From an uncultured Candidatus Saccharibacteria bacterium (GTDB lineage: Bacteria; Patescibacteriota; Saccharimonadia; Saccharimonadales; Saccharimonadaceae), in assembly GCA_946530965.1 (NCBI GenBank), contig CAMNAK010000001.1, positions 62,001 through 126,000 of the forward strand: DNA of 64,000 bases, read 5' to 3'. Positions 1 through 64,000 of this stretch are shown here, piece by piece. The number at the start of each line of letters is the position of its first letter. Position 1 is the first letter of the stretch. The notes beneath the pieces were generated by a model. It had not been told where the DNA came from. It saw only the letters and a list, made by a program, of their open reading frames with translations, and did no database searches. The translations under genes and the position numbers were made by a program.

Positions 1-253
1 CGTGCATAAGATCGCGCTCGACCTTGTCTTTGTAGTGCAGGTCATCATAAACGACGCGTGCGACTTGCTCAAACTTAGTGATACGGACGCCGGTTTCTTC
101 AAAACATTCACGGACAACGCATTCGGCGGGTGTCTCGCCATGCTCGAACTTGCCGCCAGGGGCAGTAATTTTGCCCATACCAAAACCACGGAGTTTCTTT
201 CCGAGTAGAACTTTGTTATCTTTTCGCAAATATACAACAGTGGTCTCAATCAT
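1..253 (-). CDS. NUDIX hydrolase, MutT/MTH1-like (C-terminus cut by window)
   Basis: The first 84 codons of a minus-strand gene that runs off the window. The protein starts MIETTVVYLRKDNKVLLGKK and carries a full Nudix box (G-x5-E-x7-REC-x-EE-x-GV, residues about 35-57), so it should hydrolyse nucleoside diphosphate derivatives. The layout resembles oxidised-dNTP pyrophosphatases, but the substrate cannot be fixed from the motif alone. There is no Shine-Dalgarno. A perfect TATAAT (260-265) lies six bases before the ATG, so the mRNA is probably leaderless. A second, unrelated NUDIX gene is at 54754. Confidence 0.85.
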   Translation of the reverse strand, partial: MIETTVVYLRKDNKVLLGKKLRGFGMGKITAPGGKFEHGETPAECVVRECFEETGVRITKFEQVARVVYDDLHYKDKVERDLMH

Positions 254-500
254 AAATAGATTATAACACCTGACCTGTTTTATAGCTTTTAGCTAGCTAA
301 ACCATCAAGCTATCTAAAAGCTATAAAACACGGTCGGGCTGTTATAATCCGAAAAAATCTAAAACATGATCGGGACGTTATGATTCATATTTTTAATTGC
401 CATGTAGATTGAATGAGTTCGCAGGTTTGACAGGTTAACCTATCAAACTAGTCAAACTTGTCGAGCTAATCCAACTTGTCAAACTAGCCGAACCTGCGCA
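254..500. repeat. Palindrome-rich spacer (long inverted repeats)
   Basis: There is no convincing gene here. Bases 277-298 and 308-329 are an almost perfect 22-bp inverted repeat with a 9-base loop. The pairing extends outward with mismatches to about 261 and 347. The right flank (about 323-347) is echoed as an imperfect direct copy at about 359-383. A second palindromic block lies at 421-496, where the ends are GCAGGTT and AACCTGC and the short words AACTAG and CAAACTTGTC recur inside it. The function is unknown. The block sits directly upstream of the leaderless NUDIX promoter. Confidence 0.7.
260..265 (-). promoter_or_regulatory. -10 element of leaderless NUDIX gene
   Basis: TATAAT read on the minus strand, followed by six bases and then the ATG at 253. 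Transcription would start at or within a base or two of the start codon. The same geometry recurs at ten or more genes in the window. Confidence 0.7.
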
Positions 501-501
501 A

Positions 502-598
502 AACATATAGATTAACTTGCGATTTTCGCAAGTTAATACACCTGAGCGATATGGCCTTATCTGTAAAAACTTGCAGATTTTGCAAGCTAATGAACATA
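502..598 (+). repeat. Interspersed ~98-bp repeat, copy 1
   Basis: This sequence recurs in inverted orientation at about 32394-32490 with roughly eight differences. It contains a perfect stem-loop at 511-537 (ATTAACTTGCG, loop ATTTT, CGCAAGTTAAT) and a second hairpin near 570-586 (CTTGCA/TGCAAG). The ends, ATTAACTTGC and GCAAGCTAAT, form a near-perfect terminal inverted repeat. It resembles a REP/BIME or MITE-like element. Both copies sit upstream of, and in the same orientation as, a small orphan gene (741 and 32242). Confidence 0.8.
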
Positions 599-653
599 TA
601 GGCAAATCTTATGGTTCTGTGGCTAAGAACGGGGGTGATAAGAATGAAAATTA

Positions 654-682
654 TTGACAAAAATAGCAAAAAGTAGTATAAT
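654..682 (+). promoter_or_regulatory. Consensus sigma-70-type promoter of orphan gene at 741
   Basis: TTGACA (654-659), 17-base spacer, TATAAT (677-682): a perfect consensus promoter. The predicted transcript begins near 689 and opens with a 10-bp stem-loop at 691-714 before the AAAGGAGG ribosome site at 725-732. Confidence 0.85.
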
Positions 683-740
683 AGAAAAAGCTAAATATCT
701 TCGGAGGTGTTTAGACTACTACAAAAAGGAGGTCTCTATT

Positions 741-1376
741 ATGAGATCGATGTTCTTTCATTTTACTGGTCTTGAGCTGAGTCTGGACGATAACTCTGTT
801 CTTTCTAAGCCTAACGGCAAGCCTGTAGACATGAGCGCCGCAGTTCCTGCAACCTTCAAGGATGGCATTGTCTCTGTTGAGGTTAAAAACCTTGCAGACG
901 TAATCGTCCTCGAGGTTCCCGAGAATGCAAGCATTCACATGTATGTTCTCCATGACGCCTATACCAACCTTATCTATGTGGGTAGCGGCAAGAAGAACAT
1001 ACAGGCTGTCGTAGGGATGCTCGAGAGCGAAAAGATATGGCATCTGAAGCACGAGTATACAGTTATTACTCACTATAGCAATTCCTTCTGGGAGGCTGTG
1101 CTGCGTCGCTTCGCTGTAAAGCCTGAGGGATTCGCTGCTCCTAAGCCTGATAAGCCTGTTACTGTTAAGCCTGTGATCCACCGCGACGCTACTGCTGGGA
1201 CTGAAACTGCAGTTGGGGTTGAAATCAGAGAACAGGGTAAGTCTCTTGCTGAGCGCATCGCAGCTCGTTCTGCTCAGTATGCTCAGGAGGCACCCAAAAA
1301 GGAGGCTCCTGTAACCGAGGAAAAGCCCAAGGCATCCGCAGCTGACTTCTTCAAGGACCGCCACCGCAAGGCCTAA
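741..1376 (+). CDS. Hypothetical protein, orphan-cassette gene
   Basis: A 211-residue soluble protein of unknown function. The first ~125 residues look globular. The rest is rich in Pro, Lys, Ala and Glu with repeated KP/APKP words and probably disordered. The start at 741 follows AAAGGAGG by eight bases. Earlier in-frame starts fall inside the promoter. Every proline codon I read is CCT or CCC, whereas neighbouring core genes use mostly CCA, which suggests a different origin or expression class. The gene is alone between its own promoter and terminator and has no signal peptide or membrane segment. No family was recognised. Confidence 0.75.
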   Translation: MRSMFFHFTGLELSLDDNSVLSKPNGKPVDMSAAVPATFKDGIVSVEVKNLADVIVLEVPENASIHMYVLHDAYTNLIYVGSGKKNIQAVVGMLESEKIWHLKHEYTVITHYSNSFWEAVLRRFAVKPEGFAAPKPDKPVTVKPVIHRDATAGTETAVGVEIREQGKSLAERIAARSAQYAQEAPKKEAPVTEEKPKASAADFFKDRHRKA

Positions 1377-1403
1377 TAGCTCAGTCCAGTAAATCCAAAC
1401 CAA

Positions 1404-1435
1404 CCGCCCCAGCGTTCTGCAGGGGCGGCTTTTTC
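1404..1435 (+). terminator. Rho-independent terminator after orphan gene
   Basis: A CCGCCCC/GGGGCGG stem with a ten-base loop followed by CTTTTTC. Confidence 0.85.
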
Positions 1436-1493
1436 TTGGTTTAATAACGGCCCAGATGGACTCCGCGCTAGCTAGAACGGCGCATTGATTTTA

Positions 1494-1502
1494 TGCTAAA
1501 AT
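1494..1502 (+). promoter_or_regulatory. Extended -10 promoter of SPFH gene
   Basis: TGC-TAAAAT without an obvious -35. The same TATGCTAAAAT word occurs before the genes at 6739 and 45354 and before tRNA-Cys. Confidence 0.6.
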
Positions 1503-1532
1503 ATATTCGATAAAAATTGAAAGGAAATAAGT

Positions 1533-2288
1533 ATGGCTCCTCTGGGCGTTGTATTAACAATCTTATTATTAGTTCTATTATTCATTATTCTTCCAGGACT
1601 ACGCGTCGTTCGTCAGTTCGAAAGCGGTGTCGTATTCCGTCTTGGTAAGCTCCATGGTATTAAAAGGCCAGGTCTACACGTAATCGTTCCTTACATCGAT
1701 ACGATTTCTCGTGTAGATATGCGTACTACCCCAATCGATGTTCCAAAACAGGAAGTTATTACAAGAGATAACGTTACAGTTGGCGTCGATGCGATCGTCT
1801 ACTTCCGTGTTCTAGATCCACAGAAGGCGCTCCTTGAAACAACTAACTATATCTATGCAACCACAAACTTTGCTCAGGCTGCACTTCGCGATATTACGGG
1901 TAACTTCGAACTTGATGAGCTTCTAAGCAAGCGCGACGAAATCTCTGCAAAGATTAAAGAGATTGTCGATAAAGAAACAGATAAGTGGGGTATCGATATT
2001 GAGAATGTTAAGCTTCAGAACATCGAGCTTCCTGGCGATATGAAACGCGCAATGGCAAAGCAGGCTGAGGCTGAACGCGAACGCCGTGCTGCTATTATCG
2101 TTGCAGAAGGTGAAAAATCTGCTGCTCAGTCCGTCGCTGACGCTGCTGCACTTCTTGCAAACACTCCAGGTGGTGTTCAGATTCGTACTCTTCAAACTCT
2201 TGAAAAGATCTCTTCTGAACCATCCCAGAAGACAGTTGTCTTCCTATCTGGCGATGCAGAAAAAGCTCTAAAGAAGCTTGTAGGATAA
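1533..2288 (+). CDS. SPFH/Band 7 domain protein (slipin/stomatin-like)
   Basis: A 251-residue membrane-anchored SPFH protein. An N-terminal hydrophobic segment (about residues 5-25) is followed by a Band 7 domain starting RVVRQFESGVVFRLGKL. The family hallmarks RPGLH (...PGLHVIVPYIDTI), the TRDNVTVGVDAIVYFRV strand and the AKQAEAERERRAAIIVAEGE helix are all present. Slipins form membrane scaffolds and are often paired with an NfeD protease, but none is adjacent here. The start is preceded by AAAGGAAA. A strong hairpin terminator follows the stop, so the gene is a single unit. The family call is secure; the cellular role is not. Confidence 0.9.
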   Translation: MAPLGVVLTILLLVLLFIILPGLRVVRQFESGVVFRLGKLHGIKRPGLHVIVPYIDTISRVDMRTTPIDVPKQEVITRDNVTVGVDAIVYFRVLDPQKALLETTNYIYATTNFAQAALRDITGNFELDELLSKRDEISAKIKEIVDKETDKWGIDIENVKLQNIELPGDMKRAMAKQAEAERERRAAIIVAEGEKSAAQSVADAAALLANTPGGVQIRTLQTLEKISSEPSQKTVVFLSGDAEKALKKLVG

Positions 2289-2305
2289 AATCTACTATCA
2301 AAAAA

Positions 2306-2332
2306 GGCGCTCCCCAATCGGAGCGTCTTTTT
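2306..2332. terminator. Bidirectional terminator between SPFH and DsbA-like genes
   Basis: A GGCGCTCC/GGAGCGTC stem with a T-run on the plus strand and an A-run on the other side, so it can end both convergent genes. Confidence 0.8.
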
Positions 2333-2337
2333 GTATG

Positions 2338-3072
2338 CTATTGCTGCGGATTCTTTCCTGCTAGACCTGCATCTAGGAGTAGCTTAGCTTGTTCCCAGTC
2401 TCTATCTTCTGGATCGAAGTATCCTAGGAAGCCAGCAGTAGTAAACTTATCAAACTGGAAGTAAGGAACGCCGCTACCGATAGTCCTAGACGCGCGCAAG
2501 GTGTTGTTGTCTAGCTCATCGGCGGTTTCGTGGTTCTCCATGCAGCTAACGAAAGTATCTTTATCTAGACCAGCTTTTTCTGCGACATTGTAGAAGTAAT
2601 CCATCTCGAGTTCTGGGATTGGCTGGGCGGTCTTGTCGATGCCGATACCTTTGGAATGGTAATCTGTGTATAACTTATCTAGGAGGCCATAGTAGTAATC
2701 CCAGAATTTGTTCTGCTTGGCTGCACAGTAAGCGCCTTCACCGGCAGGACGACTGTTATTCGAGTGGCCCGCCTCGTAGTTCATGTCCGTAACGCGCATC
2801 TCGAAGAGGATTTCCTTGCCTTCGATATAGTCTCTCTTGAACTCGTCTTTGTGGAACATTACGGCATCCGAGAACTTATCGCAATATGGGCAGAAGATAT
2901 CTGTATACATTACAAAATGATGTTTTGCTGTACTGGCGTCACCTATAACCATATTATCGTTCCAGGTGGTCATATCGATCTTGCCGGCCTGAATGGCATT
3001 ATATGCGAATAAGAAGAACAAACCTCCGACGACCGCAATAATGACTGTAATGCTAACTATTCTTTCTTTCAT
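2338..3072 (-). CDS. DsbA-like thiol:disulfide oxidoreductase, membrane-anchored
   Basis: A 244-residue protein with one N-terminal transmembrane segment (about 5-24) and a thioredoxin-fold domain outside the membrane. The active-site motif is CPYC (C61, C64), and a VP at the SGVPYFQF segment is the expected cis-proline loop. It probably forms or isomerises disulfides in exported proteins. I chose the start at 3072 because GGAGA lies four bases upstream; it overlaps the end of the upstream gene by 20 bases, so the two are co-translated. Exported proteins in this window with regular cysteine pairs (6739, 10684, 47840) are plausible substrates, by inference. Confidence 0.88.
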   Translation of the reverse strand: MKERIVSITVIIAVVGGLFFLFAYNAIQAGKIDMTTWNDNMVIGDASTAKHHFVMYTDIFCPYCDKFSDAVMFHKDEFKRDYIEGKEILFEMRVTDMNYEAGHSNNSRPAGEGAYCAAKQNKFWDYYYGLLDKLYTDYHSKGIGIDKTAQPIPELEMDYFYNVAEKAGLDKDTFVSCMENHETADELDNNTLRASRTIGSGVPYFQFDKFTTAGFLGYFDPEDRDWEQAKLLLDAGLAGKNPQQ

Positions 3073-3691
3073 GCTTCTCCTTGTAATTTTCTGCACTTAC
3101 GATAATAAAAACCAAGTAACCGAGACGGATAATAGTAAAGATAATAAGAATAAAAGCTACAACAATAAAAATGCCGCCAAGTGTCCCAGACAGGGCTCCG
3201 GCGCCAGTTCCGGCGATGGCGGTAAGAATTGGGGTTAGCATAGAAATGCCACAAGTTGGACAACCGAGAGCGAGAAAACCAAGCGCGGTTGCAACAACGC
3301 TAGTACTCGCGCCATTTAATGTGGCGGTTTTGTTGCGATTCTTGTAGGTAAACACCATCAAGGCAATGGCCACGGCCTGGAAGAAAGAAAGAAAAATAAT
3401 ACCAAGACCAGAGAAACTGGCGAAGTTGCTAAAGATAGCTAGGAAACATTTGCCAAGGACTTCTATCTTTTTCTCGGCACCAAGGCCAGAAGAGATAATT
3501 GCCCAGTTGTAATTTCCGTCGCGGAAGAAAGTGAATATATAGGCAAAAAGTACCCACGAAATAATAAAGATAGCTAGATATTTTGGCTGGCGCAGGCAAT
3601 AACCACACCCAACAAATGCCAACTTAGCGCGATCGCCAAGCTGAGCGAAGAAATCTTTTGGATTCTTTGCACGAATCCGATTTGAGCTCAT
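3053..3691 (-). CDS. Polytopic membrane protein with two CxxC motifs (possible redox partner of DsbA-like protein)
   Basis: A 212-residue protein with about five to six hydrophobic segments. It has CxxC motifs at C29/C32 (GCGYC, cytoplasmic or interface side) and C144/C147 (GCPTCG, inside or next to a membrane segment). It is translationally coupled to the downstream DsbA-like gene. A role in reoxidising or reducing that partner, as DsbB, VKOR or CcdA/DsbD do, is an inference from the pairing; I do not see a diagnostic family motif. The start follows GGAGG with eight bases between. A TTGATA-N17-TAAAAT promoter lies upstream. Confidence 0.7.
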   Translation of the reverse strand: MSSNRIRAKNPKDFFAQLGDRAKLAFVGCGYCLRQPKYLAIFIISWVLFAYIFTFFRDGNYNWAIISSGLGAEKKIEVLGKCFLAIFSNFASFSGLGIIFLSFFQAVAIALMVFTYKNRNKTATLNGASTSVVATALGFLALGCPTCGISMLTPILTAIAGTGAGALSGTLGGIFIVVAFILIIFTIIRLGYLVFIIVSAENYKEKHERKNS

Positions 3692-3713
3692 GCTCCATAC
3701 CTCCTTTTTCCTT

Positions 3714-3742
3714 ATTTTATCTAAAAAGAAGGGTTCTATCAA
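3714..3742 (-). promoter_or_regulatory. Promoter of the CxxC membrane protein-DsbA pair
   Basis: On the minus strand, TTGATA (3737-3742), a 17-base spacer, then TAAAAT (3714-3719), followed by a short leader with GGAGG. Confidence 0.7.
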
Positions 3743-3847
3743 GAAATAATATTTCACGATAAGAAATAGAAAAGTCAATAGTTATTAGCCTATCTACCCC
3801 TGTTAATAAGCATAATAATTATGTAATAAAAATGGCGAAAATCAATG

Positions 3848-3875
3848 TTGACTAAAATAAAGCTTGCGCTAAAAT
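3848..3875 (+). promoter_or_regulatory. Promoter of candidate small RNA
   Basis: TTGACT (3848-3853), 16-base spacer, TAAAAT (3870-3875). No open reading frame follows before the T-run at 3965. Confidence 0.6.
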
Positions 3876-3881
3876 AAAAGT

Positions 3882-3971
3882 ATAAGCATTCGGCGGAATT
3901 TGAGAGATCCGCGGAAAGCTTTAAAAATAAATAGTAAGCTTTCAAATTAGCCTATGGTGGGCTATTTTTTT
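3882..3971 (+). ncRNA. Candidate small RNA with three hairpins and terminator
   Basis: About 90 bases between a promoter and a T7 run. There are three successive stems: GCGGA/TCCGC (3893-3912), a perfect 8-bp GAAAGCTT/AAGCTTTC stem (3914-3943), and a terminator stem TAGCC/GGCTA (3948-3964). No coding frame is plausible. It could be a free-standing RNA or a terminated leader of the gene at 4041, although that gene has its own -10. It matches no riboswitch consensus I know. Confidence 0.5.
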
Positions 3972-4040
3972 ATTTGAATAACAGATAAAAACATCATGCT
4001 TCCGCTTGTTATTATTTTTAATAGTTCTTACGATGCGGAT

Positions 4041-4715
4041 ATGATTCATGTATATATAGACGAATCGGGAAATCTGGGAAAAAGCGGGCGCTACTTCGTG
4101 TTGGCGGCGGCAGTCTTTCGTGATGATAAAAGCAACCAAAAGGCGAAGCGCCTGGTGCGCAAGACTCAGGCAAGGCAAAAGTGTAAAGAGATAAAATCTA
4201 GCCGTCTGGGCTTCGTTGAACGACAGGAGCTATTGAATCGCCTGATAAAAATCGAAGAGTTTGAATGCTTTTATTTAGTGATTCAGAAATCTCAGGTGAG
4301 CTTGCTCTGGCAGAACAACCCAAAGAACCTTATTTATAACTATTTCGCAAGACTACTAGTTGATGAGATTTTTCGCTCTTATCGTGAGTATTTGTATATT
4401 ATCCTCGATCAGCGCTCGACATCGGTAAAATCGATGAATTCACTCGTAGACTACTTGTCTATCAGTGCCTTTGCGAACTTTAGAAAATCTACGTCGGAGT
4501 TTATGCTAGAACAATGCGACTCGCGCGCGGTATATGGTTTGCAGCTTGCCGATTTGATTTCTGGTACGGTCTACCAGGCATATACTCGGCGTGCAAAGCA
4601 TTTCTTGGGGGTAATTAGGGCAAAAATTCGCCATGCCGAAGAATTTCCAAGAGAGTTATTTGCACAAAATTTTACCTTCGCAAAATTGTTTGACAATCCT
4701 GCGTCCCTAACATAG
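4041..4715 (+). CDS. DUF3800-domain protein
   Basis: A 224-residue cytosolic protein. It opens MIHVYIDESGNLGKSGRYFV, with the VYIDESG motif typical of DUF3800, and has a mid-protein YIILDQRS acidic strand and a C-terminal QLADLISG helix. DUF3800 proteins are predicted to have an RNase H-like fold with these acids in the active site and are often found near defence or mobile genes; the biochemical role is unproven. I chose the start at 4041 because TACGAT lies exactly six bases upstream, the leaderless pattern. The upstream in-frame ATG at 3996 would precede that promoter element. Confidence 0.75.
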   Translation: MIHVYIDESGNLGKSGRYFVLAAAVFRDDKSNQKAKRLVRKTQARQKCKEIKSSRLGFVERQELLNRLIKIEEFECFYLVIQKSQVSLLWQNNPKNLIYNYFARLLVDEIFRSYREYLYIILDQRSTSVKSMNSLVDYLSISAFANFRKSTSEFMLEQCDSRAVYGLQLADLISGTVYQAYTRRAKHFLGVIRAKIRHAEEFPRELFAQNFTFAKLFDNPASLT

Positions 4716-4760
4716 AATACCTCTACGGCATAAGACGCATATTGAACTAGAGATAGTAAG

Positions 4761-4823
4761 TGTCGTGTTCCGGCACTGATATATGCGCAGCTATTAAAGC
4801 GCTCTTCGGGGTGCTTTATTTTT
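4761..4823. terminator. Hairpins between convergent genes, including terminator
   Basis: A GTGTCG/CGGCAC hairpin near 4761-4777 is followed by a longer stem at 4796-4817 (AAAGCGCTC, loop TTCG, GGGTGCTTT) with T-runs after it. The latter overlaps the stop codon of the convergent gene. Confidence 0.65.
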
Positions 4824-6396
4824 TATAGATTCGAATCAAAACAAGGAGTAGTAATAGGCTGCCAGCGACCAAAAGAATAAATGATGGCAAAGGCAAACCG
4901 AAAACGACAGAAGCGTTGCTTAGCGACGAGAATAGGCCAGAAGTTAAGAAACAGGCTGCCGCAATAATAGACAAAGCGAGCGTAAAATTTCGCTTCGCAG
5001 ATTCTTTGCGCATTTCTTCGCTTTCGCTATTCTCGACATGAACTGTCAAATCTCCGTCCTCGACAAGGTGCATGACATTCTCAACCTCGGCTGGCAGGTT
5101 CATAAGTTTCTTGGCGTTGGTTACTAGCTGTCTGCCGGTATTTTCGACGGTTTCCTTGACGCTAAAATCTCGAATCGTCTTCTTTTTGTAGTAATCCTTG
5201 AGTACTTGGACAAGGTCTACGCCGGCATTAAGGGAAGAAAGCGTGCCCTCGAAAATAATGACGCTGCGCGCAAAAACGGCGAGTTCGGACGGAACCTTGA
5301 TATCGTTCTTTTTGAGTAGGGCAATAATGTCTTCGAAAAGCTTGCTTGTATCCATCTCTTCGAAATTCTGGATACCATAACGGCGCATCATTGCGCTAAC
5401 TTGTCTGGCCATAGCGGTACGGTCGACATTTTCGTTTGCTTCGCAGCAAAGCAAGATCGCATCGGTCATCCTGTACATATCGTCTTCGAAGATGGCAAGG
5501 ATAGCCTCGGACAAAGCGCTACTAAAGACATCGGAAACTTCGCCCATGGCGCCCATATCAATCCAAGCAATCTGGTCGCCAGAAAGGATAATGTTGCCAG
5601 GGTGTGGATCAGCGTGGAAGAAACGGTCGTCAATGGCTTGCTTGCAGTAGTTTTCGGCCAAACGGATACTTAGCTCGCGCAAATCTACATCTTCGCGCTT
5701 TTTCTTGATGAGTTCGTTGAAAGAAGTTCCACTAATTTCCTCCATGGTTAGGACGTTCTTCGTGGAGTAATCCCGGAAAACACGTGGCGAAGTGACCTTT
5801 GGCTCGCTGTCTTGGTTTTTGCGGAAGCGCTCGAGATTGTCTGCTTCTTTCTCGAAATCTAGCTCTTCGAGAATGGTATTCCAAAGCTCGTCAACGAGAG
5901 AATCAAAATCTACATTGCGACCAATATGGGCAGTAATTTGTAAGATTTTGCCCGCGCGTTTGAGGATTTTGACGTCGCGCTGCATCTTTTCGAGAATGTT
6001 ACGATACTGAACCTTAATAACGACGCGCTCGCCAGTTTTTAGGGTAGCGGAATGGACTTGTGCAATAGACGCAGAGCCGAGCGGTTCTTCCTTGATATCC
6101 GAGAATAATTCATCTAGCGGCTTACCGAGTTCGCTAGTAATAATAGAACTAATCTCTTCGAAAGGAATCGGGTTTAGGCTGTCGCGAAGGTTGGATAATT
6201 CGTCACAGTATTCCTTTGGCAAGAAATCTGGACGAAGCGACATGAGCTGACCAATCTTGATATATGTAGGGCCAAGATCGACAAGAACAGCACAAAGCTT
6301 TTCTGGAGTGAAACCATGCAAAACATCATGCTTGCGCAAAATCCCAAGCATCTCAAACAAGCGGCTGTGGTTCTTAGCCTCGCTGGCTTCTGTCAT
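4816..6396 (-). CDS. UbiB/ABC1 (AarF) family atypical kinase
   Basis: A 526-residue protein with the UbiB-family layout. It has the KIGQ motif (residues 47-50), an alanine-rich nucleotide loop PLGSASIAQVH (105-115), VIKVQ with the presumed invariant lysine (K128), and DPHPGNI and IDMGAMG as the metal-binding loops. Two C-terminal hydrophobic segments should anchor it to the membrane. UbiB proteins are ATPases linked to isoprenoid lipid and quinone metabolism, yet nothing quinone-related is visible here, so the substrate is open. There is no Shine-Dalgarno. TAAAAT lies eight bases before the ATG, suggesting a near-leaderless mRNA. Confidence 0.9.
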   Translation of the reverse strand: MTEASEAKNHSRLFEMLGILRKHDVLHGFTPEKLCAVLVDLGPTYIKIGQLMSLRPDFLPKEYCDELSNLRDSLNPIPFEEISSIITSELGKPLDELFSDIKEEPLGSASIAQVHSATLKTGERVVIKVQYRNILEKMQRDVKILKRAGKILQITAHIGRNVDFDSLVDELWNTILEELDFEKEADNLERFRKNQDSEPKVTSPRVFRDYSTKNVLTMEEISGTSFNELIKKKREDVDLRELSIRLAENYCKQAIDDRFFHADPHPGNIILSGDQIAWIDMGAMGEVSDVFSSALSEAILAIFEDDMYRMTDAILLCCEANENVDRTAMARQVSAMMRRYGIQNFEEMDTSKLFEDIIALLKKNDIKVPSELAVFARSVIIFEGTLSSLNAGVDLVQVLKDYYKKKTIRDFSVKETVENTGRQLVTNAKKLMNLPAEVENVMHLVEDGDLTVHVENSESEEMRKESAKRNFTLALSIIAAACFLTSGLFSSLSNASVVFGLPLPSFILLVAGSLLLLLVLIRIYKK

Positions 6397-6446
6397 ATGT
6401 ATCTATTTTATATCAAAAAGCGCTTGTGCTAAAGATTAAAAAGCAA

Positions 6447-6468
6447 TAAAAAATCGCCCATCTGGGCG
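6447..6468 (-). terminator. Terminator of tRNA-Gly
   Basis: CGCCCA/TGGGCG hairpin followed, on the minus strand, by ATTTTTT. Confidence 0.8.
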
Positions 6469-6480
6469 TTTTTCTCTAGA

Positions 6481-6557
6481 TGGTGCGGGTTAAGAGACTC
6501 TAACTCTCGACCTCTTCCTTGGCAAGGAAGCGCTCTAAACAACTGAGCTAAACCCGC
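6481..6557 (-). tRNA. tRNA-Gly (GCC)
   Basis: A 77-base cloverleaf including an encoded CCA end. The acceptor stem is GCGGGTT/AACCCGC, and the anticodon arm CTTCC-TTGCCAA-GGAAG shows anticodon GCC. The D-arm (TAGCTCAG) is canonical; the T-arm stem GAGAG/CTCTT fits, but its loop is atypical (TTAGAGT, not TTCRANY). A TTGACT-N17-TAATAT promoter lies at 6580-6608 on the same strand. Confidence 0.95.
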
Positions 6558-6579
6558 ATAATTCTTGCGAACTGTCCCT

Positions 6580-6608
6580 ATATTAGCAAAGGATACTAGA
6601 AAAGTCAA
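6580..6608 (-). promoter_or_regulatory. Promoter of tRNA-Gly
   Basis: TTGACT (6603-6608) and TAATAT (6580-6585) on the minus strand with a 17-base spacer; the start point would be about 15 bases upstream of the mature tRNA. Confidence 0.75.
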
Positions 6609-6738
6609 ACGAAAGATTGTTTTACTATGTAAAATGCGCCCAGTGATATAACTTGAGCAACAATAAAAGTCTGAATATTTTTGCCTGATTTTTTAACACG
6701 TAATGTCTATGCTTATGCTAAAATAAAGTTAAACGATT

Positions 6739-9700
6739 ATGTTTAAGTTGAGAGGAAACAGGGGAGGTAATCGCGCCTCGCGTATAGGTTTATTAGTAGT
6801 AGTCTCTTTTTGTGTACTCTCAGCAGTTGTTGACTCGGCTAGTCATTTCCGCGCGAACGCTGATACGACTTATACGACCACTCTATCAGTGAACGATTCG
6901 ACTCTCGGCACTATTAGTGCTGGAAGCGGATGTGGTAATCCAATAACAACCCCGTATTCTGACAGTATTACACTTAATTACTCTCCGAATGTTTATAACA
7001 AAATTGTCTTCCCTAATAATGGAGATAGCATAACTGCTTGTCCAGATACGAACGCTGGGGCTAAGTTTGTTGGATGGAAGATAAATGAGCTTGATACAAA
7101 TATAACAAATCCTAATCTTGGAAAATATCTGCTAGATGGTGACTCTGTGGCTCATGACTCGATTATGAATAATACTACCAATGCCATTCAGGCGGTCTTT
7201 GAGGAAGATGTTCCGCCTGTTCCGCCAGTCGAGAATACTGTTGAAATATACGCCTCGAATACTAATGCTCAATTGCGTGTCTCCGGAAATGGAGTTGATA
7301 TTGATGGAAATTATTCTAGCCATGCCACTGTTACCACTCACGAAGATCAACAGGTAGTGACTGTAGGTTTTAATTATCTTCCAGATGGACTTAAGGTTAA
7401 TACTGTAAATCCAGTCACGACTACCGGCGACGTGATTTATAATGACGATTTTAACAATAATCAGTTCACTCTGACTGTTTCTGGTGATGGTACGGCAACG
7501 GTCAATATTGAGGAGATTACTACTTATACGGTATCTATTGAGCCTAATAATTCTAGTCGTGGTAGGCTTGAACTCGAATCTGGCAGCAATTACACAGTCG
7601 AGAATACAAGCACTGGCGGCTTAAAAATTGAGGCTGCCAAAAGCGCCGGAACAATTACGACGGATATTCTTGTTCCAGTTCCTGCGGATGGCTACTACTT
7701 CAATGAATTTACAAATAATAGCGGCAATACTACCTGGAGAAGAGAAACCCAAGGAAACGAATATCGTTATATCTTTACGCTCAATGGCGCAGGTTCGGTA
7801 ACCGCGAACTTTGTGGCGTATTCTGAGGTTAAGTACAATGTTGGTGTAAATAACGCTTCTGCTGGCTCCATAGATGTAAATGGTGGAAATTGTAGTGCTG
7901 AGACGAAAACGAACCAAAATTTTGAGAAATCGCTCGTAGATATTGGCGAAGATTACCGAAGCTCGCTCGATACCGGTAACAATGATATTGTCGCTTGTGT
8001 TGATAACGAGAATTATCGTTTCGATCATTGGGAAATAGACGGTACTAATATCTGGCAGGATCCTACGCTAAATAGGATTGGCTACTGGCCAAAGAACGGG
8101 ACGCAGCATACTCTGCGCGCAATATTTAAAGAAAAACCGCGCCCGACGAATTTTGAAGTCTCTACTTCCGATGCTTCTCTAGGCAAAATCGCTTTTGGTG
8201 AGAGTTGTGATGGCACTTCAATTACGAGCCAGACGGTCACCTACATCGACGGCGCTTTTGATACTAATAGTCAACCAATTCGCGCCTGTGCAGTCGAGAA
8301 TGCGGTCTTTGTGCGCTGGGAGCTAGATGGTAACAGTTATAGTACTGAGAGTGTAATCCCATACGACGCTAACAATGTCCCGACCGATGGTCAGACTCAT
8401 ACTTTGCGCGCCGTGTTTGCTTCGACTGCCTCGACGCCGTATACGGTACGTTCGGCAGATTATAGCCTTGGTGCTTTTGTTATTGGCCATGATTGTAGCA
8501 ATCCACTCAGAGAAGATCGGACTCTTTCGTACTCGATGGGGAGTTTTAACACGGAAAACCAGTGGCCGATTACGGCTTGCCCACTGAATGGTAATGCCTT
8601 CTTGCGCTGGGAGCTAGATAATCAGCCGTATAGTCAGAATGCTCAAATTCCATACAACGCCAGCAATTTACCATCTGATGGAAATTCGCATGTTCTTCGC
8701 GCTGTCTTTGGGCAGCATAATACCGTTACAATTAGGCCAAGCAATAATTCTTATGGCTCCATTGAAGGTATTGAAAGCGGCAGTGGCTATACTTCGAGAA
8801 AGCAGGGCGACGATTTGATAATTACGACAGATGGTGGCACGGTAGTGACTGGAACTGTGACTATGCAGCCGGCTGCCAGCAAGGTCTTTATTGGCTTTAC
8901 TTCCTCTACTGGCAATACGACCTGGACGAAGGGTGCTTCGGATAACGAATATACTCTTACGATCACTGGTGACGATACTCTGGTTGCGGAATTTCGCCCT
9001 CAGACAACATATAATCTGGACATCCAGAATGATCACGGTGCTCATGGTGGCATAGATATAACTGGCGGTTCTTGTGCTAGCGAGGATATACAGTATGCTT
9101 TTCCGGACAATTATGAGGTTGTGAAGACTTCGGTTGGTCCTGTTTTGGATTTGGGTGTTCCATATATCGTGGCCTGTCCGAATGAAGGTTTCCACTTCGT
9201 CCACTGGAAGTTGGACGGCACGGAATTCTCGACCGATCCAGTATTATTTATGACAGATAAGCATATTGTTGACGACTATCAGAATCACCATATTACGGCG
9301 CTGTTTAGCCTAGAGGGTTCAGTTCTTCAAGCAACGATTCGATCCGAAGATACTAATAAAGGAACATTGAGCATGGAGGCCGGTGACGGTTATGAAGTAA
9401 ATGCATGGTCTGGCGGTGGAACCGTTGTGGTTATTCCGCATTCGGAAGAGTCTTTGCCTTTGACAACTGGAATAATGACAATTACGCCTAAAGATGGCTA
9501 TGTCTTTGATTATATTTCTTCCGAAACCGACAAAGTTAGCTGGACGCAGGTTGGCGAAAACCAAGTTCAATTTGAAATGGAAGGCTACGATATTCTTACG
9601 GTTCACTTTAGGTCCGAAGATATCGAGGTTCGCTATATTATCGGCCCAGACGTTGCGGCGCAAGGTGGCGTTAACACGACGCAAAACGGTTGTGGCGACG

Positions 9701-10062
9701 AAACTTCTCGCGTGGATTACTTGACTGGCCTTGATGTAGATGGCGCTATTGATGTTGCTGCACAAAATATCGTAGCGTGTCCGAGTGACGGTTTCGTCTT
9801 CGATCATTGGGAACTAGACGAACAACCGATTTCCAATAATGCGTCGCTCGCAAAAAATGCACAGGTATGGCCGAGCAGCGGCTCGCACACTCTGCGCGCA
9901 ATCTTTACGGACACTCCTCCTCGTCCAGATTACTCCTTGCCATACACAGGCTCGGCTTCGATATGGATTATCTTGGGCGGTGGTATTAGTCTAGTACTTA
10001 TTCCGTCAATCGTATTGATTAGAAAAGAATATCTCGAAGAGAAGAAAGGAGGAAAAACATGA
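6739..10062 (+). CDS. Large LPYTG-anchored surface protein with InlB-type repeats (likely pilus tip/adhesin)
   Basis: A 1107-residue exported protein. A basic N-terminus and hydrophobic segment (to about residue 41, ending near ANA) form the signal peptide. Six modules of type A each carry two cysteines and an F-x-x-W-E-L/I-D segment ending HTLRAxF. Three of type B have a GNTTW-like segment. The A modules resemble divergent InlB B-repeats. The C-terminus has the sortase signal LPYTG (1067-1071), a membrane segment and a Lys/Arg tail. It overlaps the next gene by four bases (ATGA), so it belongs to one pilus operon. Being largest and first, it is probably the tip adhesin, by analogy with Gram-positive pili. 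The promoter is TGCTAAAAT (6716-6724). Confidence 0.85.
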   Translation: MFKLRGNRGGNRASRIGLLVVVSFCVLSAVVDSASHFRANADTTYTTTLSVNDSTLGTISAGSGCGNPITTPYSDSITLNYSPNVYNKIVFPNNGDSITACPDTNAGAKFVGWKINELDTNITNPNLGKYLLDGDSVAHDSIMNNTTNAIQAVFEEDVPPVPPVENTVEIYASNTNAQLRVSGNGVDIDGNYSSHATVTTHEDQQVVTVGFNYLPDGLKVNTVNPVTTTGDVIYNDDFNNNQFTLTVSGDGTATVNIEEITTYTVSIEPNNSSRGRLELESGSNYTVENTSTGGLKIEAAKSAGTITTDILVPVPADGYYFNEFTNNSGNTTWRRETQGNEYRYIFTLNGAGSVTANFVAYSEVKYNVGVNNASAGSIDVNGGNCSAETKTNQNFEKSLVDIGEDYRSSLDTGNNDIVACVDNENYRFDHWEIDGTNIWQDPTLNRIGYWPKNGTQHTLRAIFKEKPRPTNFEVSTSDASLGKIAFGESCDGTSITSQTVTYIDGAFDTNSQPIRACAVENAVFVRWELDGNSYSTESVIPYDANNVPTDGQTHTLRAVFASTASTPYTVRSADYSLGAFVIGHDCSNPLREDRTLSYSMGSFNTENQWPITACPLNGNAFLRWELDNQPYSQNAQIPYNASNLPSDGNSHVLRAVFGQHNTVTIRPSNNSYGSIEGIESGSGYTSRKQGDDLIITTDGGTVVTGTVTMQPAASKVFIGFTSSTGNTTWTKGASDNEYTLTITGDDTLVAEFRPQTTYNLDIQNDHGAHGGIDITGGSCASEDIQYAFPDNYEVVKTSVGPVLDLGVPYIVACPNEGFHFVHWKLDGTEFSTDPVLFMTDKHIVDDYQNHHITALFSLEGSVLQATIRSEDTNKGTLSMEAGDGYEVNAWSGGGTVVVIPHSEESLPLTTGIMTITPKDGYVFDYISSETDKVSWTQVGENQVQFEMEGYDILTVHFRSEDIEVRYIIGPDVAAQGGVNTTQNGCGDETSRVDYLTGLDVDGAIDVAAQNIVACPSDGFVFDHWELDEQPISNNASLAKNAQVWPSSGSHTLRAIFTDTPPRPDYSLPYTGSASIWIILGGGISLVLIPSIVLIRKEYLEEKKGGKT

Positions 10063-10697
10063 GGCGAATAATCGCGATCTTCTCCTTCTTAATACCACTC
10101 TTGGTAGCGTTCCCGGCGAATGCGCTTGAAGGAGGGATTTCAGGAATATATGAATACGACGGAGAGCGTATAAACGGCGTTGAAGTCGATCTTTACAAAA
10201 TTGCGGACTATAACGGCTCGAGCTTCGAGTTCTTGCCGGGCTTTAATCCTGTCGATATTGGCGCGATGACTAATTCGCAGCTGGGGGATTATGGGCGGGA
10301 GCTAGCCGGAATCGTGCAGTCGCCATCGGCTCAGACACAAACCGCAAACGGCGAATATTCCTTCGCAGGAATGAACGAGGGGATTTACCTAGTAACTTTC
10401 AAAGATATTACAATCGGGGATTATACATACTCGGCTTTACCAATCGTATTGACGATGCCAGATGCTAATCTGAGCTACGAGTTGAACCTTACAACAAAAC
10501 TCGAGAAGAGCTGTCCGGATTGCCGGCCGGATCCAGAACCGGAACCGGCCCCGCCAGAAGACGAGGAAAATACTAATACTCGCGATAAAATCTGGTTCTA
10601 TATTCGGATAACAGCGATACTAATAGTCTTTGAAACGCTTACGCTTTTTGTTATAATTAAGGAAAGGAAAAGAGAGGATTCTAATGAAAACAAGTAG
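10059..10697 (+). CDS. Cna_B-like pilus subunit without an LPxTG motif
   Basis: A 212-residue protein with a cleavable signal peptide (through about residue 22, AFPANA-LEGG). It has one prealbumin/Cna_B-like domain (INGVEVDLYKI at its start, EGIYLVTF near its end), a Cys pair (CPDC), a Pro/Glu-rich stalk, and a C-terminal membrane helix with a basic tail. No LPxTG-type pentapeptide precedes the helix, so it is either a membrane-anchored pilus base or is sorted by an unrecognised motif. The start overlaps the upstream stop (ATGA) and follows AAAGGAGG, so translation is coupled. The role is inferred from context. Confidence 0.75.
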   Translation: MRRIIAIFSFLIPLLVAFPANALEGGISGIYEYDGERINGVEVDLYKIADYNGSSFEFLPGFNPVDIGAMTNSQLGDYGRELAGIVQSPSAQTQTANGEYSFAGMNEGIYLVTFKDITIGDYTYSALPIVLTMPDANLSYELNLTTKLEKSCPDCRPDPEPEPAPPEDEENTNTRDKIWFYIRITAILIVFETLTLFVIIKERKREDSNENK

Positions 10698-12186
10698 GAA
10701 CTTGGCCATACTAAGTGCTGCTGTTGCTGCCGTATTGACTGGTGGGGCTGCGAGCGCATTGACGCCAGGTGCTGGCGGCATCGTATCTGATACCGACACG
10801 ATCACAGTAAATAACGTTACTGCGAACGATAATTTTAAAGCCTGTAAGATTGTTGATGTCATATATGACTCAAACGCAAATACGGTGAGCTATGCTTTTA
10901 CATCAGCATTTACTACCTGGCAGAACAGTCTAGCAAACGACAATGCTTATAAGAATTTGACGATTGCGGATTATATGGCTTATTCCGATGGTACCGCGTC
11001 TGGCGCTACTATCTCAACGCCTATTACTGCTATCGATCAGCTTACGGCTGCTTTGGCGGCAAGCTCTGATATCGCAGCTAGCTGTGTTAATATGACTACT
11101 AGTGGCACATCTGCAACTGCTACCGTTCCGTATGGTGCATACTTGGTCTTGCCAAAGGTGGAAAGTGGCGCTGATGTTTCGATGTCTAAGGCTTATGGCG
11201 CAATGATGCTCAACTTGAATGTCAAGGAGCAGAGCGGTTCTTATGTTGTCGACAAGGCAGAAGCTACTGCAGACGCAAAGGCGGCCAATGTTGGTGCTGT
11301 CGTGAAGGCTGCAAACAAAGATAGCTTTGCAATTGGCGAGAATATTACTTATACAATTACTGCTACTGCGCCTACTTATCCAGCAAACGCAGCGAATCGT
11401 CAGTTTAGGGTCGAGGATAGCTGGGAGAGCGGACTTAGCGGCATTAACTATAGTAGCGTAAGCATTACGTCTGGTGGAACTACCTATACCGTAGATACTG
11501 GATCTGATTGCGGAAGCGGAAATTACTGTATTAAGAATGGAACTACTACGGTTGGCTTCGTTGAGGCTGGCAGCGATAAGGCGAGCTTTGTTTTCAATGA
11601 TCTATCTGTGACTCCTTCGCCAATTACAATTACCTACACTTCGCAATTAGATTCCGATGCAACCCTTGGCAACAAGACTGGCAATGATAGTGTTAATGAA
11701 AACTCCGCCAGAATTGGTGTTCCGCAAGACTTCTACAATACCAGCAATTTTGAATTTAGCGATCCAAGCACTGTTACGGCCTATACTTTTGGTATTCGCA
11801 TTAATAAGCTAGATGAAAATAGTCAAGCGCTTACCGGCGCTACCTTCCAGCTCTGCTCTGATTCGGCCTGTAATACTGTGATTGCAACGATTGATATGAC
11901 CAATGATTCTACGAAGGAATACAAGTCGCTCGCAGAAGGTACGTACTACTTAAAGGAAACGGTTGCTCCAACTGGCTACGTCTTGCCAAGCGCTCCAACG
12001 ACGGTTCAAATCGTCCGCGCTTCCTCTCCAAATGACGGCTACTTCGTACTCGCAATCACTAACACTAAGACCAACTTCAACTTGCCATTCACTGGTGGTC
12101 GCGGCGTTGTAGTATATGCAATCCTTGGCGTTAGCATCATTACTGTGGCTTCGGTCTACTATGTTCGCAAGAAAAAGCAGGCTTAA
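10684..12186 (+). CDS. Major pilin, isopeptide-forming fimbrial subunit with LPFTG motif
   Basis: A 500-residue protein with a signal peptide (to about residue 25, ASALTPG) and two to three Ig-like pilin domains. A C-terminal Cna_B domain contains the E-box-like sequence YYLKETVAPTGYVLP, whose Glu normally catalyses an internal Lys-Asn isopeptide bond. The sorting signal is LPFTG (467-471), followed by a membrane helix and a KKK tail. YVVDKAEA around residue 195 is a candidate for the pilin lysine. Several cysteines occur in pairs. The gene follows AAAGGAAAAGAGG and overlaps the previous gene by 14 bases. The architecture matches backbone pilins polymerised by class C sortases. Confidence 0.85.
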   Translation: MKTSRNLAILSAAVAAVLTGGAASALTPGAGGIVSDTDTITVNNVTANDNFKACKIVDVIYDSNANTVSYAFTSAFTTWQNSLANDNAYKNLTIADYMAYSDGTASGATISTPITAIDQLTAALAASSDIAASCVNMTTSGTSATATVPYGAYLVLPKVESGADVSMSKAYGAMMLNLNVKEQSGSYVVDKAEATADAKAANVGAVVKAANKDSFAIGENITYTITATAPTYPANAANRQFRVEDSWESGLSGINYSSVSITSGGTTYTVDTGSDCGSGNYCIKNGTTTVGFVEAGSDKASFVFNDLSVTPSPITITYTSQLDSDATLGNKTGNDSVNENSARIGVPQDFYNTSNFEFSDPSTVTAYTFGIRINKLDENSQALTGATFQLCSDSACNTVIATIDMTNDSTKEYKSLAEGTYYLKETVAPTGYVLPSAPTTVQIVRASSPNDGYFVLAITNTKTNFNLPFTGGRGVVVYAILGVSIITVASVYYVRKKKQA

Positions 12187-12205
12187 ACAATAAAAAGAAT
12201 CCTCA

Positions 12206-12236
12206 AAAAATACGACCTCGCAAGGGGTCGTATTTT
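12206..12236 (+). terminator. Terminator after the pilin operon
   Basis: A TACGACC/GGTCGTA stem followed by TTTTATAT. The sortase gene downstream therefore has its own promoter. Confidence 0.8.
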
Positions 12237-12255
12237 ATATCCGTATAAAATCAAC

Positions 12256-12261
12256 TATAAT
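12256..12261 (+). promoter_or_regulatory. -10 element of leaderless class C sortase gene
   Basis: TATAAT followed by exactly six bases and then ATG at 12268. Confidence 0.7.
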
Positions 12262-12267
12262 CTACTT

Positions 12268-13086
12268 ATGGCAAAAAAGATGGGATCAAAACTAACAACG
12301 GTAGTTTTTGTAGTCTCCGTTTGTCTTGGGATATTTATTATTGTTTTTCCGATGATTATTGGTGCAATTAACCAGCGTCGTTCCGACGAGGCAATTCGAG
12401 CGTACGAAGAACAACTTGCTGCGCAGGAGTTGCAGCGTCAGGAAGACCTGTTCGCGGAGGCCGAAGAATACAATCGCGCACTCTCTAATAACCAGCAAGA
12501 CGAAGAGCGATATAATAAGCTGCTTCAATTTGACGGTGGCGTGATGGGCTATATCGAGATTCCGCGCATTGGCATTCGCGACCCAATATATCATGGCATC
12601 GAAGAAGATGTTTTGCAAAAAGGTATTGGCCATATGCCAACCACGTCACTCCCAGTCGGCGGCAAAGCTACACATGCTGCGCTTTCTGGTCATCGAGGTT
12701 TGCCGTCAAGTAAGCTCTTCACGGATTTAGATCGCATTCGTGAAGGCGATATCATTTTGATTAATGTGCTTACGCGTAAACTCGCCTATAAAGTATATAG
12801 TATTGAGGTCGTTGAGCCGGATTCGGCGGGGAGCTTGGATATAAATCCAAATGACGATTTGTTGACCTTAATTACATGTACTCCGTATGGGGTTAATTCG
12901 CATCGTTTGCTCGTGCATGCGCGCCGCACTGAGTATGACGGCGAGATGGATAACATAAAAGCCGAGCATACAATCTCGGAATCTGATCGCATTCTCTTGA
13001 TTGCGCTCGGTATTGTTGCTCTTATTTTGGGCGTAGATATTTTTGTTATTCTGAAACGTCGCCGCCGTGAACGATCAAGGTCTTAG
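12268..13086 (+). CDS. Class C (pilus-polymerising) sortase
   Basis: A 272-residue membrane transpeptidase. An N-terminal membrane segment (10-32) is followed by a charged helical region and the sortase barrel beginning GVMGYIEIPRIGI. The catalytic triad is H142 (SGHRG), C204 (LITCTPYG) and R213 (NSHRLLVHARR). The TCTPYG-x2-SHR signature and a second C-terminal membrane helix with an RRRRE tail are typical of class C enzymes, which polymerise pilins by joining the LPxTG threonine to a pilin lysine. The DPW/DPF lid seen in many class C sortases is not evident. Its neighbours are the LPYTG and LPFTG proteins. Its stop overlaps that of metK by four bases, tail to tail. Confidence 0.92.
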   Translation: MAKKMGSKLTTVVFVVSVCLGIFIIVFPMIIGAINQRRSDEAIRAYEEQLAAQELQRQEDLFAEAEEYNRALSNNQQDEERYNKLLQFDGGVMGYIEIPRIGIRDPIYHGIEEDVLQKGIGHMPTTSLPVGGKATHAALSGHRGLPSSKLFTDLDRIREGDIILINVLTRKLAYKVYSIEVVEPDSAGSLDINPNDDLLTLITCTPYGVNSHRLLVHARRTEYDGEMDNIKAEHTISESDRILLIALGIVALILGVDIFVILKRRRRERSRS

Positions 13087-14108
13087 TCTTTATCCCAGTC
13101 GAAGCCTTCGCCAAAATGACCATATTCGGCGGTCTTGGCATAAATCGGGCGGAGCAGGTCTAGCTTTTGGATTATTCCGCGCGGACTCAAATCATAGTCT
13201 TCTGGTGGTATTATGACTGGCTTTCCATCTACAATAGCCGTGCGCTCAAGTGCTCCGCTAAAGCCGATGGCGTAGGCTAGACGAACAAACACTTCATGAG
13301 CTTTGTATTTGCGCAAGTAATCTACTGCGATTTTTCTTGCAATATAGGCTGCTGATCGGTCGACTTTGCTCGGGTCTTTGCCAGAGAATGCTCCGCCGCC
13401 AATTGGGATGCTTGGCCCATAGTTATCTACGGCGAGTTTTCGCCCGGTTAAACCGGCATCGGCATCGAATCCGCCAATCGTCCAGTCGCCACAAGGGTTA
13501 AGATGATATTCGATATCTTCGGACTGAAAGAATTCGCTTGCTAATCTTTTGAGTTCTGCCTGGCTGGCGTTTTGAAAGCTCGCCACAACCTTAACTACTT
13601 TATCTCCGTCCAAGGTGACCTGGGTTTTACCGTCAAAAGGGAACTTACTATAGATAAATTGGTTGAATCTGCGCGCTAAAACAACTTCTTTTGGTAATAG
13701 TTCGGGTGTCTCGTCATTAGCGTAGCCAATCATGATGCCTTGGTCGCCAGCGCCGCCAGTATCGACACCTCGTGCAATTTCTGGACTCTGTTCCTTGATA
13801 TTAATAATAATCTTTATCTTATTTCCGATAATACTGCGGATTATTTCCTCGATTTCAGCCTTGCTGATTTTTGTGGTCGAAGAAATTTCGCCAGTGGCAA
13901 AGAATTGGCCATGACCGCCAGCACAATCTACTGCTACGCGAGCATAAGGGTCACGGGCAAGATAAGCATCAAGGATTGAATCGGAAACACGATCGCAGAG
14001 CTTATCTGGATGTTTCGGCGAGACGGATTCTGCCGTGCGCAAAAAGCCAGGCGTGGAATTAGCAATTGATAAAGATTTGAGCGCAACGCGCTTTGAAGAT
14101 TTTGGCAT
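13083..14108 (-). CDS. metK: S-adenosylmethionine synthase
   Basis: A 341-residue enzyme that makes S-adenosylmethionine from methionine and ATP. The hallmark GAGDQGIMIGYA loop and the glycine-rich GGGAFSGKDPSKVDRSAAY segment, with its metal- and phosphate-binding residues, are both present. So is the N-terminal SVSPKHPDKLCDRVSD motif, though it is preceded by about 25 extra residues. The protein is shorter than usual bacterial MetK (about 380-400). Expression is controlled by a SAM-I riboswitch directly upstream, which confirms the call. The start ATG and its AAGGAAA site appear to lie within the aptamer fold. Confidence 0.95.
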   Translation of the reverse strand: MPKSSKRVALKSLSIANSTPGFLRTAESVSPKHPDKLCDRVSDSILDAYLARDPYARVAVDCAGGHGQFFATGEISSTTKISKAEIEEIIRSIIGNKIKIIINIKEQSPEIARGVDTGGAGDQGIMIGYANDETPELLPKEVVLARRFNQFIYSKFPFDGKTQVTLDGDKVVKVVASFQNASQAELKRLASEFFQSEDIEYHLNPCGDWTIGGFDADAGLTGRKLAVDNYGPSIPIGGGAFSGKDPSKVDRSAAYIARKIAVDYLRKYKAHEVFVRLAYAIGFSGALERTAIVDGKPVIIPPEDYDLSPRGIIQKLDLLRPIYAKTAEYGHFGEGFDWDKD

Positions 14109-14200
14109 ATCTTTCCTTTCTTGGCTGGAATTACCACCTTGCTCGAAGAGTAGGTTGGTAGCAGGTCAAAGGGCCAGTCCCTCGCTGCTTCTTGATATTA
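14106..14200 (-). promoter_or_regulatory. SAM-I (S-box) riboswitch of metK
   Basis: Reading the minus strand, the leader has UAUCAAGA, GCAG...CUGC (P2), the invariant GAGGGACUGGCCC, CUACCAACC, a P3 hairpin, AAGGUGGUAAUUCCAGCC and then GGAAAGAUAU. These are the conserved blocks of the SAM-I aptamer in order. P4 would be UUCC/GGAA, whose right arm is the Shine-Dalgarno (14113-14116). P1 would be AUAUC/GAUAU, whose right arm (14107-14111) includes the AU of the start codon. No terminator lies between aptamer and gene. SAM binding should therefore block translation initiation directly. The pairing is by eye. Confidence 0.9.
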
Positions 14201-14244
14201 GTTAATGTACTATTTTATTTAAACACAAAAGATTTGCTCCAGCA

Positions 14245-14280
14245 AGAAAAAGGCCAGTCCCGGGGTGATGGGGCTGGCCC
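14245..14280 (-). terminator. Terminator of coiled-coil orphan gene
   Basis: A ten-base GGCCAGTCCC/GGGGCTGGCC stem followed by TTTTT on the minus strand, between the orphan gene and the metK promoter region. Confidence 0.8.
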
Positions 14281-14320
14281 TCTTTAGGAGGTTGACGCCA
14301 TTCATGGCAAAGAAGCGTCT

Positions 14321-14638
14321 TTATAGGATTGTAGGGATGCCGTGCTGATCGAAACGGAACTTTACGGTTCTCGTCTCGAGCTTGACCGAGTAGACTTTCG
14401 ACCTCCGATAGAAAGGAATCATGCTATGGATACGATTGTAAGAATTAATCGCATCACTGAATTCTTTTCTGGCGGCGGCGAGAGCGTCTTTTGCTTCGGT
14501 GACCCGACGACGCCTTTCCTGCAAGGCGATGGCGTCTGTCTTGGGTAAGTTTTTAGTCTTGCGCTCAATAGCCTCGAATCTCTCTTCGAGCTGCAAGACT
14601 TTTTTGTAAAGCTCTGCTAGTCTGTCAGTGGTCATCAT
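14321..14638 (-). CDS. Small coiled-coil hypothetical protein, orphan-cassette gene
   Basis: A 105-residue protein with a long, highly charged heptad-like helix (residues about 5-70, rich in Glu, Lys, Arg) and a short basic C-terminal tail. It has no signal peptide or membrane segment, and I recognise no family. It starts at a doubled ATG preceded by GGAGG. The promoter TTGTAC-N17-TATTAT lies at 14691-14719. The predicted transcript begins just before a perfect 6-bp stem-loop (14667-14682, AAATCG/CGATTT). All three proline codons are CCC or CCT, as in other orphan cassettes. Confidence 0.7.
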   Translation of the reverse strand: MMTTDRLAELYKKVLQLEERFEAIERKTKNLPKTDAIALQERRRRVTEAKDALAAARKEFSDAINSYNRIHSMIPFYRRSKVYSVKLETRTVKFRFDQHGIPTIL

Positions 14639-14690
14639 ACGCTTACACCTCCTTGTGTAATGGGCGAAATCGGATGCGATTTATAAGCTC

Positions 14691-14719
14691 ATAATAACCT
14701 AATCTAGTGTAAAGTACAA
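14691..14719 (-). promoter_or_regulatory. Promoter of coiled-coil orphan gene
   Basis: TTGTAC (14714-14719), 17-base spacer, TATTAT (14691-14696) on the minus strand. Confidence 0.6.
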
Positions 14720-14729
14720 TCGAAGCCAA

Positions 14730-14758
14730 CAAAAAGCACCGAGTAGATTTCTCGGCGC
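14730..14758 (-). terminator. Terminator of DUF5680-like gene
   Basis: A GCGCCGAG/CTCGGTGC stem followed by TTTTTG on the minus strand. Confidence 0.75.
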
Positions 14759-14771
14759 TTTTCTTGTGATT

Positions 14772-15647
14772 TTATTCTATAATTCCGCCATCGCAGACGT
14801 TTCTATAGATTAGCTCGCCGTCTTTGGACAGGGTCTCTTCGCCGTGGAACTCTTCGAGTGTACCCTCAACCTTGAACTCATAAACGAAGCCATCGCGCTC
14901 AAACTTGCGTGGACCACGAACCGGGATAACTTCCTTGTCTTCGCCGACCATGCTAAGAGCAGGACGCAAAACGGCATCCATGGCCGCCTCGGACATATCT
15001 GGGCGGAGCGTAACGCCGCGGTAGTTCATGCCCCATTTTGGCGCACCCTCACCGAGGTAAACAACTTCTTCGCCCATAAACTTAACACCGCCAAAATATG
15101 TGTCGTGGTAGGCGATACGCTCTTCGCCGAGTGTGGATTCGTAATGGTAATCATTGGAACCTTCGCGGCTTGGAGTAGTCTTGGCTTCGTCGCCGCTGGC
15201 GTAGGTTTGTTTCTTGGCTTCAATTAGGAAATCTGCGAGCTGTTGGAGGTCGAATCCTTCGTAGCGTGGTAGTTGATGTTCTGGAAGGCCAATACCTAGA
15301 GCGTATTCGCGCATAGCAGAGTAATCTTCGCGGCTCTTGCGGTTAATCTTGAAGATCTTGTTACTAAAGACAACGTAATGTGTGTCGGCATTTTTGAAGT
15401 CGCAGTACCAGTTTCCGATATGTTCGGTATCGATAGACTGGCTTAGGAGTTGGACGGCTTCCTCAATTTTGTCTTCAGAGATTTCGACCTCGTCGCAGGT
15501 CCACTGTTCGAGCCAAGGAGTTTCATGAGCTTCCTCGACTTTCTCGACTTCTTGATTAGCAATAGATAGTAATCCTTGTGTGGCTAGTTCTTTGACTAGG
15601 CCAGGATTCTTTAAGCTTTCTTCAATAATAATTCCGCGGTAATTCAT
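14772..15647 (-). CDS. DUF5680-like two-part protein of unknown function
   Basis: A 291-residue cytosolic protein. Residues about 135-285 resemble DUF5680: a PSREGSNDYHYE segment, AYHDTYFGGVKFMGEEVVYL, KWGMNYRG, and a C-terminal VRGPRKFERDGFVYEF block. The N-terminal 130 residues are different, and the opening MNYRG echoes the MNYRG inside the DUF5680 part. The function of the family is unknown. There is no Shine-Dalgarno. TAAACT lies exactly six bases before the ATG, giving the leaderless pattern. The gene sits between two orphan cassettes but has the core-type start, so it is not counted as one. Confidence 0.6.
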   Translation of the reverse strand: MNYRGIIIEESLKNPGLVKELATQGLLSIANQEVEKVEEAHETPWLEQWTCDEVEISEDKIEEAVQLLSQSIDTEHIGNWYCDFKNADTHYVVFSNKIFKINRKSREDYSAMREYALGIGLPEHQLPRYEGFDLQQLADFLIEAKKQTYASGDEAKTTPSREGSNDYHYESTLGEERIAYHDTYFGGVKFMGEEVVYLGEGAPKWGMNYRGVTLRPDMSEAAMDAVLRPALSMVGEDKEVIPVRGPRKFERDGFVYEFKVEGTLEEFHGEETLSKDGELIYRNVCDGGIIE

Positions 15648-15693
15648 GGCTTTAGTTTAGCATTATTTTGATACATGAGATATGCGGCGGCAT

Positions 15694-15723
15694 GAAAAAG
15701 CGCGTCATTGCTGGCGCGCTTTT
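15694..15723 (-). terminator. Terminator of orphan gene at 15749
   Basis: A GCGCGCCAG/ATGACGCGC-type stem with TTTTTC following on the minus strand. Confidence 0.8.
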
Positions 15724-15748
15724 CGGGGGTGTGCTTTAGGAGGTAATG

Positions 15749-16318
15749 TTATTTTGTTTCCTCGCTCGAAGACGCTGCGATAGCGATCTTGAGAAGCTCA
15801 ATAACATCATGGCGGGCTAATGCAAAATTGCTGTCACGGTTTTCGCCACCTAATCCGTCCTCAGAGAACAGAAATTCGAATAAATACACTACGAAGTTAG
15901 CAAAATGATCGTAGTAGACACTCATCCAATCTTCGGAGATATTGACATCGAACCTAGAGGAGTTATAGTTGTCGAAAATGTTGGTAAACATATTGTCGAG
16001 TGAATCGACGGCATTTCTGTAGGCTTCGTCCTCTGACTTGAGCTCGGAAAGCCGATCATATTCACGCTCTATGATGCCAAGGTTTTCGATAATTATGTCT
16101 ACATACTCCTTGATGTTTGGTCTCAGTGTGGCACTAGTACGAGCGATTAGCATGAGCTTCTGGGTTACGTGATGCGCAGTATCATCGGGAAACTCGATAT
16201 AGAGCGGCGTTAATTTGGCTTTGATATCATCCTCGATAGCATATGATGCATCACTTATAGCGGTTGCCGCGATAAGTAAATCGAGTAATTGTTTCGAGCG
16301 ATTTATGATTTTATTCAT
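15749..16318 (-). CDS. Hypothetical helical protein, orphan-cassette gene
   Basis: A 189-residue, mostly alpha-helical, acidic soluble protein (MNKIINRSKQLLDLLIAATA at the start; Ser/Glu-rich end). It has no signal peptide, membrane helix or recognised motif. I chose the start at 16318 because GGAGG stands eight bases upstream; an in-frame ATG 15 bases earlier overlaps that site. The promoter is perfect at -35 and -10 (16369-16397). The leader opens with a CC-AGUC/GACU-GG stem-loop. It lies between a private terminator and its promoter, like the other cassettes. Confidence 0.75.
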   Translation of the reverse strand: MNKIINRSKQLLDLLIAATAISDASYAIEDDIKAKLTPLYIEFPDDTAHHVTQKLMLIARTSATLRPNIKEYVDIIIENLGIIEREYDRLSELKSEDEAYRNAVDSLDNMFTNIFDNYNSSRFDVNISEDWMSVYYDHFANFVVYLFEFLFSEDGLGGENRDSNFALARHDVIELLKIAIAASSSEETK

Positions 16319-16368
16319 ATTCGTCGCCTCCATAATAAGATACTCCAGTCTAATGACTAGGCTCTTAT

Positions 16369-16397
16369 ATTATAGCATAAACATGATAAAATGTCAA
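16369..16397 (-). promoter_or_regulatory. Consensus promoter of orphan gene at 16318
   Basis: TTGACA (16392-16397), 17-base spacer ending TATGC, TATAAT (16369-16374) on the minus strand. Confidence 0.85.
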
Positions 16398-16443
16398 TAA
16401 GGCTGGTAGGACGCGCTCTCGCCTCATTTCGGAATGCATCAAC

Positions 16444-16464
16444 AAAAAATGACCCGAAGGGTCG
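16444..16464 (-). terminator. Terminator of tRNA-Cys/tRNA-Leu transcript
   Basis: CGACCC-TTC-GGGTC hairpin followed by ATTTTTTG on the minus strand. Confidence 0.8.
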
Positions 16465-16475
16465 TTTTCTGTTTC

Positions 16476-16562
16476 TGGTGCCCAAGATGAGACTCGAACT
16501 CATAATCCGGTAAGGGAAGCGGATTTTAAGTCCGCCGCGTATACCAATTCCGCCACTTGGGC
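16476..16562 (-). tRNA. tRNA-Leu (UAA)
   Basis: An 87-base type II tRNA with encoded CCA. The acceptor stem is GCCCAAG/CTTGGGC. The anticodon loop ACTTAAAAT shows anticodon TAA. There is a long variable arm and a canonical GTTCGAGTC T-loop. It follows tRNA-Cys in the same transcript. Confidence 0.95.
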
Positions 16563-16592
16563 ATATTATAAAAAATTTCTGAGGAATATTCG

Positions 16593-16657
16593 CTTAGCTT
16601 GGTCTTTGAGAAATTTCAACGCTATTACTGATAGAGTGAAATTTCGAAAAGGCTAAG
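16593..16657 (-). other. Long hairpin between tRNA-Cys and tRNA-Leu
   Basis: Outer arms CTTAGC (16593-16598) and GCTAAG (16652-16657) enclose a perfect nine-base inverted repeat GAAATTTCA/TGAAATTTC (16610-16645, loop of 18). It lies in the co-transcribed spacer and may serve as a processing site. There is no open reading frame. Confidence 0.6.
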
Positions 16658-16680
16658 ATAAGTGAAAATCACCAGAAATA

Positions 16681-16754
16681 TGGAGGTGCGTACCAGAGTT
16701 GCACTGGTCTACGAGGTTTTGCAGACCTCTGCGTAACTGCTCCGCCAACGCACC
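16681..16754 (-). tRNA. tRNA-Cys (GCA)
   Basis: A 74-base cloverleaf with encoded CCA and U discriminator. The acceptor stem is GGTGCGT/ACGCACC. The anticodon arm GAGGT-CTGCAAA-ACCTC shows GCA. A promoter with TGC-TAAAAT lies at 16763-16792. Confidence 0.93.
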
Positions 16755-16762
16755 ATATCAGT

Positions 16763-16792
16763 ATTTTAGCATCTTGCGCTTAATATAATCAA
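16763..16792 (-). promoter_or_regulatory. Promoter of tRNA-Cys/tRNA-Leu
   Basis: TTGATT (16787-16792), 18-base spacer ending TGC, TAAAAT (16763-16768) on the minus strand. Confidence 0.65.
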
Positions 16793-16819
16793 GCTATCTT
16801 GGGATTTTTGGAACAAGAG

Positions 16820-16842
16820 AAACCCCGCTCGGATGAGCGGGG
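16820..16842 (-). terminator. Terminator of orphan gene at 16878
   Basis: A perfect CCCCGCTC-ATCC-GAGCGGGG hairpin followed by TTTCTCTTG on the minus strand. Confidence 0.75.
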
Positions 16843-16877
16843 CGCCAGGAGAAGATTTGCAGTTTCACTGATAGGTC

Positions 16878-17435
16878 TCAGAAGTAGATACGAGGAGAAT
16901 CGCAGAAGCAGGGGCTCTTTGCAGCGGCATTAATCTCGGCGGAATGGCGACTTGTGTAGCCCACTGCACGAGGATCAATGAAGTTGTGGATTGGAGAATC
17001 CCATGTGCTCCAGCCGATCACGCTCTCGGTAGAATACTTCACGAGTACGCCGCCATCATTGTGGTAGATGACGTCGTTAGAGACGAACCAGCTGCCGGCA
17101 CCCATCTTGACGATGACAATGTCTGTGTCTCTCGGACGAACCAGAGAGACTTCACCTTTCTTTGACCCATAGTATCCAGCATAACGGTTGGTCCAGCTGA
17201 AAGTGCTGTCCTGTGCCAGAATCCATACGGTATCGCCGGAAGGCTTAGTCAGTGTAACCTTGTCCTCGTTAGTCTCCTCGTTTGCATACTTGATGTCGAG
17301 GTCGGCTTCAAAGCAGCCATTCGGGAGAATGCGACTGGTTTTGCCATCGGGCATGGGAAGAACCGGGGTGATCGGGGTCTGAATGAAGGTATCGCCCTCA
17401 TAGTGGCCCTTATCGGAAAAAGAAACATACAGCAT
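16878..17435 (-). CDS. Hypothetical protein, orphan-cassette gene with long structured leader
   Basis: A 185-residue soluble protein, probably beta-rich, with many Trp/Tyr/Asp residues, a KPSGDTVWILAQ strand and two cysteines near the C-terminus (CFC). It has no signal peptide or membrane helix and no recognised family. The start follows GGAGG with eight bases between. It ends in TGA, rare among core genes here, and none of the seven proline codons I read is CCA. The promoter lies 166 bases upstream, giving one of the longest leaders in the window. Codon use, lone position and promoter type place it with the other orphan cassettes. Confidence 0.75.
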   Translation of the reverse strand: MLYVSFSDKGHYEGDTFIQTPITPVLPMPDGKTSRILPNGCFEADLDIKYANEETNEDKVTLTKPSGDTVWILAQDSTFSWTNRYAGYYGSKKGEVSLVRPRDTDIVIVKMGAGSWFVSNDVIYHNDGGVLVKYSTESVIGWSTWDSPIHNFIDPRAVGYTSRHSAEINAAAKSPCFCDSPRIYF

Positions 17436-17594
17436 AATAAATGCCTCCTAGAAGTAGTATTCAGTCTAGCATTAGCCGAAGCTTAGCAGACCGATAAAAG
17501 CGTAAAGCTTTATACTCTTGTCGGTCTGCTAAGAAATCTTTTTCTTTAGCAAATCTTCTTAAATTAACTTCATTTGCCGCAAAAGCAAATGATA
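17436..17594 (-). promoter_or_regulatory. Structured 5' leader of orphan gene at 17435
   Basis: About 159 transcribed, untranslated bases. The transcript opens with CATTTGC/GCAAATG (near 17566-17590). Further on, a perfect 13-bp stem CTTAGCAGACCGA/TCGGTCTGCTAAG (about 17484-17533) encloses a smaller AAAGC/GCTTT stem. It resembles a cis-regulatory RNA, but no known class fits. Confidence 0.6.
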
Positions 17595-17600
17595 AGATAT

Positions 17601-17629
17601 ATTATAGCATAAGCATTGTATTTTGTCAA
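17601..17629 (-). promoter_or_regulatory. Consensus promoter of orphan gene at 17435
   Basis: TTGACA (17624-17629), 17-base spacer ending TATGC, TATAAT (17601-17606) on the minus strand. Confidence 0.85.
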
Positions 17630-17681
17630 TACCATTCATGCTAAAGCTTTCTTTTTAGAGGGAAAAGAGCATACTATCTGC

Positions 17682-19952
17682 ATGAAAAATCTGGAGGCCA
17701 AGAAACAACAAAAATATATCCCAAAATCCCAAATTAGCGGGCTTCGTCTGGGGTGGCTTCGAGAAATCTTCAGAAAAATCCATAACTTTGTATTTGTGAA
17801 CCACGCAAAAAGACACGGTTTAAGGCTCGGCGCAATGAGTCTAGATAAGCAACAGATCGAGGCAGTGGTCGCTTGTGAGGATGCTCAATTGGTTTTGGCT
17901 TCGGCCGGGAGCGGCAAAACTATGAGCCTCTTGGCTAAGGTGGAGTATCTAGTTAATGAACTAAAGCTCCGCGCGGAGAACATCTTGGTTATTTCTTTTA
18001 CGAGCAAAACTGTTAAGGAGTTGGTCGAGCGTTGCTCAGTTAAGGGTGCGCAGATTCGCACCTTTCATTCGCTAGGTAACCAGATAATCTCGGAGCAAAG
18101 TTCTGGCGATCTAGGTAAGAAAAAGCTAATTTCGCCCGAAGAAACCTCGAAGTTTATTAAAGATTCGGTTTTGAAACACGCGAATAGCTCTTCGGATTTT
18201 GCTAGAAAACTCAATGATTATATCTTGTTCTATCTTTCGGCTCCTGTGGCTCCTGGGCAAGGGTTAAGCCTTAAGGATTTTGTGAGTTATAACCGCCTTT
18301 ATCTTCGTCTGAGTCTAAGAGATGAGTTTCGGAAAGAGTTTATCGAGAAGGGTAAAATCAGAGGGGATTTTATTCGTAGTAAAGAAGAGCAGATTTTGGC
18401 TAATTGGTTAACTATTCATGGCGTTAATTATAAATATAGGCAAAACTTCAAAGATTTGAACTATAGGCCCAGTTTTACTTGCGGAGATATTTATATAGAT
18501 TTTGCCGCCATAGATAAACGCGGCAAATCTATGCTCGGCAAAAGCTACTACAAAGACCTATGCTGGCGCCGCAAAATTCATATGTATTATAAAACGAGAT
18601 ATCTGGAGCTTGAATCTTGGCGCTGGGCCGAGTGTGAGCTGTTGAGTTACGCAAAAGAAAAACTGGAAGTAATGGGTTTAAAGTGCGAGCGCCTAGACGA
18701 AGATAAGATATTTTGGCTAATTCGGAAGTACTATAGTCAGGATTTTGAAGCTTTTCTAAAACAACTCGAAAGCTTTTTGTCGCTTTTTAAAAACAGTATG
18801 CTTGAGTTTAAGGATTTAAGAAAACGAACTGAGAAGGCTAAGACGAAGTATGAGAGGTACCGGGCGGAGTTATTCTTGGATATTTTTGAAGCAATATATA
18901 AAGATTATGAAGAACATCTGGAGTTAAATCGCCTCTATGATTTTGCTGACATGATAAACGAGGCTACTTGGCTGGTTCGCTCTGAGCCTAGCTGTATGCG
19001 TGGCTATGAATATATTTTGGTTGACGAGGTACAGGATTTGTCGCCAAATCGCCAGCAGCTAATCCGCGCAATTCTGGACAAGAATCCAAAATGCCGACTC
19101 TTTGCCGTAGGTGATGATTGGCAATCTATCTATCGCTTTACGGGCAGTAATCTGGAGCTGATCAATAAATTTGAGCAATATTTTTGTAAGTATACAAGGC
19201 GGAGTCTAATTGAAACAACGCATCGTTTTGGTGCGCCAACCTTGCAAAAGAGCTGCGCATTCGTGGAAAGAAATCCTCTTCAGATCCATAAAAGAGCGCG
19301 CAGTTCTAAAAAGACTGCAACTCCAATCGAGATTGTCTTGAATAATGAGAACTCGGAACGTTTCTCGGATGTGTCGGCTTTCGAAAAAGCCATTAAGAAA
19401 CTCCATGAGGAGTATGGCTATGAAAAACTGAGCAAAATGGAACTGCAGATTATCTCGCGCTTTAACTCGGATATTAATCGGCTAAAAGCAGAAAACATCG
19501 AGATTAAAGACCAACAGGTTATTTGGCGGAATACTAAAGGCGAAGAGTTAAAGCTCGAATTCTGTTCTATGCATAAATCCAAAGGTATTACTCGGGATAT
19601 TGTTATCGTTTTAAATATGAACTCGGATATTATGGGGATGCCAGCGCAAAGGGAAAATGATCCACTACTGGATATGCTGCTCACGAAAGAGGAACAGTTT
19701 GCTTTCGCAGAGGAGCGGCGCCTGTTTTATGTTGCAATTACTCGCGCTAGGCTTGTGACAATCCTGTTAGCTAGTCCAAAGAACCCTTCGCCGTTTCTGC
19801 TCGAGCTATCATCTAAGCTGGCAAGTCTCAAGGGTGAGCTGTGCCCGCGCTGCGAAACGGGGCAACTGATTAAGAAAAACGACAAGAAAGGTATCCTGTG
19901 GTATTGTTCAAATTTTCCTTATGGCTGCAACTTTATCCGAAGGGCTAGATAA
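17682..19952 (+). CDS. UvrD/Rep-family (helicase IV-like) superfamily 1 DNA helicase with zinc-ribbon tail
   Basis: A 756-residue SF1A helicase. It has Walker A ASAGSGKT (about 73-80), motif II VDEVQDLS, motif III FAVGDDWQSIYRFTGS, motif V SMHKSKGITRD and motif VI LFYVAITRAR. An insertion around residues 225-320 (SKEEQILANWL...YRPSF) resembles the nuclease-like insert of HelD/helicase IV relatives. The usual PDF aspartate is replaced (PSF), so nuclease activity is doubtful. The C-terminus has a CPRC-x15-C-x5-C ribbon like topoisomerase C4 fingers. The start at 17682 is chosen because CATACT lies six bases upstream; an earlier ATG (17616) overlaps the divergent promoter. It probably acts in DNA repair. 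Confidence 0.85.
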   Translation: MKNLEAKKQQKYIPKSQISGLRLGWLREIFRKIHNFVFVNHAKRHGLRLGAMSLDKQQIEAVVACEDAQLVLASAGSGKTMSLLAKVEYLVNELKLRAENILVISFTSKTVKELVERCSVKGAQIRTFHSLGNQIISEQSSGDLGKKKLISPEETSKFIKDSVLKHANSSSDFARKLNDYILFYLSAPVAPGQGLSLKDFVSYNRLYLRLSLRDEFRKEFIEKGKIRGDFIRSKEEQILANWLTIHGVNYKYRQNFKDLNYRPSFTCGDIYIDFAAIDKRGKSMLGKSYYKDLCWRRKIHMYYKTRYLELESWRWAECELLSYAKEKLEVMGLKCERLDEDKIFWLIRKYYSQDFEAFLKQLESFLSLFKNSMLEFKDLRKRTEKAKTKYERYRAELFLDIFEAIYKDYEEHLELNRLYDFADMINEATWLVRSEPSCMRGYEYILVDEVQDLSPNRQQLIRAILDKNPKCRLFAVGDDWQSIYRFTGSNLELINKFEQYFCKYTRRSLIETTHRFGAPTLQKSCAFVERNPLQIHKRARSSKKTATPIEIVLNNENSERFSDVSAFEKAIKKLHEEYGYEKLSKMELQIISRFNSDINRLKAENIEIKDQQVIWRNTKGEELKLEFCSMHKSKGITRDIVIVLNMNSDIMGMPAQRENDPLLDMLLTKEEQFAFAEERRLFYVAITRARLVTILLASPKNPSPFLLELSSKLASLKGELCPRCETGQLIKKNDKKGILWYCSNFPYGCNFIRRAR

Positions 19953-19963
19953 CGCTGGAATGA

Positions 19964-19969
19964 TATAAT
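19964..19969 (+). promoter_or_regulatory. -10 element of leaderless membrane-protein gene
   Basis: TATAAT followed by six bases and the ATG at 19976. Confidence 0.7.
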
Positions 19970-19975
19970 ATCTAT

Positions 19976-23075
<3,100 letters not shown>

Positions 23076-23078
23076 AAT

Positions 23079-23109
23079 AACTCCCGTCAGAGACTGGCGG
23101 GAGTTTTTT
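23079..23109. terminator. Bidirectional terminator between ligA and orphan gene
   Basis: A CTCCCGTC/GGCGGGAG-type stem followed by TTTTTT on the plus strand and, less strongly, T-rich sequence on the minus strand. Confidence 0.75.
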
Positions 23110-23130
23110 GGGGTGGAGAGTGAATAGAAA

Positions 23131-23466
23131 TCAGGTTGCCGCTGCGATGGCTGCTTCAAGGCGCTTAGCGCCATTGATATGCATGTTGCCCATCTGTACA
23201 ACGCCCATGTCACACAGCTCGGTGCTTGCATTGAAGGCGAACACGCGGCCGCCCTCCTCAAGTGCCTTGCTGATGCGCAGCTGGTGACGTTCCTCGAGCT
23301 CTTCGAACTTCATGCTCTCAGCACTGGTGTGGCAGCAGAAGCCGCCGAGTTTATGGACCAGCATGGAAATCATGTTTGCGACTCTTCGGTCATCACTGCG
23401 GAAGCTTGAAGGGATCAGCACGAGAATATTCTCCGCATTCATGACCTGCTTCTTCGTCTTATTCAT
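23131..23466 (-). CDS. Small hypothetical protein, orphan-cassette gene
   Basis: A 111-residue soluble protein (ILVLIPSSFRSDDRRVANMI near the start, charged helix in the middle, Ala-rich end). The alternating beta/alpha look suggests a small Rossmann-like fold, but no motif is diagnostic. It ends with TGA and uses CTG leucine codons that core genes rarely use. The start follows GAGGTG. Its leader contains a ten-base stem (ACTGCTATTT/AAATAGCAGT, 23482-23522) just before the ribosome site. The promoter is TTGACA-N17-TACAAT. It stands alone between ligA and clpC on the opposite strand. Confidence 0.7.
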   Translation of the reverse strand: MNKTKKQVMNAENILVLIPSSFRSDDRRVANMISMLVHKLGGFCCHTSAESMKFEELEERHQLRISKALEEGGRVFAFNASTELCDMGVVQMGNMHINGAKRLEAAIAAAT

Positions 23467-23481
23467 ACATACACCTCATTT

Positions 23482-23522
23482 ACTGCTATTTTTGAATTTG
23501 GGCGTTTGCGCCAAATAGCAGT
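23482..23522 (-). promoter_or_regulatory. Leader hairpin before ribosome site of orphan gene
   Basis: A perfect ten-base inverted repeat with a smaller GGCG/CGCC-type stem in its loop, ending a few bases before the GAGGTG site. Confidence 0.6.
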
Positions 23523-23544
23523 CTTTCTAAAGAACGATTTTCCT

Positions 23545-23573
23545 ATTGTAACAGATAATAACAGATATGTCAA
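23545..23573 (-). promoter_or_regulatory. Promoter of orphan gene at 23466
   Basis: TTGACA (23568-23573), 17-base spacer, TACAAT (23545-23550) on the minus strand. Confidence 0.8.
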
Positions 23574-23605
23574 TAGCTAAAATGCTAAAGTTTGAAAATA
23601 GTATA

Positions 23606-23632
23606 TTAGCACTCTTGACACCCGAGTGCTAA
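23606..23632 (+). promoter_or_regulatory. CIRCE operator (HrcA site) of clpC
   Basis: TTAGCACTC-N9-GAGTGCTAA, a perfect CIRCE inverted repeat. The TTGACA -35 (23615-23620) lies in its spacer and TACAAT (23639-23644) follows at 18 bases. HrcA binding would block the promoter; heat shock would relieve it. Confidence 0.95.
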
Positions 23633-23707
23633 ACTATATACAATAGAATACAGTTAAGCTTGCCGATAATAATTCCCTCTACAAGCTGACTAGAATTGGA
23701 GAAAATG

Positions 23708-26179
23708 ATGGACGAATTTAGTGAAATTATGAATCATCTAAGCGAAAACGCACGTTTCGCTTTACAAAAAGCTGACTACTATAGCAAGCGCTATGGTCAG
23801 GGTTATATGGGCACAGAACACCTCCTCATGGGTATTCTTGCTCAGGATACTTCGACTGGTGCGCGCGTGCTTCGCGAGCAGGGCGTAAATCTAAACGAAG
23901 TTGAAAAGGTTTATGGCAAGCAAGCGGTAGATGTTCCAGCTTCGCCAATGGCTATGATGTCTTTGTCTGAGGCTGCTGTCCTTACTCTCCGCATGTCTAT
24001 GAACTTTGCTAGAGAAAACGGCCTAGACGTCATTGGTACCGAGCATCTCGTTCATTCTCTCGTTCGCCAGCCAAATTCTCGCGCTGCAATTCTTCTTGGC
24101 AAGCTAAATGTCGATCTTAATGAAGTTGCAAAGAATATCGAGGATATTGTTGAGCAGGAAGCTGACGAGGCAAAAATCGAGGAACAAAAGCGCAAAGCTG
24201 GCAAGCGCGCTGGTTATCGCTTCCTATCTAAATATGGTACAGATTTGACCGAAGAGGCTCGTGCCGGTCACCTAGATACGGTTATTGGCCGCGATAAAGA
24301 AATCGAGCGCGCCGTTACGGTTCTTTGTCGCCGCACAAAGAGTAATCCAGTTCTCATCGGTGAGGCTGGTGTTGGTAAGACTGCTATCGTTGAAGGTCTT
24401 GCCATGCGCATTGTAAAGAATGATGTTCCGGAAAAGCTTATCGGCAAGCGTATCTTCCAGATTGATCTTAGCGCTGTGGTTGCTGGCACGAAGTTCCGTG
24501 GCGAGTTTGAGGAACGCATTAAGGGTATTATTGACGAAGCTGTCGATGATGATAGTGTAATCCTATTTATCGATGAGCTTCATCTATTAAACGGTGCTGG
24601 TTCCTCCGAAGGTAGTATGGATGCTGCAAATATCTTGAAGCCGGCTCTGGCCCGCAATAAGCTCAAGCTCATCGGTGCAACCACTCTTGATGAATATCGT
24701 AAATATATCGAGAAGGACAAGGCGCTTGCTCGCCGCTTCCAGACTGTTATGGTTGACGAGCCAAGCGCGACTGTTACTCTTCGCATCTTGAAGGGTATCA
24801 AGGGTCATTACGAAAAACATCATGTCGTTACGATTTCCGACGAGATTCTAGAAGAAGCTATCAACTTATCGCAGCGCTATATTTCTGACCGCTTTATGCC
24901 AGATAAGGTCATCGATGTTATTGATGAAGCTTCTGCGATTGCGCGTGTGTCTTTGGACAAGCGCGGTGGTAGCGACTACAAGAAGGCAAAGATCGAGCTT
25001 TCTGACTTGCAACGCAAGATTGAGGAAGCTGCTGATGCTGAGAAATATGAGGATGCCGCAAAGCTTAAGACTCGCGCTGCTCAGCTCGAAGAAAAGCTTG
25101 CTGAACTAGAAAAGCAGAATAAGGACCTTGATAAAATCCCAGCTGTTACGAGCGAGGATCTTGCTACGGCTATTAGCCTAAAGACTGGTATTCCTGTTAG
25201 TCGTGTTCATGGTTCCGAGCAGGAGCTATTACTCCATCTTGAAGATCACCTACAAAAAGAAATCATTGGCCAAAATGACGCAATCAAGGCGGTCAGTAAG
25301 GCAATTCGTCGCGGTCGCTCTGGCATTTCGGACGAAAACCGCCCAATCGGTAGCTTCATCTTTATGGGGCCTACGGGCGTAGGTAAGACTGAGCTCGCCA
25401 AGGTTCTCGCAAGGGAAGTCTTTGGCGGTGATGACTCGCTTGTAAAGATCGATATGTCCGAGTTTGGTGAGAAGCATAACGTCAGTCGCCTTGTTGGTGC
25501 TCCTGCGGGTTATGTTGGTTATGATGATGGCGGTAAGCTTACCGAGCAGATTCGTCGCCATCCATACTCTGTCGTGTTGTTCGACGAGATCGAGAAGGCT
25601 CATCCAGACGTCTTTAATATCTTGCTTGAGATTCTTGAAGATGGTGTCTTGACGGATGGTCAGGGCACGAAAGTTAAGTTCAATAACACTATCGTGATTC
25701 TAACCAGCAACCTTGGCGCCGAAGAAATGTATCGCGAGTCCGAGCTTGGCTTCACGGTAAAGACAAAGAAGGATGCGAAGGCGCTCGAGGCAGAACATGC
25801 CGCAAATGAAGCTTCCGCAATGAAGGCTCTCAGAAAGCTTATGCGCCCAGAGCTTATTAACCGCTTTGACGCAATTGTTACCTTCAACGCTTTGACCGAA
25901 AAGGATGTTAGCCGCATCTTTGATAATCTTATTGCTAGACTCAAGAAGCGCCTCGCTGCTCAGTCTATTGGTATCGAAATCGAGGAAGACGCAAAGAAGT
26001 ATCTTATCGATAAGGGTTACGATCCAAAGAATGGTGCTCGCCCACTCCGTCGCGAGATAGAGGATGAGCTAGAATCGCTTGTTGCAGATAATATCTTGGC
26101 TGGCAAGCTCGTGAAGGGTGATATTGCAAAGATTAGCCTCAAAGACAAAGAGCTAACTCTTACCAAAGCTAAAGAATAA
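23708..26179 (+). CDS. clpC: ClpC-type AAA+ unfoldase
   Basis: An 823-residue Hsp100 ATPase that feeds proteins to ClpP. There are two N-terminal Clp_N repeats. AAA1 has GEAGVGKT. A short coiled-coil middle domain of UVR type ([20 protein letters not shown]) distinguishes ClpC from ClpB. AAA2 has GPTGVGKTE. An ESELGFTV loop matches the hydrophobic ClpP-docking tripeptide. GGAG lies six bases before ATG 23708 and three before the adjacent ATG at 23705, so the start is uncertain by one codon. The gene has a CIRCE operator, and so does clpP downstream, so the pair is HrcA-controlled rather than CtsR-controlled. Confidence 0.93.
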
Positions 26180-26190
26180 AAAGCCCGTGC

Positions 26191-26196
26191 TATACT
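26191..26196 (+). promoter_or_regulatory. -10 element of leaderless HExxH gene
   Basis: TATACT followed by six bases and the ATG at 26203. Confidence 0.65.
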
Positions 26197-26202
26197 AAAA
26201 CC

Positions 26203-27207
26203 ATGAGAAAAACGACTCATGGTTTTGGTTTTCTTGGGCTAATTATTAGCCTGGCTATCATTGGCTTAGTATTGTTCTTAATCTTTGGTGTAGATTATTC
26301 TGCTTTGTCGGATATTCTCGCTGCACAAGGTTACGAACCGACTCCAGAAATGGCGAAGCTACTCGAAAAAGACGACCTAACTTCTACTGGCAAACGTATT
26401 TTTAATGCCTCGAGACCAGAGCTGCAGGACGCGGCGGAGTTTAATCAGAACTGTTATTCGAGCCAAGAGAGCAATTCCTCGGTGCTTGGCTGCTATACAA
26501 AGAAAAAGGTCTATGTCTATAACATTACGGATTCCGAGCTAGACGGTATTAGGGAAACCGTCCTAGCGCACGAGCTGCTTCATGCGGTCTGGGCACGCTT
26601 GTCTTCTCGCGAAAAAGAGAATCTTCAGGATGACCTAGAAAGTGTCTATAAGGCCAACAAAGACGCCTTGGCAGCGCATATGAAGACCTATAGCTCGGAC
26701 GAATATTATGATGAGCTCCATTCGGTGATTGGTTCGCAAATTCCAGAATCGTCATTGACCTCGGATCTTTCGAAGCATTACGCGAAATACTTCAATAATC
26801 GAGAAACGATCGTCGGCTATTTTAATAAATATAACGGCAAGTTTGAGAAGCTCGAGCAGGAGGCAAGTAGCTTGGCTGGCCAAATCGACGAGAAGCGCGC
26901 CGAAATCGAACAGAGGACTGCGAAGTATAAAGCAGATTTTAATAGCCTCTCGACTGATATTGAGAACTTTAATAATCGTGCGGCTAGCGGTTCTTTTGCT
27001 AGCCAGTCAGAGTTTCAAGCCGAGCGCGCTGAGCTACTAAAAAGGCAGAATCAGCTAAATGTAGATTATGATGCTTTGTCTAATATAATCGACGAAACAA
27101 ATGCGTTGATCGAGAGATATAACGATAACGTTACAGCCAGCAACAAACTCTACGACACGATCAATAGTAGGGTCGACCATACCGAAGACCAGATTACGAA
27201 CGAATAA
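26203..27207 (+). CDS. Membrane-anchored HExxH protein with C-terminal coiled coil (putative metalloprotease)
   Basis: A 334-residue protein with one N-terminal membrane helix (about 9-29) and an extracytoplasmic domain holding the zinc motif HELLH (123-127). A glutamate at E171 (YYDELHS) could be the third ligand, a gluzincin-like layout. The C-terminal third (about 205-325) is a long Glu/Lys/Asn-rich coiled coil. Two cysteines (C84, C97) may pair. No named peptidase family is recognised. It has its own leaderless -10 although it lies between clpC and clpP. Proteolytic activity is inferred from the motif only. Confidence 0.7.
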   Translation: MRKTTHGFGFLGLIISLAIIGLVLFLIFGVDYSALSDILAAQGYEPTPEMAKLLEKDDLTSTGKRIFNASRPELQDAAEFNQNCYSSQESNSSVLGCYTKKKVYVYNITDSELDGIRETVLAHELLHAVWARLSSREKENLQDDLESVYKANKDALAAHMKTYSSDEYYDELHSVIGSQIPESSLTSDLSKHYAKYFNNRETIVGYFNKYNGKFEKLEQEASSLAGQIDEKRAEIEQRTAKYKADFNSLSTDIENFNNRAASGSFASQSEFQAERAELLKRQNQLNVDYDALSNIIDETNALIERYNDNVTASNKLYDTINSRVDHTEDQITNE

Positions 27208-27211
27208 ACAA

Positions 27212-27238
27212 TTAGCACTCTTGACATTAGAGTGCTAA
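27212..27238 (+). promoter_or_regulatory. CIRCE operator (HrcA site) of clpP
   Basis: A second perfect TTAGCACTC-N9-GAGTGCTAA. TTGACA (27221-27226) lies in the spacer and TATGAT (27245-27250) follows at 18 bases, the same design as at clpC. Confidence 0.95.
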
Positions 27239-27269
27239 TAAAGCTATGATTATAACAAGGAGGAAAAAC

Positions 27270-27854
27270 ATGAAAGATTATTTAGTTCCTACGGTTGTCG
27301 AAGAGACGAATCGTGGCGAACGCGCCTACGATATTTATTCCCGTCTTTTGAAAGAACGTGTAATTTTCTTGGGCGACGAAGTTAACTCTGCGACTGCCAA
27401 TATTGTTATTGCTCAGCTACTTCATCTAGCTTACGAAGATCCAAAGAAGGATATTAAGTTGTATATTAACTCTCCGGGCGGCTCCGTCTATGATGGTCTT
27501 GGTATTATCGATACCATGAACTATATCGAGCCAGATGTTCAGACGATTGGTATTGGTCTTCAGGCTTCGATGGGTGCCATGCTTCTATCTAGCGGCACAA
27601 AAGGTAAACGCTTTGCTTTGCCGAACGCTCGCATCATGATTCATCAGCCAAGCTCTGGCACTGAGGGCAAGATTACAGATCAGGAAATCGCACTTCGCGA
27701 AGGTATTTACCTCAAGAAGGTGCTTGCCGAGATGATGGCAAAGAATACTGGTCAAAGCCTTGAGAAGATTGAAAAAGATATGGACCGAGATAACTGGATG
27801 TCCGCAGAAGAAGCCAAAAAATATGGCATTGTGGACGAAGTAATCGGCGCGTAA
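27270..27854 (+). CDS. clpP: ATP-dependent Clp protease proteolytic subunit
   Basis: A 194-residue serine protease that forms the chamber used by ClpC/ClpX. The catalytic triad is S100 (GLQASMGA), H125 (MIHQPSSG) and D174 (MDRDNWMS). The start at 27270 follows AAGGAGGAAAAAC; an upstream in-frame ATG overlaps the -10. The sequence begins [21 protein letters not shown], as typical ClpP does, without a long propeptide. It is regulated by the CIRCE site just upstream and followed by a terminator at 27860. Confidence 0.97.
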
Positions 27855-27859
27855 TAACT

Positions 27860-27887
27860 AATCCCCTAGCAAAGCTGGGGGATTTTT
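27860..27887 (+). terminator. Terminator of clpP
   Basis: AATCCCC/GGGGATT stem with TTTTTG. Confidence 0.85.
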
Positions 27888-27896
27888 GTTTGCAAG

Positions 27897-27919
27897 AAAA
27901 ATCCCCGGATAATCCGGGG
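27897..27919 (-). terminator. Terminator of orphan gene at 27936
   Basis: CCCCGGAT/ATCCGGGG palindrome followed by ATTTTTC on the minus strand. Confidence 0.8.
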
Positions 27920-27935
27920 GAAGATAAAGGATTAA

Positions 27936-28439
27936 TCATGCATGGTCAACCTGGTAACTAAGGCCGGTTTTCTGCACCTTGCCGAAATTAGTCTTGATCA
28001 TCTTCGTGATGGTGTAGGCCATATCAGGGTCGGCTTTTATGAACCGCTTGTTTGTTATGCGAAGGTAGCAATATTCGCGGTCACTTTGGCGCATTTTGAG
28101 GTCGCCGATTTTGAGCAGCTCTACGCGTTCATCGCTGTCTATTTCGAGCTCGATTTTGGGTGCACAGGATCCAGGACAAATGATGACGTGATATGGATCG
28201 CTGCGGTCAACCTTGTCGTTCTCAAAGTTGCGCAAATCGACGACTACTGGAAATAGTATGCCAATTATTCTATCGATGCAGTGCCAGATGAAATAGACGC
28301 ACATCGATATTGCGACTGCAGCGAAGATGGTCTTGCCGTTATTCTCGGCTCCTTTGTGGATGTAGTAAGCGGTGAGTATAGCGCCAAGCAAAGCGCAAAT
28401 ACGTTGCCGATTCTTCTTGAACTTTTCTCTACTAAGCAT
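27936..28439 (-). CDS. Small membrane protein, orphan-cassette gene
   Basis: A 167-residue protein with a basic N-terminus, two adjacent membrane helices (about 14-30 and 36-66) and a soluble C-terminal domain of about 95 residues (beta-rich; CPGSC pair). No family is recognised. It starts after GGAGGGA, ends with TGA and has its own promoter (TTGACT-N17-TATAAT, 28486-28514) and terminator. The leader is short, with a small CGG/CCG hairpin near its 5' end. Proline codon use is mixed, so the compositional signal is weaker here than in the other cassettes. Confidence 0.7.
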   Translation of the reverse strand: MLSREKFKKNRQRICALLGAILTAYYIHKGAENNGKTIFAAVAISMCVYFIWHCIDRIIGILFPVVVDLRNFENDKVDRSDPYHVIICPGSCAPKIELEIDSDERVELLKIGDLKMRQSDREYCYLRITNKRFIKADPDMAYTITKMIKTNFGKVQKTGLSYQVDHA

Positions 28440-28485
28440 GAGAAATATCCCTCCTTAAAGATCTAGCGGATTTCCGTATCTGTTA

Positions 28486-28514
28486 ATTATAGCATAAATT
28501 CAATGAAAAGTCAA
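28486..28514 (-). promoter_or_regulatory. Promoter of orphan gene at 28439
   Basis: TTGACT (28509-28514), 17-base spacer ending TATGC, TATAAT (28486-28491) on the minus strand. Confidence 0.8.
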
Positions 28515-28523
28515 TCAAACTGC

Positions 28524-29750
28524 TTAAGCTTGCTCTTTGAGACGATTGTTTTTGGTAGATAAGAATTTATATAGACTTTGATAATACAGCCAGCAGAAAA
28601 TTCCCGCATAGCAAATCGCGCCTATTGTCTTTGTCTCGTTGGTTTTGTACTGGAACAAAAATGGCAAGTAGCCCATTAAAGATACTATTTCGATGGAAAT
28701 GGGGATAAAAGCATATTTTAGATTCTTTTTTCCGATAGATAAACCATATGTAAATAATGCGATACTTAATGGAGCTGCTAAATATAGATATCTTTCATGT
28801 AATTGAGGCAAAAAGAATGTGCAGGTTACTAGAATCGTAAGACCAAGCTTTAGGATTCCTTCTTTGTTGAGATGCTTGGCTCTAATTGCGAAAAACGACA
28901 AAATTCCTAAGCTGGTTATGAGGAGTAAATAACCAATTGCTGCCATGCTACTGTAATTGTTCGGCAAAAAGGTATAAAAATTATATAAGTTTAGTGTGGT
29001 TAGTCTATCGCCATTAACCTGTTCAATATACACCATAAAAAGGCGATCTATCTTTAGGCCAACGATAAGACTAGGTAGTGAGGTGATAATGAATACTGCC
29101 GGAATAATTAAAAAATGCAATAATGATATATTTTTCTTACGTAGATAAAGAATTATAAAAAGCGGGAAAATAAATAGCGCTTGAAGCTTGAAGGCGAAGG
29201 CTAATCCAAAAAAGAAGAATGCCCTCGGATATTTATTTCTCAATAAGTAACTTAGCGAAAGTGTGACGAATGCGGAATAAATACAATCGCATTGTCCCCA
29301 GCAAGCTGAATTCAGGAAGATCGTTGGGGTGACCAAGGTTAACAAGAATGCGATTGCGCGCATTTTGAAAATCTTTCTTTCGTTGGTGTTCTTGCGCGTA
29401 AGTGTCTTGACTAGATGCTGGACGCTAAACGCTAATATAAAATCAAAAAATAGTGAAATAATCTTTACTATTGATAAAGCTTTGATGGGAAGATAAGAAA
29501 AAATAGCAAGTAGTATTAAATATGGTTGATTATAGTTGGCAAAGCTATCCTTTAAAGCGAGAATACCACCATGCGTGCGGATATATCCTATCCAGTTGTC
29601 GAGAAAAATCGTATAGTCGGCAGAGGTAAAACCTCGCAACTTCCAGCTAAAGAATACTCTTAGTAAGACAACGATGATTACAAAAAACGCAAAACAATGC
29701 TTTTTGACGAAGTTTTTAATGGAGTTTTCTATTAGCAATAATCTTGGCAT
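28524..29750 (-). CDS. Polytopic GT-C-like glycosyltransferase (mannosyltransferase-type) membrane protein
   Basis: A 408-residue protein with about ten or more membrane helices. The first outer loop (FTSADYTIFLDNWIGYIR) carries acidic residues at the place where GT-C enzymes hold their catalytic acid. Later NSACWGQCD and LPQLHERYLYL segments are like those of polyprenol-phosphate-sugar mannosyltransferases. It probably adds sugars to lipids or exported proteins; the substrate is unknown. I chose the start at 29750 because TTGACA-N16-TACTAT lies in what would be the coding region of the earlier ATG (29801). Its stop lies just beyond an orphan-gene promoter. The sequence is more AT-rich than its neighbours. 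Confidence 0.65.
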   Translation of the reverse strand: MPRLLLIENSIKNFVKKHCFAFFVIIVVLLRVFFSWKLRGFTSADYTIFLDNWIGYIRTHGGILALKDSFANYNQPYLILLAIFSYLPIKALSIVKIISLFFDFILAFSVQHLVKTLTRKNTNERKIFKMRAIAFLLTLVTPTIFLNSACWGQCDCIYSAFVTLSLSYLLRNKYPRAFFFFGLAFAFKLQALFIFPLFIILYLRKKNISLLHFLIIPAVFIITSLPSLIVGLKIDRLFMVYIEQVNGDRLTTLNLYNFYTFLPNNYSSMAAIGYLLLITSLGILSFFAIRAKHLNKEGILKLGLTILVTCTFFLPQLHERYLYLAAPLSIALFTYGLSIGKKNLKYAFIPISIEIVSLMGYLPFLFQYKTNETKTIGAICYAGIFCWLYYQSLYKFLSTKNNRLKEQA

Positions 29751-29850
29751 ATAGTTAAATAATAGTATATAGCCTATTTTGTTTGTCAATTTATTATGCA
29801 TTTAGCTTCTCTTAAAGGCTTAAGCTTGCTCTTAAAAACGCCTCAGGTGT

Positions 29851-29856
29851 TACACT
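29851..29856 (+). promoter_or_regulatory. -10 element of leaderless radA
   Basis: TACACT followed by six bases and the ATG at 29863. Confidence 0.6.
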
Positions 29857-29862
29857 TAATAT

Positions 29863-31224
29863 ATGGCAAAACTAAAGACGAGGTATCAGTGCCAGAATTG
29901 TGGCGCGAATTATGCAAAATGGGCAGGACGCTGCGAGAACTGTGGCGAGTGGAACACTCTTCTAGAGCAGGCGGCTTCGGTTGAGACTGAGGCGAAGTCT
30001 GCACTTGCAAAAGGTTCGGTCTCTGGCAAGCGACTTGATGCGGTCTCGATTAATACTATCGAGCCTTCTGATGCTGGTAGCCGTCTAACTACTGGTTTTG
30101 CGGATCTTGATCTTGTGCTTGGCGGCGGCATCCTGCTTGGCGGTGTGGCGCTCCTAGCGGGTCAGCCTGGTATGGGCAAGTCTACAATCTTGATGCAAAT
30201 CTGCGCCACGATTTCGAATGCTGGGCATAAGGTTCTCTATGTTTCTGGCGAGGAATCTGCCGGTCAGGTAAAAATGCGTGCTGTGCGCCTGGGCGCTAGC
30301 TCGGATGATTTGCATTTTGCTAGCTCGTCTTCCGCGAATGATATCGCAAGGACTATCGAGGGTGGCGAGTATGACCTTGTAATTGTCGACTCTATTCAGA
30401 CGCTCAGTATGGCAGAGATTAGCTCTGCGCCTGGCACAGTTAGTCAGGTTAGTAACTGCGGTAACCTTATTATTCGTGCTGCGAAGGGCAGTAATACTGC
30501 AGTAATTATCGTTGGTCATGTTACAAAGGAGGGCACGCTTGCTGGTCCGAAAGTTTTGGAACATCTTGTTGATGTTGTTCTTAATTTTGAAGGTGATCGC
30601 TACGGTGGGTTTAAGACGATTCGTGCTGTAAAAAACCGCTTTGGCTCTACGACCGAGATGGCTATCTTTGAGATGGCGAGTGAAGGCTTGGTTGAGGTGA
30701 AGAATCCAAGCGAAGCTTTGCTTTCTGAACGTCAAAACACTGACGGTAGTATTATTATGGCGACAATCGAGGGCGCGCGTCCGCTCCTCGTAGAGATTCA
30801 GGCGCTTGTAAACCCGACAAACTTTGGCTACCCAAAACGTACTGCTTCTGGCTTTGATTTGAATCGTCTAAATCTTCTTATTGCCGTGCTAGAAAAGCGT
30901 ACTAAGCTTAACCTTCAGGATAAGGATATCTTTATTAATGTTGTTGGTGGCCTAAAACTAAACGATTCCGCGGCTGATCTTGCGATTTGTATGGCGATCG
31001 CTAGTGCAGCGGCTGGCAGGAAGCTAGACGAAGATATGGTAGTCTTTGGTGAGATTGGTCTTGGTGGCGAAATTCGCTCCGTAATAGCGCCTGATCGCCG
31101 CATTGCAGAAGCGAAGAAGCTTGGCTTTAAGGGAGCGATTGCGCCTGCGACTATTCGCGACAAATTCGTGATGCCGGTAAAAGATTTACGCTCGGCGCTC
31201 GTAAAATATATGAATAATAAATAA
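29863..31224 (+). CDS. radA: DNA repair protein RadA (Sms)
   Basis: A 453-residue RecA-like ATPase that helps branch migration during recombination. It has an N-terminal C4 zinc finger (C10, C13, C24, C27), Walker A GQPGMGKST (100-108), the RadA-specific KNRFGS motif, and a C-terminal Lon-protease-like domain (from about 280) with a GGLKLNDSAADLA segment. The usual length is about 450, so it is complete. The start is leaderless. With dprA (44425) it suggests a recombination path usable for incoming DNA. Confidence 0.97.
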   Translation: MAKLKTRYQCQNCGANYAKWAGRCENCGEWNTLLEQAASVETEAKSALAKGSVSGKRLDAVSINTIEPSDAGSRLTTGFADLDLVLGGGILLGGVALLAGQPGMGKSTILMQICATISNAGHKVLYVSGEESAGQVKMRAVRLGASSDDLHFASSSSANDIARTIEGGEYDLVIVDSIQTLSMAEISSAPGTVSQVSNCGNLIIRAAKGSNTAVIIVGHVTKEGTLAGPKVLEHLVDVVLNFEGDRYGGFKTIRAVKNRFGSTTEMAIFEMASEGLVEVKNPSEALLSERQNTDGSIIMATIEGARPLLVEIQALVNPTNFGYPKRTASGFDLNRLNLLIAVLEKRTKLNLQDKDIFINVVGGLKLNDSAADLAICMAIASAAAGRKLDEDMVVFGEIGLGGEIRSVIAPDRRIAEAKKLGFKGAIAPATIRDKFVMPVKDLRSALVKYMNNK

Positions 31225-31313
31225 CCGTAAACTATGGCGCCAGCAGTGGGTCGTAAGGTCCGAGAGTATAACCCTTGCAACTCTTCTCAAACTGTGGTAG
31301 AATTGGTTGTAAT

Positions 31314-31580
31314 ATGATTACTAAAGATAACAAAGCTAAGGCAATTGCGAAGCTTGCTCGCAGCGACAAGGATGTTGGCTCCCCTGAAGTACAGGTTTCA
31401 GTTCTAACTGAACGTATCAAGGAAGTCACCGAGCATGTCAAGGCTAACAAGCATGATTACATGGCAAAGCGCGGCCTAATTCAGATGGTTGGTAAGCGCA
31501 AAAAGTTGCTAAAGCACCTAGAACAGAGCGACTTCGAGAGTTACAAAGCTACTGTCGCAAAGCTTGGTCTTCGCAAATAA
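31314..31580 (+). CDS. rpsO: 30S ribosomal protein uS15
   Basis: An 88-residue uS15 (MITKDNKAKAIAKLARSDKD at the start; the GSPEVQVSVLTERI and RGLIQMVGKRKKLL motifs are typical). The gene starts at 31314. TTGCAA-N17-TAGAAT lies upstream with only ten bases between -10 and ATG, so the leader is a few bases at most. The E. coli-type pseudoknot leader used for S15 autocontrol cannot fit. A terminator follows. As in many bacteria, pnp lies downstream, but here a minus-strand orphan gene separates them. Confidence 0.97.
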   Translation: MITKDNKAKAIAKLARSDKDVGSPEVQVSVLTERIKEVTEHVKANKHDYMAKRGLIQMVGKRKKLLKHLEQSDFESYKATVAKLGLRK

Positions 31581-31585
31581 CAAAA

Positions 31586-31613
31586 AATTACGTCTTCAAG
31601 GCGTAATTTTTTT
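31586..31613 (+). terminator. Terminator of rpsO
   Basis: TTACG(T)C/GGCGTAA-type stem with a TTCA-containing loop and TTTTTTT. Confidence 0.85.
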
Positions 31614-31632
31614 ATCTCATAATTAAAACAAT

Positions 31633-31663
31633 AAAAAATCCCGGTCACTCTGTGGTGGCCGGG
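31633..31663 (-). terminator. Terminator of orphan gene at 31673
   Basis: CCCGGCCAC/GTGACCGGG-type stem followed by ATTTTTT on the minus strand. Confidence 0.8.
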
Positions 31664-31672
31664 CGTGGCAAT

Positions 31673-32242
31673 TTACGAAGTTGCTAATGCTTCACTGAGC
31701 AGCATAGAGATCTCGTCCATCTTTCTTGCCGGTGTAAAACTACGTATATCTGCCTGTTCGTAGTTCTCGACGAAAAGCTGGATGATCTTCTTGTAGCAGT
31801 AGGAAAAAGCTCTCTCTCCGTCGCCTTTCTTGATAGCGCGTGAATCTGTACCGAGGAAAACATAAACTTGTCCGTCCTCTTTGCGCTTCAAAATAGAAAG
31901 GCAACAAGCTTTGTTGACTGCTTTCTTGATGGCCATGAAATGCTCTTCGATGAAGTCATCGATGCTGCCGTTAAAGCCGGGCATGTAGAGCTGGGCCATA
32001 GTGGGCTTATCTTCGGGGCTGAGCGTGCAGGTGAAGGGAAGAATGGTTGCTGTGACGATGTTCTTGCTTTTGATCTCAGCGATCGAGATGCTGAAACCGT
32101 CATGCTTGATTTTGTCCCAAGCTGCCTGAATCTCTTCTGTGGTCTTTGCTCTGAAGATGAGCTTGCTTCTGCTCACGGAAACAGTGGTTGTCTCGTGGTT
32201 CTTTTTGGAGGAACCTGACTCTGTGGTATCCATATTTGCCAT
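31673..32242 (-). CDS. Hypothetical protein, orphan-cassette gene inserted between rpsO and pnp
   Basis: A 189-residue soluble protein with a Ser/Thr-rich, probably disordered N-terminus (about 25 residues) followed by a mixed alpha/beta domain. No motif is recognised. Proline is CCC or CCG in all five cases I read, arginine is often AGA, and threonine is often ACA/ACC. The adjacent pnp uses CCA and CGC/CGT, so codon use differs sharply. The start follows AAAGAAAGGGG. The promoter is TTGACT-N16-TAAAAT. Copy 2 of the 98-bp repeat lies just upstream in the same orientation. It interrupts the common rpsO-pnp neighbourhood. Confidence 0.75.
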   Translation of the reverse strand: MANMDTTESGSSKKNHETTTVSVSRSKLIFRAKTTEEIQAAWDKIKHDGFSISIAEIKSKNIVTATILPFTCTLSPEDKPTMAQLYMPGFNGSIDDFIEEHFMAIKKAVNKACCLSILKRKEDGQVYVFLGTDSRAIKKGDGERAFSYCYKKIIQLFVENYEQADIRSFTPARKMDEISMLLSEALATS

Positions 32243-32316
32243 TGTAGATACCCCTTTCTTTATAAAGTACAACTTTCTCATCTCTCCAATCGGAAACAAA
32301 AAAGAAGTCCAATAAT

Positions 32317-32344
32317 ATTTTAACATAATAGTGATAAAAGTCAA
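32317..32344 (-). promoter_or_regulatory. Promoter of orphan gene at 32242
   Basis: TTGACT (32339-32344), 16-base spacer, TAAAAT (32317-32322) on the minus strand. Confidence 0.65.
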
Positions 32345-32393
32345 AGAAGCTGCATTGCTATAGTTTTTTGTCTCTTATGTATTTTTTAGCAAT

Positions 32394-32490
32394 GTGCTCA
32401 TTAGCTTGCAAAATCTGCAAGTTTTTACAGATAAGCCTATAACGCTCAGGTGTATTAACTTGCGAAAATCGCAAGCTAATCCATACGTTA
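32394..32490 (-). repeat. Interspersed ~98-bp repeat, copy 2
   Basis: The reverse complement of the element at 502-598, with about eight differences. Here the terminal inverted repeat is perfect (ATTAGCTTGC/GCAAGCTAAT). Both internal hairpins are conserved, while most changes fall in the spacer between them and at the outer ends, a pattern consistent with a structure being kept. Confidence 0.8.
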
Positions 32491-32539
32491 GAGAGAACAA
32501 TTAAAGTAGCTACAGCTTCCGAACGAGACGCCACCGTGA

Positions 32540-32545
32540 TATAAT
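32540..32545 (+). promoter_or_regulatory. -10 element of pnp
   Basis: TATAAT about 96 bases before the pnp start. It predicts a transcript starting near 32552 with a ~90-base leader, unlike most core genes here. Confidence 0.65.
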
Positions 32546-32562
32546 ATAGGTAGTAAATAATA

Positions 32563-32625
32563 TCGAGAAAATGATAGATATTTACCGCTTTTAGGCAAGG
32601 CGCTAGATACTTATTATTTTCTCGA
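32563..32625 (+). promoter_or_regulatory. pnp leader hairpin
   Basis: Perfect ten-base arms TCGAGAAAAT (32563-32572) and ATTTTCTCGA (32616-32625), extendable with a mismatch, enclose 43 bases. The hairpin ends one or two bases before the AAAGG ribosome site. In E. coli a pnp leader hairpin is cut by RNase III and then degraded by PNPase, giving autoregulation; the similarity here is structural only. Confidence 0.7.
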
Positions 32626-32641
32626 AGAAAGGTAGTTTTTG

Positions 32642-34828
32642 ATGGAAATCATTAATCCAAGCGGCAAGAAAACTCTGAAGCTTGAGACTGATTTTTGTGG
32701 TCGCAAACTTGGCCTCGAAGTTAACCGCGTTGGCTTCCGTACCACTTCTTCAGTTCTCGTTACTTACGGCGATACTGTCGTTCTCGGCTCGGTCGTTGTC
32801 GGCAACAAGCCAATCATGCAGGATTTCTTCCCGCTAACAATTGAATATCAGGAACGCTACTATGCTTCTGGCAAGATTTCTAGCAGCAAGTTTATTAAGC
32901 GCGAAGGTAAACCTTCGGAAGAGGCTGTTTTGGTTGCTCGTCTTATCGATCGCCCAATTCGTCCACTATTTCCAAAGGGTTATCGCCAGGAAATTCAGGT
33001 TGTCTCTACGGTTCTTTCTATGGATCCAAACTTCCGCCCAGATGTAATTGCTATGATCGCAGCATCTAGTGCATTGATGCTTGCTGGTGTTCCATTTGAT
33101 GGCCCAATTGCTGGTCTCCGCATTGGTCGCGTAAATGGCGAATATAAGGCGTTCTTGAGTCCAGAAGAGCGTGAAGCTTCTGACCTTGATCTAGTTGTTG
33201 CTGGTAAAGATTCTGGTATTACGATGGTTGAAGCTGGTGCAAACGAAGTTCCAGAAGACGTCATCATTGATGGTATGGCTTGGGGTCTAGAGCAGCTACA
33301 GCCTGCTATTAAGCTCCAGAACGAGCTACGCGAAAAGGTGGGTGTTGCTGAGCAAGAATATACCCTTATGCTTCCTAGTGAAGAAGTCAAGAATCAGGTT
33401 GATGCTTGGATGGTTGGTAAGCTTGATGAGAAATTCCGCATCAGTAACACTGTTGAGCGTAACCAGCTTATCTCTGATCTAAAGTATGCTATGCACGATG
33501 AGTTCTGCCAGAAGATTGTTTCTGACGAAGAAGCTGGCGTTACAGACAAGATGAGCGACGAAGAAAAGATGACCGTCCGCACAAAGTATTATGATGAACA
33601 CTTCCGCGATGAATATGGCGAAGCTTTCGAGCTAGCCGTTAAGCGCGATGTTCGCAAGAATATTATCGAGAAGGGTGTTCGTCCGGATGGTCGTAAACTT
33701 GACGAGGTTCGCCCACTAAGTTCACAGGTTGGCATTTTACCACGCGTTCATGGCTCCAGCTTGTTTACTCGTGGTGTAACTCAGGCTCTAAACGCTGTTA
33801 CTTTGGCGCCACTCAGCTATGCTCAGCTAGTTGATACTATGGAGACTACTGACGGTTCTCGCCGTTATATGCACCACTATAACGCCCCTGGCTATACTGT
33901 TGGTGAATGTTCTCGTATGGGTAGCCCAGGTCGTCGCGAGATTGGTCATGGTTACTTGGCAGAACGCGCGCTTCTTCCAGTTCTTCCTAGCGAAGAAGAG
34001 TTCCCATATGCAATCCGTAGTGTAACCGACATTATGTCTCAGAATGGTTCTACTTCTATGGCTGCAACTTGTAGCTCTTGTCTAGCTTTGATGGATGCTG
34101 GTGTTCCACTCAAACGCCCAGTCTCTGGTGTTGCCATGGGTCTTATGATGGATGGTGATAAGCCATACGTCTTAACTGATCTTATGGATGCGGAAGACTT
34201 TGCTGGCGATATGGACTTCAAGGTTACTGGTACTACTGAAGGTGTTACTGCAATGCAGATGGATATGAAGGTTCATGGTCTTCCTATCTCTGTCTTGTCT
34301 GAAGCTATTAAGAAGGCTCATGCTGGTCGTATGTTTATTCTTGAGCATATGCTAAGCGTCTTGCCTGGTCCACGCGATCATCTCAGTCCATATGCTCCTC
34401 ATATCGAGAAGCTCATGATTAATCCAGATAAGATTGGTCTAGTTATTGGTAAGGGTGGTGAAACGATCAACAAGATTACTACCGAAACTGGCGCAGAAAT
34501 CAATATCGAAGAGAATGGTCTAATTACAATCGCATCTTCTGATGGCGAAAAGATCAAGAAGGCTCTCGATTGGATTAAGGGTCTTGTAGAAGAACCGGAA
34601 GTTGGCAAAATCTACAACGGTAAAGTCGTTACTATTAAAGACTTTGGCGCATTTGTAAATATTATGCCAAATGTTGACGGTATGCTTCATATCTCTCAGA
34701 TCTCCGATAAGAGAATTGCGAAGGTCGAAGACGTATTGAAGCTTGGTCAAGAAATTAAGGTTCGCCTTGATTCTATTGACGAAAAAGGTCGTCTCGGTCT
34801 ATCAATGCGCGGCGTAAAACAGGATTAA
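32642..34828 (+). CDS. pnp: Polyribonucleotide nucleotidyltransferase (PNPase)
   Basis: A 728-residue phosphorolytic 3'-5' exoribonuclease. Two RNase PH-like domains are joined by the helical PNPase domain. The second PH domain carries SRRYMHHYNAPGYTVGE, GRREIGHG and the DGDKPYVLTDLMDAEDFAGD active-site segment. A KH domain (GLVIGKGGETINKI) and an S1 domain (YNGKVVTIKDFGAFVNIMP) end the protein. The start is the ATG at 32642 after AAAGG; a TTG immediately before is less likely. Its leader hairpin and the rnc gene at 55424 make RNase III control plausible. Confidence 0.97.
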   Translation: MEIINPSGKKTLKLETDFCGRKLGLEVNRVGFRTTSSVLVTYGDTVVLGSVVVGNKPIMQDFFPLTIEYQERYYASGKISSSKFIKREGKPSEEAVLVARLIDRPIRPLFPKGYRQEIQVVSTVLSMDPNFRPDVIAMIAASSALMLAGVPFDGPIAGLRIGRVNGEYKAFLSPEEREASDLDLVVAGKDSGITMVEAGANEVPEDVIIDGMAWGLEQLQPAIKLQNELREKVGVAEQEYTLMLPSEEVKNQVDAWMVGKLDEKFRISNTVERNQLISDLKYAMHDEFCQKIVSDEEAGVTDKMSDEEKMTVRTKYYDEHFRDEYGEAFELAVKRDVRKNIIEKGVRPDGRKLDEVRPLSSQVGILPRVHGSSLFTRGVTQALNAVTLAPLSYAQLVDTMETTDGSRRYMHHYNAPGYTVGECSRMGSPGRREIGHGYLAERALLPVLPSEEEFPYAIRSVTDIMSQNGSTSMAATCSSCLALMDAGVPLKRPVSGVAMGLMMDGDKPYVLTDLMDAEDFAGDMDFKVTGTTEGVTAMQMDMKVHGLPISVLSEAIKKAHAGRMFILEHMLSVLPGPRDHLSPYAPHIEKLMINPDKIGLVIGKGGETINKITTETGAEINIEENGLITIASSDGEKIKKALDWIKGLVEEPEVGKIYNGKVVTIKDFGAFVNIMPNVDGMLHISQISDKRIAKVEDVLKLGQEIKVRLDSIDEKGRLGLSMRGVKQD

Positions 34829-34840
34829 TAATCCATGAAA

Positions 34841-34870
34841 AATCCACCAGATTATATGGTGGATTTTTTG
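34841..34870 (+). terminator. Terminator of pnp
   Basis: AATCCACCA/TGGTGGATT stem with TTTTTTG. Confidence 0.85.
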
Positions 34871-34954
34871 TGTTTCACGAAAAGCTTTTGCTAGACAATA
34901 TTTAAAAAAATGTTTATTATTGAATTGTAATATAATTTTTCTAAAAGGAGAAAA

Positions 34955-35665
34955 ATGATGGCGGAAGCCAACCATACTTCACAAGCACCTGTAGTGGAGC
35001 AGGTGAAAATGCCAAAAATGAAAGTTGATGGAAGCAAGATTGCTTATGTTAACGCATTTGCAACAGCAGGCGCAATTTTCTTTGGCGTAGCAGCAATCTT
35101 CAATGCAATCGCTGGTTTTACAAAGGGTAAATGGATCTTCGAGATTCCATTCGATAATATCCTTAGTAGCTTCAGTAATGGCATGTACTCATACTTCTTC
35201 ATGGGTATCCTAACATTTGTGCTAGGTCTTGTAAGCTTCCTAACTGTAAGCAAGATTACAGATGCAGGCGCAATTAAAAAGGCATGGAATTGCATTTTCA
35301 AGGCAAACCTAGCACTTCTAGTACTATTTGCTATTGATATGATTAGCATGATTCTTACCTCCCTCATCGGTCTTGGTAAGACTTCTAGCGTTTATCATTC
35401 TCAGGGCACTCTATGGCTAAGCGGCTTCCTACCAACAGTAATCATGGCTCTAGTAGCTGGCGTTATTGCATTTGTTGCTAAGTCCATCGCAAACGGCAAG
35501 ACTCAGCTTCTACGCATTATGACTCTAGTCGCTCTTGGCGTTGGCTCCGTTGCTATGATCATGGTCTTCATCAGCCAAATCGTTGGCATGTACGACAAGA
35601 AGAGCAGTAGCAGCTACAGCGATTATCTAGATGATATCGATGATTACCTTGATTGGCTAAAGTAG
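34955..35665 (+). CDS. Four-helix membrane protein of unknown function
   Basis: A 236-residue protein with a soluble N-terminus of about 30 residues and four membrane helices. It ends in a Ser-, Tyr- and Asp-rich tail (SYSDYLDDIDDYLDWLK). No family is recognised. It starts at ATGATG after AAAGGAG; either ATG is possible. TATAAT lies about 20 bases upstream. It is a single gene flanked by the pnp terminator and its own strong terminator. Codon use matches the core genes (Leu CTA, Pro CCA). Confidence 0.7.
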   Translation: MMAEANHTSQAPVVEQVKMPKMKVDGSKIAYVNAFATAGAIFFGVAAIFNAIAGFTKGKWIFEIPFDNILSSFSNGMYSYFFMGILTFVLGLVSFLTVSKITDAGAIKKAWNCIFKANLALLVLFAIDMISMILTSLIGLGKTSSVYHSQGTLWLSGFLPTVIMALVAGVIAFVAKSIANGKTQLLRIMTLVALGVGSVAMIMVFISQIVGMYDKKSSSSYSDYLDDIDDYLDWLK

Positions 35666-35687
35666 TTAACTAATATAAGGTTGCAGC

Positions 35688-35715
35688 AAAGACCTCTCCT
35701 CGGAGAGGTCTTTTT
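35688..35715 (+). terminator. Terminator of membrane-protein gene
   Basis: AAGACCTCTCC/GGAGAGGTCTT stem with TTTTTG. Confidence 0.9.
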
Positions 35716-35733
35716 GCTTATCTAAAAATATGG

Positions 35734-35739
35734 TATAAT
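35734..35739 (+). promoter_or_regulatory. -10 element of leaderless ftsK
   Basis: TATAAT followed by six bases and the ATG at 35746. Confidence 0.7.
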
Positions 35740-35745
35740 ACCCTT

Positions 35746-38001
35746 ATGGCTAAAAAGAGAGGTAGAAAGAAAAAAGCCCCAGAGGCTAAAAATACATACG
35801 AAGTGCCAAATGTTTTCTGGAAACAAGTTGGCGCAGTTTTTATGATGCTCCTAGCTGTTATTTTGACGGCAGCTTGGTTTAAGCCGAAGGGCGCAGCATT
35901 ATTGACGCCATTGCAAGAAGGTTTGATGTATGTATTTGGTTATGCGACCTATCTTCTGCCTTTCATTCTTATTTATCTTGCAGTAAAAATCTTCCGTGCG
36001 GAAGGCAATAATCTTCCTACGGTCGTATGGATTGCCTCGGTATTATTACTTCTCTTGTTCTGTGGTGTGTTTGGTGCGCCAAGCTATGGCTCTACTAACC
36101 ATACCGGTGGTGTTATTGGCAACTTCATGAGCGAATATACCGTAAAGAATATAGGTGCCCCTCTTTCCATTCTTATTTATGTTGTCTTGATTGTTATTAC
36201 GGCTCTATTTATGTATGCCGAGACTCCAGCCCAGCTATTTCATAAGATTCAGGATATATTCCGCGGAACCAGAAGCGAGGAAGATTCTGAGAATGCTCGC
36301 ATCATGCGCCGCAATTCCGGTATCGAGGACGACGAAGATCGTCCACGCCGCCACCTAGGCCTAAAGGTTAATAACTCTAATGCTCTCACCGCCGAAGAAG
36401 AGAAACCGAAGGTTGCTCGTGGTTTGCTTCGCAAGAAAGATAATACTAAGGTCGAGGAAGCTCCGGCTCCAGCTCCTGCCGCCGCTCCAGAGCCAACCGC
36501 TCTTGTTGCCGTGAATGACATTAACTGGAAGATGCCTCCACTAACGCTTCTAAGCAAGAAACGCTCCCCAGCGGATCCTGGCGATACGGATAAAATCGCT
36601 CATATTATTGAGGATACTTTGAAGCAGTTCAATATCGACGTCGATGTTGAAGAGGCTAATGTTGGCCCACGTATTACGCAGTATACTTTGCGTCCGCCTC
36701 AGGGTGTTAAGATTTCTAAGATTGCGACCTATGATAAAGAGCTTGCGTTGAACCTTGCAAAGAGCAAGATTCGTATCGAGGCTCCAATTCCTGGTACTCG
36801 TGCCGTTGGTGTTGAGGTCGAGAACGAAAAGCAGGGTAGTGTTGGTCTACATGAGCTTTTGCAGTCTAGCGAATGGCAAAAGATGATTGTGGACAAGCCG
36901 CTTGCCTTTACGCTTGGCAAAGATATTTCTGGTAATACTGTTGTTGGCAACCTTGCAAAGATGCCTCACTTGCTCATCGCTGGTACTACGGGTTCTGGTA
37001 AGTCTGTCATGACCAATACTTTGATTGCTTCCATGCTTTACCACAACTCGCCATCCGATCTTCGCTTGATTATCGTCGACCCTAAGCAGGTTGAAATGGC
37101 TGCATATCAGGATATTCCACATCTTTTGACGCCAATTATTACCGATGCACCAAAATCTTTGAGTGCTTTGAAGTGGGCAGTCAATGAGATGGAGCGCCGC
37201 TATACAGTTATGGCCGAAGAGCGCGTCAAGAATATCGTCGACTATAACACAAAGATGCAGAAAAATGGTGGCAAGGTTACTATTCCTGATGAAGATGGCA
37301 ATCCTCAGCAACACAACGAAGGCAAGATGCCATATATTGTCGTTATCGTAGATGAGATGGCGGACCTTATGATGCAGGTTGGCAAGGAACTCGAAATGAT
37401 GATTGTTCGTATCGCTCAGAAAGGTCGTGCCGCGGGTATTCACCTAGTTCTCGCAACGCAGCGTCCAGAAGTTAAGGTTGTTACCGGTCTTATTAAGGCT
37501 AATATTCCAGGCCGTATTGCCTTCGCCGTAAACAACAATATGGACTCCCGCGTTATGCTCGATATGGGTGGCGCTGAGAAGCTTCTTGGTATGGGTGATA
37601 TGCTTTACCTAACTACCGAGATGATGGGCAAGCCAAAACGTGTTCAGGGTGCCTATGTGAGTGACGAAGAAATTGAAAACCTCACGAACTATCTCCGCGA
37701 GCAAGCACCGCCAAACTATAACGACGAAGTCATCTCCCAAGATGTCGAAGCTAAAGGCGTTATGGGCATGGGCGGCGACTCTGGCATGGGCGGCGGCGAT
37801 ATCGAACGTCAGGCTGCTGAAATTGGTATTCGCGCAAGAAAGATGTCCACCTCGCTACTTCAGAGGCAGCTACATATTGGTTATGGTCGTGCAGCGGCTA
37901 TCATTGATCACTTGGAAGAGATCGGCGTAGTTGGTCCTGCGCCAGGTGGCAGTAAGCCACGCGAGGTCCTAATTACCTCTATGGACGAATATCCGGGCTA
38001 A
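35746..38001 (+). CDS. ftsK: DNA translocase FtsK/SpoIIIE
   Basis: A 751-residue motor that pumps chromosome ends through the division septum. Four N-terminal membrane helices (about 27-160) are followed by a short Pro/Ala-rich linker. The RecA-like motor has Walker A GTTGSGKS (about 413-420), the Walker B strand IVVIVDEMADLMM and an ATQRPEVKVVTGLIKANIPG segment. The C-terminal winged-helix gamma domain (LQRQLHIGYGRAAAIIDHLE) reads directional DNA motifs. A Gly/Met-rich stretch (MGMGGDSGMGGGD) links motor and gamma domain. The start is leaderless. Confidence 0.96.
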   Translation: MAKKRGRKKKAPEAKNTYEVPNVFWKQVGAVFMMLLAVILTAAWFKPKGAALLTPLQEGLMYVFGYATYLLPFILIYLAVKIFRAEGNNLPTVVWIASVLLLLLFCGVFGAPSYGSTNHTGGVIGNFMSEYTVKNIGAPLSILIYVVLIVITALFMYAETPAQLFHKIQDIFRGTRSEEDSENARIMRRNSGIEDDEDRPRRHLGLKVNNSNALTAEEEKPKVARGLLRKKDNTKVEEAPAPAPAAAPEPTALVAVNDINWKMPPLTLLSKKRSPADPGDTDKIAHIIEDTLKQFNIDVDVEEANVGPRITQYTLRPPQGVKISKIATYDKELALNLAKSKIRIEAPIPGTRAVGVEVENEKQGSVGLHELLQSSEWQKMIVDKPLAFTLGKDISGNTVVGNLAKMPHLLIAGTTGSGKSVMTNTLIASMLYHNSPSDLRLIIVDPKQVEMAAYQDIPHLLTPIITDAPKSLSALKWAVNEMERRYTVMAEERVKNIVDYNTKMQKNGGKVTIPDEDGNPQQHNEGKMPYIVVIVDEMADLMMQVGKELEMMIVRIAQKGRAAGIHLVLATQRPEVKVVTGLIKANIPGRIAFAVNNNMDSRVMLDMGGAEKLLGMGDMLYLTTEMMGKPKRVQGAYVSDEEIENLTNYLREQAPPNYNDEVISQDVEAKGVMGMGGDSGMGGGDIERQAAEIGIRARKMSTSLLQRQLHIGYGRAAAIIDHLEEIGVVGPAPGGSKPREVLITSMDEYPG

Positions 38002-38027
38002 TATTGACAAGAAATCAAAATATTTTC

Positions 38028-38056
38028 TTGCAATAAAATATTAGCTGTTCTAAGAT
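38028..38056 (+). promoter_or_regulatory. Promoter of proS
   Basis: TTGCAA (38028-38033), 17-base spacer, TAAGAT (38051-38056), then seven bases to the ATG. A CAAGAAA/TTTCTTG palindrome (38008-38030) overlaps the -35 and may end ftsK transcripts or bind a regulator. Confidence 0.6.
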
Positions 38057-38063
38057 AGAAAGT

Positions 38064-39311
38064 ATGAAACGCAGTGAATCATTCGTAAAAACCCTCAAAA
38101 ATGCACCAAGCGACGAAGTAAGCCGCAGTGCACAATTGCTTTTGCGTGCCGGTTACATCTACAAGGAAATGGCTGGCGTCTATGATTTTCTGCCCTTGGG
38201 TCGCAAGGTTCTAAATAATATTATTGATATTATTCGCGAAGAAATGGTCGCTCTTGGTGGCCAAGAGGTTGAGATGTCTAGCTTGCAGCCAAAGGATGCT
38301 TGGGTAAAGTCTGGTCGTTGGGACGACGATGTCGTCGACGACTGGTTCAAGACAAAACTTCATGCTGGTGGTGAGCTTGGTCTTGCTTTGACGCACGAAG
38401 AAGCTATTACGAATATGCTAACTAGCTATGTCTCTAGCTATAAGGACCTTCCACTTTATGTCTTCCAGTTCCAGAAGAAGTTCCGTAACGAACTTCGTGC
38501 AAAATCTGGCATTATGCGCACGCGCGAATTTATTATGAAGGATCTATATTCTTTCTGCGCAACGCGCGAACAGCATGAAGAATTCTACGAAAAAGCCGCA
38601 ATTAGTTATACGAATATCTTTAAGCGTCTAGGTATTGGCGACAGCACGTATCGTACCTTTGCAAGCGGTGGTAGCTTCAGTCGTTTTAGTGACGAATTCC
38701 AGACCATCTGTGATGCGGGTGAGGATATTATCTATATCGATCACGAAAAGAACATCGCTATTAACGAAGAAGTCTATAACGAAGAAACCTTCAAGATGCT
38801 AGATGTCGACCCAGCTAAGCTGGACAAGCAGAAGGCATCTGAAGTTGGTAATATTTTTACGCTCGGTACTAAGTATTCCGAAGCTCTTGATTTGTACTTC
38901 AATGATGAAAAGGGTGTAAGAACACCAGTATTTATGGGTAGCTATGGCATTGGCCCAGCTCGTTCTATGGGCGTTATTGCAGAGAAGACCTGCGATGATA
39001 AAGGCCTAAACTGGCCAGAAGAAATCGCCCCATATAAGTACTATCTCATTGGCATTGGCGAAAAAGGCATGAAAGAAGCCGAAAAGCTATATAACTTGAA
39101 TCCAGAACAATTCGTCTTTGATGACCGCGAAAAGGTCCGTAATGGCGAGAAATTTGCCGACGCAGAACTCATGGGCATCCCATATCGTGTTATCGTTAGT
39201 GACAAGACTCTAGAGAATGATCAAGTCGAAATTCTATCTAGAAAAACGGGTAAAAGCGAGCTATTGACAACAAAAGAGTTCATTAGTAAAATACCAAAAG
39301 TATTAAAATAA
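38064..39311 (+). CDS. proS: Prolyl-tRNA synthetase, short form without editing insertion
   Basis: A 415-residue class II synthetase that charges tRNA-Pro. Motif 1 lies around GVYDFLPLGRKVLNNI, motif 2 around FRNELRAKSGIMRTREFIMKD, and motif 3 around GSYGIGPARSMGVI. A C-terminal anticodon domain is present. Typical bacterial ProS (about 570 residues) has an INS editing domain between motifs 2 and 3; here only about 100 residues separate them, so the domain that clears Ala-tRNA-Pro is absent. No free-standing editing protein is seen in the window. The mRNA is probably leaderless. Confidence 0.95.
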   Translation: MKRSESFVKTLKNAPSDEVSRSAQLLLRAGYIYKEMAGVYDFLPLGRKVLNNIIDIIREEMVALGGQEVEMSSLQPKDAWVKSGRWDDDVVDDWFKTKLHAGGELGLALTHEEAITNMLTSYVSSYKDLPLYVFQFQKKFRNELRAKSGIMRTREFIMKDLYSFCATREQHEEFYEKAAISYTNIFKRLGIGDSTYRTFASGGSFSRFSDEFQTICDAGEDIIYIDHEKNIAINEEVYNEETFKMLDVDPAKLDKQKASEVGNIFTLGTKYSEALDLYFNDEKGVRTPVFMGSYGIGPARSMGVIAEKTCDDKGLNWPEEIAPYKYYLIGIGEKGMKEAEKLYNLNPEQFVFDDREKVRNGEKFADAELMGIPYRVIVSDKTLENDQVEILSRKTGKSELLTTKEFISKIPKVLK

Positions 39312-39351
39312 GTGGTGATTTTCCACGATTGACAGAAAATAGGAGGTATTT

Positions 39352-39798
39352 ATGCCTAATGTTGTTAAAATTACCGCAGCTGGTAAAAAAGACTTACAAG
39401 AAGAACTAAAAGCGCTCAAAGCGCGTCGTCCAGAAATTGCGGAAAAAATTGCTCTAGCACGTTCTTATGGCGATTTGAGTGAAAACGAAGATTATAGTGC
39501 TGCTCGCAGCGAACAGAATACTGTAGAAGGTCGTATTCAAGAGATCGAAGATATTTTGCTTCATGCAAAAATTATCGAAAACAAGAAAACGGATAAGGTT
39601 GCTCTTGGTAGCACGGTTACTTTGGATGTAGAAGGCAAAAGCCGCTCATATATCCTTGTTGGTGCAACCGAAGCAGATCCTTTGAATGGCAAAATTAGCG
39701 ATGTTTCACCAATCGGCAAACAGCTAATGGGTCAAAAGGTTGGTTTTGAGGGTGAACTACCAAATAAAAAGAAATTTTCAATTAAAACAATAGAATAA
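39352..39798 (+). CDS. greA: Transcription elongation factor GreA
   Basis: A 148-residue factor that rescues backtracked RNA polymerase by stimulating transcript cleavage. The N-terminal coiled coil holds the tip motif ARSYGDLSENEDY with the acidic pair needed for metal binding. The C-terminal FKBP-like domain ends in the SPIGKQLMGQKVGFEGELP motif. The start follows GGAGG. It lies 40 bases after proS, without a terminator between, so the two may be co-transcribed. Confidence 0.96.
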   Translation: MPNVVKITAAGKKDLQEELKALKARRPEIAEKIALARSYGDLSENEDYSAARSEQNTVEGRIQEIEDILLHAKIIENKKTDKVALGSTVTLDVEGKSRSYILVGATEADPLNGKISDVSPIGKQLMGQKVGFEGELPNKKKFSIKTIE

Positions 39799-39840
39799 TC
39801 ATCTGAGAATAATCTCTCGGGTGGTTATTAAAGGGAGATT

Positions 39841-41667
39841 ATGAAAAAAGAAAGAAAGGGCGAGAAGCGTAAGCTTACGCGAAGGACGCTCCATTACTAT
39901 TGGCAGGCAACAAAGAAGCATAAAGGCCTCTTTGCTACCGGCATCATCGTGACGCCAATTGTGACGGCATGTCGTACGGCATTGGCTCCATATTTTACTG
40001 CCGATATTATCGGCAAAGTTTCTGCTGGAATTAACCCAGTTGAGAACTGGTCTGCTTTTATGTGGCCAGTAATTGGGCTTCTAGCATGTTATCTAATCGG
40101 TTCTGAGCTTCTAGGACATATCCGTATTTGGGCTATTTGGAAGCTAGAACTAAAGGTCGCATACGATCTTGCAACTTACTGCTTCGACAAGGTCTGTACG
40201 CAGTCTATGCGATTCCATAGTAACCGCTTTTCGGGTTCGCTTGTATCTCAAACAAACAAATTCGTGGGTGGTTATGAGCGTTTGTTTGATACCCTGATAT
40301 TCCAGATTCTTTGGTTGACCTTTACGATTCTCTCAACCATCGGTATCTTGGCTTTCAAGGCACCGCTTTTTGCATTAGTTCTAGTTGCAGTTGTAATTCT
40401 TTATACTATTATTGCTACGGTTAGCTTCAAGAAAGTCGGAAAGTTAAGCGAGAAATATGCAAGTGCCGAAACCAAGCAGACTGGTCAGCTTGCCGACTCT
40501 ATGTCTAACATCTTGGCTGTTAAATCTTATGGTCGCGAAGCACACGAGCATCGCCGCTATGCAAACTTTAGTACCGCAACCTACAACGCAGGCATGAATC
40601 AGATGCGCGCGGTTATCTTCCGTGATATTTGCTTCGGCTTCGTTATTATTGGCTGTGTTGTTGCTTCGACGATGTTTGTAATCTTTGGTAAGAATCTTGG
40701 CATCGAAATCGCAACTCTAATCCTTATCTCGGATTACGCCATTACGATTGTTGGTAATCTTTGGGATGTAAACAATATTCTAAAGTCCGTAAACCGTGTC
40801 TTTGGCGATGCGCACGACATGACAGCAATTCTTGATACCGAGGATTCTGTTAAGGATATTTCTAGCGCCAAGTCTATCGAAGTTAAGAAGGGTAACATTG
40901 AATTCGATAACATTACCTTCAAGCATGCCGACGCGCCTCGCGCGATCTTTAATGACTTCAACTTGAAGGTTAAGGCTGGCGAACGTGTTGGTCTAGTTGG
41001 TCTATCTGGTTCCGGTAAGACTACTTTGACGAAGCTTCTCTTGCGTTTTGCTGACGTCGATAAGGGTAAAATTACTGTTGATGGTCACGACATTAGCAAG
41101 ATTCGCCAGATTTCACTACGCGAAAACATTGCGTATGTTCCACAAGATACGGCTCTGTTCCATCGCTCGATCGCAGAGAACATTGCCTATGGTAGGCCTG
41201 ATGCAAGTCGCGAAGAAATCATTCATGCTGCCAAGCTAGCGCACGCAGATGAATTTATCTCTGAGATGCCAGATGGCTACGATACTCTCGTCGGTGAACG
41301 TGGCGTCAAATTGTCTGGTGGTCAGAGGCAACGTATCTCGATTGCTCGCGCAATCTTGAAAGATGCTCCAATTCTGGTTCTCGATGAGGCAACCTCTGCG
41401 CTCGACTCTGAATCTGAGGCTTTAATCCAGGATGCCTTGGATAAGCTCATGAAGGGTCGCACGAGCATCGTGGTGGCTCACCGTCTATCTACGATTGCTG
41501 GTATGGACAAGATTGTCGTCTTGGAAGATGGCAAGATTCTCGAGCAGGGTAGCCACGAAGATCTACTCAGGAATCGCGGTTCCTACTACCGCCTATGGTC
41601 GCGCCAATCCGGTGCGTTCTTGAATAAGGAAACTGACGACGTAGTAGAATGCGAAGAAGAAGAGTAG
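39841..41667 (+). CDS. ABC exporter, fused membrane and ATPase domains
   Basis: A 608-residue type IV ABC half-transporter. Six membrane helices (about 30-320) are followed by a nucleotide-binding domain with Walker A GLSGSGKTT, the signature LSGGQRQRISIARAI, Walker B ILVLDEATSALD and H-loop VVAHRLST. It should work as a homodimer and export lipids, peptides or drugs; the substrate cannot be read from the sequence. The basic N-terminus (KKERKGEKRKLTRR) is cytoplasmic. The start follows GGGAGATT. The genes before (greA) and after have their own signals. Confidence 0.93.
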   Translation: MKKERKGEKRKLTRRTLHYYWQATKKHKGLFATGIIVTPIVTACRTALAPYFTADIIGKVSAGINPVENWSAFMWPVIGLLACYLIGSELLGHIRIWAIWKLELKVAYDLATYCFDKVCTQSMRFHSNRFSGSLVSQTNKFVGGYERLFDTLIFQILWLTFTILSTIGILAFKAPLFALVLVAVVILYTIIATVSFKKVGKLSEKYASAETKQTGQLADSMSNILAVKSYGREAHEHRRYANFSTATYNAGMNQMRAVIFRDICFGFVIIGCVVASTMFVIFGKNLGIEIATLILISDYAITIVGNLWDVNNILKSVNRVFGDAHDMTAILDTEDSVKDISSAKSIEVKKGNIEFDNITFKHADAPRAIFNDFNLKVKAGERVGLVGLSGSGKTTLTKLLLRFADVDKGKITVDGHDISKIRQISLRENIAYVPQDTALFHRSIAENIAYGRPDASREEIIHAAKLAHADEFISEMPDGYDTLVGERGVKLSGGQRQRISIARAILKDAPILVLDEATSALDSESEALIQDALDKLMKGRTSIVVAHRLSTIAGMDKIVVLEDGKILEQGSHEDLLRNRGSYYRLWSRQSGAFLNKETDDVVECEEEE

Positions 41668-41674
41668 TCTATAA

Positions 41675-41706
41675 AATAGGGCCCGCCTAAACGGGCTCTA
41701 TTTTTA
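41675..41706 (+). terminator. Terminator of ABC exporter
   Basis: AATAGGGCCCG/CGGGCTCTATT stem with TTTTTAT. Confidence 0.88.
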
Positions 41707-41725
41707 TGCTAGAATTAAAATTAGC

Positions 41726-42787
41726 ATGAGTAAGTTCGAAGATAGGCAAGTTGTCCTAGAAAAAATCAAAAACGGTGTCTATAGCACAAAAACTAGTAGT
41801 AATTTAGGTGTCGCGCTTTTTATAGTGATGACTCTATTTGCTTTTGTGATTTTCTTTTCGACGATTGTGGCGATGCTTGTAAAAAGCACGCTGAACGGTA
41901 ATAAGGGCTTTGCTGTACTTGGTACAATAATTGTATTTATAATCATTGTCGCAATTACGATGATATTTATTATCATTCCGAAGCTTGGTAAAAGCTCAAA
42001 AACTAGCAGAAAAGACATTAGTTTAATTGAAACCGGAACAGAGCTTGAGGTTCATATCGAGAACTCTTACAAGACAAATTCCGGATATCAGCTAGAATGT
42101 ACAAGTGATAAATATCCAGACATGGTCTTCAGAAGCAAACTTCTTCAAGAAGAGCCGATTATTGACAAGGATAGAAAAACCAGAGTCTTCATCGATCCTC
42201 AGAATCCAAATAATTACTTTGTTGACGTCTATAGTGTTTTGCCTCGTCAGGCTGGCCCTGTCTTGATGGATAGAAGCGAGCTAAAGCATGAGACGAATGT
42301 GAACGTTACGGCTAATAATTTTGCTATCGTTCGTATATTTTTGTTTATTTTCTTGGCGCCATTCTTTATAACGGGTGCAGGGACCGCAATCGGTGGCTTG
42401 CTTACTGGGCATTTTATTACTGCTATAATTAGCGCCCTTGTGATTTTTGGCTTTGCGACGATTATTAGTAAGATTGGTGACGGTGACAGTGAAAAGAAAG
42501 CAATGCTAGCTCAAGGTTACTATCTAGAAGCTACTGGTACGAGGTATTGGGTTACGACTAGTGATGATTCTACGACTCATCATTTATCTTGTCGCTACAT
42601 TGTTCCTGGTACGCATGACGCATATAACTTCTATACGACAGCTGTGGATGCGCGTGCAAAGATTCTCGTTGGCGCAAAGGTTCGCGTCTATGTAAACCCG
42701 GACAAAATGAGCGTTTATCTTATCGATGCTAAATATTCTTTGTCTAACTTTGGCTTTACTGCCAAGCAAGAAACCGACGAAGCCTAA
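41726..42787 (+). CDS. Membrane protein with duplicated helix-pair plus beta domain
   Basis: A 353-residue protein built from two similar halves. Each has a pair of membrane helices (about 28-92 and 200-250) followed by a soluble beta-type domain containing an R-V-F/Y-I/V-D/N-P strand (TRVFIDPQNPNNYFVDVYSV and KVRVYVNPDKMSVYLIDAKY). The layout resembles DUF3592-like proteins, but the match is loose. The role is unknown. TAGAAT lies ten bases before the ATG, so the leader is very short. The codon use is core-type. Confidence 0.6.
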   Translation: MSKFEDRQVVLEKIKNGVYSTKTSSNLGVALFIVMTLFAFVIFFSTIVAMLVKSTLNGNKGFAVLGTIIVFIIIVAITMIFIIIPKLGKSSKTSRKDISLIETGTELEVHIENSYKTNSGYQLECTSDKYPDMVFRSKLLQEEPIIDKDRKTRVFIDPQNPNNYFVDVYSVLPRQAGPVLMDRSELKHETNVNVTANNFAIVRIFLFIFLAPFFITGAGTAIGGLLTGHFITAIISALVIFGFATIISKIGDGDSEKKAMLAQGYYLEATGTRYWVTTSDDSTTHHLSCRYIVPGTHDAYNFYTTAVDARAKILVGAKVRVYVNPDKMSVYLIDAKYSLSNFGFTAKQETDEA

Positions 42788-42831
42788 GGCATTAGATAAA
42801 AGCCAGAATTATGATATAATATAAGATAATT

Positions 42832-44265
42832 ATGGCTACACTAAAAGATTTTCGTGATGAGCGCGTGCGAAAGCTCAATGAGATTCGCGAAGCTGGTATT
42901 GATCCGTATCCAGCCCATTCGAATCGCAACGCTAAAATAAAAGATATTCTAGATAACTTTGATAATTTTGACGGCAAGGACGTTTGTGTTGCTGGCCGTA
43001 TTGCTGGTATCCGCAGCTTTGGTAAGCTTGCCTTCGTAGTTCTTGAAGATGATTCTGGCAAAGTTCAGATTTTCTTGAAGGATGAAGCTGCTAAGTTTAC
43101 AAAGAAGCTTGATTCTGGAGATTTTCTTGAAGCTGCTGGTAAAGTTGGTAAGAGTAAAACTGGCGAAATCTCAATTTTCTGTGATGCGCCAAGATTACTT
43201 GGCAAGGCCTTGCGCCCACTTCCTGGTCGTGATGGCTTTACGAACAAGGAAGAGCGCCTACGTCGCCGCTATGTAGATATGGCCGTAAATCCAGAAGTTC
43301 GTGAACGCTTTATTCGCCGTAGTAAATTCTGGACTGCAACCCGCGAATTCTTGAACGCACATGGTTTCGTAGAAGTTAATATTCCAGTTCTTGAAGTTAC
43401 GACCGGTGGTGCCGATGCAAATCCATTTGTAACTCATATGGATGCGCTCGATCAGGATTATTACCTACGTATTTCGCACGAGTTGCCATTGAAGCGCTTG
43501 ATTGGTGGTGGTTTTGAACGTGTTTACGATATTGGTCCACGCTTCCGCAATGAAGGTATGGACGAAGAGCATTTGCCAGAACACATTGCTATGGAAAGCT
43601 ATGCTGCTTACCAGGATTACGAAGATGGTATGAAGCTTTACGAAGAAATGATCAAATACGTCTGTAAAGAAACTTGGGGTACACTCCAGTTCGAACATGA
43701 CGGCATGAAGGTAGATTTGGATTGCGAGTGGCCACGCAAGACTTACGCGGATCTTCTAAAAGAGCATTTTAATATCGATGTCTTTAATCCTGACGTAGAG
43801 CAAATCAAGGGAATCTTGCGCGAGCATAAGATGAAGTTTGACGAAAACGCATCTGCTTCACGCCTCTTGGATTATGCTTGGAAGATTATTCGCAAAGAAT
43901 CCGCTGGTCCATACTGGTTGATTCATGAACCTGTTGAGGTCTCTCCGCTTGCAAAGAAGCATGCTGAAGACCCACGCGTCACCGAACGCTTCCATCCAAT
44001 TATCTTTGGTACGGAGATGGGTAACGGCTACTCTGAGCTGAACGATCCAATCGATCAGCTAGAGCGCTTCGAAAAGCAGCAGGCTATGCGCGATGCTGGC
44101 GATGATGAAGCCCAGATGTTGGATATGGATTTCGTAGAGATGCTAGAGTATGGCATGCCGCCAACATGCGGTTGGGGTAACTCCGAACGCAATTTCTGGC
44201 TATTTGAAGGCGTTTCTGCCCGCGAAGGCGTTCCATTCCCACCAATGCGCAAGAGCGAAGATTAA
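42832..44265 (+). CDS. lysS: Lysyl-tRNA synthetase, class II, with divergent motif 3
   Basis: A 477-residue class II synthetase. An N-terminal OB-fold anticodon domain (VCVAGRIAGIRSFGKLAFVV) is followed by the catalytic core with TGGADANPFVTHMDALDQDY, RISHELPLKRLIGGGFERVY, and motif 2 FRNEGMDEEHLPEH. Motif 3 reads PTCGWGNSERNFWLFEGVSA instead of the usual GxGxGxDR pattern; the arginine is kept but two glycines are not. The length is normal. TATAAT lies 11 bases before the ATG. The enzyme is likely active; motif 3 may mark a lineage-specific form. Confidence 0.92.
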   Translation: MATLKDFRDERVRKLNEIREAGIDPYPAHSNRNAKIKDILDNFDNFDGKDVCVAGRIAGIRSFGKLAFVVLEDDSGKVQIFLKDEAAKFTKKLDSGDFLEAAGKVGKSKTGEISIFCDAPRLLGKALRPLPGRDGFTNKEERLRRRYVDMAVNPEVRERFIRRSKFWTATREFLNAHGFVEVNIPVLEVTTGGADANPFVTHMDALDQDYYLRISHELPLKRLIGGGFERVYDIGPRFRNEGMDEEHLPEHIAMESYAAYQDYEDGMKLYEEMIKYVCKETWGTLQFEHDGMKVDLDCEWPRKTYADLLKEHFNIDVFNPDVEQIKGILREHKMKFDENASASRLLDYAWKIIRKESAGPYWLIHEPVEVSPLAKKHAEDPRVTERFHPIIFGTEMGNGYSELNDPIDQLERFEKQQAMRDAGDDEAQMLDMDFVEMLEYGMPPTCGWGNSERNFWLFEGVSAREGVPFPPMRKSED

Positions 44266-44270
44266 TACCT

Positions 44271-44302
44271 AAACTTCCACTTCAGAAAAGTGGAAGTTTT
44301 TT
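44271..44302 (+). terminator. Terminator of lysS
   Basis: AAACTTCCACTT/AAGTGGAAGTTT stem with TTTTTTG. Confidence 0.88.
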
Positions 44303-44371
44303 GTAAACTAAGCAAGTCCGTAACGAAAAAGAAGGATATCAAGACGACGCTACAAACTGCCTATGTATCTG

Positions 44372-44401
44372 TAATTATTAAGCTTCCGCTTTTAATAATT
44401 C
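44372..44401. repeat. AT-rich inverted repeat upstream of dprA
   Basis: AATTATTAA(GC) and (GC)TTTTAATAATT arms around a TTCC loop, about 25 bases before the dprA start. It could be an operator or a weak terminator. The rest of the 44303-44424 gap holds nothing else I can support. Confidence 0.5.
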
Positions 44402-44424
44402 TCGCATTCTACTAGCTTGTTGCT

Positions 44425-45303
44425 ATGGAATACAGAAGAACAGATTTAAGCGAACAATTTTTACAAAACCTATATAATGAAGATTCGAAGCATTGGGAAA
44501 ATAAGCCACCAAAAGAGCTTTGGCAATATGGTAATTTCCCGAAGCGTGTGGATAAAAAGGTAGTTGCCATAGTTGGTAGTCGTAACTGTACGGATTACGG
44601 CAAGAATATTGCATATAAGACCGCTAAAACGCTCGCAGAGCATGGTTTTGTGGTCGTGAGCGGCCTCGCCTATGGCATAGATAGCTTCGCGCACCGTGGT
44701 TGTATTGATGGCGGCGGTCAAACGGTTGCTGTGCTTGGAACTCCAATAGACAGGATCTATCCAGTCAGCAATTATTCTTTGGCGCAGAGAATCGTCGAGA
44801 CTGGCGGTGCGATTATTTCTGAGCATGCGCCAGGATCAAAAGTTCATCCATTTAATTTTGTATACCGAAATCGGATTGTTTCTGGATTAGCGGACGCGCT
44901 AATAATTGTTGAAGCCTCGGATAAATCTGGTACGATTCATACCGCGCAGTATGCGGTCGAGCAAGATAGAGAACTATACGTCGTGCCGGGGGATATTAAT
45001 CGACCGATGTCTTCTGGCGCGAATAGGCTAATTATGGACGGTGGGCAGCCGTTTCTTGGCGCGGATTGGTTTATGGACTGTATGGATCCACTCTGGCGTA
45101 CGAAAGAGAAGAAGCAAAAGAAGAAAACCCTTGGTGCGCTTGCGGATTCTATCTTGAGTTTCTTGTCTGGCAAAAGCGCTGATGCTGGCAGTATTGCGGA
45201 ATCTATCGGGCAGGATTTAAGCAAAGTATTAGTGCAATTATCTCTGTTAGAATTGGATGGGACATTATGTTCCGACTCGGAAGGCAAATGGTCTTTTGCT
45301 TAA
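44425..45303 (+). CDS. dprA: DNA processing protein DprA (Smf)
   Basis: A 292-residue Rossmann-fold DprA that loads RecA on incoming single-stranded DNA during transformation. Conserved segments are VAIVGSRNCTDYGK, VVSGLAYGIDSFAHRG, TVAVLGTPIDRIYP, FVYRNRIVSGLADALIIVEA and KSGTIHTAQYA. A C-terminal winged-helix domain (about 235-292) is present. There is no clear Shine-Dalgarno; a weak TAGCTT lies six bases before the ATG. DprA in a reduced genome supports a competence-like DNA uptake route, consistent with the need to scavenge nucleotides, though that use is an inference. Confidence 0.94.
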   Translation: MEYRRTDLSEQFLQNLYNEDSKHWENKPPKELWQYGNFPKRVDKKVVAIVGSRNCTDYGKNIAYKTAKTLAEHGFVVVSGLAYGIDSFAHRGCIDGGGQTVAVLGTPIDRIYPVSNYSLAQRIVETGGAIISEHAPGSKVHPFNFVYRNRIVSGLADALIIVEASDKSGTIHTAQYAVEQDRELYVVPGDINRPMSSGANRLIMDGGQPFLGADWFMDCMDPLWRTKEKKQKKKTLGALADSILSFLSGKSADAGSIAESIGQDLSKVLVQLSLLELDGTLCSDSEGKWSFA

Positions 45304-45353
45304 AGTTTTATGCTAAAATATAAGCATAAGAAATAAAAGAGGGCATCATTTTA

Positions 45354-46268
45354 ATGGCAAATAAAGTTATGATTGTCGGCACTGGTAATGTCGGCATGAG
45401 CTTTGGTTATGCACTTGTGCATCAGCGCACAAATGTTAACGAGCTAATTCTTGTAGATATTAATAAGGAAGACGCAGAAGGCGAAGCAATTGATCTTCGT
45501 GATACTTTGGCTGTCGCTCCAGCTTATCTAAAAGTTCGCGCAGGCGAGTATTCTGATGCTGGCGATTGCGATATTATCGTTATTACTGCGGGCATTCCTC
45601 AGAAACCAGGCGAATCCCGTATGGATCTTCTAAAGAAAAACGCTGCAATCTTCAAAGATATGATTGGTCAAATCATGGAGGCCGGCTTCAATGGCATCTT
45701 TGTTGTCGCAAGTAATCCTATGGATGTTCTAACATATCTAACTTGGCGCTATTCTGGCCTTCCAGCAGAGCATGTAATTGGTTCTGGCACAGTCTTGGAT
45801 TCCGCAAGGCTTCGCTATCGTATCGCCCAGCGTTTGCATGTTCATCCAAAAGCCATTCATGCTTACCAGGTCGGCGAACACGGAGATTCTGAATTTGCTC
45901 TTTGGAGCTGCGCAAGTGTTGGCGGTCAGGATGTTCGCGATCTTATCGATGCTCAGGCTCGCGCCGAAATCGAAGATTATGCTAGGAAAGAAGCCTACAC
46001 GATCATCGAGAAGAAGGGCGCTACATATTACGGTATTGGTAGCTGCTTGGCGACAATTGTAAACTGCATCTTGAATGATGAAAACCGCATTTTGCCAGTC
46101 AGTAACTATGACGAATTTAGCGGCACATACAATGGCTTCCCAGCTGTTCTTGGTGCTAATGGTATTGTTCGTCGTATTGGCCTAAGAATCAACGAAGAAG
46201 AGCAAATCAAGTTCAATGCAAGCATCCAAGTCCTTAAGGATGCAATCGCAGAAGCTGAACAAGCTTAA
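45354..46268 (+). CDS. ldh: L-lactate dehydrogenase
   Basis: A 304-residue NAD-dependent 2-hydroxyacid dehydrogenase of the LDH/MDH family. It has the N-terminal GTGNVGMSF dinucleotide fold and the active-site loop AGIPQKPGESRMDLL, whose glutamine indicates lactate rather than malate specificity. SNPMDVLTYL and the catalytic histidine in GEHGDSEFALWS follow. It regenerates NAD+ from pyruvate, fitting a fermentative lifestyle. The promoter contains TATGCTAAAAT (about 45309-45319), and a weak AGAGGG precedes the ATG. Confidence 0.93.
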   Translation: MANKVMIVGTGNVGMSFGYALVHQRTNVNELILVDINKEDAEGEAIDLRDTLAVAPAYLKVRAGEYSDAGDCDIIVITAGIPQKPGESRMDLLKKNAAIFKDMIGQIMEAGFNGIFVVASNPMDVLTYLTWRYSGLPAEHVIGSGTVLDSARLRYRIAQRLHVHPKAIHAYQVGEHGDSEFALWSCASVGGQDVRDLIDAQARAEIEDYARKEAYTIIEKKGATYYGIGSCLATIVNCILNDENRILPVSNYDEFSGTYNGFPAVLGANGIVRRIGLRINEEEQIKFNASIQVLKDAIAEAEQA

Positions 46269-46287
46269 CGAATAAAAGATGCCCTAA

Positions 46288-46315
46288 AAAGAGGAGTGCA
46301 ATAACTCCTCTTTTT
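46288..46315 (+). terminator. Terminator of ldh
   Basis: AAAAGAGGAGT/ACTCCTCTTTTT stem and T-run. Confidence 0.88.
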
Positions 46316-46352
46316 GCTTATGTCTAAAATTTGAAAAAATAGCAAAAAATGA

Positions 46353-46358
46353 TATAAT
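46353..46358 (+). promoter_or_regulatory. -10 element of leaderless PIN-TRAM gene
   Basis: TATAAT followed by six bases and the ATG at 46365. Confidence 0.7.
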
Positions 46359-46364
46359 ATAGCA

Positions 46365-47153
46365 ATGAACTTATTTATATTAATATTAAGCTCTCTAGTA
46401 TTCGTAGAGACTAGTGCTTTGTGTGCTAAAAGTTTCTCGAAGAAAGAGTTAAAATTCGGCAAGAACGAGCGCCGCAAGATATTCGTAGATACTTCTACGC
46501 TCATGGATGGTCGTATCTTGTCGTTTGCGAGGACGGGTTTCCTTGGTGACGAAATCCTTATTACGCGCAGCGTGGTAAGAGAATTGCAGTTACTAGCAGA
46601 TGGCTCCGACGCAGACAAAAGAACTCGTGCTAGGTTTGGACTAGATATTGTAAACGAACTCAAGAATCTTGAGAAAATTACAGTAACGATCTATCCGGAT
46701 GAACTTGGCCATGTAAAGGTTGATGAGAGGCTCCTAGAGCTTGCAAAAAGCGAGAAAGCGCTCATTATGACTAATGACTACAATCTAATTAAAGTCGCTG
46801 GCACGGAAGGCGTAGAAGCGCTAAATATCAACGAACTAGCGCAGAGTCTCCGCAGTGAATATCTCCCGGGAGATAAAATTGACGTTAAGGTTGTTGGTGT
46901 AGGCAGTAATCCTCATCAAGGCGTAGCTTATCTATCTGACGGCACGATGGTTGTAATCGATGGCGCAGATAAGCTTGCTGGCAAGAATGAAACTACTCGT
47001 GTTGAATTTGTTCGTTACTTGCAGACGAGCGCTGGCAAAATGATGTTCGCTCGCCTAGATAATACTCTAGCTCCAAAACAGAACAAATCTACCGGCAGAA
47101 AACGTATCGTAAAAGATAATAAATCTCGCAAGAACAACAAGAAAAATAAGTAG
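46365..47153 (+). CDS. PIN-TRAM domain protein (YacL-like nuclease, membrane-anchored)
   Basis: A 262-residue protein with one N-terminal hydrophobic segment (about 2-20). Its PIN nuclease domain has acidic residues in FVDTSTLMDGRI, VVRELQ and MTNDYNL. A C-terminal TRAM domain (PGDKIDVKVVGVGSNPHQG...GTMVVIDGAD) should bind RNA. A Lys/Arg/Asn-rich tail follows. The architecture matches YacL-type membrane-bound PIN-TRAM proteins, although YacL has four membrane helices and this one has one. The role is probably RNA processing or decay at the membrane; the substrate is unknown. Confidence 0.85.
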   Translation: MNLFILILSSLVFVETSALCAKSFSKKELKFGKNERRKIFVDTSTLMDGRILSFARTGFLGDEILITRSVVRELQLLADGSDADKRTRARFGLDIVNELKNLEKITVTIYPDELGHVKVDERLLELAKSEKALIMTNDYNLIKVAGTEGVEALNINELAQSLRSEYLPGDKIDVKVVGVGSNPHQGVAYLSDGTMVVIDGADKLAGKNETTRVEFVRYLQTSAGKMMFARLDNTLAPKQNKSTGRKRIVKDNKSRKNNKKNK

Positions 47154-47156
47154 TGA

Positions 47157-47187
47157 AAAGCCTCGGTTTAAAGACCGAGGCTTTTTG
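47157..47187. terminator. Bidirectional terminator between PIN-TRAM and orphan gene
   Basis: AAAAGCCTCGGT/ACCGAGGCTTTT stem with T-runs on both strands. Confidence 0.88.
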
Positions 47188-47193
47188 GGGAAA

Positions 47194-47694
47194 CTAAAAC
47201 GTCTCATCGATATATTTTTGAAACGAGTCATAGATACTACCTTTGAGAACGCCTGATGTGTTCAGGCTTTCGAGCATGCTTTTGACGAAAAACTTGCATT
47301 GACTAGCTTTTAGATAGAGCTCTGTTAATACGAGCTTGTAAGAGTTGCCATAAGCGATGCACTTAAAGAGAAACTCATCTATATCCTTGTCGACATTTTT
47401 TAATCTTTCGGGGCGATCGAAACTAGATTCGTCTATCTTTTTGCCGTCAAGGAAAAGGTCTCTGTCGATTAGCTTGTATTTGTGGAAAATGGGCCTTTGC
47501 CTATTGAATGCTTTCAGGCAAAACGGTCGCAGCATTTCTATAAAAGTTGCTACTGCTGTGGCCTTCCTCCCGCCCCAATAAATCCAGGCCGGAGAGTCGG
47601 CGAGCCGGAGTGCCGATGGATCTTTGCCTGATTCTAGTTCAACGATTGTTTCGCTTGCGTTTTTCACAATTTCGTCAAATTTCATATTTCCCAT
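47194..47694 (-). CDS. Hypothetical protein, orphan-cassette gene
   Basis: A 166-residue soluble, helix-rich protein (SPAWIYWGGRKATAVATFIE in the first third, Lys/Asp-rich middle). No family is recognised. The start follows GAGGTG with seven bases between. Proline codons are CCG or CCC in four of five cases. The promoter is TTGACA-N17-TGTAAT (47758-47786), with an ATGCAT/ATGCAT palindrome at the start of the transcript and a GC-rich hairpin before the ribosome site. It lies alone, opposite to the core genes on both sides. Confidence 0.72.
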   Translation of the reverse strand: MGNMKFDEIVKNASETIVELESGKDPSALRLADSPAWIYWGGRKATAVATFIEMLRPFCLKAFNRQRPIFHKYKLIDRDLFLDGKKIDESSFDRPERLKNVDKDIDEFLFKCIAYGNSYKLVLTELYLKASQCKFFVKSMLESLNTSGVLKGSIYDSFQKYIDETF

Positions 47695-47757
47695 TAAAGA
47701 ACACCTCTTTTGCGCTTGCGCGCGAAAAACTCACGCAACTAATGCATGGCATGCATA

Positions 47758-47786
47758 ATTACAGCATAAGCATATCAATTTGTCAA
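47758..47786 (-). promoter_or_regulatory. Promoter of orphan gene at 47694
   Basis: TTGACA (47781-47786), 17-base spacer ending TATGC, TGTAAT (47758-47763) on the minus strand. Confidence 0.75.
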
Positions 47787-47804
47787 GAGTAGGGGGGTGC
47801 TGAC

Positions 47805-47836
47805 AAAAAATATCCACCGTTTTCCGGTGGATATTT
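47805..47836 (-). terminator. Terminator of class A PBP gene
   Basis: ATATCCACCG/CGGTGGATAT stem with TTTTTTG on the minus strand. Confidence 0.85.
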
Positions 47837-47839
47837 TAT

Positions 47840-50587
47840 TTATTCGTTGTAGGTTGTACTTTCGGTTGTGGTATAGCCTGCGCTATCTGTAACTGTGACT
47901 GTAATCTTGCCTGGTTTAGACTGTGCTCTTGCTGAGGCGCTACCAGATGCGATTGAGCCGCTAGCTAGGGTTTGACCATCAACTTCGATTGTGTAGCTTT
48001 CGAGGCTGTGGGTGCCTTTACTTGCTGAAACAATGATTTTGTAACCGGAACTATCGTCAACGGTTATTGAGTTAACTGTTGGCTTAGCGTCACTACAAGA
48101 GTGAACGTCGTCTTCTGCTTCTGGATCGTAGCCGTCGGCAGATAGGGCATCTTTCTTTGTCATAGGATCGTAAGTCTTTGTAACTTCGACATCTACGCGA
48201 GTTTCGGCAGGAGTACAGTCGGTTGCTTTCTTCTTGCTGATTCTATCGAATGCCATAGTTTCTTTGGAGATACCAGACTTCTTGCTGTTATACCAGCTTG
48301 GCCAGATATCTGTCTTGCCGCCAATTGTGAGGGTTTGTAGACCTTCTGGCTGGACGAATTGCTGACCTGGGGTCCATTTACCATCTACAGCGTAAACTTC
48401 GTCATGGACACGGTCTTGATATGCTGCGTTAATTCTGAAACATGCATCGTGCGAGTCTGTTGCGAGCGGAGAACCATCGTGGTTTCCGTTCCAAATTGCA
48501 GTTGCAAGTACTGGAGATGCGGACATTGTCCAGGAGTCCTTTGCAGAACCCATACCGTTTTCTGTAGTACCAGTCTTTACGGCATATGGAGTGTGTTCGC
48601 TATAGAAACCAGCCTGTGCTGCCCAACCGTAGCCCCAAAGGGAAGCGCGAGCTTCAAGCTTTGTGAGGATATCGATTGTCATGTAAGCGACCTGTGGATC
48701 AACGATGCGTTCACCTTCAGTATCAGTCCAAGATTCAATAACGTCACCATCGGAGTTCTTGACTTCTAGGACATAGGCAATGTCTTTATATGTACCACCG
48801 CGAGCAAGTGTTGCGTATGCGTTTGCATGCTCAACTGGACGTACGGAACAGCCACCACCGATAGCCATAGATAGACCAGCGGTTTCGCCGTTAGCACAGT
48901 AAGACTTATCACCAAGCTTGTGTGCGATTTCTAGGCTGTTTTCGATGCCGTTAATATATAGAGCCTTAACGGCAGGAATGTTCTGAGATGTAGATAGAGC
49001 CTGGCGAATTGTAATGTTGCCATAGTATCTATCTGTAGAGTTTGCTAGGTGACAGCGACCATAAGTACCAGCACAGTAAATAGAGTCGATATTTTCATCC
49101 TTTAGGACTGAGCCTGGACCATAGTTGACACCATCGCGTTCCATAAATAGTGGCGTGTAGTCCAAGATTGGCTTAATAGAAGAACCTGGCTCAAGCAACG
49201 ATGTTGCGGCATTGAGCTGACCATAACCTTCGCGGTTCCAGTCTACACTACCAACCATTGCGATAACCTGAGATGTTTCGACGTCTACGGAAACTAGGGT
49301 TGCGTTGTCTGAACCGTTTCTATAGAAGATTTCGGAACCGGCAGCAACGGCATCTTCTGCGATTTGCTGAGCGCGTAGATCGATAGTGGTCTTGATTGTG
49401 AAGCCACCTTCGCGCATAACCTTTAGACCATAGCGAGATTCAAGTTCAGCCTTAGCTTCAAGAACTGCCCATGGAGCCTTGATGTTTTCGTACTGGCTCT
49501 GTTCTGGCTGAACGCGTGCAAGAACATCAACGGCCATAGCTTCATCGGCTTGCTCTCGAGTAATGTAACCCATCTCGACCATAGCATTAAGCGTTTTATG
49601 CTGGCGAGCAATCAAAGCCTCATTACCATCAATATTGTATGGATTATATAGGCCTGGGTTGTTTGGAATAGAAGCAAGAAGGGCGGACTCTGCGAGATCA
49701 AGATCTTTAGCGCTCTTCTTGAAATATGTCTGTGCGGCACTCTCTACGCCATTACGACGACCACCATATGGAGACTCGTTAAGGTATAGAGTAATAATCT
49801 GCTCTTTGTCGTACATCTTTTCTACCTCGATAGAAAGAATCATTTCCTTGATCTTACGAGGAATACCAGACATTGAGCGGTCTTTTGCTTCTTCGGAGAA
49901 ATAGACCTGCTTGATAAGCTGCTGCGTCAAAGTAGAACCACCCTGAACGGCGCCACCGCCAAGGGTAACCCATGCTGCACGAATAAGAGCTGTAAAGTCG
50001 ACACCTGGGTGATTATAGAAGTTCTTATCCTCGATAGCGACCGTAGCTTGGCGCATATATGTAGAAATATCTTCGCCATCAACAACAAGACGATAATCGC
50101 CAGAACCCTTATCTTCCCAAAGAAGCTGGCCGTTGCGATCAAGATAAGTATTAACCGTGTTTTGAACGCGATTAGCAAGTTCTTCTGGATTAATTTCTTT
50201 AAGATCTTTCTTGTAATAAAGGAATAGGCCGCCGATACCAATAACCATAATAAGCACAAGCGCCAAAAACACCTTCAAAATACGAAGCTGACCCTTCTTG
50301 GAGAACCACGCCTTGAAGAAACGATCTGGACGTAGCTTTGCGAAGAAACGCAAAATTGGATTTTTTGGTAGCTTAGCCTCATCTTCAGCGCGCTTGCGGG
50401 CCTTCTGGTCCTGTTTGACGCGACGCTTGTAGGCTAGGTTTGAATATAGTGAAATGTTGCCACTTTTCTTCTTCTTGGAGGAGCTTTTTTCGCTCTTCTT
50501 TGGAAGTTTGCTCAAAAGACTTTTGGCTGAAGCACCAAAATCTTTCTTCGTGGCAGATTTTTTACTCGCAGTTTTATTATTTGCCAT
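47840..50587 (-). CDS. Class A penicillin-binding protein (bifunctional peptidoglycan synthase)
   Basis: A 915-residue cell-wall synthase. A Lys-rich cytoplasmic N-terminus (about 100 residues) is followed by a membrane helix (104-125). The GT51 glycosyltransferase has EDKNFYNHPGVD (catalytic Glu 186) and GGSTLTQQLIKQ. The transpeptidase has SSIK (active serine), an SQN motif and KTGT. An Ig-like or PASTA-like C-terminal part with several cysteines ends the protein. The start is the ATG at 50587: TATAAT lies six bases upstream, and the GTG five codons earlier is inside that -10. It extends peptidoglycan, consistent with a monoderm wall carrying sortase substrates. Confidence 0.95.
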   Translation of the reverse strand: MANNKTASKKSATKKDFGASAKSLLSKLPKKSEKSSSKKKKSGNISLYSNLAYKRRVKQDQKARKRAEDEAKLPKNPILRFFAKLRPDRFFKAWFSKKGQLRILKVFLALVLIMVIGIGGLFLYYKKDLKEINPEELANRVQNTVNTYLDRNGQLLWEDKGSGDYRLVVDGEDISTYMRQATVAIEDKNFYNHPGVDFTALIRAAWVTLGGGAVQGGSTLTQQLIKQVYFSEEAKDRSMSGIPRKIKEMILSIEVEKMYDKEQIITLYLNESPYGGRRNGVESAAQTYFKKSAKDLDLAESALLASIPNNPGLYNPYNIDGNEALIARQHKTLNAMVEMGYITREQADEAMAVDVLARVQPEQSQYENIKAPWAVLEAKAELESRYGLKVMREGGFTIKTTIDLRAQQIAEDAVAAGSEIFYRNGSDNATLVSVDVETSQVIAMVGSVDWNREGYGQLNAATSLLEPGSSIKPILDYTPLFMERDGVNYGPGSVLKDENIDSIYCAGTYGRCHLANSTDRYYGNITIRQALSTSQNIPAVKALYINGIENSLEIAHKLGDKSYCANGETAGLSMAIGGGCSVRPVEHANAYATLARGGTYKDIAYVLEVKNSDGDVIESWTDTEGERIVDPQVAYMTIDILTKLEARASLWGYGWAAQAGFYSEHTPYAVKTGTTENGMGSAKDSWTMSASPVLATAIWNGNHDGSPLATDSHDACFRINAAYQDRVHDEVYAVDGKWTPGQQFVQPEGLQTLTIGGKTDIWPSWYNSKKSGISKETMAFDRISKKKATDCTPAETRVDVEVTKTYDPMTKKDALSADGYDPEAEDDVHSCSDAKPTVNSITVDDSSGYKIIVSASKGTHSLESYTIEVDGQTLASGSIASGSASARAQSKPGKITVTVTDSAGYTTTESTTYNE

Positions 50588-50593
50588 TACTTT

Positions 50594-50599
50594 ATTATA
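50594..50599 (-). promoter_or_regulatory. -10 element of leaderless PBP gene
   Basis: TATAAT on the minus strand, six bases before the ATG at 50587. Confidence 0.7.
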
Positions 50600-50671
50600 C
50601 ACTATTATGCTTATATTGTATTAACTTTAGCATTTTACACCCCTAAGATTATAGGGTAAAATATATGCATT

Positions 50672-53062
50672 ATGAGTCATTATGAGCCGTTAAAAATCGA
50701 AGAAAAGTGGCAGGCGATTTGGGAAAAAGAAAAGCCATTCGCTGCCAAGGACGATGATAAGCGTCCAAAAAAGTTTGTTGCGGAAATGTTTCCGTATCCA
50801 TCAGGTGCTGGCCTTCATGTTGGTCACGTACGTAATTTTTCAATCGTAGACTGCGTAGCACGCTTCTATGCTCAAAATGATTTTAATGTCCTTCGTCCAT
50901 TCGGCTATGATACTTTCGGTCTCCCAGCAGAGAATTACGCAATCAAAACTGGTACCGCCCCTCAGGATGTCACTCTAGTAAACATCGAAAACTTCCGCAA
51001 GCAGGCAAAGCGTCTAGGTTATGCTATTGACTGGTCTCGCGAAATTAATACTTCTGATCCTAAATATTATAAATGGACTCAGTGGTGCTTCTTGCAGCTC
51101 TTTAAGAAAGGCCTTGCTTATCAGGCAGAGAGCTATCAGTGGTGGTGCCCAGTAGATCAGACTGTTCTTGCTAACGAACAGGTCGAGAACGGTCATTGCT
51201 GGCGCTGCGGCTGCGAAGTTGAAAAGAAGAAGATGAAGCAGTGGTTCTTCAAGATTACTGCCTATGCAGATGAGCTTCTTGACGAAATTGATTCTCTTGA
51301 CTGGCCAGATAAAATCAAGACCATGCAGAAGAACTGGATTGGTCGCAGTGAAGGCGCTGAAGTTAAGTTCAAGATCAAAGACAGCAAAGAAGAGATTACG
51401 GTCTTCACGACTCGCCCAGATACTCTTTATGGCGCAACCTTCATGGTTCTTGCTCCAGAACATCCAATGATTTCAAAGATTATGACAGAGGATGTACGCA
51501 AGAAGGTCAAGCAGTACTGCGATGACGCTATCAAGAAGAGCGAAATCGAACGCCAGGAAAACAAGGAAAAGACAGGTGTCTTTACTGGAGCTTATGCAAT
51601 CAATCCTTTGACAAAGAAAGAAATTCCAATTTGGGTTTCGGATTATGTCCTTATGGGTTACGGCACGGGCGCGATCATGGCTGTTCCTGCCCATGACGAA
51701 CGCGACTTTGCTTTTGCAGAGAAGTTTGATCTTCCAATCGTAAAAGTAATTGAAAAACCAGAAGATTCCGATGATGACTCTAAGTGTTACCATGACGAAG
51801 GTACGCTCGTAAACTCCGAATCCTTCAATGGCATGAATAGTGCTGAGGCTCGCGAAAAGATTGTCGAATGGCTCGAAAAAGAAAAGATTGGTCAGAAGAA
51901 GGTTACTTATCGTATGCGCGACTGGCTCATTTCTCGTCAGCGCTACTGGGGCTGCCCAATTCCTATCGCTTATGACAAGAATGGTAATCCTCATGCAATT
52001 CCAGAAGATCAGCTTCCTGTCATGCTTCCAAAGGTTGACGATTATAAGCCAGACAAATCCGGTCGCAGCGCTTTGGCAAAGTGTGAAGATTTCTTGAAAG
52101 TTACGATTGATGGCGAGGAAATGACTCGCGAAACTGATACGCTTGATGGTTACGCATGTTCTAGCTGGTACCTCTGGCGCTATACTGATCCTCATAATGA
52201 TAAAGAAGCTTGGGGTAAGGACAAGGTTAACTACTGGGCTCCAACCGACGTTTATGTTGGTGCAGACCACGCAGTTGCTCACTTGCTTTATGTTCGCTTC
52301 TGGTGCAAGTTCTTTGCCGACGAAGGCTATCTAAACTTCCGTGAGCCAGTCAAGAAGTTGTTATACAACGGCTATATTAATGCTCCTGACGGCAAGAAGA
52401 TGAGCAAGTCCAAGGGTAATGTTATCGACCCGCTTGATGTTATTAATCAGGGTTATGGTGCGGATACTCTACGTACTTACGAACTCTTCATTGGCCCATA
52501 CGACCAGAAGGCAAACTGGAATACTAGCGCAATCGGCGGCGTTTATCGCTTCTTGAATCGCTGCTGGAGTCTTGCCTTTGAGACTAAGTACAACAAAGAA
52601 GACAAGAATAAGGTCATCCGCAACCGCACCATCAAGAAAGTTACGGATTACATGTATAGCAATGGCTACAACACGGCTGTCGCTGCTATGATGGAATTTG
52701 TGAACGAATTGTACAAGGAGGGTGCAAATAAGGAAGACGTCGACGTGCTTGCTCGTATGCTCAAGCCATTTGCTCCGCACCTTGCTTGCGAAATGCTCGA
52801 AAAGCTAGGCGCTAAAGATGATTTGTGGCCAAGCTATGATGAATCCGCACTTTTTGCCGAAGAAGTCGAAGTTGTGGTTCAGGTTAACGGTAAGCTTCGT
52901 GCTCGCGTAAATGTCCCAGCTGAAGATGCTGAAGATAAAGAAAAGCTAGAAGCCGCTGCGAAATCCGACGAAAAGATTAAGCAGATCCTAAGCGATCATT
53001 CAGAAATCAAGACAATCGTAATTCCACGAACTCATCTTGTAAACATTGTTGTAAAACAGTAA
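50672..53062 (+). CDS. leuS: Leucyl-tRNA synthetase
   Basis: A 796-residue class I synthetase. The HIGH motif reads HVGH (49-52) and KMSKS is intact (KKMSKSKGN). The CP1 editing domain is present (TTRPDTLYGATFMVL and GYGTGAIMAVPAHDERD, the conserved T-rich and aspartate segments), so misacylated tRNA-Leu can be cleared, unlike the case for ProS here. Two CxxC-type pairs near residues 160-180 form the zinc site. TAAAAT lies nine bases before the ATG. The gene is divergent from the PBP gene. Confidence 0.97.
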   Translation: MSHYEPLKIEEKWQAIWEKEKPFAAKDDDKRPKKFVAEMFPYPSGAGLHVGHVRNFSIVDCVARFYAQNDFNVLRPFGYDTFGLPAENYAIKTGTAPQDVTLVNIENFRKQAKRLGYAIDWSREINTSDPKYYKWTQWCFLQLFKKGLAYQAESYQWWCPVDQTVLANEQVENGHCWRCGCEVEKKKMKQWFFKITAYADELLDEIDSLDWPDKIKTMQKNWIGRSEGAEVKFKIKDSKEEITVFTTRPDTLYGATFMVLAPEHPMISKIMTEDVRKKVKQYCDDAIKKSEIERQENKEKTGVFTGAYAINPLTKKEIPIWVSDYVLMGYGTGAIMAVPAHDERDFAFAEKFDLPIVKVIEKPEDSDDDSKCYHDEGTLVNSESFNGMNSAEAREKIVEWLEKEKIGQKKVTYRMRDWLISRQRYWGCPIPIAYDKNGNPHAIPEDQLPVMLPKVDDYKPDKSGRSALAKCEDFLKVTIDGEEMTRETDTLDGYACSSWYLWRYTDPHNDKEAWGKDKVNYWAPTDVYVGADHAVAHLLYVRFWCKFFADEGYLNFREPVKKLLYNGYINAPDGKKMSKSKGNVIDPLDVINQGYGADTLRTYELFIGPYDQKANWNTSAIGGVYRFLNRCWSLAFETKYNKEDKNKVIRNRTIKKVTDYMYSNGYNTAVAAMMEFVNELYKEGANKEDVDVLARMLKPFAPHLACEMLEKLGAKDDLWPSYDESALFAEEVEVVVQVNGKLRARVNVPAEDAEDKEKLEAAAKSDEKIKQILSDHSEIKTIVIPRTHLVNIVVKQ

Positions 53063-53065
53063 CAG

Positions 53066-53097
53066 AAAAAGCCACCGAATTAACCGGTGGCTTTTTT
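53066..53097. terminator. Bidirectional terminator between leuS and class B sortase
   Basis: AAAAAGCCACCG/CGGTGGCTTTTTT stem with T-runs both ways. Confidence 0.88.
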
Positions 53098-53110
53098 GTT
53101 GAAAGCGATT

Positions 53111-53938
53111 TTAATATCGTGGCGCGCGCTTGATGAGTTTTGCGTGTAGAACCATGCGCTCCGTATCGCTATAGCAAGTAGAAAGCGTAAGAATATGATC
53201 ACTGCTGCTAACGTTAGTTTGGAAATCGTGCGAGCTACGAGCCTTAAGCATGTTTACAAAGTTTTGGAAATCTGTATCGTTTGCAAACGAAGTGCGGATA
53301 TAGTCCGAAGTGGTTGGTAGATGGTAAGTACTAAAGACCTGCCACATAGAGGTCTCTTTGTCGGTAACGGTGCGAACGATGTAATTATCGGAATTGTTTA
53401 GCCAACCATTCGTCTCTGCGGTGCGAAGCGTTCCAAACATTGTGCCGTCATAGCGACCATGTGCATAGATAATAGTATTTCTGTCGGTATTATCTAGTCT
53501 TAATCTATAATCTGCGAATACCCAACCAGCGCTGTTATAGCTTTTGTCTAGCGAATGAGTTAGATAATAATCGTTATCGCTGGTCTGCATGAATGGATAA
53601 TTAATATTCGTGCCGCCAACTTTGATCCAACCAACAACATCTGGGTTGGTCTTGCGTAACTCGTTCAAATTTACATCGAGAAGGCTCATGTTTAAGAACT
53701 TCCAATAAGGCGATTCTGGTGCGTCGTCTGACTCTATAATCTCGGTGTTTTCGTCGTCTTCGATCTCGGTGACATTGGCTGCTTCGGTAGCTTCTTGAGC
53801 TACAACCTTTGTGTTCATGGAATCAATTAGCCAAGTAATAATCTTGTATCCAGAATAAAGCACGCCGCCAGCGCAGACGAGGGCAATAACACAGCAGATT
53901 CCCAACTTGACGCGAAACTTCGCCTTTTTTATTCTCAT
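53111..53938 (-). CDS. Class B-like sortase
   Basis: A 275-residue membrane transpeptidase. There is one N-terminal helix (about 11-32), an acidic linker, and a catalytic domain with H160 (IIYAHGR), C255 (LTLSTCYSD) and R261 (ERMVLHAKL). The TLSTC-x5-R spacing and the YPFMQTSDNDYYLTHSLD segment are typical of class B. No substrate gene is adjacent. It may anchor the pili polymerised by the class C enzyme at 12268, or other proteins, to peptidoglycan; this division of labour is an inference. TATAAT lies seven bases before the ATG (53946-53951). Confidence 0.92.
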   Translation of the reverse strand: MRIKKAKFRVKLGICCVIALVCAGGVLYSGYKIITWLIDSMNTKVVAQEATEAANVTEIEDDENTEIIESDDAPESPYWKFLNMSLLDVNLNELRKTNPDVVGWIKVGGTNINYPFMQTSDNDYYLTHSLDKSYNSAGWVFADYRLRLDNTDRNTIIYAHGRYDGTMFGTLRTAETNGWLNNSDNYIVRTVTDKETSMWQVFSTYHLPTTSDYIRTSFANDTDFQNFVNMLKARSSHDFQTNVSSSDHILTLSTCYSDTERMVLHAKLIKRAPRY

Positions 53939-54017
53939 GCTTATTATTATACACTAAGTAAGCATATGCAGAACCCGCGCATAAAGCCAAAATATTATAA
54001 AGCTCTCCCTTGATAAA

Positions 54018-54046
54018 AACATCTAATTATAGTAAAATATATACCA
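54018..54046 (+). promoter_or_regulatory. Promoter of rpmF-nusB-nudix-rnc
   Basis: TTGATA, 17-base spacer, TAAAAT, followed by a leader of about 35 bases with AAAGGAG. Positions are approximate to a few bases. Confidence 0.6.
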
Positions 54047-54083
54047 AGTAATCTATTATTAAGGAAAAAAGGAGCATTTTTAC

Positions 54084-54293
54084 ATGCCTGAACCAAAAAA
54101 GCAAAGTAGCCCAAGAAAGACTGGTCTACGCCGTAGTCATTTGCGTTTGAAGCTTGCTCGTAGTGTCAATAAGCACTCTCCAGTTAAAGCTTTTGAGACC
54201 GCAAAATCTACACCAAATCTAAAACTAAAAGCCTGCAAAGCTTGTGGCTCTAAGCCATGCGCATGCAAAAAAGAAGCTAAAAAGACAAAATAA
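54084..54293 (+). CDS. rpmF: 50S ribosomal protein bL32
   Basis: A 69-residue basic protein beginning MPEPKKQSSPRKTGLRRSHL, matching the bL32 N-terminus (MPVPK-x-K-x-S-x-RR-x-RRSH). Two cysteine pairs near the end (CKACG and CAC) make a zinc-ribbon-like tail. An AAAAGGAG site precedes the start. It opens a compact rpmF-nusB-nudix-rnc cluster; only 18 bases separate it from nusB. Confidence 0.88.
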   Translation: MPEPKKQSSPRKTGLRRSHLRLKLARSVNKHSPVKAFETAKSTPNLKLKACKACGSKPCACKKEAKKTK

Positions 54294-54311
54294 AAAGGGA
54301 GGTAATCTAAA

Positions 54312-54827
54312 GTGGCAAGTAATCGACATCTCGGCCGCATTATCGTGTTGCAGAGTTTATATGAGTGGGAATTCCGAACTAAAGCCGGCGATAAAAACGT
54401 CGATATGGATAGTATTGTCGCAAAGAATATCGAACCCTACGCCAAAGCCCTCGGCGACGTCGAATTCGTTCATGACCTCGCTAGGGGTGTTTTAAGTGAG
54501 TCCGAAGCTCTTGATAAAGAGCTCCAGCCTATGGCGCCTGAATGGCCAATCGCTAGCATTTCGTCTGTAGACCGTAATGTGCTTAGGATTGGCCTTTTTG
54601 AGCTTACGCGCCGTGCAAAGCAAGTTCCACCAAAAGTTGCTATTAATGAAGCAGTAGAACTCGCGAAGGCATTCGGATCGGATAACTCTTCGAAGTTTAT
54701 CAATGGCGTATTGGGTACGGCATATCGTAACATGGGGGGAGAGGAAAAACCGAATGCAGAACCAAAAGAAGCAGCTGAAGCGTCGTCTGAATCAGCAGAT
54801 TCCAAGAAAGAATCAGGCGAAGCCTAA
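54312..54827 (+). CDS. nusB: Transcription antitermination factor NusB
   Basis: A 171-residue helical NusB that works with NusE at ribosomal boxA sites. Conserved segments are [60 protein letters not shown]. The start is GTG at 54312 after GGGAGGT. The last 25 residues are a low-complexity Glu/Ala/Ser/Lys tail, not part of the fold; it is encoded by the 74 bases shared with the next gene. Confidence 0.93.
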
Positions 54828-55437
54828 AGCTAAAAACGGCTCTAGGGCCGGCAGAAGTTCGGCTCAAAGAAACGTACCAGCAAAGCGCAACGGATATAAA
54901 GTTCCGGAGGCTTTGCCAACAAAAAGATACAAAGAACCTAGCTTTTCAAAACTACGCCAAGTAGTTTTTCGTAAAAAACCAGAAATTCGTGAAATCGTAC
55001 GCGAACCAACCGCTGGCGGCATTGTTTTTCGCCCAACCGCTGATGGTAAAGATATTGAAATTCTTTTAATTCAAGATAGCAAAAACCGTTGGACGATTCC
55101 AAAGGGTCATATTGAACCAGGAGAAACTGCGAAAGTTACTGCAGTTCGCGAAATCGGTGAAGAGTCTGGCCTAAAGGATGTTGAAGTATTGTGCTGGCTT
55201 GGTAAGATTCATTTCAAATATCGCCGCGCCGAAAAACTTGTTCTTATGACAACTCAGGTATATCTCGTTGAGTCCATGGATAAGAACGAAAGGCCAACCA
55301 AAGAAAAATGGATGAATGGTATCCGTTGGTTTAGCTTTAGCGAAGCACTTGATGCGATCGAATATGCGGATATTGAAAAGCTGATGCTTATTGCAAAACG
55401 CAAAATTCGTAACGGAGAATTTGATGGACAAAAGTAG
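54754..55437 (+). CDS. NUDIX hydrolase with basic N-terminal extension
   Basis: A 227-residue protein. The first ~75 residues are Lys/Arg/Gln-rich and probably disordered. The Nudix domain follows (GGIVF at its start), with the box GHIEPGE-x7-REIGEESGL. It could be an Ap4A- or dNTP-directed pyrophosphatase; the basic tail might bind RNA or ribosomes. The start at 54754 follows GAGAGGAAAAA and lies 74 bases inside nusB. No later in-frame ATG would leave a complete Nudix domain. Its stop overlaps rnc by 14 bases, so translation is coupled. Confidence 0.85.
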
Positions 55438-56191
55438 CTTAGATGAATACAAAAGCTTCGCTAAGGAAAAACTGGGAATCCAATTTTCAAATATCGACCT
55501 ATTAGTTACCGCACTTACGCACCGTTCCTATGTAAACGAACATAAGAAAACTACAGTCATTCATAACGAGCGTCTAGAATTCTTGGGCGATGCCGTCCTA
55601 GAGCTCGTTGTGTCGGACTTTCTATTTCACTCGTTTGACCAGCCAGAAGGTATTATGACTAGCTGGCGTGCCGCACTTGTTAATACTGAAGCTAACGCCG
55701 CTGCAGGCGAAAGACTTGGATACAATCCGCTAGTCCGCCTCAGCAAGGGCGAAAAGAATGGCTCCGAACGCGCTCGTCACGTTATCTTGGCAGACTGCTA
55801 CGAAGCTATTATCGGCGCAATCTACGAAGATAAAGGTTACGAAGAGGCGGAGAAGTTTATCTATAAAAATAGTCTCGTTCCAGCTATTGATAAGATTTTG
55901 AGCGAAGAAAGCTGGCGTGATCCAAAGTCTCATCTTCAGGAACTTGCACAGAAGATTGATGGGGTTACTCCAATCTATCGCGTCATGAAGGAAGAAGGCC
56001 CAGATCACGATAAGCTCTTCACGCTTGGTGTATATATCGGCGAGCACCTAAAAGCTACTGGTGTAGGCCATAGTAAACAGGAAGCTCAGGTAAATGCGGC
56101 TGCTGAAACCATTAGGAAATACCGCAAAACTCATCCAAGTGCTGCTCAGCCAGTTATTCCAGAACGAAAACCATATAAATGGGCGAAATAA
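55424..56191 (+). CDS. rnc: Ribonuclease III
   Basis: A 255-residue double-stranded-RNA endonuclease. The signature NERLEFLGDAVLELVV (about 48-63) holds the catalytic acids; a second acidic helix is LADCYEAIIGAIYEDKG. The C-terminal dsRNA-binding domain runs from DPKSHLQELAQ to QEAQVNAAAETIRKYRK. I chose the start at 55424 because GGAG precedes it at a proper distance; it overlaps the upstream stop. It processes rRNA and may cut the long pnp leader hairpin. Confidence 0.96.
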   Translation: MDKSSLDEYKSFAKEKLGIQFSNIDLLVTALTHRSYVNEHKKTTVIHNERLEFLGDAVLELVVSDFLFHSFDQPEGIMTSWRAALVNTEANAAAGERLGYNPLVRLSKGEKNGSERARHVILADCYEAIIGAIYEDKGYEEAEKFIYKNSLVPAIDKILSEESWRDPKSHLQELAQKIDGVTPIYRVMKEEGPDHDKLFTLGVYIGEHLKATGVGHSKQEAQVNAAAETIRKYRKTHPSAAQPVIPERKPYKWAK

Positions 56192-56195
56192 TAAA

Positions 56196-56222
56196 ATAAC
56201 CGTCATGAGTGGCGGTTATTTT
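56196..56222 (+). terminator. Terminator of rnc
   Basis: AATAACCG(T)C/GGCGGTTATT-type stem with TTTT. Confidence 0.8.
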
Positions 56223-56300
56223 GCCTTTATCTGTTTCTCTTGAAAATTCGGCCAAAATTTGATATAATATAGGAATATTATTAATTATTAGGAGAGATTA

Positions 56301-56648
56301 ATGCTCGCGATTCGCTTACAGCGTAATGGTCGTAAAGCTTTGCCGCTTTATCGAATAGTCGTCCAAGAAGCGCAACGCCACCCTCTTTCGGGTCGTATTG
56401 TTGCTCAGGTCGGCAGCTACAACCCACATACAAAAGCAACCACTTTGGATAAGGAAGCCGCTCAGAAATATTTGAACAACGGCGCCCAGCCAAGCACTCG
56501 TGTTGCTCGCATCCTTGAAGCCGAAGGTATCAAGATGCCAAAATGGTACAAGAAAGCTGGTGAAAAGCATGCTACTGCAAAGCACGCAGACAAGCTACGT
56601 AAGAACCAGCCAAAAGAAGAAGCCGAAGAAGCTCCAGCTGAGGCTTAA
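56301..56648 (+). CDS. rpsP: 30S ribosomal protein bS16
   Basis: A 115-residue bS16 (MLAIRLQRNGRKALPLYRIV at the start; VGSYNPHT is typical). It carries an extra C-terminal stretch of about 35 residues, Lys/Ala/Glu-rich (KEEAEEAPAEA at the end), beyond the usual ~80. AGGAGAG precedes the start. A GATATAATATAGG -10 lies some 30 bases upstream. A strong terminator follows. KhpA follows further down, as in many bacteria where rpsP and khpA are neighbours, but two unrelated small genes lie between them. Confidence 0.96.
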   Translation: MLAIRLQRNGRKALPLYRIVVQEAQRHPLSGRIVAQVGSYNPHTKATTLDKEAAQKYLNNGAQPSTRVARILEAEGIKMPKWYKKAGEKHATAKHADKLRKNQPKEEAEEAPAEA

Positions 56649-56660
56649 TAAGTTCAAAGA

Positions 56661-56691
56661 ATATGCTCCACAAAACGGAGCATATTTTTTG
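56661..56691 (+). terminator. Terminator of rpsP
   Basis: ATATGCTCC/GGAGCATAT stem with TTTTTTG. Confidence 0.88.
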
Positions 56692-56695
56692 TCAT

Positions 56696-56757
56696 AAAAA
56701 TAACCCCGAGCGACCAATTGTCTCGGGTGAATAGATTAAATAGTGCCCGTTACGGGC
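56696..56757 (-). terminator. Two hairpins ending the orphan gene at 56781
   Basis: On the minus strand, GCCCG-TTA-CGGGC and then a CCCGAG/CTCGGG stem followed by GTTATTTTTA. Confidence 0.7.
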
Positions 56758-56780
56758 TGGGGGTTTCTAGCGGCTAGATA

Positions 56781-57179
56781 CTAGTTGTATTTAGCCTGAA
56801 CGGAATTATAAACGCTATAACCTGTCGAGAATACCAGTAAGACGATCCAAAGCTTTGGGAATTCCTTATCGGGATATTTTGCAGTAATGCAGGCATATGC
56901 GATCAGTGTGAGGCTTACGCATGCCGTAATAGTTGCAGCTACAATATAAAATGTTTTTGCGATTCGGCATTTCTTGGGATAAATCAGTAGCTTGCATAAC
57001 TCTATGCAGGCCATTCCTATGGTGACCATATCCAATATTAATAATAATGTGGCATCGCAATTTAATGATCCTTTATCCAAGCCTCTGGCAAGAATCAGAA
57101 TAAGGCTTATTGTAAGGGCGATATTAAAACCCAAGGCTAAGCCCCAGACGGCAGTCATGAATTTTCTGCGTTTATCCAT
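56781..57179 (-). CDS. Small four-helix membrane protein, orphan-cassette gene
   Basis: A 132-residue protein that is almost entirely four membrane helices with short loops and a basic N-terminus (MDKRRK). It has no recognised family. The start is odd: GAGAGGAG (57212-57219) is more than 30 bases from the ATG, and a perfect GAGTTG/CAACTC hairpin (57186-57204) lies between, which could bring the two within range. Promoter TTGACA-N17-TATAAT at 57253-57281. Two of three proline codons are CCC. Confidence 0.65.
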   Translation of the reverse strand: MDKRRKFMTAVWGLALGFNIALTISLILILARGLDKGSLNCDATLLLILDMVTIGMACIELCKLLIYPKKCRIAKTFYIVAATITACVSLTLIAYACITAKYPDKEFPKLWIVLLVFSTGYSVYNSVQAKYN

Positions 57180-57252
57180 ATGTACGAGTTGTCCGGATCA
57201 ACTCAAATCATCTCCTCTCGGTTTCCGGAATAAAGAGCGAATGAATGTGGTA

Positions 57253-57281
57253 ATTATAAAATAAATGAGACTATGTGTCAA
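57253..57281 (-). promoter_or_regulatory. Consensus promoter of orphan gene at 57179
   Basis: TTGACA (57276-57281), 17-base spacer, TATAAT (57253-57258) on the minus strand. Confidence 0.82.
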
Positions 57282-57329
57282 TTCTGTATCTATAAAAACG
57301 TAACAGCCTAAGTGCTAAAATAAAAGCAT

Positions 57330-57695
57330 ATGGCACAACCAGAAGTATTTAAAGAAAAAACAAAAACTCCAGCCAAAACATTGATGATTATAGGCGCGAC
57401 ACCGTTCGTATTATTACTTGCTTACGCTACGATGAGTGCATTCGGTGGCATTACGGTCCCGTTCTTTGGAAATCAGAAGCCAAGCTACGGCATGGATGCG
57501 TTTGGATTTGCTTTTATGTTTCCACTAATCTTTATGTGGCCAATCTTTGTTGTTGCGGCTGCAATATTTATTCTTGGGCTAGTCCGTTATATTTTAGATA
57601 AATGTAAGGGCTCAAATAATGGCGAACATAGAGTTTACTATAGCGAAAAGGGTTCAAAAGAAAAATCGCATAAGGTGTACCATCACAAGAAATAA
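57330..57695 (+). CDS. Small two-helix membrane protein
   Basis: A 121-residue protein with two membrane helices (about 17-40 and 58-85) and a basic, His- and Lys-rich cytoplasmic tail (SHKVYHHKK at the end). No family is recognised. The start is supported by TGC-TAAAAT (57313-57321) with eight bases to the ATG and no Shine-Dalgarno, the core leaderless style. Proline codons are mostly CCA/CCG. Confidence 0.65.
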   Translation: MAQPEVFKEKTKTPAKTLMIIGATPFVLLLAYATMSAFGGITVPFFGNQKPSYGMDAFGFAFMFPLIFMWPIFVVAAAIFILGLVRYILDKCKGSNNGEHRVYYSEKGSKEKSHKVYHHKK

Positions 57696-57767
57696 AGAGT
57701 AGACTCACATTTTTAAGCAAAACCATATATAATATCCTTATAAAAACTAAAATTTAATGGAGAACCT

Positions 57768-58154
57768 ATGGCTACTATAGACCAGCAATTTGTCGAGTAT
57801 ATCGTAAAGACCCTCGTCAACAATCCAGACAAAGTTAAGATCGACCGCACAATCGACGAAAAAGGTGTATTGCTAAGCTTGGAAGTTGATCCTGAAGATG
57901 TAGGCCGCATTATTGGTCGCCGTGGTGCAACCGCACAAAGCATCCGTACATTGCTTCGTGCCCTTGGTACAAAGAACGATGCTCGTTACAACCTAAAGAT
58001 TATAAACAACGATGGTTTCGAAGGCAAAGAAAAGGCAGACGATACCGCTGCTGATGACAGCTTTGCAAGCGATGGAGAAGCTACAGAGGAAACCAGCGAA
58101 CTTGCAAAAAAGACGCGTCAAGAACTTGCAGACTTGGACGATCTTGATATATAA
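57768..58154 (+). CDS. khpA: KH-domain RNA-binding protein KhpA
   Basis: A 128-residue protein. The first 77 residues are a KhpA-type KH domain with the RNA-binding loop GRIIGRRGATAQSIRTLLRA. The rest is an acidic, low-complexity tail (Asp/Glu/Ala-rich) about 50 residues longer than typical KhpA. KhpA, often with KhpB/EloR, binds many RNAs and affects cell elongation in Gram-positive bacteria. The start follows GGAG; TATAAT lies about 35 bases upstream. Confidence 0.9.
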   Translation: MATIDQQFVEYIVKTLVNNPDKVKIDRTIDEKGVLLSLEVDPEDVGRIIGRRGATAQSIRTLLRALGTKNDARYNLKIINNDGFEGKEKADDTAADDSFASDGEATEETSELAKKTRQELADLDDLDI

Positions 58155-58159
58155 TACTG

Positions 58160-58275
58160 TTAATGCTTAACAACAACGAGCATTAAGCTAACTGCGAGGT
58201 CAGCTTTACATATACATAAAGTTGAGAGCTTATATGCTTAAAAACCACCCACCTACCCAATGGGTGGTTTTTAGG
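58160..58275 (+). ncRNA. Candidate small RNA between khpA and a convergent gene
   Basis: A TTGCAG-N18-TATAAT promoter overlaps the end of khpA. About 115 non-coding bases follow with four successive stems: AATGCT/AGCATT, AAGCT-AC/GT-AGCTT, CATATA/TATATG, and a terminator ACCACCCA/TGGGTGGT with TTTTTA. It could equally be a long structured khpA 3' end. No known RNA class is matched. Confidence 0.45.
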
Positions 58276-58296
58276 GTCTTAAAATTTTCGAAGCAT

Positions 58297-58333
58297 AAAA
58301 AATACTCCCCGTAATTCGAGGAGTATTTTTTTG
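58297..58333 (-). terminator. Terminator of polytopic membrane-protein gene
   Basis: ATACTCC(CC)/(C)GAGGAGTAT-type stem with T-runs; readable on both strands. Confidence 0.8.
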
Positions 58334-58336
58334 TTT

Positions 58337-60415
58337 TTAGGCCTGTGGTTGATTCTGGTTTGGATCTTGTGGTTGGGATGGCGTCTGGCTATTGTCTTTG
58401 TTTGCTAGCCTGTAGAAGCCGATAATTACCGCCACGATAATAACAAGACCAAGGATAATGAACCAAAGCGCGGTATTGCTGCCAGTAATAGATAGTAGCT
58501 GCAGCAAGATAGTAGCGATTGCGAAACCTTGTAAAACTTTCCATTTGCGCATCATACCTACAATCAATACGCCGAGGTTTACTAAAACGCCTACAAGTGC
58601 CACTACGGCTAGTCCGCCATTCTCATAGCTTGTGTCGACCATGTTTGGGAAATAGATAAGCTCAAACAATACATATGCCGTAATTAACAAAGCATTTGGC
58701 GTTGTTTCTTTCTTTGAAATGGTATTGAGCGAACCATGTGCGAGCATTGCGATTGGAATTGCTTCTGCGGCAAGGAATGAAAGCATAACTGAATTGTTTT
58801 TCTCGAACGTTGCTGCGGTATGAAGAAGCATGATTGCTAGCTGGTAGAACATCAGCTTAATAATGGTTAGCTCATTGGTGATGCATGCCAAAATCACTAA
58901 CGAAATCAAGCTCATGCCTGTAGGAATAAGGAAAAATGCATTTTGTTGATCTACACTTGCCTGAATCATGAAATTGGATAAACAAAGAGCTAGAAGCAGT
59001 CCGGCTACGCCAAATAGAGCTTCCTGCTTGTCTTTCTTGTGATTCGTGAAGTAAATGAATGGCGCAAGAAAACAAAGGACCGAGAAGGCGATAATGAAAA
59101 TAGGCGCAAGTCCAGCATCGCTGCTGCGAAGATTAAAGAACGATACAATAAATAACACGGTAGGGCTAAGCCATAAACTTGACTTATCCAAGAAGAACAT
59201 TGCGATACCGACGAGACTACATAGAGTTAGTGCTATTCCGCCCAAAGTTAGGTCGAAGCTGCTATATGAGCCAACCCACTTCATTACGTTGTCGAAATAT
59301 TTGTAGGCAACAAATGAGCTAGCTACTGTGGAAAGGCAAATAATCGAGCGTTCCAGTGTGCGGTTATGCTCGTCTTTGTTTGTGACAAACATTATTCCGG
59401 AGATGATGCACTGGATAAGCGACGAAGCAAGAACGACGACGGAAATTACGTTTGTTTGATCGCGGTACGGATCGCACGTCGCGCAAATATCTATCGATAT
59501 AACGATTGCGGCAACCTGGGCGAGTGCGCGAAGTACTGGGATGGATGCTTTTTCTTTACCGATAAACTTCGAGAAAACATAGTTAAAGAATAGGAAGCAG
59601 ATAGCAGTAGTGGCGGTAAAATGTGAAGCCGCTAGGAAGCTAGGAATCATAATCAAAGGAACAATCTGGTAGATAAAAGCGAAGTTCATTATGCTACGGC
59701 GCATCGATTGCGGAACAAAGAGAGCTTTGCTCTTCCAGAGATATATTAATATGGTCGAAAGCAGTGAGAAGATGATGGTAAGGATAAGAAGTGCAGGCTC
59801 GATTCTGAGTCCATCATCGAGATCTACGAAGAAGGTGATGATTGATGCAATTAGGAAGCCAAAGAATGCAAAAACGCAGTGCCAATACTTGGAATCATTG
59901 AATATGATAGCGGAAATCAGTGAAACAAAAGTGATGCTTGCAAAGGTTATGAGGCTGGAACTTGCGACAGAAATATCATAGGCGTCGAGAGATGGCCACC
60001 AGAACAAGAACATTATAAGAGCAGAGATATTGAATGCTATTGCTGCCGGCTTTAAGAAATTGACGTATTTGTACATTAAGATGCTTGCTAGCGCCGTTAA
60101 TAATGTAATAGTGATAACGGTTGGCGGAACAAGCATTGTGTCGATGCTAGAAAGATAGGCCGTAACGGCAGAAATAAAAATGAATGAGCCTATATATAGA
60201 AATATATTTAAGGACCTATATTTTGACTTTAGCTGTGCCTCTTCTGGAGAAAGCTGCGCCTGGGCACTATTAATATTCCTCCTAAGAGTCAAAGAATTCT
60301 TGGCTCGATCGAATAATTCTGCAAAAATACCCGATTGTCCATTATTACTTCGCTGATTTAAATATATGGTAATCAGCACCACCATGATACTTGCTACAAA
60401 GACAGCAAAACCCAT
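58337..60415 (-). CDS. Large polytopic membrane protein (about 20 helices), unknown function
   Basis: A 692-residue protein made almost wholly of membrane helices, with a short soluble stretch after the first helix (about 25-70) and a Gln/Pro/Asn-rich C-terminal tail. The repetitive helix pattern resembles DUF2157/DUF2339-type proteins, but I see no diagnostic motif and make no functional claim. The start follows GGGAGAG. A TAGAAT -10 lies about 25 bases upstream, divergent from rpoB. It is the longest gene in the window without a recognised role. Confidence 0.65.
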   Translation of the reverse strand: MGFAVFVASIMVVLITIYLNQRSNNGQSGIFAELFDRAKNSLTLRRNINSAQAQLSPEEAQLKSKYRSLNIFLYIGSFIFISAVTAYLSSIDTMLVPPTVITITLLTALASILMYKYVNFLKPAAIAFNISALIMFLFWWPSLDAYDISVASSSLITFASITFVSLISAIIFNDSKYWHCVFAFFGFLIASIITFFVDLDDGLRIEPALLILTIIFSLLSTILIYLWKSKALFVPQSMRRSIMNFAFIYQIVPLIMIPSFLAASHFTATTAICFLFFNYVFSKFIGKEKASIPVLRALAQVAAIVISIDICATCDPYRDQTNVISVVVLASSLIQCIISGIMFVTNKDEHNRTLERSIICLSTVASSFVAYKYFDNVMKWVGSYSSFDLTLGGIALTLCSLVGIAMFFLDKSSLWLSPTVLFIVSFFNLRSSDAGLAPIFIIAFSVLCFLAPFIYFTNHKKDKQEALFGVAGLLLALCLSNFMIQASVDQQNAFFLIPTGMSLISLVILACITNELTIIKLMFYQLAIMLLHTAATFEKNNSVMLSFLAAEAIPIAMLAHGSLNTISKKETTPNALLITAYVLFELIYFPNMVDTSYENGGLAVVALVGVLVNLGVLIVGMMRKWKVLQGFAIATILLQLLSITGSNTALWFIILGLVIIVAVIIGFYRLANKDNSQTPSQPQDPNQNQPQA

Positions 60416-60493
60416 ATCTCTCCCATCATTAACTAATTAAATTCTAATGCTTAATTCGTAAACTTTCAAGCCGCAGACCGACCCAAAATCTAC

Positions 60494-60522
60494 TTGAAGT
60501 ATGTTAAAAAATACTGTAAAAT
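60494..60522 (+). promoter_or_regulatory. Promoter of rpoB
   Basis: TTGAAG (60494-60499), 17-base spacer, TAAAAT (60517-60522). The transcript would start near 60529, about 117 bases before the gene. Confidence 0.65.
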
Positions 60523-60540
60523 CTTACCAAGAAGTAGTGT

Positions 60541-60593
60541 GCTCCGAGTTATTTTTATGCAAGTCCTGGCAAGATTAGTGCAGGGCTCGGGGC
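60541..60593 (+). promoter_or_regulatory. Structured leader of rpoB
   Basis: GCTCCGAG (60541-60548) pairs with CTCGGGGC (60586-60593), with a smaller TCCTG/CAGGG stem inside. No T-run follows, so it is not a terminator; it may be a control element of rpoB. I recognise no known class. Confidence 0.55.
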
Positions 60594-60645
60594 GGTAATC
60601 TTCGCGCCAAGAAAGATATCAAACACTAAATAAATGCGAGGGAAT

Positions 60646-63600
60646 GTGGCAGAAGTAAAAACTGCAAAGAGTGGTGGCCGCGTGAGTTTCACCGAAGGCG
60701 ACCAAGTTCTTCCAATACCAAACCTAATCGAACATCAAACAAAATCCTGGAAAGAGTTCGTAGACTACGGGCTTCGGGAAGTTTTTGAGGAATTGAATCC
60801 TATCGAAGACTACACCGGAACCAAGTTTAGTCTTAGCTTCAAAGATTATTACTTCAAGGATCCGGTAGAAACTGATCGCGAAGCAAAAGATAATCTTACT
60901 ACCTACGAAGCTGCTCTACATGTTAATGTTGAGCTCAAGAACAAAGTTACTGGCGAAGTAAAAGAGCAGGACATCTATTTTGGTGACTATCCATGGATGA
61001 CCGACCGCGCTAGCTTTGTTATTAAAGGTACTGAACGTGTTATTGTTTCTCAGCTAATTCGTTCTGCTGGTGTCTTCTTCCAGGCAGATAAAGTTGGCCT
61101 AAAGAAATATTATGGTGCCAAAATCATTCCTGGCCGTGGTGCATGGCTAGAATTTGAGACCGATACTAAGGGCGTAATCTATGTTAAGATTGATCGCCGC
61201 AAGAAGGTCCCAGTAACAACTCTTCTTCGTGCCCTAGGCCGCAAAAAGAGTGAAATCGTTAAGGATTTCAAAGACATTGATAATGGCGAAGTTCATTACA
61301 TCGAGAACACACTAGAAAAAGATCCATCTGACAGCCAGAGCTCGGCTCTTCTTGAGATCTTCAAGCGTCTTCGCCCAGGCGATCTTGCTACTGTCGAGAA
61401 CGCACGTGAGCTTATCAAGAAGACTTTCTGGGATTACAAGCGCTATGATTACAGCCGTGTTGGCCGCTACAAAATCAATCAGCGCCTAGGTTTTGATACT
61501 CCAAACGAACCAGAGTTCCGTACTCTTCAGATGAATGACCTTATTGCTATTATTAGCGAAATCATTCGCCTCAATAATACTCAGGACCCAGAAGACGATA
61601 TCGACTCCCTAGCAAACCGCCGCGTCAAACTCGTTGGTGAGCTTGTTCAGCGCCAGTTCCGCCTTGGTATGCTTCGCTTGCAGCGTAATATCTTGGACCG
61701 CATGTCTATGAGCGATCCAGCAACAGTTACTCCTTCGCAACTTGTCAACTCTCGCCCAGTCGTTGCTGCAGTTAAGGAATTCTTCTCCAGCTCACAGCTA
61801 AGCCAGCTTATGAACGATACCAACCCATTCGCAGAGCTTTCTCATAAGCGCCGTCTATCCAGCATGGGTCCTGGTGGTCTTACTCGTGAACGCGCTGGTC
61901 TTGAAGTACGCGATACGCACCCAACTCACTATGGTCGTATTTGTACCGTTGAGACTCCAGAAGGTCAGAACGTCGGTCTCGTACTTAACATTGCAACTTA
62001 TGCAAAGATTAACGAATATGGCTTCCTCGAAGCTCCATATCGTGTCGTTAAGAACGGTAAGGTTACTGACGAAGTAGTTTACGTTGATGCTGCTGAAGAA
62101 GAAAAGATGGTTATCGCTGATACTAGCGCAAAGCTAGACAAAGATGGCCGTTTCGTCGATCAGTATGTGTCTGCTCGTAAAGCTCTACAGCCAACTCAGG
62201 TTGAAGCCTCAGAAGTTACCCACATGGATGCCGCACACAAGGAGATTCTTGGTGTTGCTGCTTCCATGATTCCATTCGTAGAAAAGTCTCGTGTTGACCG
62301 CTCTCTCATGGCCTGCGCTATGCAGAAACAGGCAGTCCCACTAATCAAGACTGAAGCCGCTCGCGTATCTACCGGTATCGACGCAGAGGTCGTAAAGAAC
62401 CTATCTCAGGTTGTCTTTGCCGAAGCTGATGGTACTGTTACAAAGGCAGATTCTAATGTTGTTGAAGTTAAATATGGTAAAGAAACCAAGAGCTACCCAC
62501 TAACTCACTTTGAAAAGACAAACGATGACCGTTGTTATGACGAGCATTGTGTTGTTGATCGCGGTCAGAAAGTTAAGAAGGGCGATGTTCTTATCGAAGG
62601 TGCTTCCATTGATCATGGTGAGCTCGCACTTGGCAAGAATATGCTTGTTGCCTTCATGCCATGGCATGGTTTCAACATGGATGACGCTATCGTTATCTCT
62701 CGCCGCCTAGTCGAAGACGATACTCTTACAAGTATCAATATTCGCGACTACGATGTAGAGGTCCGCGAGACTAAGCTTGGCCCAGAACAGGTTACTCGTG
62801 ATATTCCTAACGTCTCTGAAGCAACTCTTCGCCACCTTGGTGAAGACGGTATCGTAATGATCGGTTCCGAAGTTCGCAACGGTGATGTTCTCGTTGGTAA
62901 GATTACGCCAAAGGGCGAACAGGAACTCAGCTCTGAGGAGCGCCTCCTTCGCGCAATCTTCGGCGAAAAGGCTAAGGATGTCCGTGATACTTCCGTTCGC
63001 ATGAATGGTTCTGATACTGGTAAAGTTGTCGGTGTTAAGATTTTCACTCGCGAAAACGGTGATGAACTCAAATCTGGCGTTTTGATGCAGATCAAGATCT
63101 ATGTTGCTGAAATGCGCAAGATTAGCGTTGGCGATAAGATTGCTGGTCGCTACGGTAACAAGGGTGTTGTCGCACGTATTCTTCCTGTAGAAGATATGCC
63201 ATTCATGGAAGATGGTACTCCAGTTGATGTAGTTCTAAACCCAATGGGCGTACCAAGCCGCATGAACCTCGGTCAGCTTTATGAAACTCACCTTGGTATG
63301 GCAGCTCGCGCACTCGGTTACAATGTTACGACTCCATCTTTCAACTCTGTATCAGATGAAACCATCTCCGAACAGCTCGAAAAGGCTGGTATCGCACGTG
63401 ATGGTCGCGTCAAGCTTTATGATGGCCAGACTGGCGAACCATTCGAGGAACGCATTACCGTCGGTGTCATGTATATGCTCAAGCTACACCACATGGTAGC
63501 AGACAAGATTCACGCTCGTTCTACCGGTCCATACACAATGGTTACTCAGCAGCCACTTGGTGGTAAGGCTCAGAACGGTGGTCAGCGCTTTGGTGAGATG

Positions 63601-64000
63601 GAGGTGTGGACGCTCGAAGCTTATGGCGCTGCATCTACACTTCAGGAAATGCTCACAATCAAGTCCGATGACGTCTTCGGTCGTGCAAAGGCTTATGAAT
63701 CTATTATTAAGGACGAAGAAATCGAAGGTCCAAAGCTTCCAGAAGGCTTTAACGTCTTGGTTAAGGAACTTCAGGGTCTTGGCCTCAAGGTTGATCTTCT
63801 TGATAACGGTGACGCAAAAGACGCAGACCGCGTAATCGAAAAGACTACAAAGCGCGTTCAGAGCGAAAACGACGACGCTGCAATTTATGCTCGTCACGAA
63901 GAGCTAGCTGCCGAAGAAGCAGACGAAGCTGCAGAAATGGGCATTAGCGTAGGCGAAACAGATGAAAACGGCGACTTTATCGAAGATGAGGTCGAGGAGA
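60646..64000 (+). CDS. rpoB: RNA polymerase beta subunit (3' end beyond window)
   Basis: 1118 codons of RpoB are visible. The start is GTG at 60646 after GAGGGA; an ATG just before it, in another frame, reaches a stop in five codons. Landmark segments are present: the rifampicin-region SQLSQLMNDTNPFAELSHKR, then RRLSSMGPGG, EGQNVGLVLN, KNMLVAFMPWHGFNMDDAIV, and the C-terminal GGKAQNGGQRFGEMEVWTLE. An acidic tail (Glu/Asp/Ala-rich) follows the usual end, so the stop should lie just outside. No rplL or rplJ precedes it, unlike the common rplKAJL-rpoBC order; rpoC is expected downstream. Confidence 0.97.
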   Translation, partial: MAEVKTAKSGGRVSFTEGDQVLPIPNLIEHQTKSWKEFVDYGLREVFEELNPIEDYTGTKFSLSFKDYYFKDPVETDREAKDNLTTYEAALHVNVELKNKVTGEVKEQDIYFGDYPWMTDRASFVIKGTERVIVSQLIRSAGVFFQADKVGLKKYYGAKIIPGRGAWLEFETDTKGVIYVKIDRRKKVPVTTLLRALGRKKSEIVKDFKDIDNGEVHYIENTLEKDPSDSQSSALLEIFKRLRPGDLATVENARELIKKTFWDYKRYDYSRVGRYKINQRLGFDTPNEPEFRTLQMNDLIAIISEIIRLNNTQDPEDDIDSLANRRVKLVGELVQRQFRLGMLRLQRNILDRMSMSDPATVTPSQLVNSRPVVAAVKEFFSSSQLSQLMNDTNPFAELSHKRRLSSMGPGGLTRERAGLEVRDTHPTHYGRICTVETPEGQNVGLVLNIATYAKINEYGFLEAPYRVVKNGKVTDEVVYVDAAEEEKMVIADTSAKLDKDGRFVDQYVSARKALQPTQVEASEVTHMDAAHKEILGVAASMIPFVEKSRVDRSLMACAMQKQAVPLIKTEAARVSTGIDAEVVKNLSQVVFAEADGTVTKADSNVVEVKYGKETKSYPLTHFEKTNDDRCYDEHCVVDRGQKVKKGDVLIEGASIDHGELALGKNMLVAFMPWHGFNMDDAIVISRRLVEDDTLTSINIRDYDVEVRETKLGPEQVTRDIPNVSEATLRHLGEDGIVMIGSEVRNGDVLVGKITPKGEQELSSEERLLRAIFGEKAKDVRDTSVRMNGSDTGKVVGVKIFTRENGDELKSGVLMQIKIYVAEMRKISVGDKIAGRYGNKGVVARILPVEDMPFMEDGTPVDVVLNPMGVPSRMNLGQLYETHLGMAARALGYNVTTPSFNSVSDETISEQLEKAGIARDGRVKLYDGQTGEPFEERITVGVMYMLKLHHMVADKIHARSTGPYTMVTQQPLGGKAQNGGQRFGEMEVWTLEAYGAASTLQEMLTIKSDDVFGRAKAYESIIKDEEIEGPKLPEGFNVLVKELQGLGLKVDLLDNGDAKDADRVIEKTTKRVQSENDDAAIYARHEELAAEEADEAAEMGISVGETDENGDFIEDEVEE

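Follow-up and report, generated by a model that had tools for sequence, protein, structure and literature searches.

A conserved hairpin in the pnp leader of Saccharibacteria, a candidate RNA element for control of PNPase

The leader of pnp, the gene for polynucleotide phosphorylase (PNPase), folds into a long hairpin in Saccharibacteria, and this hairpin is a real RNA element. Judged from sequence, it very probably sets the amount of PNPase made. By analogy with Escherichia coli, we consider it reasonably probable that the leader acts as a cis-acting RNA operator, in which cutting by RNase III is followed by autocontrol of pnp by PNPase. The DNA analyzed, hereafter the window, is a stretch of 64,000 nucleotides (positions 62001-126000 of contig C1) from a 997-kb Candidatus Saccharibacteria genome. 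The features on which the analysis draws are as follows.

31275..31580, + strand: rpsO (ribosomal protein S15) open reading frame, upstream of pnp
32537..32545, + strand: extended -10 box TGATATAAT, 17 nt before the stem
32563..32625, + strand: pnp leader hairpin of 27 pairs with a 5-nt loop (32592-32596), delineated by MFE fold, inverted-repeat arms, covariation, and model matches
32572..32580, + strand: 5' half of the conserved core, TGATAGATA, with mismatched A 32578 and wobble Gs 32573 and 32577
32608..32616, + strand: 3' half of the conserved core, TACTTATTA, with mismatched C 32610 and wobble Us 32611 and 32615
32627..32632, + strand: Shine-Dalgarno sequence GAAAGG, outside the stem, starting one nucleotide past the stem end
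32642..34828, + strand: pnp, polynucleotide phosphorylase, 728 aa, start codon ATG at 32642, with two RNase PH domains, KH, and S1
55424..56191, + strand: rnc, RNase III with catalytic and dsRNA-binding domains, the presumed cutter in trans

The MFE fold of 32552-32660 places the stem at exactly 32563-32625, with arms at 32563-32591 and 32597-32625 (-31.9 kcal/mol, z -4.94), an energy equalled by none of 200 dinucleotide shuffles. The ten basal pairs are all Watson-Crick (TCGAGAAAAT / ATTTTCTCGA); above them, the stem includes G.U pairs and is interrupted by two 1x1 mismatches, A32578.C32610 and C32585.C32603. A first-pass annotation of this DNA had described a long leader hairpin ending at the ribosome site, with arms perfect over ten bases and extendable, and the fold bears out both points: a single nucleotide separates the 27-pair stem from the Shine-Dalgarno sequence. 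Stability alone proves nothing, because many sites in the window fold more stably. When both strands of the window were folded from end to end in 110-nt windows at a step of 10, the 15 lowest-energy distinct sites listed did not include the pnp leader; ranking the same scan by pair count, with bulges allowed, was uninformative. Hairpin strength was accordingly rejected as a criterion. The beyond-chance evidence for the hairpin is its conservation and covariation, not its stability.

The extended -10 box predicts a transcript start at about 32551-32554, roughly 10 nt before the hairpin. A box of this type (TGn followed by TAnMAT, 15-20 nt before the stem) precedes the hairpin in 39 of 40 leaders of the genus, with L040 as the exception, a raw count taken without a chance control; a simple promoter scan of the window did not list the 32537-32545 box. 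As far as sequence allows, the predicted start thus lies upstream of the left arm, as the first-pass reading required, and with such a start the mRNA would open with a long double-stranded stem. At the other end of the hairpin, GAA[AG]GG occupies the Shine-Dalgarno position in all 40 genus leaders and is unpaired in the genus-leader fold, its last two Gs pairing weakly downstream in the longer 32552-32660 fold. A terminator scan of the leader region found none, which, together with the position of the Shine-Dalgarno sequence outside the stem, speaks against simple occlusion or attenuation. A stem that begins some 10 nt from the predicted start might do no more than protect the message against 5'-end-dependent decay, feedback playing no part. 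We regard such a role as improbable, given that it would explain neither the conserved core nor the confinement of model finds to pnp, both described below.

Within the genus, the hairpin is universal among the leaders read. All 45 congeneric genomes, including that of the window, gave a match in the pnp search, and the match is a real pnp in 41; in G017, G020, G036, and G040 it covers an S1 domain only, and these were excluded together with G029, whose gene lacks its N-terminus. The hairpin is present in each of the remaining 40 leaders, the window's included (median fold z -4.65; 39 of 40 below -2). Its loop and inner stem are variable, and loop lengths differ. In four genomes, an A added to one arm and a U added to the other give the stem an extra pair. 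The genus alignment A2 holds 32 of the 40 leaders (28 distinct), omitting L013, L025, L027, and L036-L040, which have long loops, the extra pair, or divergent sequence. Of its cells, 95.3% are paired. Two-sided changes occupy 66 cells against 25.5 in shuffles, a value reached by none of 500, and covariation scores 0.273, compared with 0.120 in shuffles (0/500) and at most 0.095 when the pairing is slid; these statistics, like those for the class given below, ignore tree and kinship. Thirteen of the 25 pairs are invariant, and the number of pairs with two-sided changes (9 against 7.9 shuffled) is not above chance (159/500).

Beyond the genus, we sampled 60 loci from other genera of the family, 20 from other families of the order, and 20 from other orders of the class. 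Over the 120 nt preceding pnp, median z values were -2.96, -3.55, and -2.92 in these three groups, respectively, compared with -0.46, -0.28, and -1.54 for upstream DNA and -0.48, -0.59, and -0.83 for coding DNA. Values below -2 were reached by 45/60, 16/20, and 14/20 leaders, leaving 15, 4, and 6 that did not; in the group from other orders, the upstream control itself folds somewhat well (7/20 below -2). Many of these hairpins share a recurrent core, typically GUGAUAG-A-UA / UA-C-CUGUUAC or GUGGUGG-A-UA / UA-C-CCGUUAC, which takes the form AUGAUAG-A-UA / UA-C-UUAUUAU in the window's genus. Its signature is a paired G followed by an unpaired A that faces an unpaired C. Counted loosely and with some accidental cases included, this signature marks 35/40 genus, 42/60 family, 11/20 order, and 7/20 class hairpins, against 24/300 shuffled leaders from the family, order, and class groups.

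We aligned 41 of the 60 non-genus hairpins bearing this signature with five genus rows (alignment A3, 46 sequences). The non-genus rows were picked by eye for a recognizable core, a selection that favors the core, and the weight therefore falls on the held-out tests described below. In A3, two-sided changes occupy 264 cells compared with 104.6 in shuffles (0/500 reach it), and covariation is 0.578 compared with 0.242 (0/500) and at most 0.212 when slid; pairs with a two-sided change number 21 of 24, only just above the 18.1 of the shuffles (5/500). Genus and class alignments alike thus exceed both shuffled and slid controls, the pattern of a stem under selection for pairing. The first-pass annotation had named conservation of the stem in close relatives and its covariation among related genomes as the checks to be made; the hairpin passes the one in all 40 genus leaders and the other through compensatory changes at both levels. 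Two wobbles are kept across A3, G.U at pair 13/72 in 39 of 46 rows and U.G at pair 15/70 in 38 of 46; at the latter the window's genus has U-A instead. Across genera, sequence turns over while pairing stays. In g2 (L073-L079), the closest genus as judged by PNPase identity, the pnp leader mostly forms a hairpin with another core, of the AACGGCAGA / UCUGAGGUU type, and one member, L075, has mainly a different fold. The conserved non-Watson-Crick core could also be read as the site at which some other RNA-binding protein, or a small ligand, sets the PNPase level. We think this very unlikely: we know of no ligand aptamer that resembles this lone, unbranched stem and its variable loop.

Covariance-model searches tie the element to pnp. 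A genus model (R1), run at E 0.01 against 199 family genomes, found 19, of which 17 are congeneric; as it reached few other genera, we built a class-level model (R2) from the 46 A3 leaders, the E-values of both models being rough after a short calibration. R2 at E 0.1 found 66 of 101 family genomes, with one site in each, and every site precedes pnp by 12-59 nt and shares its strand. It missed 35 of the 101, and 9 of the 101 gave no match in the pnp search. Genomes with rows in A3 were recovered in 34 of 36 cases (all except G077 and G091). Those without a row were recovered in 32 of 65; some of these are close relatives of model members, among them G016, which is nearly identical to the window. 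In a second held-out set of 59 Saccharibacteria loci plus E. coli, none in A3, R2 gave 20 matches at E <=10. Eighteen of these are pnp leaders on the sense strand (from L128 at 1.1e-10 to L165 at 0.08), one (L090) is antisense at the same palindrome, and one (L146) lies elsewhere; 41 of the 59 Saccharibacteria leaders were thus missed. Among 41 genomes of the wider class, R2 found six sites, each just upstream of pnp, of which only that in G247 comes from a genome that gave no row to A3. The window's own genome has no credible site apart from the pnp leader; the second-best match there has an E of 4.8. From these searches we conclude that the element is tied to pnp.

The same searches bear on whether the inverted repeat, which adjoins a promoter, could be a DNA palindrome serving as a transcription-factor operator, with no RNA structure involved. 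The model scores 82.9 bits on the sense strand against 37 on the antisense strand, and this strand bias, the conserved G.U pairs and compensatory changes, which fit RNA, and the varying loop lengths together make a DNA operator extremely improbable.

How might the hairpin control PNPase? In E. coli, RNase III cuts the pnp leader and PNPase then removes the upstream strand. Autocontrol of E. coli pnp is the reported subject of work by Regnier and Portier (1986), Robert-Le Meur and Portier (1992/1994), Jarrige (2001), and Carzaniga (2009/2015). We infer a similar course here, from transcript start through RNase III cutting and PNPase trimming to the sign of regulation. Transcription would begin about 10 nt before the hairpin, and the stem would leave the Shine-Dalgarno sequence free, such that the intact message would be stable and translated. 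RNase III, the product of rnc, would cut within the stem, with the conserved G.U/A.C core positioning the cut. The cut would expose a 3' end on the upstream strand, from which PNPase would digest that strand away, and the remaining pnp message, left with a short unprotected 5' end, would be poorly translated and quickly destroyed. Through such a cut-and-trim loop, high PNPase would lower pnp expression. The rnc gene noted in the first pass at 55424 does encode an RNase III with a dsRNA-binding domain. Of 147 class genomes, 145 encode RNase III, including every one of the 138 good ones; because the enzyme is nearly universal in these genomes, its presence is non-discriminating.

Counting against a role for RNase III, the stem sequence within the genus is more fixed than a plain RNase III substrate needs. 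The main rival is direct binding: PNPase, through its KH and S1 domains, would bind the conserved core and block the adjacent ribosome site without RNase III, making the hairpin a translational operator. The conserved wobbles resemble a recognition site, and with only one nucleotide between the stem and the Shine-Dalgarno sequence, a bound protein would block the 30S subunit; E. coli pnp is itself reported to have RNase III-independent autocontrol by translational repression. A helix of about 25 pairs is, however, presumably longer than a protein site needs, and the hairpin is kept even though its loop and outer stem vary freely. On balance we hold direct binding to be unlikely, if less so than the other alternatives, and prefer cutting by RNase III followed by PNPase autocontrol.

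The arrangement under the preferred reading has counterparts in other bacteria. As in the E. coli rpsO-pnp locus, the long hairpin is part of the pnp 5' UTR and follows both rpsO and the predicted start, in a genome that encodes RNase III and a KH/S1 PNPase. The E. coli fold differs in having its long stem further upstream and another hairpin after it, whereas the window's stem directly abuts the Shine-Dalgarno sequence. Cutting of the E. coli leader hairpin by RNase III is followed by faster decay of the message, according to one report (PMC5371410). In Streptomyces coelicolor, another (PMC10126417) places a hairpin between rpsO and pnp, likewise just upstream of pnp, which RNase III cuts at an internal loop, and gives a 2-4-fold rise in PNPase activity in an rnc null mutant. 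The internal loop there is 4/4, compared with the 1x1 mismatches and wobbles of the window's hairpin. A cis-regulatory RNA motif named for the gene, Actino-pnp (RF01688), is also listed for Actinomycetales in PMC2864571. The first-pass annotation had called such control notable in a lineage so distant from E. coli; since an RNase III-cut pnp hairpin from Streptomyces and a pnp motif from Actinomycetales are already described in these sources, the claim of rarity is weaker than stated.

Searched with R2 at an E cutoff of 10, the E. coli locus (L173) gave nothing, any relation to its leader being undetectable by the model. RF01688 had no match in the window or in 17 Saccharibacteria loci. Its gathering score was reached in 0 of 41 class genomes and equally in 0 of 14 control genomes, so that the sensitivity of that search is not demonstrated; three weak matches in class genomes lie on contigs other than that of pnp. 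Rfam 15 gave no match at E <=5 over 32350-32800 of the window and no leader match at E <=1 over the 17 other Saccharibacteria loci, and at E <=1 it returned SraG and the S15 leader in the E. coli locus. In L143, a single below-threshold microRNA match lies upstream of the hairpin. A literature search joining Saccharibacteria and polynucleotide phosphorylase, with most subscription papers and supplementary motif collections outside its reach, found none; by title, the two papers found on Saccharibacteria and RNase III concern rRNA insertions and Cas12a, and searches with RNA-seq and PNPase and for Patescibacteria offered nothing relevant. The pnp leader hairpin appears to be a new RNA element, whose mode of action, if the preferred reading holds, is of a known kind.

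Leaders from other classes of the phylum also tend to fold strongly, with z below -2 in 13 of 20 compared with 1 of 20 for upstream and 4 of 20 for coding DNA, although pnp starts in these genomes were chosen by rule and may be wrong; R2 found none of these 20 leaders. On account of this tendency, control of PNPase through a leader duplex might be ancient in bacteria, its sequence replaced lineage by lineage and the duplex kept. We offer this tentatively, as part of a broader conjecture in which the hairpin defines an undescribed RNA family of the Saccharibacteria class and its wobble and mismatch core serves pnp feedback as a dedicated signal for docking or cutting. The element offers a way to ask whether PNPase feedback via a leader duplex arose once or many times. 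Being short and found at pnp only, in a 1-Mb genome and in 66 genomes of the family, it also provides a small, defined RNA-enzyme system for testing.

Relatives of pnp bear out the assignment of the host to Candidatus Saccharibacteria. Of the best 80 of 416 relatives from named genomes, 77 are titled Saccharibacteria, two are titled Candidatus Nomurabacteria, and the last is from Ca. Nanosyncoccus alces, at 72% identity. The Nomurabacteria records (L239 and L243) encode a PNPase 71% identical to the window's and are probably mislabelled MAGs of its family (G111, G055). The rpsO gene adjoins pnp in 26 of 30 genus loci (flank <=1500 nt) and in 33 of 80 loci from genome contigs (flank <=1000 nt). 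Between the two genes, the window carries an opposite-strand gene (31673-32344, - strand, up to 223 aa) whose product has no Pfam match. Among these 110 pnp loci, drawn from partly identical genomes, the gene is restricted to the window's genome and a single relative at 99% identity (L005 = L197); it resembles an orphan inserted recently. Beside it, just upstream of the pnp promoter, two overlapping inverted repeats occupy 32400-32483, with 37-nt arms 73% complementary and 15-nt arms 87% complementary. Elsewhere in the window, a SAM riboswitch (RF00162, 59 bits) lies at 14104-14201 on the - strand, and a long, nearly perfect inverted repeat at 258-350 is the most stable fold of the window scan, at -51.9 kcal/mol.
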